The notes beneath the pieces are model-generated. The model saw only the letters and a list, made by a program, of their open reading frames with translations, searched no databases and had not been told where the DNA came from. 40,114 nt of DNA, from the NCBI GenBank assembly GCA_026989015.1, contig JALSKD010000184.1, positions 1 to 40,114 of the forward strand, given 5' to 3'. Positions 1 through 40,114 of the stretch are shown piece after piece. This stretch comes from Gammaproteobacteria bacterium (lineage in GTDB: Bacteria; Pseudomonadota; Gammaproteobacteria; GCA-001735895). A program made the translations under genes and the position numbers. Numbering within the stretch: the stretch's first letter is position 1; each line of letters opens with the position of its first letter.

Positions 1-90
1 ACTGCAGGCTTATCAACCTTAGCAGGAAATTTTGGTCGACGGTATACCCGCCGCCGCGGGAAGCGTGACCGCCGTCAAGAAACCCGGAGG

Positions 91-834
91 TCAGGAAGGG
101 AGACGAAAATCCAGCGCCTGCAGGGGCGTGCCGGACGCATCTTCCACGATGACGCCGACGCCCAGCCGGTCTTTCCGCCACTTCGGGTCCAGCGGCAGGC
201 TGCGGGTCAGCCCGCCGGACAGCGGCAGCGCGGGACCGAAATGCCGTACCACGCGTTCATGCTCAAGCCGTTCACCGGCATTCTCTCCGGCCTTCACTTC
301 GGTGGACAGGCCGTTCTCGTAGATCACGAAACGGGCCTTCCAGGGTTTGCCTTTCGCCTGCGGGCTGTTGAGTGTCAGATCGAGGCGGTCATCACGGCGG
401 TCAACATCCAGCACCAGCGACAGCGGCGCGGTTTCCCGGTTGGCGGTCTTGATGCGCTCGATGATTCGGCGTGTGCCCTGGGTTTCCCGCCCGTCCACGA
501 GGAACTCTGGCGTGTAGATGCTGTTCTGCCGGTTCTGGCGGGCCAGCCGGCGCTGCCGCTGGGTGTATTCGGGCCGCGCGAAGCGGTCCTTCCAGCCGAG
601 GCGGTCCCAGTAGTCCACATGCAGGGCCAGCACCAGCGCATCGAGCTGTTCCTTCGGCAGTTTCACCAGCTCTGCCACCCAGGCATCGGCCGGCGGGCAA
701 CTGCTGCAGCCTTCGGAGGTGTAGAGTTCCACCACCGCTACGCGGTGCTCCGGGCTGGTGACGCGGAAGCGTTCGGCATTGGCCGTGGGTGCCACCAGCA
801 ACAGGTTCAGGATGAAAATGACGGAGATGCGCAT
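91..834 (-). CDS. DUF1223 secreted thioredoxin-like protein
   Basis: A 247-residue protein of the DUF1223 family, periplasmic or secreted proteins of unknown function with a thioredoxin-like fold. Residues 1-20 form a signal peptide ending in an Ala-Asn-Ala site. The family hallmark, a Leu-Tyr-Thr-Ser-Glu-Gly-Cys-Ser-Ser-Cys-Pro-Pro stretch, places a CxxC pair at Cys43 and Cys46, which would be the redox-active site. I chose the ATG at 832-834 because a GGGAGGG ribosome-binding site lies just before it and the signal peptide starts there; an in-frame start at 888 would put charged residues ahead of the signal peptide. It lies 50 bp downstream of pyrE on the same strand. The family is clear; the substrate is unknown. 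Confidence 0.85.
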   Translation of the reverse strand: MRISVIFILNLLLVAPTANAERFRVTSPEHRVAVVELYTSEGCSSCPPADAWVAELVKLPKEQLDALVLALHVDYWDRLGWKDRFARPEYTQRQRRLARQNRQNSIYTPEFLVDGRETQGTRRIIERIKTANRETAPLSLVLDVDRRDDRLDLTLNSPQAKGKPWKARFVIYENGLSTEVKAGENAGERLEHERVVRHFGPALPLSGGLTRSLPLDPKWRKDRLGVGVIVEDASGTPLQALDFRLPS

Positions 835-884
835 GGGTATTCCCTCCCGGGTTTTCTGTTCCGATCGTCGGCGTGGCCAGAGGT

Positions 885-1523
885 TCAATCCACGCCATAG
901 CGACTGCGGTAGTCCCGCATCGCCGCCAGTTGGTCGGCATCGCCGCGGGATTCGAGGTAACCGATGATGTCAGCCATGCGAATGATGGGTATCACCGCAA
1001 CCCCTTCCGCTTCCAGCTCCTGGATCGCGGAGCGTTCGCCCTGGCCGCGTTCCTGGCGGTCGAGGGCCACGGTGACGGCGGCCACTTCACCGCCCAGCGA
1101 TTCGAGCAGCGCCATCGACTGACGGATGGCGGTGCCGGCGGTGATTACATCGTCGATGATCAGCACCCGGCCCTGTATCTCGGCGCCGACGATACGGCCA
1201 CCCTCGCCATGGTCCTTGGCCTCCTTGCGGTCGAAGGCATAGGGCAGGTCGCGCCCGTGCGCCCGGTAGAGACTGGCCGCGGTCACCGCGGCCAGCGGTA
1301 TGCCCTTGTAGGCGGGCCCGAACAGCAGATCGAAGTCGAGTCCGGCTTCGACGATGGCCTCGCCATAGAAGTCGCCCAGCGCCGCCAGGTCGGCACCGGT
1401 ATTGAACAGCCCGGCATTGAAGAAATAGGGGCTGACGCGGCCCGACTTGAGCGTGAATTCGCCAAAGCGCAACACGCCGCGGCGAATGCAATAGTCGAGG
1501 AAGCGCTGCTGAAAGTCGTTCAT
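885..1523 (-). CDS. pyrE: orotate phosphoribosyltransferase
   Basis: A 212-residue cytoplasmic enzyme that joins orotate to PRPP to give orotidine 5'-phosphate in pyrimidine synthesis. The PRPP-binding signature [13 protein letters not shown] is at residues 120-132, and the flexible catalytic loop with [12 protein letters not shown] is at 98-109. Length and the N-terminal region match the bacterial PyrE family throughout. It is divergent from the exonuclease III-like gene at 1584, with 60 bp between the starts; the near-palindromic GTATGATAAC at 1551-1560 supplies a -10-like hexamer to both strands. The pyrE / ExoIII-fold pairing also occurs in Pseudomonas, where the neighbour is crc. Confidence 0.95.
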
Positions 1524-1550
1524 CGGTCACCCGGGGTTGATGGAGCTGCG

Positions 1551-1560
1551 GTATGATAAC
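1551..1560. promoter_or_regulatory. shared -10-like element between pyrE and xth
   Basis: The 60-bp gap between divergent pyrE and the exonuclease gene contains GTATGATAAC. It reads TATGAT on the plus strand and TATCAT on the minus strand, both close to the sigma-70 -10 consensus. No convincing -35 hexamer was seen at 16-18 bp on either side, so this is a candidate only. Confidence 0.35.
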
Positions 1561-1583
1561 GGCTTTTTGCGGCAACTGCTTTC

Positions 1584-2363
1584 ATGAAGGTCATTTCGGT
1601 CAATACCAACGGCATCCGCGCCGCGGCGCGCAAGGGCTTCTTCGACTGGCTCGCGCAACAGAATGCGGACTTTACCTGCATCCAGGAAACCAAGGCCCAG
1701 GTGGACCAGCTCACCGGCCCCTGCTTCCGTCCCGAGGGCCATCATGCGGCCTACTGCGATGCGCTGAAGAAGGGCTACAGTGGCACCGCCATCTATGCCC
1801 GCCGTGCGCCGCTCGAGGTGATCCGAGGCTATGGCGACAGCGAGTTCGACAACGAGGGCCGCTACATCGAATTCCGTTACCGCAGGCTGTCGGTGGTCTC
1901 GCTGTACGCCCCTTCCGGTTCCTCCGGCGAGCACCGCCAGGCGTCCAAGGACCGCTTTCTGAAGTCCTTCAGGCTGCACCTGCAGTCGATCCGCCGCAAG
2001 CGGCGTGAGTTCATCATCTGCGGCGACTGGAACATCGCTCACAAGGAAATCGACCTGAAGAACTGGAAGCAGAACCAGAAGAATTCCGGCTTCCTCCCCC
2101 ACGAACGCGCCTGGCTGTCGGAGCTGTTCGACGACCTTGGGCTGGTGGATGCCTTTCGCGTGGTCGATCCGCGCCCGGAGCAGTACACCTGGTGGTCCAA
2201 CCGGGGTCGCGCCTGGGAAAAGAATGTGGGCTGGCGCATCGATTACCAGATCGTCACCCCCGGGCTGGGCGATGCGGTGCGCTCGGCTTCGATCTACACC
2301 GAACAGCGCTTTTCCGACCATGCGCCGCTGATCATCGACTACGACCTGGAGCTGGACGACTGA
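1584..2363 (+). CDS. exodeoxyribonuclease III-family nuclease (Crc/ExoA-like)
   Basis: A 259-residue member of the endonuclease/exonuclease/phosphatase fold. The active-site residues of exonuclease III are all visible: Asn7, Glu35 in IQETKAQ, Asp148 and Asn150 in CGDWNIAH, and Asp245-His246 in FSDHAPL. It should be an AP endonuclease / 3'-5' exonuclease acting in base-excision repair. In overall sequence and position (divergent from pyrE) it resembles Pseudomonas Crc, a relative that has lost these residues and acts as an RNA-binding cofactor of Hfq. Here the catalytic set is intact, so I call it a nuclease. Its TGA is followed immediately by the ATG of the next gene, indicating co-transcription. 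Confidence 0.9.
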   Translation: MKVISVNTNGIRAAARKGFFDWLAQQNADFTCIQETKAQVDQLTGPCFRPEGHHAAYCDALKKGYSGTAIYARRAPLEVIRGYGDSEFDNEGRYIEFRYRRLSVVSLYAPSGSSGEHRQASKDRFLKSFRLHLQSIRRKRREFIICGDWNIAHKEIDLKNWKQNQKNSGFLPHERAWLSELFDDLGLVDAFRVVDPRPEQYTWWSNRGRAWEKNVGWRIDYQIVTPGLGDAVRSASIYTEQRFSDHAPLIIDYDLELDD

Positions 2364-3938
2364 ATGGCACAGCCGCTCGGACAAACCGAAACCCGCGACT
2401 GGCTCGAAACCCTGCGCGCCTTCCTGCATCCGCGGGTGGTCACCATGCTGTTCTTCGGTTTTTCCGCCGGGGTACCGCTGCTGCTGATCTTTTCGTCGCT
2501 GAGCCTGTGGCTGCGCGAGGCCGGCATCGACCGCTCCACCGTCACCTTTTTCAGTTGGGCGGCGCTGGGCTATTCCTTCAAATTCGTCTGGGCACCGCTG
2601 ATCGACCGCCTGCCAGTGCCTCTGCTGACCCGCGCGCTGGGTCGCCGCCGCGCGTGGATTCTGGTCGCCCAGGCCGCCATCGCCGTGGCCCTGCTGTGGA
2701 TGGGGTCGGTGGACCCGGCCGCGGGCGAACCGGCCTTGCTGATGATGGCCGCGGCGGCGGTGATGCTTGGCTTCTCCTCGGCCACCCAGGACATCGTCAT
2801 CGATGCCTACCGCATCGAATCGGCACCGCTGGACCTGCAGGCGCTGATGTCTTCCACCTACATTGCCGGCTACCGCATCGGCATGCTGGCCGCCGGTGCC
2901 GGAGCCCTGTTCCTCGCCAGCCATCTCGGATCCACCGCCGCACACTACGACTACAGCGCCTGGCGCTGGACCTACTACTGCATGGCCGGGCTGATGCTGG
3001 TGGGCATGACGACCGCGCTGATCATTGACGAGCCGGTGGTCAACCGCAGCCACGAGAGCCGCTACGGCAGCCGGGATTTTGCCGGCTTTCTGCTGCTGTT
3101 CCTGCTTGCGGTGGCCGGCTTCGTCGCCAGTTTCTGGCTGTCCGCCGACTGGGCGGCACAGGCCAAGCGCTCGCTGTCCGCAAGCATCGGCAACCGGCCG
3201 CTGGCCGGCATCCTCGTGGAGGGCCTGCGCCTGACCCTGGGCATCGCCGTGGCCGCCCTGCTCGCGCGGATCATGCTGTGGAGCGGGTGGGTCAATCGCT
3301 CACTGGTCGAAACCACCTGGATCGATCCGGTGCGTGATTTCTTCAACCGCTATTCGACCCGGATCGCGCTGCTGTTGCTGCTGCTGGTCGGCACCTACCG
3401 CATTTCCGACATCGTGCTCGGGGTGATCACCAATGTATTCTTTCAGGACATGGGCTTCAGCAAGGAAGAAATCGCCACCATCGTCAAGACCTTCGGACTG
3501 TTCATGACCCTGGCCGGCGGCTTCCTCGGAGGTGTCCTGGCTGCGCGTCACGGCGTGATGCGCATCCTGTTCCTGGGCGCCGTGTTGACCGTGGCGACCA
3601 ACCTGCTGTACCTGCTGCTGGCCAGTGCCGGGCACAGCATTCCCCTGCTGTATGTGGTCATTTCCGCCGACAACCTTTCCGCCGGCCTCGCCAGCGCCGC
3701 CTTCATCGCCTTTCTGTCGGGGCTGACGAACACCTCGTTCACCGCCGTTCAGTACGCCATCTTCAGCTCCCTGATGAGCCTGCTGCCGAAAATCATCGGC
3801 GGTTATTCCGGCTCGATGGTGGACAGCATCGGCTACGACCGGTTCTTTCTGTTTGCCGCCCTGCTGGGACTGCCCGTGCTGGCACTGATCTGGCTGGCCA
3901 ACCGCTGGCTGATGGCCCGTCCGGACACAAAAACCTGA
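2364..3938 (+). CDS. ampG: AmpG-like MFS muropeptide permease
   Basis: A 524-residue inner-membrane protein with about 12-14 hydrophobic segments. The N-terminal stretch (FGFSAGVPLLLIFSSLSLWL, then KFVWAPLIDRLPVP and LGRRRAWI) is characteristic of AmpG, the major-facilitator permease that imports anhydromuropeptides from the periplasm for peptidoglycan recycling. Length agrees with the long Gammaproteobacterial AmpG type. The ATG follows the stop codon of the exonuclease gene with no gap, so translation is probably coupled. No beta-lactamase or ampR gene is nearby, so a link to resistance induction cannot be inferred. Confidence 0.87.
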   Translation: MAQPLGQTETRDWLETLRAFLHPRVVTMLFFGFSAGVPLLLIFSSLSLWLREAGIDRSTVTFFSWAALGYSFKFVWAPLIDRLPVPLLTRALGRRRAWILVAQAAIAVALLWMGSVDPAAGEPALLMMAAAAVMLGFSSATQDIVIDAYRIESAPLDLQALMSSTYIAGYRIGMLAAGAGALFLASHLGSTAAHYDYSAWRWTYYCMAGLMLVGMTTALIIDEPVVNRSHESRYGSRDFAGFLLLFLLAVAGFVASFWLSADWAAQAKRSLSASIGNRPLAGILVEGLRLTLGIAVAALLARIMLWSGWVNRSLVETTWIDPVRDFFNRYSTRIALLLLLLVGTYRISDIVLGVITNVFFQDMGFSKEEIATIVKTFGLFMTLAGGFLGGVLAARHGVMRILFLGAVLTVATNLLYLLLASAGHSIPLLYVVISADNLSAGLASAAFIAFLSGLTNTSFTAVQYAIFSSLMSLLPKIIGGYSGSMVDSIGYDRFFLFAALLGLPVLALIWLANRWLMARPDTKT

Positions 3939-4028
3939 ACCCCTGCCCGGTTTTACGGTCTGATACAGCGCATAATGGGTATTGCTTCCAAGGCGTCCGT
4001 TAAGCGGGCGTACCGGTATATACTGTTA

Positions 4029-4032
4029 TTAA
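4029..4032. repeat. TTAA target-site duplication, left copy
   Basis: TTAA directly abuts the left terminal repeat of the element and matches the copy at 4306-4309. In a GC-rich genome two TTAA tetramers placed exactly at both tips are best explained as a duplicated target. Confidence 0.75.
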
Positions 4033-4305
4033 CCCGGCAAGCATCTACATAGTATTCAGGGCTTCAAGAATGGGCCGGATCAAGGCGCGGCGCGCAGGCA
4101 AGGGTCATTCCCTTGGCAAGCGCCGCAACACCGAGCCGGTTCATTCTTGAAGCCCCTAACCTGTTGAAAACAAAGAGCGAGGCCCGCACGTGCTCGCCCG
4201 CGGACGGTGTTATCGGCGCTTGCTGCAGAATGACTGCAGCGGCGCACCGATGCCTTGCCGCGAACGAGCGCGAGCGGGCTGAACACGATGTAGATGCTTG
4301 CCGGG
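4033..4305. mobile_element. MITE-like non-autonomous element with TTAA target duplication
   Basis: A 273-bp element bounded by perfect 18-bp terminal inverted repeats: CCCGGCAAGCATCTACAT at 4033-4050 and its reverse complement at 4288-4305. Similarity continues imperfectly for about nine more bases (a GT.TTCAG pattern). TTAA is present immediately outside both ends (4029-4032 and 4306-4309), as expected for a target-site duplication. It has no plausible transposase gene and would need one supplied in trans. Inside are two hairpins, arms 4059-4072/4142-4155 and about 4222-4228/4234-4240. The sequence TTAACCCGGCAA recurs at three other places in the window, one next to a probable transposase remnant at the right edge. 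Confidence 0.82.
4059..4155. repeat. long hairpin inside the MITE-like element
   Basis: GGGCTTCAAGAATG at 4059-4072 is exactly complementary in reverse to CATTCTTGAAGCCC at 4142-4155, giving a 14-bp stem closing a 69-nt interior; a GGCCGG / CCGG pairing next to the arms may lengthen it. A second, shorter imperfect hairpin (GCTGCAG-AATGA-CTGCAGC, 4222-4240, extendable by GGCGC pairings) lies in the right half. Confidence 0.7.
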
Positions 4306-4309
4306 TTAA
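4306..4309. repeat. TTAA target-site duplication, right copy
   Basis: The second TTAA, directly outside the right terminal repeat, followed by TATATACAG. It pairs with the copy at 4029-4032. Confidence 0.75.
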
Positions 4310-4348
4310 TATATACAGCTCATCACTTTCAAGGACACGAAAACCGTC

Positions 4349-4936
4349 ATGATCAAGACACTGCTGCGCTACCGCATCAATCACTGCTTCAAAAAGGGGC
4401 ACTATGAGCGCGCGCTCGAGTTGCTCGAGCCACTGGCGCGCAAGGACGACGCCCAGGCACAGTTTCTGATCGGCCTGGTCTATTCCAATGCCTGGCGTGA
4501 ACTCGGCGAAGACGATGCCTTCAACGCCGAGAAATGGTTCACCCGTGCCGCCGACAACGGTCACCGCATCGCCCAGCTCATGCTCGGCGACCTCTATGCC
4601 CTGGACCCCCACCGCCCGGAACATGTCCAGCGTGCCGTCAAATGGTACCTGCGCGCCCACAAATCGGGCTGCCCGGTCGCTGGCCGCAAACTGGCCGCCC
4701 TCTACCTGCGGCACCGCGGCGAGCTGGATGTCGAGATCAATACCGCCGGGCTGCTCTATGAGGCGGCGGACCAGGGCGACTACAAGGCCGCGGTACTGCT
4801 GGCCTGGCTCTACAAAAAGGGTATCTGCGGCTTCCAGCGCGATTTCCAGCGTTTCAATTACTGGTGGAACAAGCTCAAGCAGATGAGCAAGCGCTATCCG
4901 TCCCTGCCCTCGCAGAACGATCTGCTGCATTATTAA
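4349..4936 (+). CDS. Sel1-like repeat protein
   Basis: A 195-residue protein without a signal peptide, built of helical Sel1/TPR-like repeats. The clearest run from about residue 34, with AQAQFLIGLVY, then AEKWFTRAADNGHRIAQLMLGDLY and AVKWYLRAHKSGCPVAGRKLAALY, followed by a last unit around LLYEAADQGDYKAAVLLAWLYKKG. Such repeats bind protein partners; the partner is not evident. The ATG at 4349 has only an AAGGA 13 bases upstream. The gene lies between a TTAA-flanked transposable element (right tip 4305) and a solo copy of the same element end that begins at its stop codon (TAT TAA CCCGGCAAG), so it is bracketed by element ends. Confidence 0.8.
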   Translation: MIKTLLRYRINHCFKKGHYERALELLEPLARKDDAQAQFLIGLVYSNAWRELGEDDAFNAEKWFTRAADNGHRIAQLMLGDLYALDPHRPEHVQRAVKWYLRAHKSGCPVAGRKLAALYLRHRGELDVEINTAGLLYEAADQGDYKAAVLLAWLYKKGICGFQRDFQRFNYWWNKLKQMSKRYPSLPSQNDLLHY

Positions 4937-4946
4937 CCCGGCAAGC
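4933..4946. repeat. solo TTAACCCGGCAAGC element end after the Sel1 gene
   Basis: TTAACCCGGCAAGC repeats the outer 14 bases of the element at 4029, including the TTAA, in the orientation of a left end with the body to the right. TTATTAACCCGGCAAGC (17 bases) is shared with 4027-4042. Sequence beyond it does not match the element, and no partner end was found close by. The stop codon of the Sel1 gene is the TAA of the TTAA. Confidence 0.7.
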
Positions 4947-4985
4947 GCTTGACCCAGGCCGTCGTCGCGCAGCCCGCGTCCGCGT

Positions 4986-4991
4986 TATAAT
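4986..4991 (+). promoter_or_regulatory. -10 box (TATAAT) upstream of thiD
   Basis: A perfect TATAAT lies 27 bp before the GTG start of thiD. A TTGACC occurs at 4949-4954, but the 31-bp spacing is too long for it to serve as the partner -35. No TPP riboswitch (THI box) fits in the 82-bp gap. Confidence 0.5.
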
Positions 4992-5018
4992 CGCTGCTTT
5001 CCCTGCTGGAGACGCCGC

Positions 5019-5831
5019 GTGAAAACCCCTTCCGACCCTGACTATTCACCGCCCGTGGTGATGGCTTTCTCCGGGCACGACGCCACGGGCGGCGCCGGCA
5101 TCGGCGCCGACATCGAATCCATCATCTCTCAGGGCTGCCACGCCAGCACTGTGGTCACCTGCCTGACGATACAGGACAGCATCGATGTGGCCGGGGTGGC
5201 ACCGGTAGAACCGGAAGTCATTATCGAATCCGCGCGCGCGGTGCTCGAAGACATGCCGGTCGCTGCCTTCAAGATCGGTCTGCTGGGCAGCGTCGAAACC
5301 GTCGAGGCGGTGCATTCGGTGCTCTATGATTACCCTCAGGTGCCACTGGTAATGGACCCGGTGCTGGCCAGCGGCCGCGGGACGCCGCTCGGTGACGAGG
5401 AACTGACAGAGGCCATGAAGACCCTGCTGTTCCCGCTGGTCGATGTGCTGACGCCGAACCTGCGCGAAGCGGCCCAGCTGGCACCGGAGGCGGACAGCCC
5501 GGCGGCGATGGCCAGCAGTCTGATCGACCGCGGCTGCAACCATGTGCTGCTGACCGGTACCCATGACGACAGCCACAAGGTGGTCAACCGCCTGTACCAC
5601 AATCATCGCGAGATCGACCGTTTCGAGTGGGACCGCCTCTCCGGCGAATTCCACGGCAGCGGTTGCACGCTGGCGGCCACACTGGCCGCGCTGCTGGCGA
5701 TCGGTCTCGATCCGCTGTCCGCCAGCCGCGAGGCCCAGCAATTCACCTGGCACAGCCTGTTGCACGCCCACCGCATCGGCATGGGGCAATCCTTCCCCTA
5801 CCGGCTTTTCTGGAGCGGCGAGGAGGAATGA
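5019..5831 (+). CDS. thiD: hydroxymethylpyrimidine/phosphomethylpyrimidine kinase
   Basis: A 270-residue ribokinase-fold enzyme that phosphorylates HMP and then HMP-P to HMP-PP for thiamine synthesis. The N-terminal SGHDATGGAGIGADI substrate region, the VMDPVLASGRG segment and the anion-hole/catalytic motif GSGCTLAATLA near residue 215 are all present. Start is GTG at 5019, supported by GGAG at 5008-5011. The stop overlaps the thiE start (ATGA at 5828-5831), so the two consecutive pathway steps are translationally coupled. Confidence 0.93.
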   Translation: MKTPSDPDYSPPVVMAFSGHDATGGAGIGADIESIISQGCHASTVVTCLTIQDSIDVAGVAPVEPEVIIESARAVLEDMPVAAFKIGLLGSVETVEAVHSVLYDYPQVPLVMDPVLASGRGTPLGDEELTEAMKTLLFPLVDVLTPNLREAAQLAPEADSPAAMASSLIDRGCNHVLLTGTHDDSHKVVNRLYHNHREIDRFEWDRLSGEFHGSGCTLAATLAALLAIGLDPLSASREAQQFTWHSLLHAHRIGMGQSFPYRLFWSGEEE

Positions 5832-6457
5832 GGTCTCTGCTGCGCGGCCTGTACGGCATCACCCCACAGCGGTTGCTCGACGACGACCGCCGGTTGACGG
5901 ATGCCGTCTCCGCCGCGCTGGAAGGCGGCATGCGCCTGCTGCAATACCGCGCCAAAATGCGGTCGCCCACTGACCGCTTGCGTCAGGCCGATCGGCTCAA
6001 ACGATTGTGCGACGATCACGAGGCGCTGTTCATCGTCAATGACGACCTGGATCTGGCCCTGGCCAGCGGCGCCGACGGTGTGCACCTCGGCGAGCACGAC
6101 GGATCCGTGGCCGAGGCACGAACCCGCCTCGGCGATGGCGCGATCATCGGCGCCTCCTGCTACAACCGGATCGATCTGGCCGAGGCAGCTGCCACTTCCG
6201 GAGCCAGCTACCTCGCCTTCGGGCGTTTCTTCCCGTCACGCAGCAAGCCGCAGGCGGTTCAGGCCGAACCGTCGCTGCTGCAGACCGCCCGCGAGCGCTT
6301 CGATCTGCCGCTGTGCGCCATCGGTGGCATCACCCCGGACACCGCAGGGGTGCTGGTGGCAGCCGGAGCCGACCTGATCGCGGTCATCGAAGGCCTGTTC
6401 GGCGCGCCGGACATCGGCGCCGCCGCCGAGCGCTTCTCTAGAGCTTTGCGCGCTTGA
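5828..6457 (+). CDS. thiE: thiamine-phosphate synthase
   Basis: A 209-residue TIM-barrel enzyme that condenses HMP-PP (made by ThiD) with the thiazole phosphate to give thiamine phosphate. Typical segments are LYGITP near the N-terminus, [44 protein letters not shown] and [25 protein letters not shown]. The ATG at 5828 is preceded by a strong GAGGAGGAA and overlaps the thiD stop. Its last 20 bases overlap the 3' end of the convergent copper ATPase gene, so no terminator separates the two transcription units. Confidence 0.93.
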
Positions 6458-8912
6458 GCCTCAGGGCATTGGTGATCACCGAAACCGAACTGAAACTCAT
6501 CGCCGCAGCGGCAATGATCGGCGACAGCAGGATGCCGAAGAAGGGGTAGAGCACGCCGGCCGCTATGGGCACTCCGGCGGAATTGTAGATGAAGGCGAAG
6601 AACAGGTTTTGACGGATGTTGCGCATCGTCGACCGGCTCAGCCGCCGCGCCTTGACGATGCCGCGCAGATCACCCTTGATCAGGGTGACGCCTGCGCTTT
6701 CTATGGCCACATCGGTGCCCGTGCCCATGGCCACGCCCACATGGGCCTGGGCCAGTGCCGGCGCATCGTTGATGCCGTCCCCCGCCATCGCAACGGTGCG
6801 CCCCTGCCGCTGCAGTTCACGCACGACTTCAGCCTTCTGCTCCGGCATCACTTCGGCCTTCACTTCGTCGATATCCAGCCGCCGCGCCACCGCTTCCGCC
6901 GTGCCCCGGCTGTCTCCGGTGAGCATGACGATGCGGATGCCTTCCTGATGCAGGGCTTCGATCGCCTCGGGCGTCGATGCCTTGATCGGGTCGGCCACGC
7001 CAATCAGTCCGGCGGGCTGTCCATCCACCGCCAGGAACATTACCGTCTGCCCTTCGCTCCGCTGACGGTTGGCCTGCAACGCCAGATGCGCGGCCTCGAT
7101 ACCGTTGTCTTCCAGCAGGCGCTGATTGCCCAGCAGTACCCGGCGCCCTGCGACTTCTCCGGTCACGCCCTGACCGGTGACGGCCTGGAACGCGGTGACC
7201 TTGAGCAGGTCGATGTCGCGTTGCCCGGCACCTCCGACGATGGCCTCGGCCAGCGGGTGCTCACTGGCCCGTTCCAGGCTTGCGGCATGGCGCAGCACAT
7301 CCTCTTCGCTGAATCCGTCCAGCGCCGCCACTTCGACCAGTTGTGGCCGCCCCTCGGTCAGGGTACCGGTCTTGTCCACGACCAGCGTATCGACCTTTTC
7401 CATGATCTCCAGCGCCTCGGCATTCTTGATCAGCACGCCTTCCAGGGCTCCGCGCCCGGTGCCCACCATGATCGAGATCGGTGTCGCCAGCCCCAGCGCG
7501 CAGGGACAGGCGATGATCAGCACCGCAACCGCATTGACCACCGCATGGGCGAGCCTGGGTTCCGGGCCGATAGCGAACCAGACGGCGAAGGCCGCCACCG
7601 CGATCAGCACCACAGCCGGCACGAAGTAGCCCGAGACCTTGTCCGCCAGCGCCTGTATCGGCGCCCGTGAACGCTGGGCCTCGGCCACCATGTTGACGAT
7701 CTGCGCCAGCAGGGTGTCCGCGCCCACCTTCTCGGCGCGCATCAGCAGACTGCCGTTGCCATTGATGGTGGCACCGATGACGCGGTCATTCGGGCCTTTC
7801 TCGACCGCCAGCGGCTCCCCGGTGACCATCGATTCGTCGATCAAGCTGCTGCCTTCGACCACCAGACCGTCCACCGGGATCTTCTCCCCGGGCCGGACCC
7901 GCAACAGGTCTCCGGGTTGCACCTGATCCAGCGGAATGTCTTCTTCCCGGCCGTCTTCATGAACGCGCCGCGCTTCGCTGGGCGCGAGTCCGAGCAGCAT
8001 CTTGATCGCGGCATTGGTGCGCGAACGGGCGCGCAACTCCAGCACCTGACCGAGCAGTACCAGGGTGGTGATGACCGCGGCGGCCTCGAAATACACCGCC
8101 ACCGTCCCCCCTTCGCGTTGCATGCTCGGCGGGAAGATCTGAGGCCACAGCAGCGCCACCACACTGTATGCCCAGGCCACCGACACGCCGAGGGCGATCA
8201 GCGTGAACATGTTCAGATTCCATCCGCGCAACGACTGGACGCCGCGCACGAAGAAGGGCCACCCGCCCCACCAGACCACAGGGGTGGCCAGCACGAATTC
8301 TATCCACTGGATGCTGCGCATCGACAGGCCATCCGGCAGCAGCCCCGGTGCCAGATCCGCCACCATGGCCAGCACGAACACCGGCACCGCCAGCAGGGTA
8401 CTGACCCAGAAACGCCGGGTCATGTCCTTCAATTCGCTGTTGTCTTCTTCGGCATCGACAGTGCGCGGTTCCAGGGCCATGCCGCACTTGGGGCACGCCC
8501 CCGGGTGGTCCTGAACGATCTCGGGATGCATCGGGCAGGTGTATTCAACCCGGCGGGCTTCGGGCAGGCCCTTGAGTTCCAGCGCCATGCCGCACTTGGG
8601 GCAACTGCCCGGATGATCCTGCACGATCTCCGGATGCATCGGGCAGGTGTACTCCACGCCGGTGGACGGCACCGAGCAGCTGTCGTCGGTACAGGCGGCA
8701 TCATGATCCGCGTGATCATGGGTCGCGGCCTGCTCTTCCGGAGCGGTTCCCGCAAAGGACACTGGATCCTCGATGAAGCGCTGCCGACAGGGGTCGCTGC
8801 AGAAATACAACGCCTCACCCTGCCAGCTGAAGGTCCAGGGCGTGTCGGGCGTGACTTCCATGCCACAGACGGGGTCCCTGAGGGTCTCGGGGTGTTCGGT
8901 TTTCGCATGCAT
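6438..8912 (-). CDS. copA: Cu(I)-type P1B ATPase with YHS and two HMBD domains
   Basis: An 824-residue heavy-metal exporter of the inner membrane. The N-terminus has a YHS domain (DPVCGM at 13-18; the [10 protein letters not shown] part at 36-45), a His/Asp/Cys-rich linker, then two near-identical heavy-metal-binding repeats [21 protein letters not shown] at about 88-109 and 124-145. The usual ferredoxin-like HMA domain (GMxCxxC) is absent. The core has the CPC motif in [13 protein letters not shown], the phosphorylation motif DKTGTLTEG, the SEHPLAEAI motif and [10 protein letters not shown] in the seventh and MSFSS in the eighth membrane helix fit Cu(I)/Ag(I) specificity. I prefer the ATG at 8912 because AAGG lies eight bases before it; an in-frame GTG starts at 8921. 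Confidence 0.92.
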
Positions 8913-8989
8913 GACGGTCACCTTGCAGTGGGCAGGTTGTCTTCATGCGCGGCCAGTGTGTATTACGGCCACCTCTTTCGGGCGGCTCG

Positions 8990-9007
8990 TTCCCCCGCAG
9001 GGGTATT
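8990..9007. promoter_or_regulatory. possible metal-sensor operator upstream of copA
   Basis: The 104-bp gap between the DUF302 gene and copA contains, on the copA strand, AATACCCCTGCGGGGGAA, an interrupted C4/G4 palindrome. CsoR-type copper repressors bind G/C-tract palindromes of this general form. No csoR or merR-family gene is in the window and no good -10/-35 pair was seen here, so this is speculative. Confidence 0.3.
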
Positions 9008-9016
9008 CAATGGGTT

Positions 9017-9403
9017 CTAGGCAGCAGCCTGCTCGATGATTTTTCTGCTCGTCTGTTCCACCTCGGCCGCTACCGCAGCCAGCGCCGGTGACTCCGACAG
9101 CAGGGCCAGCAACTGCTGGGGACTGATCATGCCGATCCGGGTCTGCCCCTGTTCGCTCCAGACAGAAATACGGCACGGCAGCGCCATGTTCATGCTCATG
9201 TCGTCTTCCAGCACCGTTTTTGCCTTGTGCGGGTTGCAGACTTCATACACCCGGCAGGCATTGTCCAGATCCAGTCCCTTGTTGCGCAAGGTCGCCTGCA
9301 GGTCATGGACATGAAGCACGCCGAACTTGTGCGCCTGTACCGCGTCCTCGAGGTCCGCGCAGGCCCGGTCGAAGCTCTTGTCACTATTGACGATGAATTT
9401 CAT
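9017..9403 (-). CDS. DUF302 domain protein
   Basis: A 128-residue soluble protein of the DUF302 family. The family pattern is visible around residues 50-85 ([14 protein letters not shown] followed by [10 protein letters not shown]), with two conserved cysteines, Cys56 and Cys77. The N-terminal half carries FGVLHVHDL, as usual for the fold. The function of DUF302 proteins is not established. It lies 104 bp upstream of copA on the same strand, which may reflect a shared metal-related role, but that is inference. An AGAGAG stretch precedes the ATG at 9403. It is divergent from hemL. Confidence 0.85.
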
Positions 9404-9489
9404 GACGCTCTCTTCAGCTGGTTGTGATATTCATCAGACCTTCATGCCGCCCTTTCGTTCTCCGGCTGTCGTGAACCGCTCTTTTTGCG

Positions 9490-9495
9490 TAGAAT
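9490..9495 (+). promoter_or_regulatory. -10-like TAGAAT upstream of hemL
   Basis: TAGAAT lies 32 bp before the hemL ATG in the 124-bp divergent gap shared with the DUF302 gene. The expected -35 position has no good match. Confidence 0.35.
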
Positions 9496-9527
9496 GCGCG
9501 CTTGTCCAGATGCATGCGAGACCCGCG

Positions 9528-10811
9528 ATGACCGTATCCGAAACCCTGATGGAGCGCGCCCGGCGCGTGATTCCCGGCGGCGTCAACTCCCCGGTGCGCG
9601 CCTTCAATGGTGTGGGTGGCACGCCGCCGTTCATTGTACGCGCAGAGGGGGCCTACCTCGAAGATGCCGACGGGCGGCGTTACATCGATTATGTTGGATC
9701 CTGGGGACCGATGATCTGCGGGCACGCGCACCCGGAAATCGTCGAAGCGGTCCAGCAGGCGGCCGAGCGCGGCCTCAGCTTCGGCGCTCCGACCGAACTG
9801 GAGATCGAACTGGCCGAACGCATCTGTTCGACCCTGCCGGGCATGGACCAGATCCGCATGACCAACTCCGGTACCGAGGCAACGATGTCGGCGATTCGTC
9901 TGGCCCGCGGATATACCGGCCGCGACACCATCGTCAAGTTCGAGGGATGCTACCACGGCCATGGCGACTCGCTGCTGGTCAAGGCCGGCTCCGGAGCCTT
10001 GACGATGGGCGTACCCAGCTCTCCCGGCATCCCCGCCAGCCTCGCCGAACTCACCCTGACGCTGGAATACAACAACCCTCAACAGGTGGTGGACCTGTTT
10101 TCGGATATCGGCGACCGTATCGCCTGCATCATCGTGGAACCGGTGGCCGGCAACATGAACTGCATTCCTCCCACTGAGGGTTTCCTGGAAACCCTGCGGA
10201 CGCAGTGCACACAACACGGTTCAGTGCTGATTTTCGATGAAGTGATGACCGGCTTCCGGGTCGGGCTGACCGGTGCCCAGGGCCGATACGGCATCCAGCC
10301 GGACCTGACCACGCTGGGCAAGGTCATCGGTGGCGGCATGCCGGTTGGCGCTTTCGGTGGCAAGCGCGAAATCATGCAGCAACTGGCCCCCGTGGGCCCG
10401 GTCTACCAGGCAGGTACACTTTCCGGCAACCCGATTGCCATGACGGCCGGCCTCAAGAATCTGGAGATCGTCTCCCGCCCCGGCTTCTATGAAGATCTGG
10501 AGCGCAAGACCGCATTGCTGGTAGATGGCATTGTTGGGGCGGCCCGGGACGCCGGCATTGCGATGACCAGCAACCGGGTCGGCGCCATGTTCGGTCTGTT
10601 CTTCACCGATCAGCCCGAGGTCCGCAGTTTCGCGGATGTCGGCCGCTGCGACATCGAAGCCTTCAAGCGTTTCTTCCACGGCATGCTCGATGCCGGCGTC
10701 AATCTGGCGCCATCCGCCTATGAAGCGGGTTTTGTCAGTGCGGCCCACGACGATGCCCTGATTCGCGATACCATTACCGCCGCAGCACGCGTTTTCAAAG
10801 CCATGGCCTGA
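9528..10811 (+). CDS. hemL: glutamate-1-semialdehyde 2,1-aminomutase
   Basis: A 427-residue PLP enzyme that converts glutamate-1-semialdehyde to 5-aminolevulinate, the entry point of C5-type haem synthesis. The N-terminus ([16 protein letters not shown]) is typical. The PLP pocket includes MTNSGTEA (111-118), FDEVMTGFR (236-244) and the Schiff-base lysine Lys265 in [18 protein letters not shown]. The length equals the usual HemL length. The frame is open upstream of 9528, but homology begins at [13 protein letters not shown], so I chose this ATG. A terminator hairpin follows. The haem genes hemCDXY are at 20071-24212. Confidence 0.95.
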
Positions 10812-10833
10812 CGGCCGGTCGCTTCCTTTCGTG

Positions 10834-10871
10834 AAAAAGCCCTGCCGGATGTGTATCAGGCAGGGCTTTTT
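10834..10871. terminator. bidirectional rho-independent terminator
   Basis: AAAAAGCCCTGCC (10834-10846) and GGCAGGGCTTTTT (10859-10871) form a 13-bp perfect inverted repeat with a 12-nt loop and a T-run on either strand. It sits between the convergent hemL and chalcone-isomerase-like genes and can end both transcripts. Confidence 0.9.
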
Positions 10872-10889
10872 GCAGCATAACGCACGGGC

Positions 10890-11453
10890 TTACTTCAGGC
10901 CCAGCATCCCCTTTTTCAGATCCTTGTCGGCCGGGTGGTTGCCGAGCCAGATTTCGAGCAGGGCGTTCTTGAAGTCCTCGCCTTCGATGACGCCCAGTTC
11001 GACGCCGTTCTTGCGGACCAGGGTGCCCTTGCCGGGGGTGTATTCGAGAATGTACTTGTCACCCTTGCGCGCCGGCTCCTCGAACAGGGTGTAGAAGCGC
11101 TCGATGCGTGATTTCAGCGCATCCAGCCGTTCCGGCGGCTGATTCTTCTCGAAGCCTTCCTTCCAGGCCTTGTTGAGCTTTTTAGAGGAGATTTCCTTGT
11201 AGACGATATCCATGTCGATGCGCACCGGCCCGGGCTGCGCGATGATTTCGGACACGCTGCTCGCTTTTGCCGGGAGGTACAGCGAACCCACATAGACATC
11301 GATCCACAGTTTCTCGCGCAGCCCCATGCCATTGAGCACCAGACGGTCCCCGCTGGCGGTGGTCACGGTATCGTCCACATGGACACCGGCCAGTTCTCCC
11401 GCCAGCAGGCCGGAGGAGAAGAGCAACAACAGGGACAGGATCAGGGTTTTCAT
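10890..11453 (-). CDS. secreted chalcone isomerase-like protein
   Basis: A 187-residue exported protein. Residues 1-18 are a signal peptide (LILSLLLLFSSGLLAGE). The mature part shows the bacterial chalcone-isomerase-like pattern: LNGMGLREKLWIDVYVGSLYLPAK near 40-63, VRIDMDIVYKEISSKKLNKAW, and a C-terminal FKNALLEIWLGNHPAD segment. Bacterial members are periplasmic proteins whose ligand is mostly unknown; genuine flavonoid chemistry is unlikely here. It starts 4 bp after the stop of the thioredoxin gene, so both are probably in one operon. Confidence 0.85.
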   Translation of the reverse strand: MKTLILSLLLLFSSGLLAGELAGVHVDDTVTTASGDRLVLNGMGLREKLWIDVYVGSLYLPAKASSVSEIIAQPGPVRIDMDIVYKEISSKKLNKAWKEGFEKNQPPERLDALKSRIERFYTLFEEPARKGDKYILEYTPGKGTLVRKNGVELGVIEGEDFKNALLEIWLGNHPADKDLKKGMLGLK

Positions 11454-11457
11454 GGTT

Positions 11458-11820
11458 TCACTCCGGGTCTTTGCCCTTGGCCTTGCGCACCTCGTTCATG
11501 TCCAGCTCCTTCACCTTGCCGATGAGTTCATCAATGGCGTTTTCGGGAATACTGCCCGGCTGGGCGAAGACCAGCATGGCATCGCGAAACACCATGACGG
11601 TCGGAATCGAACGAATGCTGAAGTGGGCGGCAATCTCGCGTTCCTGTTCGGTGTTGACCTTGGCGAACACGACATCGGGATATTTTTCGGAAGCGCTTTC
11701 GAAGATCGGCCCGAACTGCTTACAGGGTCCGCACCAAGGCGCCCAGAAGTCGAAGATGACGATTTCGTTGTCCTCGACCAGTGATTCGATGTTGTCTCGG
11801 GTTGCTTCTACGACGGCCAC
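11458..11820 (-). CDS. thioredoxin-family protein
   Basis: A 120-residue cytoplasmic thioredoxin with the canonical WAPWCGPCK active site (Cys30, Cys33) and the cis-proline region SIRSIPTVMVF. It has no signal peptide. The C-terminus has a charged extension (EVRKAKGKDPE) beyond the classical fold. It resembles the stand-alone thioredoxins often annotated TrxA-like rather than a DsbA/DsbE protein. It is the first gene of a pair with the secreted chalcone-isomerase-like protein and is divergent from the ATP-grasp gene. A TATAAT at 11850-11855 on the minus strand is its likely -10. Confidence 0.9.
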   Translation of the reverse strand: MAVVEATRDNIESLVEDNEIVIFDFWAPWCGPCKQFGPIFESASEKYPDVVFAKVNTEQEREIAAHFSIRSIPTVMVFRDAMLVFAQPGSIPENAIDELIGKVKELDMNEVRKAKGKDPE

Positions 11821-11849
11821 GGGGATCTCCTGCGCGTGAATTTGAGCGC

Positions 11850-11855
11850 ATTATA
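11850..11855 (-). promoter_or_regulatory. -10 box of the thioredoxin operon
   Basis: On the minus strand this reads TATAAT, 30 bp before the thioredoxin ATG. No clear -35 was found at 16-18 bp. Confidence 0.45.
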
Positions 11856-11915
11856 GCTCAACAATTCCTTGCGAGTCGTGTACTTTAGCGGCTTTGCACC
11901 GCCCGCGGAGGCCCC

Positions 11916-12806
11916 ATGAAACGCTGCGCTTTCCTTAGCATGGACTCACTCGATGACTTCGTCTGTTACGACCACCTGCTCCATCAACCGCTTGAGGAAC
12001 TCGGCTGGTCTGTGGATACCCTCTCCTGGAGAACAACGGACACGGACTGGAACGACTATGAGGCCGTCATCATCCGTTCGCCGTGGGACTACCAGCAGGA
12101 CGCCGGAGCCTTCCTTCGACTGCTCGAGGCCATCGACCGCTCCAGTGCGCGGCTCGAAAACGCCCTGTCCCTGGTACGCTGGAACATAGACAAGCGGTAT
12201 ATGAGGGATCTCGAACAGGCGGGCATCGCCATTGTGCCCACGGTCTGGGGTCAGGGTGATCGACTGCCCCGGACGATATCGTCGCTCTTTGAAGAAGCCC
12301 CGGAGCTGGTCATCAAACCCTGCATCAGCGCCAATGCGGACGATACTTACCGCATTGCCTCCCCGTCATGGGCAGAGACTTCAGCACGGATCGCGCCCCG
12401 TTTTACGGGGCGGGACTGGATGCTGCAACCTTATATGCCGGCCATCGCCACCGAAGGGGAGTTTTCCCTGTTTTATTTTGATGGAGGCTACAGCCACGCC
12501 GTGTTGAAGACACCGGCACAGGGCGATTTCCGTGTGCAGGAAGAACACGGGGGGCGATTGCGCAGCGTTTCACCGGATGCGCGGCTCCGGGAGACGGGAG
12601 ATCGGGTGATGGCGGGCATCACGACACTGCACCAGTGCCCGCTCTATGCCCGAGTGGACCTGGTCCGCGACGGATCCATCTTCCGGCTGATGGAGGTCGA
12701 GCTGATCGAGCCATCACTCTACTTCAACATGGACCCGGATTCCGCTCGCCGCTTCGCCGAGGCGTTCGATGCCAGAATGAATCGCCGAGACGCCCGACCC
12801 GCCTGA
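11916..12806 (+). CDS. ATP-grasp domain protein, unknown ligase
   Basis: A 296-residue soluble protein that looks like an ATP-grasp carboxylate-amine ligase of the group distantly related to glutathione synthetase and RimK. Visible features are the N-terminal preATP-grasp domain (YEAVIIRSPWDYQQD), an NIDKRYMRDLEQAGIAIVPT segment typical of the central domain entry, the ATP-binding lysine in ELVIKPCISANADD, a YARVDLV strand and the metal-ligand region MEVELIEPSLYF near the C-terminus. A GCGGAGG ribosome-binding site precedes the ATG. No neighbouring gene suggests a substrate. It ends 8 bp before the convergent slyD-like gene. Confidence 0.75.
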   Translation: MKRCAFLSMDSLDDFVCYDHLLHQPLEELGWSVDTLSWRTTDTDWNDYEAVIIRSPWDYQQDAGAFLRLLEAIDRSSARLENALSLVRWNIDKRYMRDLEQAGIAIVPTVWGQGDRLPRTISSLFEEAPELVIKPCISANADDTYRIASPSWAETSARIAPRFTGRDWMLQPYMPAIATEGEFSLFYFDGGYSHAVLKTPAQGDFRVQEEHGGRLRSVSPDARLRETGDRVMAGITTLHQCPLYARVDLVRDGSIFRLMEVELIEPSLYFNMDPDSARRFAEAFDARMNRRDARPA

Positions 12807-12814
12807 TTTCCGTC

Positions 12815-13318
12815 TCAGAGACGAACCATGCCCTCGATATCCGGCGCATCCTCGACCTTGCCGCCGGCCTCGATCTCCTCGTCGGTGGCCTCGCGGACAT
12901 TGAGCACCTCGAGGCGGAACAGGGCTTCGCGGCCCGACAAGGGGTTGTTGCCATCGAATGTCACCGATTTCTCGTCGACACGGGTGACATAGAACTTTCG
13001 GGTGTCGCCCTTCTCGTTCTCCATCAGTACCACCGTGCCTACTTCCCGGTATTCTTCCGGCACATTGTCGATGGCGTCGATATAGACCAGCCGGTCATCG
13101 CGTGGACCAAACAGCTGGTCACAATCGATCGGCACTTCGATGACATCGCCCACCTTCTTGCCTTCCAGCTCGGATTCCACATCCTTGCTCAGCACCCGGT
13201 GGGTGCCATGCACATAACCCAAAGGAAACTCGACGCCGGAGAGCACATTGCCGGTCTTCTTGTCGATCACCTCGTAGGTCAATTCGACATACTTGTCCTT
13301 TTCGATGATGTCGTCCAT
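12815..13318 (-). CDS. slyD: SlyD-type FKBP peptidyl-prolyl isomerase
   Basis: A 167-residue two-domain FKBP protein. The FKBP part begins with KYVELTYEVIDKKTGNVL and continues with FPLGYVHGTHRVLSKDVESELEGKKVGD; an insert-in-flap domain lies around 70-120 and the fold resumes at FDGNNPLSGREALFRLEVLNVREA. Members isomerise proline bonds and chaperone folding. The His/Cys-rich nickel-binding tail of E. coli SlyD is absent; the tail here is acidic (EEIEAGGKVEDAPDIEG), so metal delivery is doubtful. I chose the ATG at 13318, at the start of homology; the open frame upstream runs into the preceding gene. It lies 5 bp after the stop of the 116-residue gene. Confidence 0.85.
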   Translation of the reverse strand: MDDIIEKDKYVELTYEVIDKKTGNVLSGVEFPLGYVHGTHRVLSKDVESELEGKKVGDVIEVPIDCDQLFGPRDDRLVYIDAIDNVPEEYREVGTVVLMENEKGDTRKFYVTRVDEKSVTFDGNNPLSGREALFRLEVLNVREATDEEIEAGGKVEDAPDIEGMVRL

Positions 13319-13323
13319 GACGG

Positions 13324-13674
13324 TCAGAAGATGGTGGCGCCGAAAATCTTGACTTCGCCGTCCTCGTAGCCAAGAACCAGGCGACCCAGCCATTCACCGG
13401 GAAGTTTTTCATTGGTCTGGCGGTAGAGGACGGTGACATATTCGCCGCGGCGAATGATGCCGAGAAAATCGCGCTCTTTGCGCAGGTTGTGGGTCAACTG
13501 GCTGCGGGCGAACTGCTTGCCCACTTCCATCTCGTTGGCCGCTTCGCGGAACTTGCGCGAAAAATTGCGGATGAAGCCGCCATAGTTGCGGTTGTTGGAG
13601 TACTTGACCAGCTCGTCCCACCAGGGATCGGCAATGGCGAGAATCTCCTCGTCACTCAATTCGGTAATGTTCAT
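13324..13674 (-). CDS. conserved hypothetical protein, 116 residues
   Basis: A small cytoplasmic protein I do not recognise. It begins MNITELSDEEILAIADPWW and contains YGGFIRNFSRKF and a C-terminal beta-rich part (GIIRRGEYVTVLYRQTNEK, then RLVLGYEDGEVKIFG). That layout, helices followed by strands, recalls small NTF2-like or DUF proteins of similar size, but I cannot assign a family. The ATG at 13674 has GGGAGAAAAG upstream. The gene lies 5 bp upstream of slyD on the same strand, so the two are likely co-transcribed. Confidence 0.75.
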   Translation of the reverse strand: MNITELSDEEILAIADPWWDELVKYSNNRNYGGFIRNFSRKFREAANEMEVGKQFARSQLTHNLRKERDFLGIIRRGEYVTVLYRQTNEKLPGEWLGRLVLGYEDGEVKIFGATIF

Positions 13675-13822
13675 GAACGCTTTTCTCCCAGTTGGACAGA
13701 TACGCGGTCGCCTGCAGGCAGTACGGCACATCGCGCATCAGGGTTGAACCGACAGGGGACTGCTATCCTTCCGCAATCGACCCCGGGATGCAAGTCTCCG
13801 CGCTGCACACGGCGGAAACAAA

Positions 13823-13848
13823 AAAGACCAACATCCATGTTGGTCTTT
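13823..13848 (-). terminator. rho-independent terminator of aprMBA
   Basis: AAAGACCAACAT and ATGTTGGTCTTT form a perfect 12-bp stem with a two-base centre. On the minus strand the stem is followed by a T-run, 37 bp beyond the aprA stop, so it ends the apr operon. Confidence 0.88.
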
Positions 13849-13885
13849 CGTGAAAGCGGCCGGGTATCCTGGACACCCGAAACAC

Positions 13886-15772
13886 TTATGACGCTTCGGC
13901 TTCTTCCTTTTCGTCGACCAGGTGGTACAGCGGAGCCTTCTCCATGGTGTACTCGCCGGTCTTCGGATCGCGACGGGAAACGGTCAGTACATGCCAGTTC
14001 TCGTCGTCCAGCTTCAGCTTGTCGCCACGGTAGTAATAACCGGGCCAGCGGGTTTCCTCGCGGAACAGGGTGTGCTGGAACACGGCCTCGGAAGTGAGGA
14101 TACGGTGCTTCAGCTCCCAGGCACGCAGCAGTTCGTGGATGTTTTCCGCCGCGATGCCGTTCTCCCAGTCCTCGTTGAGGATGGCCAGCTTCTTCAGACC
14201 GATGTTGAGCAGCTTCTCGTTGGTCATGTAGCTGACGGTCACGCCGCCGCAGTACTCGTCCATCAGTTTCTGCAGACGGTCGAGGCCCTGGCGCGGGTTG
14301 ATGTAGTGCGGGTTGACTGTGCCGGCAGTGATCGCATTGCGGTACACACGGTAGGTCTCCAGCGGACGGTAGATCTCTTCGCGACGACGCTCGATCTGCT
14401 CGGAGGATACCCGGATGCCTTCGGCCTTGCCGTCGTCGATGTACTTGCAGGCCGCCTTGGCCGCCAGACGGCCTTCGGTGAAGGAGCCGGAGGAGAAGGC
14501 GTGCGGGGTGCCGCCGACGGCGTCGCCGGCGCCGAACAGGCCTTCAACGGTGGTCATGCGGTTGTAGCCCCAGAAGTATTCCTTCGGAGACAGATCTTCG
14601 GGGCCGGAACACCAGGCACCGCAACCGGTGGCGTGGGAACCCATGACATAGGGCTCGGAAGTGGTCAGTTCCGGGTTCTCGTACTTGGGATCCACATCGG
14701 TGGCGGCCCAGAGTACCGCCTGTCCAACGGTCATGCCGAGGAAGTTGTGCCATCCAATCTCTTCCAGATGCGGATCCTGGAAGGCTTCCATGGTGACCAT
14801 GTGAATCGGACCGCGGCCGGCGTTCACTTCCTGGATGAAGGCGTGGTTGCGCAGGCAGGTCGGAATCGGACGGTGGGTGCGGTGAGAAGCTTCCGGATCC
14901 AGGTACTCCTTGCCGACCATCTTCTGCAGTTCGGGGAACCACTTGGACTCGTATTCCTCGCCATAACCGTTCTGGGTGTAGGTCTTCAGGTGGAGGAAGT
15001 AGGCACCTACCGGACCGTAACCGTCCTTGAAGCGGGCCAGTACGATTCGGTTCTCCATCTGGGTCATCTTGGCGCCGGCCTGGATCAGCAGGCCATAGGC
15101 GGAACCGGAGGACCAGGGGGCGTACCATACGCGGCCGGCACCCTCACCGACGGAACGCGGCTTGTAGATGTTGGACGCACCACCGGCACCGACGATGACG
15201 GTCTTGGACTTGAACACATGGTAGTTGCCGGTGCGCACATTGAAGCCCACGGCACCGGCGACACGGTTCTCCTTGGACTCGTCCATCAGCAGGTGGGTCA
15301 CGCAGATGCGGTTGTAGACCTTGTCGGCGGACTTCTTGGCGGCCTCGGCCACGATCGGTTTGTAGGATTCGCCGTGAATCATGATCTGCCAGCGGCCTTC
15401 ACGCTGGTAGGTGCCGGTCTTCTCGTTGCGCATGATCGGCAGGCCCCACTCCTCGAACTGGTGTACCGCCGAATCCACGTGGCGGGCCATGTCGAACAGC
15501 AGATCCTCGCGGACCATGCCCATCAGGTCGATGCGCGCATAGCGTACATGGTCTTCCGGGTTGTTCTCGCCGAAACGGGTACCCATGTAGCAGTTGATTG
15601 CGTAGAGACCCTGCGCCACCGCGCCAGAGCGATCGATGTTTGCCTTCTCGGCAATGACGATCTTCTTGTCGGGGCCCCAGTACCGTGCTTCGAAAGCCGC
15701 TCCGGTGCCACCCAGACCCGCACCGACGACCAGTACGTCGATGTTGTCTTCAATTATCGTATCGTAAGCCAT
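13886..15772 (-). CDS. aprA: adenylylsulfate reductase, alpha subunit
   Basis: A 628-residue FAD protein. With AprB it interconverts APS and sulfite plus AMP; with an AprM anchor the reaction normally runs oxidatively, from sulfite to APS. The FAD-binding GAGLGGTGAAFEARYWG is near residue 17, and AprA-typical stretches follow: DRSGAVAQGLYAINCYMG, RWQIMIHGESYKPIVAEAA, SHATGCGAWCSGPEDLSPKEYFWGYNRM (in part) and GLFGAGDAVGGTPHAFSSGSF. It starts at the ATG overlapping the aprB stop by one base (TGATG) and has the full family length. Confidence 0.97.
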   Translation of the reverse strand: MAYDTIIEDNIDVLVVGAGLGGTGAAFEARYWGPDKKIVIAEKANIDRSGAVAQGLYAINCYMGTRFGENNPEDHVRYARIDLMGMVREDLLFDMARHVDSAVHQFEEWGLPIMRNEKTGTYQREGRWQIMIHGESYKPIVAEAAKKSADKVYNRICVTHLLMDESKENRVAGAVGFNVRTGNYHVFKSKTVIVGAGGASNIYKPRSVGEGAGRVWYAPWSSGSAYGLLIQAGAKMTQMENRIVLARFKDGYGPVGAYFLHLKTYTQNGYGEEYESKWFPELQKMVGKEYLDPEASHRTHRPIPTCLRNHAFIQEVNAGRGPIHMVTMEAFQDPHLEEIGWHNFLGMTVGQAVLWAATDVDPKYENPELTTSEPYVMGSHATGCGAWCSGPEDLSPKEYFWGYNRMTTVEGLFGAGDAVGGTPHAFSSGSFTEGRLAAKAACKYIDDGKAEGIRVSSEQIERRREEIYRPLETYRVYRNAITAGTVNPHYINPRQGLDRLQKLMDEYCGGVTVSYMTNEKLLNIGLKKLAILNEDWENGIAAENIHELLRAWELKHRILTSEAVFQHTLFREETRWPGYYYRGDKLKLDDENWHVLTVSRRDPKTGEYTMEKAPLYHLVDEKEEAEAS

Positions 15773-16254
15773 CAGTAGTAGACCCCTTCTTTGAATTTCA
15801 AACCGTTGGATTCGAGGGTGTGCAGGTCACCGTCGTCCAGCCGAATGTACTTGGGTTCGTTGTACAGCAGCTGGCTGTTCTTCATGTCGTTGCTGGGCGC
15901 GCCCGCCTGCTTGAGGTTCGGAATGGCCGTACCCCAGGGCTTGGTGGTGATCGGAGCCAGCAGCTCGAAATCCTTCTTGCCGTTGCGGAAGATGATGCGC
16001 CATGCGATGACGCCCTTTTCCTCGTCACGACGAACCCGCACCGAGTGTCCGAGCGGCGCGAAGTCGGCATAGCCACGCACATCAATGGCGTTCATCGGGC
16101 AGGCCTTTACGCAGGAGTAGCATTCCCAGCACATGTTGGGTTCGATGTTGTAGGCACGGCGGCTGACCTCATCGATGTGCATGATATCGGAAGGGCAGAT
16201 ATCGACGCAGTGTCCGCAACCGTCACAACGGGTCATGTATACAAAAGTAGGCAT
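15772..16254 (-). CDS. aprB: adenylylsulfate reductase, beta subunit
   Basis: A 160-residue ferredoxin-like electron-transfer subunit of APS reductase. Two 4Fe-4S binding sets are visible: Cys10, 13, 16 and 20 (CDGCGHCVDICP) and Cys42, 45, 48 and 52 (CWECYSCVKACP). The C-terminal half (LKFKEGVYY at the end, residues about 100-160) is the tail that wraps around AprA in known structures. GAGG lies just before the ATG at 16254. Its position between aprM and aprA shows a single operon transcribed M-B-A. Confidence 0.96.
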   Translation of the reverse strand: MPTFVYMTRCDGCGHCVDICPSDIMHIDEVSRRAYNIEPNMCWECYSCVKACPMNAIDVRGYADFAPLGHSVRVRRDEEKGVIAWRIIFRNGKKDFELLAPITTKPWGTAIPNLKQAGAPSNDMKNSQLLYNEPKYIRLDDGDLHTLESNGLKFKEGVYY

Positions 16255-16299
16255 GTCTTGACCTCTATTAAATTTGAATTCCTGGAATTAAGCCCAGAC

Positions 16300-17133
16300 T
16301 CAGTAGTGGTTTGGCGTTTCGCGCTTGATGCCCAGTCCCATGTAGGGCGGGTTCTTGCCCATGTATTTCGGGATATCCGGGTATTTTTCCTGAACTGCGG
16401 GATCGCTCAGATCCGGCATGTCGGGCAGGTTCTCGCGGGAACCGTCCGCCCAGGCGGTGCGCTTCTGGAAGGCCGCGGCAGGCTTGAAGAACATGTGCGC
16501 GAACTTGGACCACAGCACGGTGCCGAACAGCAGGGTGGCGAACAGGATGAACAGAGCAAACATGATCCAGCCGAAGGTGGAACCCTGAGTGAAGGCCCAC
16601 AGCAGACCGAAGGTGGAGGTGCCGAGCAGACAGACGATGAAGATGTCATCACGACCCACGCGGTACCAGGGCAGGCCCTCGGAGAAGACATCGACGCGGA
16701 TGAAGAACCAGAACCAGTAACCGCCGATGGCCAGCGAGAAGGCACCCAGGTACCACAGCAGCGGCCAGATGCCGGCATCGGCCTCGTTGGCATAGCCGAA
16801 GATCATCACGGCGGTGGAAACGACGAACAGAATGAAGCCGTACATGCTCATCAGGTGCGAGATGCGACGCTTCGGATTGTGGAACTCGCCCGAGGTCAGC
16901 ACTTCCTTGCCCAGGGTCTTGAGCGCCAGGGACAGCTTTTCATTGCTGATGTCGCGCTTGGCCTTGGCCTTCTGGCGCTCGGCGTTCTCAAAGAAATATT
17001 TGGCACTTTTCTTGTGCATCATGTCCAGAATGGTCCCGCCGATAACGAGGATAACCATCAGGATCACATACCACTGCATCATTGACGGCGTTATGGTGGC
17101 CGCAAGATCAGCAAACGGGTTTGCAATGTTCAT
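16300..17133 (-). CDS. aprM: AprM, membrane anchor of APS reductase
   Basis: A 277-residue integral membrane protein with five predicted helices at about 21-38, 97-114, 124-145, 163-181 and 188-208. It is the family found only with aprBA in sulfur-oxidising bacteria, where it is thought to link the soluble AprBA to the quinone pool in place of the QmoABC complex. A cytoplasmic helix-rich loop (KKSAKYFFENAERQKAKAKR and onward) lies between helices 1 and 2, and a proline-rich tail follows helix 5. AGGAG precedes the ATG. It is the first gene of the aprMBA operon, 45 bp ahead of aprB. Confidence 0.92.
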   Translation of the reverse strand: MNIANPFADLAATITPSMMQWYVILMVILVIGGTILDMMHKKSAKYFFENAERQKAKAKRDISNEKLSLALKTLGKEVLTSGEFHNPKRRISHLMSMYGFILFVVSTAVMIFGYANEADAGIWPLLWYLGAFSLAIGGYWFWFFIRVDVFSEGLPWYRVGRDDIFIVCLLGTSTFGLLWAFTQGSTFGWIMFALFILFATLLFGTVLWSKFAHMFFKPAAAFQKRTAWADGSRENLPDMPDLSDPAVQEKYPDIPKYMGKNPPYMGLGIKRETPNHY

Positions 17134-17462
17134 CGGAATCTAGCTCCTAGGGTTAGTTGCTCTATGGACCGGGCGATTCTGAAGCAAAAACAGGGGCTGT
17201 TCAACACATCATATTTTTGTCCCGCATAAAATAAACTAATCCTGCCCAGGCCTGCTCGATGCCGCAGAAAACGCCCGGAATCCGCCTAACATTAGAAAAT
17301 TCAAATACTTGCACATACCCCTGCGCCCGGTCGCGTTTTCCTTTTCCGTGGGACAGCGTTACGCTTGCCGGCGCCCCTTCCCCCTGCTGCACCCAGAAGG
17401 GGATAGAACCGTGCCATCCCAAATGGGAGGGGCGCAGGGATTGGCGCGGCCGGCCGATCCCG
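17134..17462. other. 329-bp leader region of aprMBA
   Basis: No credible gene here; an open minus-strand frame across it lacks family features. It is the aprM upstream region and also the 3' flank of selO. The part around 17200-17260 is AT-rich against the local background and contains, on the minus strand, TATGAT (about 17207-17212) as the best -10-like hexamer, without a good -35. I saw no terminator with a T-run after selO, so read-through from selO toward aprM cannot be excluded. Confidence 0.5.
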
Positions 17463-19061
17463 TCAGCTGCTGCAGGAGAGCATCGAACAGCCCGCGCGCT
17501 GCCTCGCCCATTCCGGACGGCGGCCGGCAAAATGCGCCTTGCCGGGTTGCTCCTCGTAGGGGCGCGCCAGCACCTCCAGCAATTCGTGGACGCGACTGAA
17601 ATCCCCCTGCTCGGCCAGGTCTATGGCCTCCTGGGCGAGGTAGTTGCGGAAGACATACAAAGGGTTGGTGCGGTTCATCAGCGACCGCCGGCGGGATGCG
17701 TCAAGCTCCCTGGCAGCCGACAGGTAGGCCTCCAGCCAGTGGCGCAGTTGTTGCAGGTATTCACCGCTGATGTCCTCCGCACGGTACCAGGCCGGCGCGA
17801 ACAGACTGCGCAGGCCTTCGTCGGTCAGCGCCTTGTCGTCCTCCTCCAGCCGCGCCAGACAGCGCCAGAACAGGGTCCAGTCGGTCTCCACCCGTTTCAG
17901 CAACCCCGGCAGCGCTTCGATCAACGGCTCCAGTTGTGGCGTCCAGTCCTCAAACCCGAGCTTGCGTGCCATCATCGCACGCCACCGGCGGGCATAATCG
18001 TCATGGAAGTTCTGCAACGCGTCCTCCAGCGGGCGGGCGTCGCCGACCAGCGGGTAAATGGCCTCGGCCAGCTGCAGCAGGTTCCACAACACGATCTTCG
18101 ACTGGTTACCGAACCGGTAGCGTCGACCCTGGGCATCGGTGGTGTTGGGCGTCCAGTCCTCGTCGTAGGGCTCGAGAAATCCGTAGGGCCCGTAGTCGAT
18201 GGTCAGGCCATGAATCGACATGTTGTCGGTGTTCATCACCCCGTGGACGAAACCCACGCGCATCCAGTGCACCACCATCTCGCAACTGCGTTCGCAGACG
18301 CGCTCGAACCAGCGCACATAGGCCGATGGGTCCGGCGGCCCGAGATCCGCATCATGGGTCTCGATGCAGTAATCCATCAACTGCCGCAGTGTCTTTTCGT
18401 CGCGCTGGGCGGTGAGTATCTGGAAGTTGCCAAAGCGGATGAAACTCGGCGCGACACGACAGACCACCGCCCCCGGCTCATGACGCGGGTTGCCGTCATA
18501 GAACATGTCGCGCAACACCTGTTCGCCGGTCAGCACGAGGCTCAGCGCCCGCGTGGTGGGCACGCCGAGGGCGTGCATGGCTTCGCTGCAGACGAATTCG
18601 CGCAGTGAGCTGCGCAATACCGCCAGGCCGTCGGCGGTGCGCGAATAGGGCGTTGGACCTGCGCCCTTGAGCTGCAGGGACCAGCGCTCGCCGGCGCGGT
18701 TGATCACATCACCGAGAACAATGGCGCGCCCGTCACCCAGCTGGCCTGCCCAGTGACCGAACTGGTGCCCGCCATAGCACATGGCATGGGGTTTCATGCC
18801 ATCGAGGAGCCGGTTGCCGGAGAAAATCTCAACGAAATCATCGCTGCCGCACAGGGCCGGATCCAGGTCCAGCCGCTCCATCATGGCCCGGGAACAGGCC
18901 ACCAGCCGCGGTTCGCGAACAGACGTGGGTTCCACCAAGGAGTAGCAGGCGCCTCGCACCTGGCGGCGCCGGTTGTCCTGTCGCGGATCGGCGGGCAGGC
19001 GCTCGACAAAGGCATGATCGAAGCGGAGTGCATCGAGGGAGTTCAGCAACGGCTTGGACAT
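17463..19061 (-). CDS. selO: protein adenylyltransferase SelO
   Basis: A 532-residue pseudokinase-fold enzyme that AMPylates proteins on Ser/Thr/Tyr. Family segments: HAMCYGGHQFGHWAGQLGDGRAI (92 onward), LQLKGAGPTPYSR with the ATP-contacting lysine Lys132, SSLREFVCSEAMHALGVPTTRAL, FVHGVMNTDNMSIHG (271-285) with the catalytic Asp, and TIDYGPYGF as the DFG-like metal site. The C-terminus ends in Cys-Ser-Ser (Cys530), the position held by selenocysteine in vertebrate SELENOO. E. coli SelO targets redox proteins during oxidative stress. It lies 51 bp downstream of the HDOD gene on the same strand. Confidence 0.94.
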   Translation of the reverse strand: MSKPLLNSLDALRFDHAFVERLPADPRQDNRRRQVRGACYSLVEPTSVREPRLVACSRAMMERLDLDPALCGSDDFVEIFSGNRLLDGMKPHAMCYGGHQFGHWAGQLGDGRAIVLGDVINRAGERWSLQLKGAGPTPYSRTADGLAVLRSSLREFVCSEAMHALGVPTTRALSLVLTGEQVLRDMFYDGNPRHEPGAVVCRVAPSFIRFGNFQILTAQRDEKTLRQLMDYCIETHDADLGPPDPSAYVRWFERVCERSCEMVVHWMRVGFVHGVMNTDNMSIHGLTIDYGPYGFLEPYDEDWTPNTTDAQGRRYRFGNQSKIVLWNLLQLAEAIYPLVGDARPLEDALQNFHDDYARRWRAMMARKLGFEDWTPQLEPLIEALPGLLKRVETDWTLFWRCLARLEEDDKALTDEGLRSLFAPAWYRAEDISGEYLQQLRHWLEAYLSAARELDASRRRSLMNRTNPLYVFRNYLAQEAIDLAEQGDFSRVHELLEVLARPYEEQPGKAHFAGRRPEWARQRAGCSMLSCSS

Positions 19062-19112
19062 GGGCCGATCATACGCCTGCCTCCCGGAGTGATCACTACA
19101 GTCGGCCGAGGG

Positions 19113-19973
19113 TCAATTCAGCTCCAGCATCAACCGGTCGAGCAGGTCGACGCGCAGATCCTCGAAATCCACCTCACTCATGCCCAGATAGCCGAGCACC
19201 GCTTCCTGCTCGCGCGCCCACTCGTGATCCGGATCGATCCCCGCGTGACCGCGTTCGATATGCTCGGCCATCTTGAGGATGGCCATCATCGCCTGTTCAC
19301 AATCATCGCCATCGTCCCGCTCCAGGAACTCGCTGCTCTGGTGATGGTGGAGAATGATGTTACGGATGCCTTCCGGAAGGCCCCAATTGCGTGCCAGATA
19401 GAAGCCCACGGAGGCATGGTTGAAGTTGTAGAAGTCGTCTTCCAGACGGGTCAGTGCGTGGTCCGGATCATTGTCGTTGGCGGCGATGAAGTCCGCATAG
19501 TCGGACTGGCGCTGGGCGATCATCGCCTGGCCGACATCGTGGAACAGGCCCAGCAGATAGGCCTGGTCCGCGGAACAGTCGAGCAGGTGTGTGCTCAGCG
19601 CCGCCATCAGCAGCGCCCTGTTCGACGAGGATTCCCAGAAGCGTGGCGGCAGCGCATCGCCCTGCCCCAGGGTCTGCCTGAGCACCAGCCCCTGCACGAT
19701 GTTGCCGACATAACTGAAGCCCAGCAGCATGATCGCCTGGGGAATGGACTGGATGGTCGCGCGCAGGCCGAACAACGGGGAGTTGACGGTTTTCAGCACC
19801 AGGCCGGAGATGGCCGCATCCTTTTGGATGATGTCACCAATGGCATCGAGGGAAGGCGCTTCCTCGCGCAGTTCCTGTTGCAGCTGCAGAATGATGTCCG
19901 GAGCCGGCGGGATCTTTAGATCCTTGAGGATCGCTTCACTGTCGTCACTGATACGGCTGCTGCTCATGCTCAT
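19113..19973 (-). CDS. HDOD domain protein
   Basis: A 286-residue cytoplasmic protein almost entirely made of an HDOD domain, the catalytically silent relative of HD phosphohydrolases found in bacterial signalling. Typical parts: LKIPPAPDIILQLQQEL at the N-terminus, IIQKDAAISGLVLKTVNSPLFGL, SIPQAIMLLGFSYVGNIV, and the HD-like AYLLGLFHDVGQAMI. An extra HHHQSS cluster follows. No receiver, GGDEF or EAL domain is attached. A candidate FNR/Anr box at 20051-20064 is centred about 42 bp upstream of the start point predicted from TATACT at 20022-20027, suggesting anaerobic activation. Confidence 0.88.
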   Translation of the reverse strand: MSMSSSRISDDSEAILKDLKIPPAPDIILQLQQELREEAPSLDAIGDIIQKDAAISGLVLKTVNSPLFGLRATIQSIPQAIMLLGFSYVGNIVQGLVLRQTLGQGDALPPRFWESSSNRALLMAALSTHLLDCSADQAYLLGLFHDVGQAMIAQRQSDYADFIAANDNDPDHALTRLEDDFYNFNHASVGFYLARNWGLPEGIRNIILHHHQSSEFLERDDGDDCEQAMMAILKMAEHIERGHAGIDPDHEWAREQEAVLGYLGMSEVDFEDLRVDLLDRLMLELN

Positions 19974-20021
19974 GCCCGGGCTGCGTGGCCGTCGGCGGGA
20001 TACCGGCGGGCTGTAGCTCCG

Positions 20022-20064
20022 AGTATAGACGAGGAATCCGTGGTTGCGGCTTGACCTGGGTCAG
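20022..20064 (-). promoter_or_regulatory. FNR/Anr-type promoter of the HDOD gene
   Basis: TTGACCTGGGTCAG at 20051-20064 matches eight of the ten specified bases of the FNR/Anr box (TTGAT-N4-ATCAA). On the minus strand TATACT lies at 20022-20027; a start about 7 bases after it puts the box centre near -42, the class II activator position. There is no proper -35 hexamer, as expected for an activator-dependent promoter. Confidence 0.5.
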
Positions 20065-20070
20065 GCGGAA

Positions 20071-21270
20071 TCAGCCCTGCCCGCCAAGACAGAGGCGCAG
20101 CCCCTGATTGTAATAGTCGCAGGCCTTGTCCGACTCGCCAATCTCCCCGCTGCCCAGCAACTCGGCCAGTTCCAGGCAGGCCTCGGCCGTCGGCTGCACA
20201 CCGATGCTCGCTTCGAGATAGCTTTGCGCCTTGCCCCACAGACCCAACCGCTTGCAGATGCGGCCCAGCGCAAGCAACAGCACGGCACTGTTGCCGTATT
20301 CCTGCAGCCATTTCTCGGCGGTGGCCAGCTGTGCGTTGCCGTCGGCCGCCTCGAGACGGCCGTAGAAGTCCACCAGACGCGGGTTCCATTCCTGGTTGAT
20401 GGCCTTGACCACGATCTGCTCGACCTGTCGGCTGTCCTGATGGTGGCGCTCGACCAGGTCGATGTAGCGCAACAGCAGCTCGGGGTTGGACTGAACGGCC
20501 TTGGGGATCTTCGACCAGGCGCGGTCCAGTGCATCGCCGCCGAGTCGCGCCGCCTCGTTGAGGCAGCCGGTATAGGCCTTCAGCTCAATGCCCTCGAGCT
20601 TGTCACTGCGGAACAGCTGCTTCTTGCGCACCTCGGGCAGCAGCTCGCAGAGCTTGGACCACTCTTCGAGCTGGAAATAGACCCGGGCCAGCAGTTTCAG
20701 CACATAGTCGTGCCTGGGTGCCACCGAGCGCAAATGAGTCAGCGTGGCCAACGCCCGCTCGGTCTGCCCGGCCGCCAGCTGCAGTTCGGCCTGGGTGACG
20801 CCGATGGCTATTTCCGCCTCGGGGTTGGCCTCGTGGGCCGCCTTGAGGTATTCATCCCGCTCGTCGTATTTGCCCTGTTGCTGGGCGGCGCGGGCCGCGG
20901 CCAGGTAATTGATGAGCGGATTTTCGACACTGTCGATCAGTTTCAACAAGGCCTGCTCGGAAGCCTCGAAACGGCCTTCGGCGAGGTCCAGCAACCCCTT
21001 GTTGGTCAGCCGCCTGGCCCGTTCCATGCGACGCTGCTGGCGGCGGCGCTTCATCGCCCGGGGCAGGCGCCACAGCCACAGCAGCAGGCGGAAGCCGATC
21101 ATCACCAGCAGACTGCCGACGATGACCGCCACCACGCCGACAGCCAGGCTGGTCTCCAGCGACCAGTCACCATAGCGCAGCAGCAGGAAGCCCGGATCAT
21201 CACGCACCACGAGTACAGCGCCGAGCACGACGATGACCACCAGGGCCAGCCACAGAAGAAACTTAAGCAT
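20071..21270 (-). CDS. hemY: HemY-like TPR membrane protein
   Basis: A 399-residue protein of the proteobacterial HemY family, which despite its name is not a protoporphyrinogen oxidase. Two N-terminal membrane helices (FLLWLALVVIVVLGAVLVV and an LAVGVVAVIVGSLLVMIGF segment) anchor a long TPR-like cytoplasmic or periplasmic domain (ARRLTNKGLLDLAEGRFEAS and following repeats). It is proposed to assist late haem synthesis. I chose the ATG at 21270 with GGAGG just upstream; it overlaps the end of hemX by 8 bp, so translation is coupled. Confidence 0.92.
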   Translation of the reverse strand: MLKFLLWLALVVIVVLGAVLVVRDDPGFLLLRYGDWSLETSLAVGVVAVIVGSLLVMIGFRLLLWLWRLPRAMKRRRQQRRMERARRLTNKGLLDLAEGRFEASEQALLKLIDSVENPLINYLAAARAAQQQGKYDERDEYLKAAHEANPEAEIAIGVTQAELQLAAGQTERALATLTHLRSVAPRHDYVLKLLARVYFQLEEWSKLCELLPEVRKKQLFRSDKLEGIELKAYTGCLNEAARLGGDALDRAWSKIPKAVQSNPELLLRYIDLVERHHQDSRQVEQIVVKAINQEWNPRLVDFYGRLEAADGNAQLATAEKWLQEYGNSAVLLLALGRICKRLGLWGKAQSYLEASIGVQPTAEACLELAELLGSGEIGESDKACDYYNQGLRLCLGGQG

Positions 21271-22477
21271 CGTTGGCCTCCGCATCGCTGGGGGGTGTCG
21301 CAGGCGGCTCACCGGCGGCCGGTTCCGCGTCCGGGGTGGCGGCCGAAGACGCCTCCGGGGCGTTCTCGCGCTGTTTCTCGATCTGCCGCAGCAGGCGCAG
21401 AGAGCCGCTGATGTCCGGAAGCTCCGGCTCCAGATCGGCTTTGACGAGTTGCTGCAGCGAGCGGTGGAAATCGGCGTTGGCGGCCTGCTCCAGGTCGTAA
21501 TACTTCTCGAACAGTTCGAGGGTCTCGCGGGTCAGTTTGCGGTACTGGAAGCTGTCGCGATCGAGGACTGCCCAGCGGATCAGCTTGAGGTTATCCTCGA
21601 TGCGTTCGGCCACATCCGGCGCCAGGGTCTGCGCCTCGACAGCGGCCGCATCATCGGCGCGGCGGACACGCACCAGCGAACGCAGATAGGCCAGCAGCTT
21701 GCGGTCCCAGCGTGCTGTGTCCCCGGCCGCCGGCTCGGGCGGCGCCTTCGCTGCGCTGCGCGTTTCGGGCACCGGCTGATAACCCGGCTTGAGGCTGCGG
21801 ATCTGCTGTGTCAGCCGGGCCGCCAGCAGGCTCAGGCCCACCAGGTCCGGCCGCGCACGGGTCTTCAGCGCGGCGATCTCACGGTTGATCTGCACCCGTA
21901 CCGGCAACAGCCCGGGGTCGGCCAGCTCGGCGATGCGCTCGCTGGCGGCCTGCAGGGTCTTGGCCGCACCTTCGAAATCATTCTCCAGCACCAGCTTGTG
22001 CTGGGCCACCGACATCAGGTATTCCACCTCGGCCAGCTTCCAGCCGTTTTCGTCACGGCCATAGAGTGCGTAGAGTTTTTCGGTAGAGGCCTGCAAGCCC
22101 TGCAGCTGATCCGCCAGCTGCTGCAGGCGCTGGTCGCTGCTGCCGACACTCTCCTGCAACGGGCGCAGGGCGGTTTCCAGTTCGCTTCTGGCCACGCGCT
22201 GCTGCACAGCGGTGTCCAGTGCATCGAGGCGAGATTGCAACTGCTGACGCTCTCCCTGCAGCGCCTGCCATTGCTGCCAGCCGTACCACCCGGCCGCACC
22301 CAGTCCACCGAGCAGAAGCAGCAGCAGGACCAGGATCAGCGGCAGCAACAGGCCGCGCTTGCGCCCGCCGTCAGCGGCGGACTCTGACTCGGGGGGCGGC
22401 AGGCTTTCGGGGTTCTCCGGGGTCTCGGCAGCGGTGTCGTCTGGCTTCATCGATGATCGTCGTGGCAGGCGATTCAT
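21263..22477 (-). CDS. hemX: HemX membrane protein
   Basis: A 404-residue protein of the HemX family, encoded next to hemD in many Gammaproteobacteria and often mislabelled uroporphyrinogen methyltransferase. Acidic N-terminus, a single membrane helix at about 43-67 (LLLPLILVLLLLLLGGLGAAG), then a coiled-coil region (WQALQGERQQLQSRLDALD and on) and the conserved VEYLMSVAQHKLVLENDFEGA block, ending in a Pro/Ala/Glu-rich tail. The start at 22477 overlaps the hemD stop by ATGA; an alternative ATG at 22450 lacks a ribosome-binding site. Its precise role is unknown. Confidence 0.9.
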   Translation of the reverse strand: MNRLPRRSSMKPDDTAAETPENPESLPPPESESAADGGRKRGLLLPLILVLLLLLLGGLGAAGWYGWQQWQALQGERQQLQSRLDALDTAVQQRVARSELETALRPLQESVGSSDQRLQQLADQLQGLQASTEKLYALYGRDENGWKLAEVEYLMSVAQHKLVLENDFEGAAKTLQAASERIAELADPGLLPVRVQINREIAALKTRARPDLVGLSLLAARLTQQIRSLKPGYQPVPETRSAAKAPPEPAAGDTARWDRKLLAYLRSLVRVRRADDAAAVEAQTLAPDVAERIEDNLKLIRWAVLDRDSFQYRKLTRETLELFEKYYDLEQAANADFHRSLQQLVKADLEPELPDISGSLRLLRQIEKQRENAPEASSAATPDAEPAAGEPPATPPSDAEANDA

Positions 22478-23277
22478 TCGCCCTGTTGTTGTCTTCCGGC
22501 AGCGGATTGCCGGTCCTCTTTCCAGCGCTCGAGGGCCGCGATCAGGCCCGTGTCACTGGCGCGGTCGGCAATCAGGATGGCGGCATTATGTCCCAGATCC
22601 CGGGCAGTTTCACGCATTCTATCACTGATCAGCAACCAGGGTCGGCGGCGCAAGGCCGCGGCCTGATCGTCATCGAGCAGGGTCAGGGTGTTGCGCAGAC
22701 CTTCGCTGCTGGTGAACAGGGCGATATCCGGGCGGCGCCCGCCGGTGAGTCGCTGATAATCCGCGGGGCCGAGATCCGGCAGCGCGCGGCGGTAGACCTC
22801 GCAGTAGTCCACCCGCGCACCGCGTTCGCGCAGGCTGTTGCCCAGCAGGTTGCGGCCGGCCTGACCGCGGAAGATGATGACGCGTTTGCCCTTCACCGAC
22901 TGCAGTTCTGGCGCGGCCAGCAAGCCTTCGCTGTTGAACTCGGCCGCCGGAATCACCGCTTTGCCCACGCCCTGAGTCCGCAGGGCCTGTGCCGTGCCAC
23001 GGCCAATGGCACCCAGTTGCAATTGCGCCGGCAAAGCCGTTGCATCGAGGTAACGAAAGGCGTGATCCACCGCATTGCGGCTGACGAACAGGGCCAGATC
23101 ATAGTCTTCGATACGCCACGGCAGATCACGCAGCGCCGGACTCGGCGGCGCGGGTTCGATGGCGATGGCGGGAAAGGACAACGGCTCGAAGCCCCGCTGG
23201 CGCAGGCTGTCGATCAAACTGCTGCCCTGATGCGCAGGACGGGTGACCAGGCAGCTTGGCCGGTCGTCGCTGCTCAC
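22474..23277 (-). CDS. hemD: uroporphyrinogen-III synthase
   Basis: A 267-residue cytoplasmic enzyme that cyclises hydroxymethylbilane with inversion of ring D to form uroporphyrinogen III. The family is poorly conserved; visible signs are [32 protein letters not shown] at the N-terminus (read in parts), [39 protein letters not shown], and [12 protein letters not shown]. It overlaps hemC (upstream) and hemX (downstream) by ATGA, so HemC, HemD and HemX are produced as a coupled set. Confidence 0.92.
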
Positions 23278-24212
23278 GGGGCGTCGTGCAACGCCCTGAG
23301 GATCTCGCCGGCGCCCTGCTCAAGGAGGTTTTCGGCAAGGCGAGTGCCCAGTGCCACGGCGTTCTCGGCGGGGCCGCGGATTTCGGCGCGCAACACCCGG
23401 CTGCCGTCCGGCTCGCCGACCAGTCCGCGCAGCCACAGCTGCCCGTTCTCGAGCACCGCGTAGCCGGCGATCGGCACCTGGCAACCGCCTTCCAGGCGTT
23501 CGTTCATCGCCCGCTCGGCCTGCACCCGCAGCGTGGTGTCGCGGTCGGCAAGCGGGGCGATCAGGGCCTGCACCGCGGCATCACCACTGCGGCATTCGAT
23601 GCCGATGGCGCCCTGGCCGATGGCGGGCAGGCTGACTTCCGGCTCAAGGAAACCGCGAATGCGGGATTCGAAACCGAGGCGCTTGAGGCCGGCCGCGGCG
23701 AGGATGATGGCGTCATAGTCGCCGGCATCGAGCTTGGCCAGCCGGGTATTCACATTGCCGCGCAGCCAGTCCAGCTCGAGCCGGGGAAAACGCTCGCGTA
23801 TCTGGGTCTGGCGGCGCAGGCTGGAGGTGCCGACACGCGCGCCATCGGGCAAGGCATCGAGGCTGTCGTAGGCGTTGGAGACAAAGGCATCGCGAGGGTC
23901 TTCGCGCTGCATGATCAGCGCCAGTTCCAGCCCCTCCGGGAATTCCACCGGCACATCCTTCATCGAGTGCACGGCGATGTCGGCGCGGCCTTCGAGCATG
24001 CCGGCCTCCAGTTCCTTGACGAACAACCCTTTGCCGCCGACCTTGGCCAGAGGCGCGTCGAGGATCTTGTCGCCCCGGGTTTTCATGGTGACCAGTTCGA
24101 CTTCGAGGTCTGGGTGGATGGCGCGCAGACGGCGGCTGACTTCTTCGGCCTGCCACAGCGCGAGCGGACTGCTGCGCGTGGCGATGCGCAGGGTTTGGAG
24201 TGGAGTCGTCAT
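23274..24212 (-). CDS. hemC: porphobilinogen deaminase
   Basis: A 312-residue enzyme that polymerises four porphobilinogen units into hydroxymethylbilane. The dipyrromethane cofactor is held by Cys244 in [24 protein letters not shown] (10-22), [41 protein letters not shown] and [13 protein letters not shown] are all present. The ATG at 24212 lies only 8 bp after a perfect minus-strand TATAAT, so a transcript from that promoter would have practically no leader. It follows algR by 58 bp, as in Pseudomonas. Confidence 0.96.
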
Positions 24213-24220
24213 GGCCGCGC

Positions 24221-24226
24221 ATTATA
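24221..24226 (-). promoter_or_regulatory. -10 box directly upstream of hemC
   Basis: On the minus strand a perfect TATAAT is followed by only eight bases before the hemC ATG. No good -35 lies at 17 bp (TTCCAC). If used, the start point falls at or within two bases of the start codon. Confidence 0.55.
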
Positions 24227-24270
24227 GGCCAGCGCCCCGGCCGGTGGAAAAAAACTTGCCGGCCGGACGG

Positions 24271-25002
24271 CTACAGGGACTTGAGGATCTTGCGCACGCC
24301 CGGCAGGTGCCGCCGCGAGATGTCGAGCTGATCGCTGATGTCGTGAAAGAAGATGCGGTGCGTGTCCTGCTGGTTGCGCATGCCGGCAATCTTGTCGAGG
24401 CGCACCAAGGCATTGCGGTGGATGCGGTAGAAATCCCGGTGGAATTCTTCTTCCAGCGCCTTCAGCGGTTCCTCGATGAGCAGTTCGCCGTCGCTGTGGC
24501 GCACGGTGACGTACTTCTGCTCCGCCTGGAAATAATAGATGTCTTCCAGCGGCACCAGCACCAGGTTGCCCCGCACGCGGGCACAGATGTGCTGCCGCGC
24601 CTCGGACTGTTCCACCTCTTCCACTGAATGACGCAATTGCGCGCGGTTGAGCTGCTGGCTGGCTTCCAGCGCCTTCTGCAGCCGTTCCAGCTTGACCGGC
24701 TTGAGCAGGTAATCCACCGCCTTGGCCTCGAAGGCTTCCAGCGCATGGTCGGAAAAGGCGGTGGTAAAGATGATGGCCGGTGGCTGTTCCTGCTCCAGCA
24801 GTTGCTTGGCCGCTTCGATGCCGTCCATGCCCGGCATGCGGATGTCCATCAGGATCAGATCCGGCTGCTGCTCCATGGCCCGCTCCACGGCTTCGTGCCC
24901 GTTGCGGGCCTCGCCAACGGCCTCGTGTTCCGGCAGATTCCCAATCAACCGCTTGAGCCGGTCACGGGCCGGCTTCTCGTCGTCCACTATCAGTATTCTC
25001 AT
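24271..25002 (-). CDS. algR: LytTR-type response regulator (AlgR-like)
   Basis: A 243-residue response regulator. The receiver domain (1-120) has the acidic pair in ILIVDDEK, the phospho-acceptor Asp53 in LILMDIRMPGMDG, and LLKPVKLERL with the conserved lysine. The C-terminal LytTR DNA-binding domain covers about 140-240 (EDIYYFQAEQKYVTV, YRIHRNALVRLDKI). In Pseudomonas AlgR controls alginate and twitching; here only the family and gene order can be stated. I prefer the ATG at 25002 because homology starts there; an in-frame GTG is at 25008. It is 25 bp downstream of the sensor gene, forming a two-component pair. Confidence 0.92.
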   Translation of the reverse strand: MRILIVDDEKPARDRLKRLIGNLPEHEAVGEARNGHEAVERAMEQQPDLILMDIRMPGMDGIEAAKQLLEQEQPPAIIFTTAFSDHALEAFEAKAVDYLLKPVKLERLQKALEASQQLNRAQLRHSVEEVEQSEARQHICARVRGNLVLVPLEDIYYFQAEQKYVTVRHSDGELLIEEPLKALEEEFHRDFYRIHRNALVRLDKIAGMRNQQDTHRIFFHDISDQLDISRRHLPGVRKILKSL

Positions 25003-25027
25003 CGTCACTGAACCCGTTTTGAATCCT

Positions 25028-26089
25028 TTACTGTGCGGCCATCAATGGCACGCGGATGCTCACTGTATATAGACCATTTTCTTCCAGATGCTCGATTTTC
25101 GCGTCTCCGTCGAAGGCCAGATCCAGCCGTTCGCGGATGTTTTCGAGCGCCATGCGGTTGCCGGCCCGGTTGGGACTGCGCTCCGGGGGCAGCGGATTGC
25201 TGATGCGAATGATCAGCCGATCGCCGGTCTGACGCAACTCGATGCGCACCTCGCCCCCTTCGGCCAGCGGCTCGATGCCATGATAGATCGCGTTTTCCAC
25301 CAGGGGCTGCAGGGTCAGCGCCGGCAGGCTGAAACGCTCCAGCTTCGCCTTGACCAGCCATTCGACGCGCAGCCGGTCGTCCAGGCGCAGCGCCTCCAGC
25401 GCAATATACTGCCGCGTCAGCTCGATTTCACTCTCCAGGCTGACCCGGCTGTCCGCCCGCAGACTGGCGCGGAACAGGTCCGACAGGTTTTCGATGGCTT
25501 CCTCGGCGCGGTCCGGCTCATCGTGGGTCAGGCTGGCGATGGTATTGAGACTGTTGAACAGGAAATGCGGCCGGATCCGCGCCTGCAGGGCCTGCAGGCG
25601 GGCCCTGGCCTCGGCCTTCAGCGTCTGCTGATTCCTGTACTGGACGAAGAAATAGCGCAGCGTCATGCCATAGAGGATCAGCGCGATGGCCAGGTGCTGC
25701 ACCAGGATCACGCCCAGGGGACGATGGCGGAAATACCCAAGATACAGCTGTTTCTCCAGCGCCCAGCCCAACCCGGACATCAGCAGCGTCACGGCCGCCA
25801 CCACCGCGAGACTCAGCAGCGTGGATTGCAGCACGCCCCGCAGCCGCCCCTGGCGCCGCAGCATGCACAGCAGGCCGGCGCTGGCGAGGCCGATCCACTG
25901 TACGAACATCGACAACAGCGCCAGTTCGACAAACAGGTTGCTGTTCTTGGGCGCACCGGCCAGGGTCAGCACGATGGCGATCAGTTCCAGCACCAGCACC
26001 AGCTTGAGCAGGTTCTCGGGGTGGCAGAAATCCGGCAGGTAACAGTCCTCGATTTCGCTGTCGTCGATCGCCGGCGGTGTTTTTTTCAT
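25028..26089 (-). CDS. algZ: LytS/AlgZ-type sensor histidine kinase
   Basis: A 353-residue membrane sensor. After an N-terminal [19 protein letters not shown] stretch, typical of AlgZ/FimS, there are four hydrophobic helices (about residues 28-150). The kinase part is the His_kinase (LytS) type: [22 protein letters not shown] with the phospho-accepting His, an N-box in [20 protein letters not shown], and the ATP-lid glycine segment [20 protein letters not shown]. It would phosphorylate the adjacent AlgR-like regulator. I chose the ATG at 26089. It is divergent from argH. Confidence 0.9.
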
Positions 26090-26223
26090 CGAATCACTTG
26101 TGTCGGTGCACGGTCGATGCAAGCATACACGATCCCTCCGTCAAGGCATGGCCAATGGCGGATGAACGCGGCGGAATCGGCCCCCAGCGGCCACCGCTTC
26201 CAGCAACCCCGAACGCAGACACC

Positions 26224-27627
26224 ATGAGCCACAACGACTCCGACTCCGACGACCGCCTGTGGGGCGGCCGCTTCCAGGAACCCACCGACGCCTTCGTGCA
26301 GGCCTTTACCGCCTCGGTCGATTTCGACCGCCGGCTGGCCGAGGTCGATATCGAGGGCTCGCTCGCCCACGCCCGCATGCTGCGTCGCATCGCCGTGCTT
26401 GATGACGACGAACTGAGCGCCATCGAGAAGGGCCTGCAGCAGATCCGCGAGGAAATCGCTGCCGGCGACTTCCCCTGGTCGGTGGAACGGGAGGATGTCC
26501 ACATGAACATCGAGGCGCGACTCACCGCGCTGATCGGCGATGCCGGCAAGAAATTGCACACCGGGCGCTCGCGCAACGACCAGATCGCCACCGACATCCG
26601 CCTCTACCTGCGCCGCGAAATCGCCCGCGCGCAGGAGCTGATCCGCGACTTCCAACGCGGGCTGCTCGACCTGGCCGAGCACCATGCAGACACCATCCTG
26701 CCCGGATTCACCCATCTGCAGGTGGCCCAGCCGATCACCTTCGGCCACCACATGCTCGCCTGGTTCGAGATGCTCGAACGCGACCACGGCCGGCTCAGCG
26801 ACTGCGCCGATCGCATGAATGTGATGCCGCTGGGCGCGGCCGCCCTGGCCGGAACCAGCTACCCGCTGGACCGCGCCTACACTGCCGAACTGCTGGGCTT
26901 CTCGATGCCCGCGCGCAACTCGCTGGACGCGGTCAGCGACCGCGACTTCGCCATCGAATTCAGCGCCGCGGCCGCCTTGGTCATGATGCACCTGTCACGC
27001 ATGGCCGAGGAGCTGGTGCTCTGGTCCAGCGCACAGTTCGACTTCATCCGCCTGCCCGACCGCTACTGCACCGGCTCGTCGATCATGCCGCAGAAAAAAA
27101 ACCCCGATGTACCGGAACTGGTGCGCGGCAAGAGCGGGCGCGTGTTCGGCCACCTGGTCAGCCTGCTGACACTGATGAAATCCCAGCCCCTGGCCTACAA
27201 CAAGGACAATCAGGAAGACAAGGAACCGCTGTTCGATACCCTCGACACGCTGCTCGGCAGCCTGCGCGCCTTCGCCGACATGGTGCCCAACCTGGAGGTC
27301 AACGCCGATGCCATGCGTGAGGCGGCGCGCCGCGGGTTCGCCACCGCCACCGATCTGGCCGATTACCTGGTCAAGCGCGGCCTGCCTTTCCGCGATGCCC
27401 ATGAAGTGGTCGGCAAGGCCGTCGCCCATGCCCTGAACAAGGGCTGCGACCTGTCCGATCTCGATCTCGCCGAGCTTCAATCCTTCGATTCGCGCATCGG
27501 CGAGGATGTGTTCGAGGTGCTGACGCTGGAAGGCTCGGTCAATGCCCGCGACATCACCGGCGGCACCGCCCCCCGCCAGGTACGGCTGCAAGTGGCGCAA
27601 CTGCGCGAACTGATCGGCACCGGCTGA
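26224..27627 (+). CDS. argH: argininosuccinate lyase
   Basis: A 467-residue enzyme that splits argininosuccinate into arginine and fumarate, the last step of arginine synthesis. The family signature [15 protein letters not shown] is intact, as are [17 protein letters not shown] at the N-terminus, [25 protein letters not shown], and [16 protein letters not shown]. The ATG at 26224 begins the conserved region; the open frame upstream crosses the divergent promoter region. It ends 7 bp before the convergent membrane-protein gene. Confidence 0.96.
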
Positions 27628-27634
27628 CGCCGCC

Positions 27635-28207
27635 TCAGGGCGTATCGCCATGCCGGCTGCGCCGGCGCTGGAAACGGTGGATTGCATGATGCAGCGCCAT
27701 CAGCAGCAAACCGAGCAACACGATCAGCCAAAGATAGCGTTCCAGATAGACCACCATCAGCAGGCTGGCCGCGAGAAACAGCCCCGCCAGCCGGAACAGC
27801 CAGCCCATCCGCAGCCCGGCCACGAAGGTGGACAAGGCAAACAGCAACAACAGGATCAATCCGGTGGTCTCGTTGTTGAGGCGGCCCACCTGCTGGATCA
27901 GGAACACCAGCCAGACCGCGGCGAGCACCGCAAGCCATTGCCACAGCTGATACCACAGCACGCTTCTCCACGGGTAGCGCCCGTGGCGCACATGGGGCAT
28001 CTCGGTCAGCAGGCTGGCGACGAAATACACTGGCACCATCAGGTACCAGTACCAGCGGCTGCCCAGGGGTGAGATATCGGTCCAGGCGATACCGGCCAGC
28101 GCCAGCCCCAGCAGAACCAGCAGCATCAACTCCTCGTAGAGGTGTTGCCTGAACAACGGATAACGGCCAGTGGCCGTGGTTTCAGGGGGGGATTCGGTGT
28201 GTTCCAT
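27635..28207 (-). CDS. polytopic membrane protein of unknown function
   Basis: A 190-residue very hydrophobic protein with five or six membrane helices (for example EELMLLVLLGLALAGIAW, YWYLMVPVYFVASLL, LAVLAAVWLVFLI, LILLLLFALSTFVAGL and a long final LLMVVYLERYLWLIVLLG region) and a basic C-terminus (RFQRRRSRHGD). I do not recognise the family. An FNR/Anr-like box at 28316-28329 lies about 110 bp upstream and could control it. GAGGAG precedes the ATG. Confidence 0.75.
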   Translation of the reverse strand: MEHTESPPETTATGRYPLFRQHLYEELMLLVLLGLALAGIAWTDISPLGSRWYWYLMVPVYFVASLLTEMPHVRHGRYPWRSVLWYQLWQWLAVLAAVWLVFLIQQVGRLNNETTGLILLLLFALSTFVAGLRMGWLFRLAGLFLAASLLMVVYLERYLWLIVLLGLLLMALHHAIHRFQRRRSRHGDTP

Positions 28208-28315
28208 CGGCGCATCTCCTCAATCCGGGCAAGCCGCCCTGCTGATCGATATGCCATCGCCTCGGGGGTATTTCAATGCGGCCATGCCGTCCGAACGACG
28301 GTCCGTGGTCCGCTC

Positions 28316-28329
28316 TTGACCGAGATCAA
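28316..28329 (-). promoter_or_regulatory. FNR/Anr-like box upstream of the membrane-protein gene
   Basis: TTGACCGAGATCAA matches nine of ten specified positions of TTGAT-N4-ATCAA. On the minus strand, a TGAAAT hexamer about 50 bp downstream would put the box near -61, the class I activator position. It overlaps the stop codon of the gene at 28326. Confidence 0.5.
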
Positions 28330-28679
28330 TCGCCGCTATCGGAAGACAGCCGCAGCCAGCGCATCAAATGCTGCCCGGCGCTGCGGCCCAGAGACCGGCC
28401 GTGGGTCAACAGACGCTGCCGCCGTGACCGGGCGGAAGGGTCCGGGTGACACTGGGTGGCCACCAGCCGAGCCTCCGGAATCGTCCTCTGGATCGCCAAT
28501 GTCACCACCCGGGCGATGCCCGGTTCCGGCTGCAGGCTGACCCAGATCAGCCCGAGCCGCTGATTGAAATCCACATACACCAGCTTCGACTCGAAAGGCT
28601 CCAGGCTTTCGCGCAGACGCAGCACCAGACCCTGCCGCGCCGCATCACTGTGCTTTTTCATCTCCGGAATCATCAGCAT
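28326..28679 (-). CDS. small conserved hypothetical protein
   Basis: A 117-residue soluble protein I cannot assign. The core (FESKLVYVDFNQRLGLIWVSLQPEPGIARVV, read in parts) looks like an alpha-beta fold, followed by TIPEARLVATQCHP and a very basic tail (ARSRRQRLLTHGRSLGRSAGQ). I chose the ATG at 28679 (MLMIPEMKK) as the first methionine before protein-like sequence, but there is no clear ribosome-binding site; the frame stays open to a TTG at 28775. It follows the two-gene membrane module on the same strand. Confidence 0.5.
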   Translation of the reverse strand: MLMIPEMKKHSDAARQGLVLRLRESLEPFESKLVYVDFNQRLGLIWVSLQPEPGIARVVTLAIQRTIPEARLVATQCHPDPSARSRRQRLLTHGRSLGRSAGQHLMRWLRLSSDSGD

Positions 28680-28787
28680 GAAGTCGATGCACAGCTGGCC
28701 GCGCCGGTCCCGCGTCGGGGCGCGCTGCCACAGCGGAGAGGTGGTTCTGAGCCGGTGCGAAGTAGGTGTGTACAAAAGCTGGACGCT

Positions 28788-29783
28788 CTACCTGGCCGGG
28801 AGCACGACAACCGGCTCCCGGGTTTCCTGTTCCATGAGTCCGCGCAGGTCACTCATGCGGATCTGCTCCTGCTCAAGATACTCGAGCAGGTAAGGCCGGG
28901 AGTCCATCTGGCTCTGGATCTCGGTCAGGCTGTTTTCAAACGGGTGCAACTTGTTCAGCTGAATGGAGTAACGCTCCCAGCTGGTCTCGATCTCCCTGGC
29001 GGGATCGATCCCGGCATTGACCCAGTCAACCGCCGAAAACCCATCGAAAAACCGATAGAACCCCTCGGCTTCCCGTCGCGACAAATCCGCTGCTGCGGTC
29101 ATCTCTCCGGCTTCGGCAAGGCACTGGACCCGCGCATTGATACCGGTGACGAACCCCTCTATCAAGGACCAGAGCAATTTGATGGTTTCCTCGTTGCGGG
29201 TGCCCTTTTTGCCCAGATTGTGGTCGATTTCCGAGCGCAAAAAACTGATCACGGATTCAAGGGACTCGGCCACCCTCATGAACCGATCATCAGGGTTGCG
29301 GTAGGTATACGCGCTTTCCGCCTCCCTTAACAGATCCCGGACACGGGAAAGATGGTTCCGGTAGTCGCGCTCGACCAGTTCATCAAACCTGCGATCGATA
29401 TGCTCCTTGAACGCATCCAGGCGCTGGTCGAGCCGATCGAAACGGTCCGACATCATCTTGAACCCTGCGAGACTGACGCCGATCCCCACCAATGACGAAC
29501 CCAGGGTCAGCCATTGCTGTATCTGCAGCAATTCCAGTGTTTTCTGTATTTTCGCCAGCTGCATGTTGCCCGCCAGCGACGAGATGGCTGAAACGCCATC
29601 GAAAGGACTGACATTGAGAAGCTGGGCGCCCAGTCTTTGCGCCAGTGAACCCGTTTCCTGCAAATGGGCGACGATCCGACCCGTCGACGCATCCTTGAGC
29701 AAGCCACCAAACCGAACGATGGAGCCACTTGCCAGATCAGCGGCATACTTTGCCGGAATTTCAAAAGGAATACTGCCTATCAT
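28788..29783 (-). CDS. unrecognised membrane/coiled-coil protein (module gene 2)
   Basis: A 331-residue protein not assigned to a family. The N-terminal domain (FEIPAKYAADLASGSIVRFGG and GRIVAHLQETGS, residues 7-46) is followed by a helix that could cross the membrane at about 91-109 (WLTLGSSLVGIGVSLAGF), then a strong coiled coil at 112-140 (DRFDRLDQRLDAFKEHIDRRFDEL, read in parts) and a long helical C-terminal domain. The ATG at 29783 is preceded by GAGGG. It starts 7 bp after the stop of the gene at 29791, so both form one operon. Codon use is less GC-biased than in the surrounding housekeeping genes. Confidence 0.75.
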   Translation of the reverse strand: MIGSIPFEIPAKYAADLASGSIVRFGGLLKDASTGRIVAHLQETGSLAQRLGAQLLNVSPFDGVSAISSLAGNMQLAKIQKTLELLQIQQWLTLGSSLVGIGVSLAGFKMMSDRFDRLDQRLDAFKEHIDRRFDELVERDYRNHLSRVRDLLREAESAYTYRNPDDRFMRVAESLESVISFLRSEIDHNLGKKGTRNEETIKLLWSLIEGFVTGINARVQCLAEAGEMTAAADLSRREAEGFYRFFDGFSAVDWVNAGIDPAREIETSWERYSIQLNKLHPFENSLTEIQSQMDSRPYLLEYLEQEQIRMSDLRGLMEQETREPVVVLPAR

Positions 29784-29790
29784 GGATGAT

Positions 29791-30621
29791 TCACCCTCGA
29801 GCACGCGCCAGAAGGCCCTGGCTCACCCGCTTGATGTTTCCGTTCAGTTGCCGTACCACGGACTTTCGTCCGGCAAACAGGTTTTTTCTGAGGCTTTGCT
29901 CGACCTTGTCAAGGTATTCCTCGGACAAAACCGGCCTGCTTCGGGCCGCCCTGAACAGACCGTAACCGACCATCAATACCACAAAGGTTCCCCCAGTCAT
30001 CGCAATCGGAATACTCACCGCGGTCGCGCCCAGCAAGCCCATCAATCCGCCGGCGGAAACCGTTGAAACACTGGCCGTGACCGGAACGGCCGCAGCGCCC
30101 GCACCCATCATGAACAGCGAACCCGCGCCATGCTTCAAGCCCGCCTGGGCATCCAGATCCGGATTGGTGGCCTCGTAGTCAACCGGCTGGTCAAATGCCA
30201 TGGCATCAATGCCCGGTATCTTGCGCAACCCGTCCTCGGCATATGCCATGCAGCGGACAATCACCTGTTTTTCGGATTCATTGATCAAGGGCTGAACTTG
30301 TTCCTTGTGAAATCGCTGTTGATCACCAAGTTTGACCAACGAGCAGGTTTCCAGCTCTTTTTCGATTCGCGCAACGAGTTGTGCATATTCCTTGCGTACT
30401 TCAATCTCGTTGAATGAGAGGCATTGATTGCGCCAGGCAATAATGTCGCTCCTCGACACCCTGTCCACATACACCGGGGGGCGCTCTGGTTTTTCGCTTT
30501 GCAGCACCGCCTCGCCCCGGTCACCCTGCTCATCGAGAGAGTTTCGGACTGAATCAGAAGGCTCTTGCCGCCTTTCGGCTGATGAGAACAGTTTTTTCAA
30601 CCAATCCACAAACCACGCCAT
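29791..30621 (-). CDS. unrecognised protein with hydrophobic hairpin (module gene 1)
   Basis: A 276-residue protein not assigned to a family. Residues 1-60 are charged, with an amphipathic start (MAWFVDWLKKLFSS). A helical region with EVRKEYAQLVARIEKELETC follows. Residues 168-224 form a long Gly/Ala-rich hydrophobic region in two halves (SLFMMGAGAAAVPVTASVS and ATAVSIPIAMTGGTFVVLMVGYG, read in parts), likely a membrane hairpin. The tail is basic (RKNLFAGRKSVVRQLNGNIKR). It is the first gene of a pair with the coiled-coil protein downstream. Confidence 0.75.
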   Translation of the reverse strand: MAWFVDWLKKLFSSAERRQEPSDSVRNSLDEQGDRGEAVLQSEKPERPPVYVDRVSRSDIIAWRNQCLSFNEIEVRKEYAQLVARIEKELETCSLVKLGDQQRFHKEQVQPLINESEKQVIVRCMAYAEDGLRKIPGIDAMAFDQPVDYEATNPDLDAQAGLKHGAGSLFMMGAGAAAVPVTASVSTVSAGGLMGLLGATAVSIPIAMTGGTFVVLMVGYGLFRAARSRPVLSEEYLDKVEQSLRKNLFAGRKSVVRQLNGNIKRVSQGLLARARG

Positions 30622-30702
30622 GCACCGCGCCCTCCTCCAAGTGCCAGTTTTTTGATTTATCGGATTCCAGCATACATCGCCATCAATCGTCCAGCACCGG
30701 GA

Positions 30703-31368
30703 TCACAAAACCCGCCGCAGGAAGGCGCTGATGTCACGGACTTCCTGGGGTGAAACGCCGTGCTGCAGGCCGGGGTATTCGTGCCATTCGACGGGGTAAC
30801 CGTGGCGCTCGAGGGTGGCGCGGGAGCGGTAGCCCAGCTCGGGCACCAGCACCGGGTCGCTGTCGCCGTGGGCGAGAAAGACGGGGGTGGCGGCATTGGC
30901 TTCGCTGCGCTCTTCGGGGAGGCGGTCGGCCAGCATCAGCACGGTGGACAGGCCCATCAGGCCGGCCAGCGGCTCGGTGTGGCGCAATCCGGCATGGAGG
31001 ATCACCGCGCCGCCCTGGGAGAAACCGGCCAGCACGATGCGCCGGCTGTCGATGCCATCGGCATTCTGCTCGGCAATCAGTTCCTCGACATGGGCCGCCG
31101 ATTGGCGCAGCCCGGCTTCGTCCTGATGGGCGCCCAGGTCGAGGTTGTGGATGTCGAACCAGGCGCGCATGACAAAGCCGTTGTTGAGGGTGACGGGCCG
31201 CATCGGCGCATGGGGAAAGACGAAACGCAGGGCGGGGCGATCCGGCAACTGCAATTCGCTGACGATGGGTTCGAAGTCGTGGCCGTCGGCGCCCAGGCCG
31301 TGCAGCCAGATGACCGCGGCTTCGGGACGGCCGCAACCGGTTTCGACGATGACGGGATCTTCATTCAT
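30703..31368 (-). CDS. carboxylesterase/phospholipase, alpha/beta hydrolase
   Basis: A 221-residue serine hydrolase of the Abhydrolase_2 (carboxylesterase/acyl-protein-thioesterase-like) family. The oxyanion region WLHGLGADGHDF is at 21-32, the nucleophile Ser117 lies in GFSQGG, and Asp171 (HGDSDPVLV) and His203 (LQHGV) complete the triad. It lacks a signal peptide and should act on short-chain esters in the cytoplasm. It is divergent from the potassium channel gene. Confidence 0.92.
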   Translation of the reverse strand: MNEDPVIVETGCGRPEAAVIWLHGLGADGHDFEPIVSELQLPDRPALRFVFPHAPMRPVTLNNGFVMRAWFDIHNLDLGAHQDEAGLRQSAAHVEELIAEQNADGIDSRRIVLAGFSQGGAVILHAGLRHTEPLAGLMGLSTVLMLADRLPEERSEANAATPVFLAHGDSDPVLVPELGYRSRATLERHGYPVEWHEYPGLQHGVSPQEVRDISAFLRRVL

Positions 31369-31460
31369 GCGCTTTTCCTGGGAGAGACGGGCTTGATCCT
31401 GAAGGGGCTTTATACCGATTCGGCGGTGAATTGTCTCGCCACAATCGCTACACTCCGGGC

Positions 31461-32453
31461 ATGATCAACCGCCAGCGCACCGCCGAACTGCTGCAGCCCC
31501 ACCGCCTCGGCGACCGGGCCAGCCAGTGGATCACCCGCATCATCATCGGCCTCATTTTGCTCAATCTGGCGGCCATCTTCCTCGAATCCATCCCGTCGCT
31601 GCGCGACCGCTGGATGCAGGAATTCTGGTATTTCGAGGTCTTCTCGGTGACCGTGTTCACCGTCGAGTATTTCGCCCGCCTGTGGAGCTGCGTGGACCTG
31701 CCGCTGTACCGCGACCTGCCGGCCTGGAAGGCGCGACTGCACTATGCCCGTTCGCCGATGGCGCTGGTCGATCTGATCGCCATCCTGCCCTTCTACCTGA
31801 GCTTCCAGGTTGACTTCGACCTGCTGTTCCTGCGTGTGCTGCGGCTGTTCCGCCTGCTCAAGATCGCCCGCTATTCGCCGGCGATGAACGCGCTGCTGGA
31901 TGTGCTGAAGAAGGAGTCGGACGCACTGATGGCCTCCACCGTGGTGCTGATGATGATGCTGGTGATCGCCGCCAGCGGCATCCACCTGCTGGAGTACGAG
32001 GCGCAACCCGAGGTATTCGGCAGCATACCGGAATCCCTGTGGTGGGCCATCGTCACCCTGACCACGGTGGGCTACGGCGATGTGGTGCCGGTGACCACCG
32101 GCGGCAAGATCTTCGGTGGCCTGATCGGACTGATCGGCATCGGCATGGTGGCCTTGCCGGCGGCGATACTGGCCTCCGGCTTTGCCGAGAACCTGAACCA
32201 GCGCAAGCAGCGCTACAGTGCTTTCATCAAGCGCGTGCTGGCCGATGGCCGCATCGATGACCGCGAGCGCTGGGAACTGGAGGAACTGCGCAAGGAACTG
32301 GGGCTGACCCGCGAGGAATCGATCCAGCTGTTCGACGCCATCATGCGGCAGATCCACCTGCAGGAACCCAGCGTCTGCCCGCACTGCGGCAAGCCGCTGC
32401 ATGCAGAAGCAGGGAAGGACACCCCCACCCACCCGCAGGATTCCGAAGACTGA
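31461..32453 (+). CDS. voltage-gated-type potassium channel
   Basis: A 330-residue six-helix ion channel. S1 is about 24-42, the S4 voltage sensor LFLRVLRLFRLLKIAR (122-137) carries Arg/Lys at three-residue spacing, and the K+ selectivity filter TVGYGD is at 202-207 between S5 and S6. The cytoplasmic tail contains an acidic helical region (260-300) and a CPHC pair (Cys306, Cys309) resembling half a zinc ribbon. The ATG at 31461 has no ribosome-binding site; a TACACT six bases upstream could make the transcript leaderless. The upstream in-frame TTG at 31431 is less likely. Confidence 0.9.
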   Translation: MINRQRTAELLQPHRLGDRASQWITRIIIGLILLNLAAIFLESIPSLRDRWMQEFWYFEVFSVTVFTVEYFARLWSCVDLPLYRDLPAWKARLHYARSPMALVDLIAILPFYLSFQVDFDLLFLRVLRLFRLLKIARYSPAMNALLDVLKKESDALMASTVVLMMMLVIAASGIHLLEYEAQPEVFGSIPESLWWAIVTLTTVGYGDVVPVTTGGKIFGGLIGLIGIGMVALPAAILASGFAENLNQRKQRYSAFIKRVLADGRIDDRERWELEELRKELGLTREESIQLFDAIMRQIHLQEPSVCPHCGKPLHAEAGKDTPTHPQDSED

Positions 32454-32462
32454 ACGCAAAAA

Positions 32463-32483
32463 GGCCCCGGCAGAACCGGGGCC
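32463..32483 (-). terminator. rho-independent terminator downstream of res
   Basis: GGCCCCGG-CAGAA-CCGGGGCC forms an 8-bp GC stem with a five-base loop. On the minus strand it is followed by TTTTT, so it can end the defence operon; on the plus strand it lies 9 bp after the channel gene but lacks a T-run. Confidence 0.8.
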
Positions 32484-32489
32484 TCAATA

Positions 32490-32502
32490 CTTGCCGGGTT
32501 AA
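32490..32502. repeat. solo element end CTTGCCGGG-TTAA at the 3' end of res
   Basis: The reverse complement reads TTAACCCGGCAAG, identical to the first 13 bases of the TTAA-flanked element at 4029. Orientation: TTAA on the res side, element body expected to the left, where only the res terminator and the channel gene are found. The res stop codon is the TAA inside the TTAA (TAT TAA CCC on the coding strand), exactly as in the Sel1 gene. Confidence 0.7.
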
Positions 32503-35183
32503 TAAAAATCCGATATCCCCCGTGATTCATTGATCTCATCATGTGGAATCAATAAATACCGCCACGGCTTCCCTCCATGCGCTGACGAATAATCGGAAGC
32601 TTGGCGACACCAGTTTTGCGCCGCTTCCGCCTTGGCGACCACATCGGCGTCCTTGAGGTGATTGCGCGCCTTGGTCTCGACCATGTAAATGGCTTCATCG
32701 GTTTCGGCGACAAAATCCGGGACATACTCCGGCTGTTCCGCGCCCAGGCGGTAATAGATCTGAAACTGGCCCTTGACGGGGCGGAACCATTTCAGGGCAT
32801 CCCGTTCCAGGATCACGGCGAAGCGCCGCTCACTGTCTGAGTCGAATTTCTGAATGGGGTAAAGGCACTTGCTGAAACCGCCGAACAGCATCTGTTTGAT
32901 TTTCTGCTTGTCGGTGACGGTTTCCCGATAGTTTCTTACCGGATTCTTTTCCGATGCGGTGTAGGCGCAGGGTTTGAGCCGGGTAAATCCCCGGCTGACA
33001 TGCACTTCATAGCCACCAGCCTTTTCCCAGAAATGCTCCATCATCTGCGCGTGGATATTGTCGGCAATCAATCGCCGGTTGTGATCCAGCACGGCGCGGG
33101 CCTCGTCTTCCGACAGATAGCCGAGAAAATGCCGCACGGCCTGACCGGCCAGATCGTAGAGCAAATCGGCGTGGGCCTGGTAGTCGATGTCGTCGAAATC
33201 CACCAGGGCATAGACGATGTAATCCTCCAGCCGTTTTTCGGTGATGCCCACCTCCGAGGCCAGGGTTTCCTGCTCGTTGGTGCGCAGTTTCTGGATGATC
33301 AGCTCACGGCTGGGCGGTTGCAGGTTCAGGCCGCTGGTGTCGAGGGTGAAGGGGTCGAATCCTGTGGTGACTTCGCCCACCGGCGTTACCGTAATGCGAG
33401 GAATGTCGATGATCTTGTCGCTGACGATCTCAGTGGTTTTTTCCACCACCGCCACCAGATCAAGCCCGTCATCCAGCAATTCACCCTGCGCTGGCGTCAG
33501 CCGCTCGCGCGCCTTTTCCGCAATGATTTGCCGCACCTCAGGCCGATTCAGATCGGCGCTGCCAGCCACCATGTCCGGTGCGCGTTCCAGTTCGTGAATT
33601 ACATCCAGCACCGCCCGCGCGGCCTGCTTTTCCGCCTCGCTGTTGAATACCGGCGCAGTCAGGTTCTCGGGGTGAATCTCATATTCCTTGCCACTGGCGG
33701 TGGTGGCCTCCGGCTCGGTCAGGCCCAGCGCCGCTTCGGCGCTGGAACCGACGGTGACGCTCACCTTGCCCTCCTCCGCCTGCGGCGCCTCCAGAATCAC
33801 CTGCTTCAGGCGGATCGGCGAATCGCCACGGTTGGCCTCGTCGATGATCTCCTGAAAGCGGTCATGAGCCACAATATTCAGCCGGTCCACTGCACTCACG
33901 CCGGTGCGCTTGCCGTAGGGCAGGCGCAGCCCCCGGCCGATGGACTGCTCGATCAGGGTGCGCGCATTGGCGGCGCGCAGCGGCACGATGGTGTAGAGGT
34001 TGGTTACATCCCAGCCTTCCTTGAGCATGTTCACATGAATGACGATCTCGGTGGGTTCGTCCGGGCTTTCCACCGCCAGCAGGCGCTCGATCATCTCGTC
34101 TTCCTTCTTGCCCCGGGTAGAGCTGTCCACCTGGATCACCTTGTCGCGGTAGCGGCCATCGAAAAAGGCATCCGATTGAATCAGCGCCAGCAACTGCGCG
34201 GCGTGCGTGGTGTCACGGGCGATCACCAGCACAAAGGGCTTGACCGTCTTCGCGCCGTTCTGCCGTGCGTAGGTCATCAGCTCTACCTTGGTGGCCTCGT
34301 GCACGCGAATGCCGTCTTCCAGCTTGATCTTCTCGATCTCCTCCGGCGTATGGCGTTTGGCGTCGAAATCGCGCTGGGTGACCACCGCCGGTTCCTTGAC
34401 GAAGCCATCCTCCATGGCGCGCGCCAGCGGGTAATCCATCACCACATTCTTGAACGGTTTGGGACCACGGCTGGTTTCGATAAAGGGCGTGGCGGTCAGC
34501 TCCAGGCCAAAGATCGGCTTCAGTTCGTTGATGGCGCGCACCCCGGCGCTGGCGCGGTAACGGTGCGACTCATCCATCAGCAACACCAGGTCCGGCAGCT
34601 CGGCCAGGTAGTTGAAATAACTGTCGCCCAGGTATTCCGACAAGCGCTTGATGCGCGGACTCTTGCCGCCACGCACCTCGGAATTGATCTTGGAGATATT
34701 GAAGATGTTGATCACCACAGGCGACAACGGATTTTGCAGCCCCGCGCCTCGCTGTTCATAGGTGTCGCCGGTAATGATCTCCGGCGGATAAGCGGCGAAC
34801 TCGGCAATGCCGGTGAACACATATTTCGGCGTGTTGGGGGTGAAATCGGCGATCAGCTTTTCATAAATGGTCAGATTGGGCGCCAGCACGAAAAAGTGCT
34901 TGAGGCCATAGGCCAGATGCAGATAGCTGATAAACGCCCCCATCAGCCGCGTCTTGCCCACGCCAGTGGCCAGCGCAAAACACAACGATGGAAACTCGCG
35001 CTCGAAATCCTCCAGCGTCGGAAACTCCGCCTTGAGGACGTTCAGCACCGCCTCCAGATCACGCTCATGACGGCGCATGTCCGGCGCGGCATCCAGCGCC
35101 CGGGCCAGCTTTTCCAGCGATTCCGCCTGCGGCGCGCGCAGGGACAGGCGGCCCTTGATGGCATTCAAGACCCGGTGATTCAT
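32499..35183 (-). CDS. res: type III-like restriction enzyme subunit (Res)
   Basis: An 894-residue SF2 helicase-nuclease. Walker A ATGVGKT is at 72-78, the DEAD-type box DESH at 204-207, and helicase motif VI appears in EQSIGRGLRLPYGKR. The C-terminal nuclease has PDFVAET...YMVETKA (Asp823, Glu836, Lys838), a PD-(D/E)xK core. Type III Res proteins cut DNA after translocation when two unmodified sites are met and need Mod for specificity. I chose the ATG at 35183 because GAGGAG lies just before it; an in-frame start at 35255 is less likely. It is the last gene of the operon, separated from fic by 139 bp with an inverted repeat. Confidence 0.9.
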   Translation of the reverse strand: MNHRVLNAIKGRLSLRAPQAESLEKLARALDAAPDMRRHERDLEAVLNVLKAEFPTLEDFEREFPSLCFALATGVGKTRLMGAFISYLHLAYGLKHFFVLAPNLTIYEKLIADFTPNTPKYVFTGIAEFAAYPPEIITGDTYEQRGAGLQNPLSPVVINIFNISKINSEVRGGKSPRIKRLSEYLGDSYFNYLAELPDLVLLMDESHRYRASAGVRAINELKPIFGLELTATPFIETSRGPKPFKNVVMDYPLARAMEDGFVKEPAVVTQRDFDAKRHTPEEIEKIKLEDGIRVHEATKVELMTYARQNGAKTVKPFVLVIARDTTHAAQLLALIQSDAFFDGRYRDKVIQVDSSTRGKKEDEMIERLLAVESPDEPTEIVIHVNMLKEGWDVTNLYTIVPLRAANARTLIEQSIGRGLRLPYGKRTGVSAVDRLNIVAHDRFQEIIDEANRGDSPIRLKQVILEAPQAEEGKVSVTVGSSAEAALGLTEPEATTASGKEYEIHPENLTAPVFNSEAEKQAARAVLDVIHELERAPDMVAGSADLNRPEVRQIIAEKARERLTPAQGELLDDGLDLVAVVEKTTEIVSDKIIDIPRITVTPVGEVTTGFDPFTLDTSGLNLQPPSRELIIQKLRTNEQETLASEVGITEKRLEDYIVYALVDFDDIDYQAHADLLYDLAGQAVRHFLGYLSEDEARAVLDHNRRLIADNIHAQMMEHFWEKAGGYEVHVSRGFTRLKPCAYTASEKNPVRNYRETVTDKQKIKQMLFGGFSKCLYPIQKFDSDSERRFAVILERDALKWFRPVKGQFQIYYRLGAEQPEYVPDFVAETDEAIYMVETKARNHLKDADVVAKAEAAQNWCRQASDYSSAHGGKPWRYLLIPHDEINESRGISDFY

Positions 35184-35261
35184 AACGCTCTCCTCACCGC
35201 CACATGACCTCTCCACACAAAACCAGCAGGTTTGTCGCTCACTGGTTCCCAACAACGGCCA

Positions 35262-35295
35262 TTGTTAATCATTTTTGTGATTTTTTGATTAACAA
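35262..35295. promoter_or_regulatory. AT-rich inverted repeat between fic and res
   Basis: TTGTTAATCA (35262-35271) and TGATTAACAA (35286-35295) form a perfect 10-bp inverted repeat with a 14-bp AT-rich centre, in the only sizeable gap of the defence operon. It could be an operator controlling a separate res promoter. It is not a terminator, since no T-run follows. Confidence 0.5.
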
Positions 35296-35322
35296 AATGG
35301 GTTTGTATCGTATACGCGATCA

Positions 35323-36447
35323 TCAAAAGGCATCTCGTCCTTCGGCAATGTTCAGCAGTGCCGGAAAACCATAAACCGCGGATTTTCGGCCAGCGGCAGC
35401 CACAAAAGTCTTCAATAAACTGTTTTCACGGAGCAGGGCCAGGATACGGCGCGCCGTTGGGGCCGGTATGCCGGAAGCAGCCACGAAATCACTGCTTTTG
35501 AAAATGGGGTGCTCAAAAATCCAGTCCAGCGCCAAAATGCTGTACTGGGAATGGGTCAACTCGATCAATTCCCGCTTCTTCTCACTGTAGAGCTGCAGGA
35601 TGGCCGAGGCTTTTTCTTCGTTCACCACCGCCTGAGTGCGCAGCGCTTCCAGAAAAAAAACGCACCACCCTGTCCAGTCACCATCCCGGGAAACGGCCAG
35701 CAGCCGGTCGTAATACGCATCCCGGTGCGCCTCGAAGAAGGCGCTGATATAAAACATAGGCTGCTGAATCATCCCCACCTGCCACAGGAACAGCGGCACC
35801 AGCATCCGGCCCAGGCGGCCATTGCCATCGAGAAAAGGATGCAAGGCCTCGAACTCGGCGTGCAGAATAGCCAGCTGCGCCAATTTGTCGGGCGTATTTT
35901 CAGCATGGATGTATTTCTCCAGAGCGTCCATGCCCTCCGGCAATCTCTCCGCAGAGACCGGCACGAACCGGGCTTCATCCTGAGGGCACCCGGGCGGGCC
36001 GATCCAGTTGGGAATACGCCGGTACTGTCCCGGAGACTTGCCATGACCGCGCACACTGTCCATCAGAACCGCATGGGTGTCCCGTATCACACGCTGTGAC
36101 AAGGGCAATGACTCCATCATCTTCATCGCATGGCGCATCGCCGCACGGTAATTGAGCACCTCCTGAATGTCATCGCGCTTCGCCTCGGGATAATGGTGGC
36201 TGTCGCCTCCCGCCTCGAACTCAAGCACCTCGCCCATGGTGGCCTGGGTTCCCTCAATACGCGAAGAGAGGACGGCCTCCTGTGTGGTCAACGGGCTGAG
36301 CAACACCGCCGCATTGGGAACCGCGGAAAGCAAAGCATCATAGCGCGCCAGTGCGGCATTGGCCGGGCCGATCAGGGGGATCAGCCGCTCCCACTTCAGT
36401 GTACGGGGAGGGAATTGACCGTAGTGATACTCGACAACCGCCATCAT
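35323..36447 (-). CDS. Fic family AMP-transferase
   Basis: A 374-residue Fic protein. The catalytic motif HPFLDGNGRLGR at 203-214 is complete (His203, Asp207, Asn209, Arg211, Arg214), preceded by ILHAEFEAL. The N-terminal Fic_N part contains the inhibitory motif SSRIEG (61-66; S-x-x-x-E-G), so activity is probably kept low until inhibition is released (class II). The C-terminus has a winged-helix region (FKSSDFVAASGIPAPTARRILALL, read in parts). It transfers AMP, or another nucleotide, to target proteins. It overlaps the mod stop by ATGA, with GGAGG before the start, so it is coupled to the methyltransferase. Confidence 0.92.
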   Translation of the reverse strand: MMAVVEYHYGQFPPRTLKWERLIPLIGPANAALARYDALLSAVPNAAVLLSPLTTQEAVLSSRIEGTQATMGEVLEFEAGGDSHHYPEAKRDDIQEVLNYRAAMRHAMKMMESLPLSQRVIRDTHAVLMDSVRGHGKSPGQYRRIPNWIGPPGCPQDEARFVPVSAERLPEGMDALEKYIHAENTPDKLAQLAILHAEFEALHPFLDGNGRLGRMLVPLFLWQVGMIQQPMFYISAFFEAHRDAYYDRLLAVSRDGDWTGWCVFFLEALRTQAVVNEEKASAILQLYSEKKRELIELTHSQYSILALDWIFEHPIFKSSDFVAASGIPAPTARRILALLRENSLLKTFVAAAGRKSAVYGFPALLNIAEGRDAF

Positions 36448-38132
36448 CCATCCTCCTCGAACAGTGTGCCCTGCCCCGACGCGCTCTCGCGTTTAGGCTT
36501 TTCACTTTTTTTCGGTTCCGGCTCAGGCTCCGCCATCGGCAGGTTGGCCACATTCAGGCTGTAGTCGTCATGTCCCCATTCACAGCGCGACAACACCACC
36601 TTGGGAATCTTCTTGATGGTGAGATTGGGCCAGCGTTCGGCCGCCTTGGCAGCGCTGATGCCACGGAAGGCGCTGCAGAGCACCAGCAGGCTGCGGCCTT
36701 CACCTACCTCTTCGGACAACGCCGGCAACTGGCTCACCGCCAGATTCTGCGTGGTCACATAGATGAAATCGTTCTCGCTGGAATGGCCGTGCTGCCACCA
36801 GATGGTCTCCGACGGCGCATAGGTAAACCCCTCCAGCTTGCACAGGGCCTCTGCCAGCATGGCGGCGTGGTATTCCTGGTTGATGACCCAGTTGCCCCAC
36901 TTGTCCTTCTCCAGCAGCGAAGGCGCCAGCCGGTAGTAGCGGAAACCGCCGCCGCCTTTCCAGTCCACTGCCTTGGTGATGCCGCCGGGATCCTCGCCGT
37001 CGATCACTTTCTTCATGCGGGGGATGATGTGGGTGTGGCAGTGCTCGCCCAGCTCCACCATGATCCAGCGGCGGCCCATTTTGTGGGCCACCGCGCCGGT
37101 GGTGCCGGAGCCGGCAAAGGAGTCAAGCACCAAATCCCCCTTGTTTGTTGCTATTGTAAGTATCCTTTGAATCAACGCCTCGGGTTTTGGAGTAATAAAT
37201 CCAGAATCCCCGAATAAGGCCAATATCTCTCGTTTTGCGTCCTGATTTCCACCCACTTCCTTATACGTCCACCATGTCCTTGCAATAACCCCCTGTTTGG
37301 CATCTTTTAGATACACCTTCCTAGTGGGCATTGCATCACCTTTTTTACCAAAGTAAATCTCACCAGCATCACGCCTTCTTTTAAATTCTTCTTCGGGATA
37401 TGCCCAATGCCTTCCTACAGCTGGCTTCACCTTTCTTCCAGAGGGAAGAGTTATTTCGTAGCGATATTTTTCTCTTCGCGCACCATCCTCTGTTCTCACA
37501 TCAAGAGGATAGGTTCTCCAAGGACCTGAAGGATCTTTGTCTGGATTTCTAAACCGCCCTTTCTGCTCTTCGCTTCTCGGAACTAGATTCCATCCTTTTT
37601 CGTACCACTCCGATGATTTTGAAAACACCAGTATGTGGTCATGGTCTGAACTCAATCCTCGCCCATTACTCTTTGGTGTATACACTTTTTCCCAGACCAC
37701 GTTGGCAACAAAATTTACTCTCCCGAACACCTCATCACATAACACTTTTAAATAGTGCGCCTCATTGTCGTCAATGGTAATCCACAGCGAACCATCCTCC
37801 GACAACAGATTGCGAATGATCTCCAGCCGGTCGCGCATCAGTGACAACCAGATGGAATGCTCCAGCCCATCGTCGTAATGGGTAAAGGCGCTGCCGGTGT
37901 TGTAGGGCGGATCAATAAAAACGCATTTCACCTTACCCGCAAACTCCTGCTCCAGCGCCTTCAGCGCCAACAGGTTGTCGCCAAAGATCAGCCGGTTGTC
38001 GAAGATATCGTTCTCCGTCACCCGCTGTTTGGCGTGATACGACCTCGAAGGATCCTCCAGCAAAATCCGCGGCTCCAGCTTCGGCCGCTTGTCCTTGCCG
38101 ATCCAGGTGAGTTCGAGTTTTTGTTTTTTCAT
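36444..38132 (-). CDS. mod: type III-like DNA methyltransferase (Mod)
   Basis: A 562-residue amino-methyltransferase of the beta arrangement: catalytic motif DPPYNTGS at 74-81 comes first, the AdoMet motif DSFAGSGTTG at 337-346 later, with the target-recognition region between. It methylates adenine (or cytosine amino) in its recognition site, which also directs Res. The TRD part, about residues 124-332 (37135-37760), is AT-rich in contrast to both flanks, a sign of domain replacement. The C-terminus ends in an acidic/lysine tail (PEPEPKKSEKPKR). It overlaps AIPR and fic by ATGA on both sides. Confidence 0.92.
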   Translation of the reverse strand: MKKQKLELTWIGKDKRPKLEPRILLEDPSRSYHAKQRVTENDIFDNRLIFGDNLLALKALEQEFAGKVKCVFIDPPYNTGSAFTHYDDGLEHSIWLSLMRDRLEIIRNLLSEDGSLWITIDDNEAHYLKVLCDEVFGRVNFVANVVWEKVYTPKSNGRGLSSDHDHILVFSKSSEWYEKGWNLVPRSEEQKGRFRNPDKDPSGPWRTYPLDVRTEDGARREKYRYEITLPSGRKVKPAVGRHWAYPEEEFKRRRDAGEIYFGKKGDAMPTRKVYLKDAKQGVIARTWWTYKEVGGNQDAKREILALFGDSGFITPKPEALIQRILTIATNKGDLVLDSFAGSGTTGAVAHKMGRRWIMVELGEHCHTHIIPRMKKVIDGEDPGGITKAVDWKGGGGFRYYRLAPSLLEKDKWGNWVINQEYHAAMLAEALCKLEGFTYAPSETIWWQHGHSSENDFIYVTTQNLAVSQLPALSEEVGEGRSLLVLCSAFRGISAAKAAERWPNLTIKKIPKVVLSRCEWGHDDYSLNVANLPMAEPEPEPKKSEKPKRESASGQGTLFEEDG

Positions 38133-39925
38133 TCTGGTTTTCCTATCTGATTCAGCTTGCTGAACAGATAATTCGTTAACTTCTGATTATAGAGGTCATC
38201 CTGCTTGCTCGTGCCAGACAGATGAACGACCGTTGGATCATTTGATAACCCCAAATAATCGACTGTCACTTTTTGTATTATCCTTGCCGTATCACCGATG
38301 CGCTTGAAGAAGGCGTGCGGCATAGCGCCATAGCCGCTTACTCTATATGTATCTGCAAATATTTGTCTCAATGTGTCAAAGGGGGCACTGATCGCAGGCC
38401 TAATGTCAGAACTTTTTAATACCTCATCACCCTCAATCTGATCCTTGAGCTGCTTTATCAATATGCTTGCAAGAGGATACAGGCAGTGACGATAGACCAG
38501 ACGTTCTGGACTGGGAGAACTTCTGTCTTCATCCACAAGTAAATTGTGAATAACATTGAATACCGCTACCGTATTAATGGCTTTAAGCCCTGTTAATCTC
38601 TCCGTAAAGATGGCTTGATATATCTCAGAGTCCGGGTTAGTGAAGACGCCAGGCTCGCTTTTGAGTCGTCCCGGCCAGTCGGCATTCATGTTCAGACACG
38701 CTAGTGCCCTGGCTACATTTGAAATTCCAATGATAGGCGCATTGCCACTGGTTGGTTGCTGTGGTCGATAGTGGTAATCATACCCATATAACGCCATTTC
38801 CTGTCTCAGCCGTTCCTGTGTGTCATCCAATGCAGCAAAATTAGACAGATCAACCGGGTTTTGCAGGTTCCTCGCCTTGGTTACAATCTTATGAAAGTCG
38901 CCATGGCTTGAAATCAAGATGACTGTCATCATTACTTTGGCTGCACTGGTATCTAAATCCGGGTTCTCTTGCTTGCATTGTGCAGCAGAAGAAATGGTTT
39001 GTGCGCCATTTACGACGGACAAACCTGCTACAACATAATCCTTGTAGCCTCCCTTTGATTTCTTTGGCTCAATGGATGTACAGACGGCGGTAATGCCGTT
39101 ATTCAACAGGTGGAATTCTTCAGGTGAGCGTTCCAGGGTTTGCTTGATCGCGTGGTTCACACCCCGGCGACCGGCCCCGATGAAATACCGGATATTTTTC
39201 TGGTACAGGGCTTTGTCATGCTCGTTATGCAACTTGACAAGATCATCGATTCTTGCCAACCCAATCACGGTTTTTCTTGGCTCTCCAATCGTGCTTGAAT
39301 GACTCAATTTGATCCGTGTATTGACCAAACCGATAGCCTTTTCCTGGCGCAGCCAATCCTCGACCTTGCGGGAATCTATATAGACAATCTCTTCTGATAT
39401 TCTTTCTTCCTCAAGATTATCATCGCCTACAAACTGTTGAAGTACCGTGCGGGCAGTCTGCGTTATGCCATTTCCTGTGTAGGCAATAATGAGCTTTATC
39501 TGTGAGCAATGATCCAGAGCGTTATCAATATAACCCGCTTTATCCTTAACGCACTGATTAAAATTATCCAGATTCTGCTCAACAATCAGCCGGACACCAT
39601 GCGCGTAACTTTGTGCCTCGCCCTGCTTGAAGTCTTCGCTATTCTTCAGCTTTGATTGAAGAAGATAAAGTATCTCTTCGTCTGCCTTGTAATAGATACC
39701 GTCGATGCCATTGTCTGCAAAATCATCGACAACACAGTCGGCCGCTTCCGTTGCAGACAAGTCGAACATCTTCTGTAAAACAAAAGCATTGAACGCTCGA
39801 GACAATTGTTTTTGCTGATTGTCCGCTGGATTCTGGTTACCCTGCAAGGGAGGCAGCAAAGGAACGAAGCGTTCATCCAGAACTTTCCTTAGTGCAGTCA
39901 TAAAGGCTGGTGTGATTGCAGACAC
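38129..39925 (-). CDS. AIPR-family abortive infection protein
   Basis: A 598-residue protein with the AIPR (abortive infection phage resistance) domain, best seen in KNIRYFIGAGRRGVNHAIKQTL, EFHLLNNGITAVCTSIE and VVNGAQTI (around 233-315, read in parts). The N-terminus has a nuclease-like pattern: Asp75-Gly in NGIDGIYYK, then YLLQSK with Gln90 and Lys92, compatible with a D..QxK restriction-endonuclease fold. It is the first gene of the defence operon and overlaps mod by ATGA. I used the GTG at 39925; an ATG at 39901 is possible. Its base composition is clearly more AT-rich than that of res and fic. Confidence 0.87.
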   Translation of the reverse strand: MSAITPAFMTALRKVLDERFVPLLPPLQGNQNPADNQQKQLSRAFNAFVLQKMFDLSATEAADCVVDDFADNGIDGIYYKADEEILYLLQSKLKNSEDFKQGEAQSYAHGVRLIVEQNLDNFNQCVKDKAGYIDNALDHCSQIKLIIAYTGNGITQTARTVLQQFVGDDNLEEERISEEIVYIDSRKVEDWLRQEKAIGLVNTRIKLSHSSTIGEPRKTVIGLARIDDLVKLHNEHDKALYQKNIRYFIGAGRRGVNHAIKQTLERSPEEFHLLNNGITAVCTSIEPKKSKGGYKDYVVAGLSVVNGAQTISSAAQCKQENPDLDTSAAKVMMTVILISSHGDFHKIVTKARNLQNPVDLSNFAALDDTQERLRQEMALYGYDYHYRPQQPTSGNAPIIGISNVARALACLNMNADWPGRLKSEPGVFTNPDSEIYQAIFTERLTGLKAINTVAVFNVIHNLLVDEDRSSPSPERLVYRHCLYPLASILIKQLKDQIEGDEVLKSSDIRPAISAPFDTLRQIFADTYRVSGYGAMPHAFFKRIGDTARIIQKVTVDYLGLSNDPTVVHLSGTSKQDDLYNQKLTNYLFSKLNQIGKPE

Positions 39926-39990
39926 TATCCATTACCCCCGTCAAAAGTAACCATTACCACCTTTGTCTTTGTTCAATTGCATGGCTATTA

Positions 39991-40015
39991 TTAACCCGGC
40001 AATAAAGAACATCTG
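39991..40015. repeat. TTAA plus terminal end of an insertion sequence
   Basis: TTAA at 39991-39994 is followed by CCCGGCAATAAAG, sharing TATTAACCCGGCAA with the four other copies in the window. The element body lies to the right and continues beyond the window; the stop codon of its gene remnant is 21 bp from the end. This lies 65 bp upstream of the AIPR gene, at the 5' border of the defence operon. Confidence 0.65.
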
Positions 40016-40114
40016 CTACGCGGCATAACGAATTTTCTTGTGCTCAAAATACTTGGCTACCCGCTTAGGGCTCTTCTGCAACATGCGCATGTGCGACAAG
40101 ACTTTCTTCTTCAA
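40016..40114 (-). CDS. probable transposase, C-terminal part, cut by window edge
   Basis: The last 32 codons of an open frame that enters from the right edge and stops at TAG 40016-40018. The residues are strongly basic (LKKKVLSHMRMLQKSPKRV, then AKYFEHKKIRYAA). The identification rests on position: it ends 21 bp inside a TTAACCCGGCAA terminus, the usual layout of the gene in an insertion sequence. I cannot name the IS family from this fragment. A TTAA target with CCC/GGG tips recalls piggyBac-like DDE elements and possibly the related bacterial IS1380 group. Confidence 0.5.
   Translation of the reverse strand: MKKKVLSHMRMLQKSPKRVAKYFEHKKIRYAA

Follow-up and report, generated by a model that had tools for sequence, protein, structure and literature searches.

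The 281-bp feature at positions 4029–4309 of the window, by which we mean the whole 40,114-nucleotide stretch of gammaproteobacterial DNA that was analysed, is in our estimate with a probability of about 0.94 a MITE of the IS630/Tc1-mariner family, having TTAACCCGGC ends, a TA target and an interior composed of two convergent conserved hairpins. A MITE of this kind is in itself already known and would be an ordinary IS630-type MITE. The evidence comes from dispersed copies in the same genome, from unoccupied sites in relatives, from autonomous elements with the same ends, and from comparison of the hairpins across the class.

Anatomy of the element and its copies

Inspection of the sequence places TTAA at 4029–4032 and 4306–4309, with CCCGGCAAGCATCTACAT at 4033–4050 and its exact reverse complement at 4288–4305. 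The perfect 18-bp inverted repeat reported in the initial annotation is therefore exact, as are the TTAA outside both arms and the 273 bp between the TTAAs; the annotation had also noted the lack of a transposase gene, and we found no transposase-like ORF inside 4029–4309. The inverted repeat is longer than 18 bp, being perfect over 22 bp with the palindromic TTAA (4029–4050 and 4288–4309), amounting to 24 bp when the TA beyond each end (4027–4028 and 4310–4311) is counted, and extending to ~31 bp at 94% identity between the element ends. At ≤3 mismatches the 18-mer arm has only two sites in the window, where 0.03 are expected by chance and no shuffle contained two. Folded as DNA, the 281 nt reach −106 kcal/mol versus −55.5 (sd 4) for shuffles (z = −12.7). 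The features of the locus are as follows.

2364–3938, + strand: AmpG-like MFS transporter gene, left neighbour (Pfam MFS_1; orthologue 83% identical in the congener locus L117)
4027–4028, no strand: TA, left copy of the putative target-site duplication (TA lies outside both ends and once in relatives' empty sites)
4029–4059, + strand: left terminal inverted repeat (TIR) TTAACCCGGCAAGCATCTACATAGTATTCAG, TTAA included (31 bp, 94% to the right end; TTAACCCGGC tip as in IS630-family elements)
4059–4155, + strand: hairpin A (predicted fold; covariance model match at 4067–4145, + strand, E 2.9e-14, with hairpins A and B of this copy both in the model's training set)
4156–4181, no strand: linker separating hairpins A and B (predicted fold)
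4182–4279, − strand: hairpin B, of the same plan as A but convergent (predicted fold; match at 4193–4271, − strand, E 1.3e-12, to the same model trained on it)
4279–4309, − strand: right TIR, ending GCCGGGTTAA (inverted-repeat comparison of the ends)
4310–4311, no strand: TA, right copy of the putative target-site duplication (TA outside the right end)
4349–4936, + strand: Sel1-repeat-like gene, right neighbour (Pfam Sel1 match weak, below cut-off; orthologue 83% identical in L117)

Hairpin A consists of a long outer stem, a CAAGGC/AACAC internal loop, an inner stem and a terminal stem with an apical loop. The gap between the two hairpin windows is 47 bp in this copy, compared with 28 bp in most other module-bearing elements. 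The start codon of the Sel1-like gene is located 39 bp past the right end of the element.

The genome to which the window belongs (2.9 Mb in 198 contigs, 98.5% complete) contains 13 full copies, eight of 281–282 bp and five of 329–330 bp, as well as truncated pieces. These copies occupy unrelated sites and carry TTAACCCGGC at both ends with TA beyond in nearly all; every full-length one has TTAA at each end, in line with the multiple TTAA-flanked copies that a search of the genome had been predicted to yield. Copies of the same size class and orientation are 94–97% alike to the window copy, which indicates that they are recent. The five copies of the 329–330-bp class (L009–L013) are longer by about 49 bp, which lie within hairpin A and include a small hairpin, TTGCCCGCATCCCTGCGGGCAA.

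In the sole congener searched (G001), orthologues of ampG and of the Sel1-like gene (83% amino acid identity each) are adjacent and separated by a short intergenic region in which neither the element nor a TTAA was found. Because these neighbours occur there without the element, the window copy is most simply read as an insertion in its own lineage, upstream of the Sel1-like gene. The initial annotation had anticipated an orthologous empty site between these two genes holding a single TTAA; the site is indeed empty, and the single TTAA is absent from it. The congener's intergenic part is only ~70% alike, so that the junction at this particular locus is not readable base by base. A single copy conserved at this locus in all relatives, which had been named as the outcome that would speak against transposition, is not what we observe, as the element is multi-copy and the congener site is empty. 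The 13 full copies, the empty ampG/Sel1 site and the autonomous relatives with the same ends described below uphold the original view of a non-autonomous transposon. More specifically, the features expected of a MITE are present: TIRs, no transposase gene and a length under ~600 bp, dispersed copies and empty sites, and an autonomous relative sharing the ends.

Target site and terminal TTAA

The initial annotation further held that the element has strict TTAA targeting. Under such a reading it would be a piggyBac-like MITE that has 18-bp TIRs, duplicates TTAA and secondarily prefers TA around it (target YATTAATR), which would account for the TTAA at both ends of every full-length copy in the genome and for an outer dinucleotide that is sometimes unequal between the two sides (CA/TA, TA/TG). 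The flanks of the genome's own and relatives' copies were joined and used to look for unoccupied sites in relatives. Five sites (L003, L058, L093, L094, L097) aligned well and yielded 25 comparisons, in all of which the empty site was exactly 2 bp shorter than the joined flanks, the difference being computed after removal of TTAA..TTAA from the occupied allele, and none of the empty sites at these five loci contained TTAA. Excluded from this count were L100, with a 1-bp difference, and the window's own site (L001), with 5 bp over a diverged intergenic region; at L007, L009 and L010 in the same genome and L057 in G018 the relatives' flanks were too diverged or rearranged for the junction to be read. 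Seven relatives have an empty GCCATATAG where the occupied allele reads GCCATATA, the element and then TAGCC. Likewise, in a CoA-transferase-like gene (identified by reading its translation) the empty allele is CAT CCN AAT ATC in 14 relatives, and the frame is restored with one dinucleotide. A TTAA target duplication is ruled out by these empty sites.

The terminal repeats themselves lead in the same direction. Variants of the TTAA are mirror-symmetric, with TTAT..ATAA in L059 and TTAG..CTAA in L102, and since the tetranucleotide changes as a mirror image and not as a direct copy, it belongs to the inverted repeat rather than to a direct duplication. TA is found on both sides in 67 of 94 TTAACCCGGC-ended pairs from this and related genomes, a set that includes a few composites of neighbouring elements. 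The claim of strict TTAA targeting thus gives way on three grounds, namely empty sites that lack TTAA and are TA-sized, a TTAA that mutates with the TIR, and TA flanks at both ends. Judged from these alignments, TTAA is part of the TIR and the target duplication is TA, as in IS630/Tc1-mariner elements and not as in piggyBac. The resemblance to piggyBac consists of a TTAA beside the terminal repeats in assembled sequence, whereas here TTAA is not the target duplication and the related transposases are of the DDE_3/IS630 type; the autonomous elements with these ends being IS630 elements, we consider a TTAA-targeting origin extremely unlikely. The TA duplication is shared with the IS630/Tc1-mariner elements ISY100, IS630 and IS1471-like. 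ISY100 of the IS630 family inserts in vitro almost only at TA, which becomes duplicated (PMC2170065).

The commonest departures from TA/TA are CA/TA or TA/TG, in about 12 of the 94 pairs, and CA or TG on one flank opposite TA was seen in L094, L098–L100, L103–L106 and L109. Chance mutation of two bases would, in our judgement, yield fewer CA/TG flanks beside intact TIRs than are seen.

Candidate IS630 partners and related elements

Intact TA-flanked IS630-family elements of ~1.1 kb, with TTAACCCGGC ends and a DDE_3 transposase gene, occur in relatives. When the Olavius algarvensis Gamma 3 symbiont (G021) was scanned with a TIR pattern, a pair of repeats 1.1 kb apart was found to enclose a DDE_3 gene; this element is 1,100 bp long with TTAACCCGGCAAT ends, is TA-flanked and encodes a 347-aa transposase matching NF033545 transpos_IS630 (E 3.5e-67). 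An IS630 relative in G348 has a transposase 61% identical to that of G021, TA flanks and the end TTAACCCGGCGACAAAGTATA, which is identical over 21 bp to a MITE end in L057. IS630 plasmid copies from Azotobacter salinestris and Neptuniibacter halophilus also show the same type of ends and TA flanks. The window element is like these four in having TIRs that start with TTAACCCGGC or close to it and unlike them in lacking a transposase; agreement of its TIR with known autonomous ends is limited to the outer ~10–13 bp (up to 21 bp for a sister MITE).

In the mechanism that we propose, an IS630-family transposase encoded elsewhere would bind the TTAACCCGGC-type terminal repeats, excise the element and paste it into a TA dinucleotide, which would be duplicated in the process, and TTAA would be the tip of the element and not its target. 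A PF13358 search for DDE_3 transposases found none in the window's 98.5%-complete genome, nor did a search with the G021 protein yield a relative there. With no partner transposase detected in the genome, where it may be missing, lost or unassembled, we infer that an IS630-type transposase acts in trans; probably the MITE family is stranded in this genome, or its partner resides in other strains or in unassembled DNA. Plasmid and phage collections searched by blastn gave one Azotobacter plasmid fragment and no phage match, an absence that is not firm given that blastn is weak for this module.

Among known bacterial IS630-type MITEs, RUP of Streptococcus pneumoniae and Correia/NEMIS of Neisseria are similarly small and TIR-bounded, with terminal TA and long stem-loops. 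They differ in organism and in TIRs, and twin convergent hairpins with conserved loops were not found in their descriptions. Mobilisation of RUP by IS630-Spn1 has been proposed (PMC2229807). The large sulfur-oxidising bacterium Candidatus Thiomargarita nelsonii has abundant hairpin-forming MITEs (dsrA and hupL families), the dsrA type having TATAG ends, for which no parent IS was found (PMC4853749); we liken them to the window element by description only, as hairpin-forming MITEs.

Additional small elements were observed in other genomes. G021 has about two dozen micro-elements of 32–36 bp made of two abutting TIRs (L105–L112, L335–L354), including 12 identical copies of TTAACCCGGCGACAATATATGTCGCCGGGTTAA on either strand; they are mostly TA-flanked and outnumber full MITEs. 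Deletion of the interior across the ATATAT repeats in the TIRs may have produced them, but the identical copies at separate loci hint at spread in micro-element form. Small elements with TTAACC-type ends in Halomonas (L190, L215) have a different, G+C-rich interior.

The twin-hairpin module

Hairpins A (+) and B (−) share one plan: an outer stem, CAAGGC, a 7-bp inner stem, a short loop, a 6-bp terminal stem and a 5-nt apical loop, followed by a CAAG-type loop, the inner stem, AACGC and the outer stem. In an alignment of 27 diverse hairpins, pairing holds for 97% of the stem cells and covariation is 0.96, against 0.26 in shuffled and ≤0.17 in slid alignments. The terminal stem, which is free of selection by the search, has 94% of its cells paired in these 27 hairpins, and 5 of its 6 pairs have changed at both positions; the inner stem and CAAGGC/AACGC were in the first search pattern, and their conservation is partly by construction. 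An alignment of 91 model matches, most from other genomes and all fitted to the covariance model, gave 92.7% pairing and a covariation of 0.756 versus 0.203 shuffled. Spacing is constant as well, with a 79-mer core in 100 of 115 cases and a gap of 28 bp between the hairpins of most pairs; in all 38 pairs the two hairpins are convergent and lie on opposite strands.

Such a very stable fold, with strongly covarying stems and conserved loops, could also be that of a functional non-coding RNA of the host or of a regulatory hairpin repeat that resembles a MITE. We regard this as very unlikely, as the element is present or absent at orthologous sites with a target duplication, its copies are scattered over unrelated sites, and its TIRs are common to IS630 elements. 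Furthermore, hairpins on opposite strands in every pair fit DNA better than one RNA, and the curated covariance models of Rfam gave no family match, only far-below-threshold miRNA matches that we took as chance. An integron attC site was also considered and rejected on inspection of one alignment, in which the conserved letters, CAAGGC/AACGC, lie inside the stem and are not RYYYAAC ... GTTRRRY boxes at the hairpin ends. CAAGGC/AACGC hairpin loops occur as well in a separate repeat family, GAAATTCGTCAGTTCAAGGCGAAAAATG...CATTTTTCAACGCAGAAATGGCGGATT (L234, L239).

A further explanation concerns the interior only and is compatible with the MITE reading. The hairpins could be functionless descendants of one ancestral MITE whose arms were kept complementary by palindrome repair (template switching), given that the two arms of a hairpin in a long quasi-palindrome can serve to correct one another and that the genome's own copies are recent. 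Such repair should erase the unpaired internal loops too, yet CAAGGC, AACGC and AAG are the most conserved letters, an argument inflated by the inclusion of loops and inner stem in the first search pattern; in addition, the spacing is constant over 76 genera and over mutually unlike TIRs. We consider palindrome repair possible though somewhat doubtful. The account that we favour is selection on the hairpins, which we think acts at the level of DNA because each strand carries the hairpin motif once.

The covariance model matched 99 of 369 sampled gammaproteobacterial genomes (76 of 272 genera) at E ≤ 1e-4, and in a phylum-wide draw 31 of 299 genomes at E ≤ 1e-5, one family outside the class among them; E-values of this model are rough and matches per genome are often lower bounds, to be read as "at least". 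Most class matches examined fall within an element of ~258–283 bp with 28–33-bp TIRs, usually TA-flanked, and the TIRs of module-bearing elements finish inwards in a TTCAG-like motif. The TIRs around the module are of the TTAACCCGG-, GTRCTC-, GTGTAGTGCG-, GTGTCCTGTC-, GTGGGCCAAG-, GTACA- and GGAAGC-types. For many pairs of types the resemblance does not exceed that of shuffled letters; some pairs share short stretches, so a few types may have a common origin. Across many genera, conservation is higher in the hairpin interior than in the ends. We see about an even chance that these elements form an unnamed superfamily defined by its interior, a two-hairpin DNA module under selection, present in over a quarter of the gammaproteobacterial genomes sampled, which would have gained different TIRs repeatedly and been moved by various transposases, of which most or all insert at TA. 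In the literature searched, with ISfinder and most subscription papers outside the search, no description of a twin-hairpin MITE was found. Module elements with AGAGCCTGTCTCAC and GGGCCTGTCATCAG ends (L357, L361) have a left side without TA and are possibly carried by a non-IS630 transposase family.

The usual classification of MITEs goes by their ends and treats what lies between these as the remains of a defunct transposon. In the present elements it is this internal part that is conserved, both in its structure and in particular letters of the loops, and the ends that vary. If this is true, the hairpins do something; they might, for example, aid transposition, affect transcription or help the host to tolerate the element, and the family would offer a compact system for testing the role of the hairpins with the ends held fixed. 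The correction from TTAA to TA also strikes out one claimed case of a bacterial piggyBac-like element.
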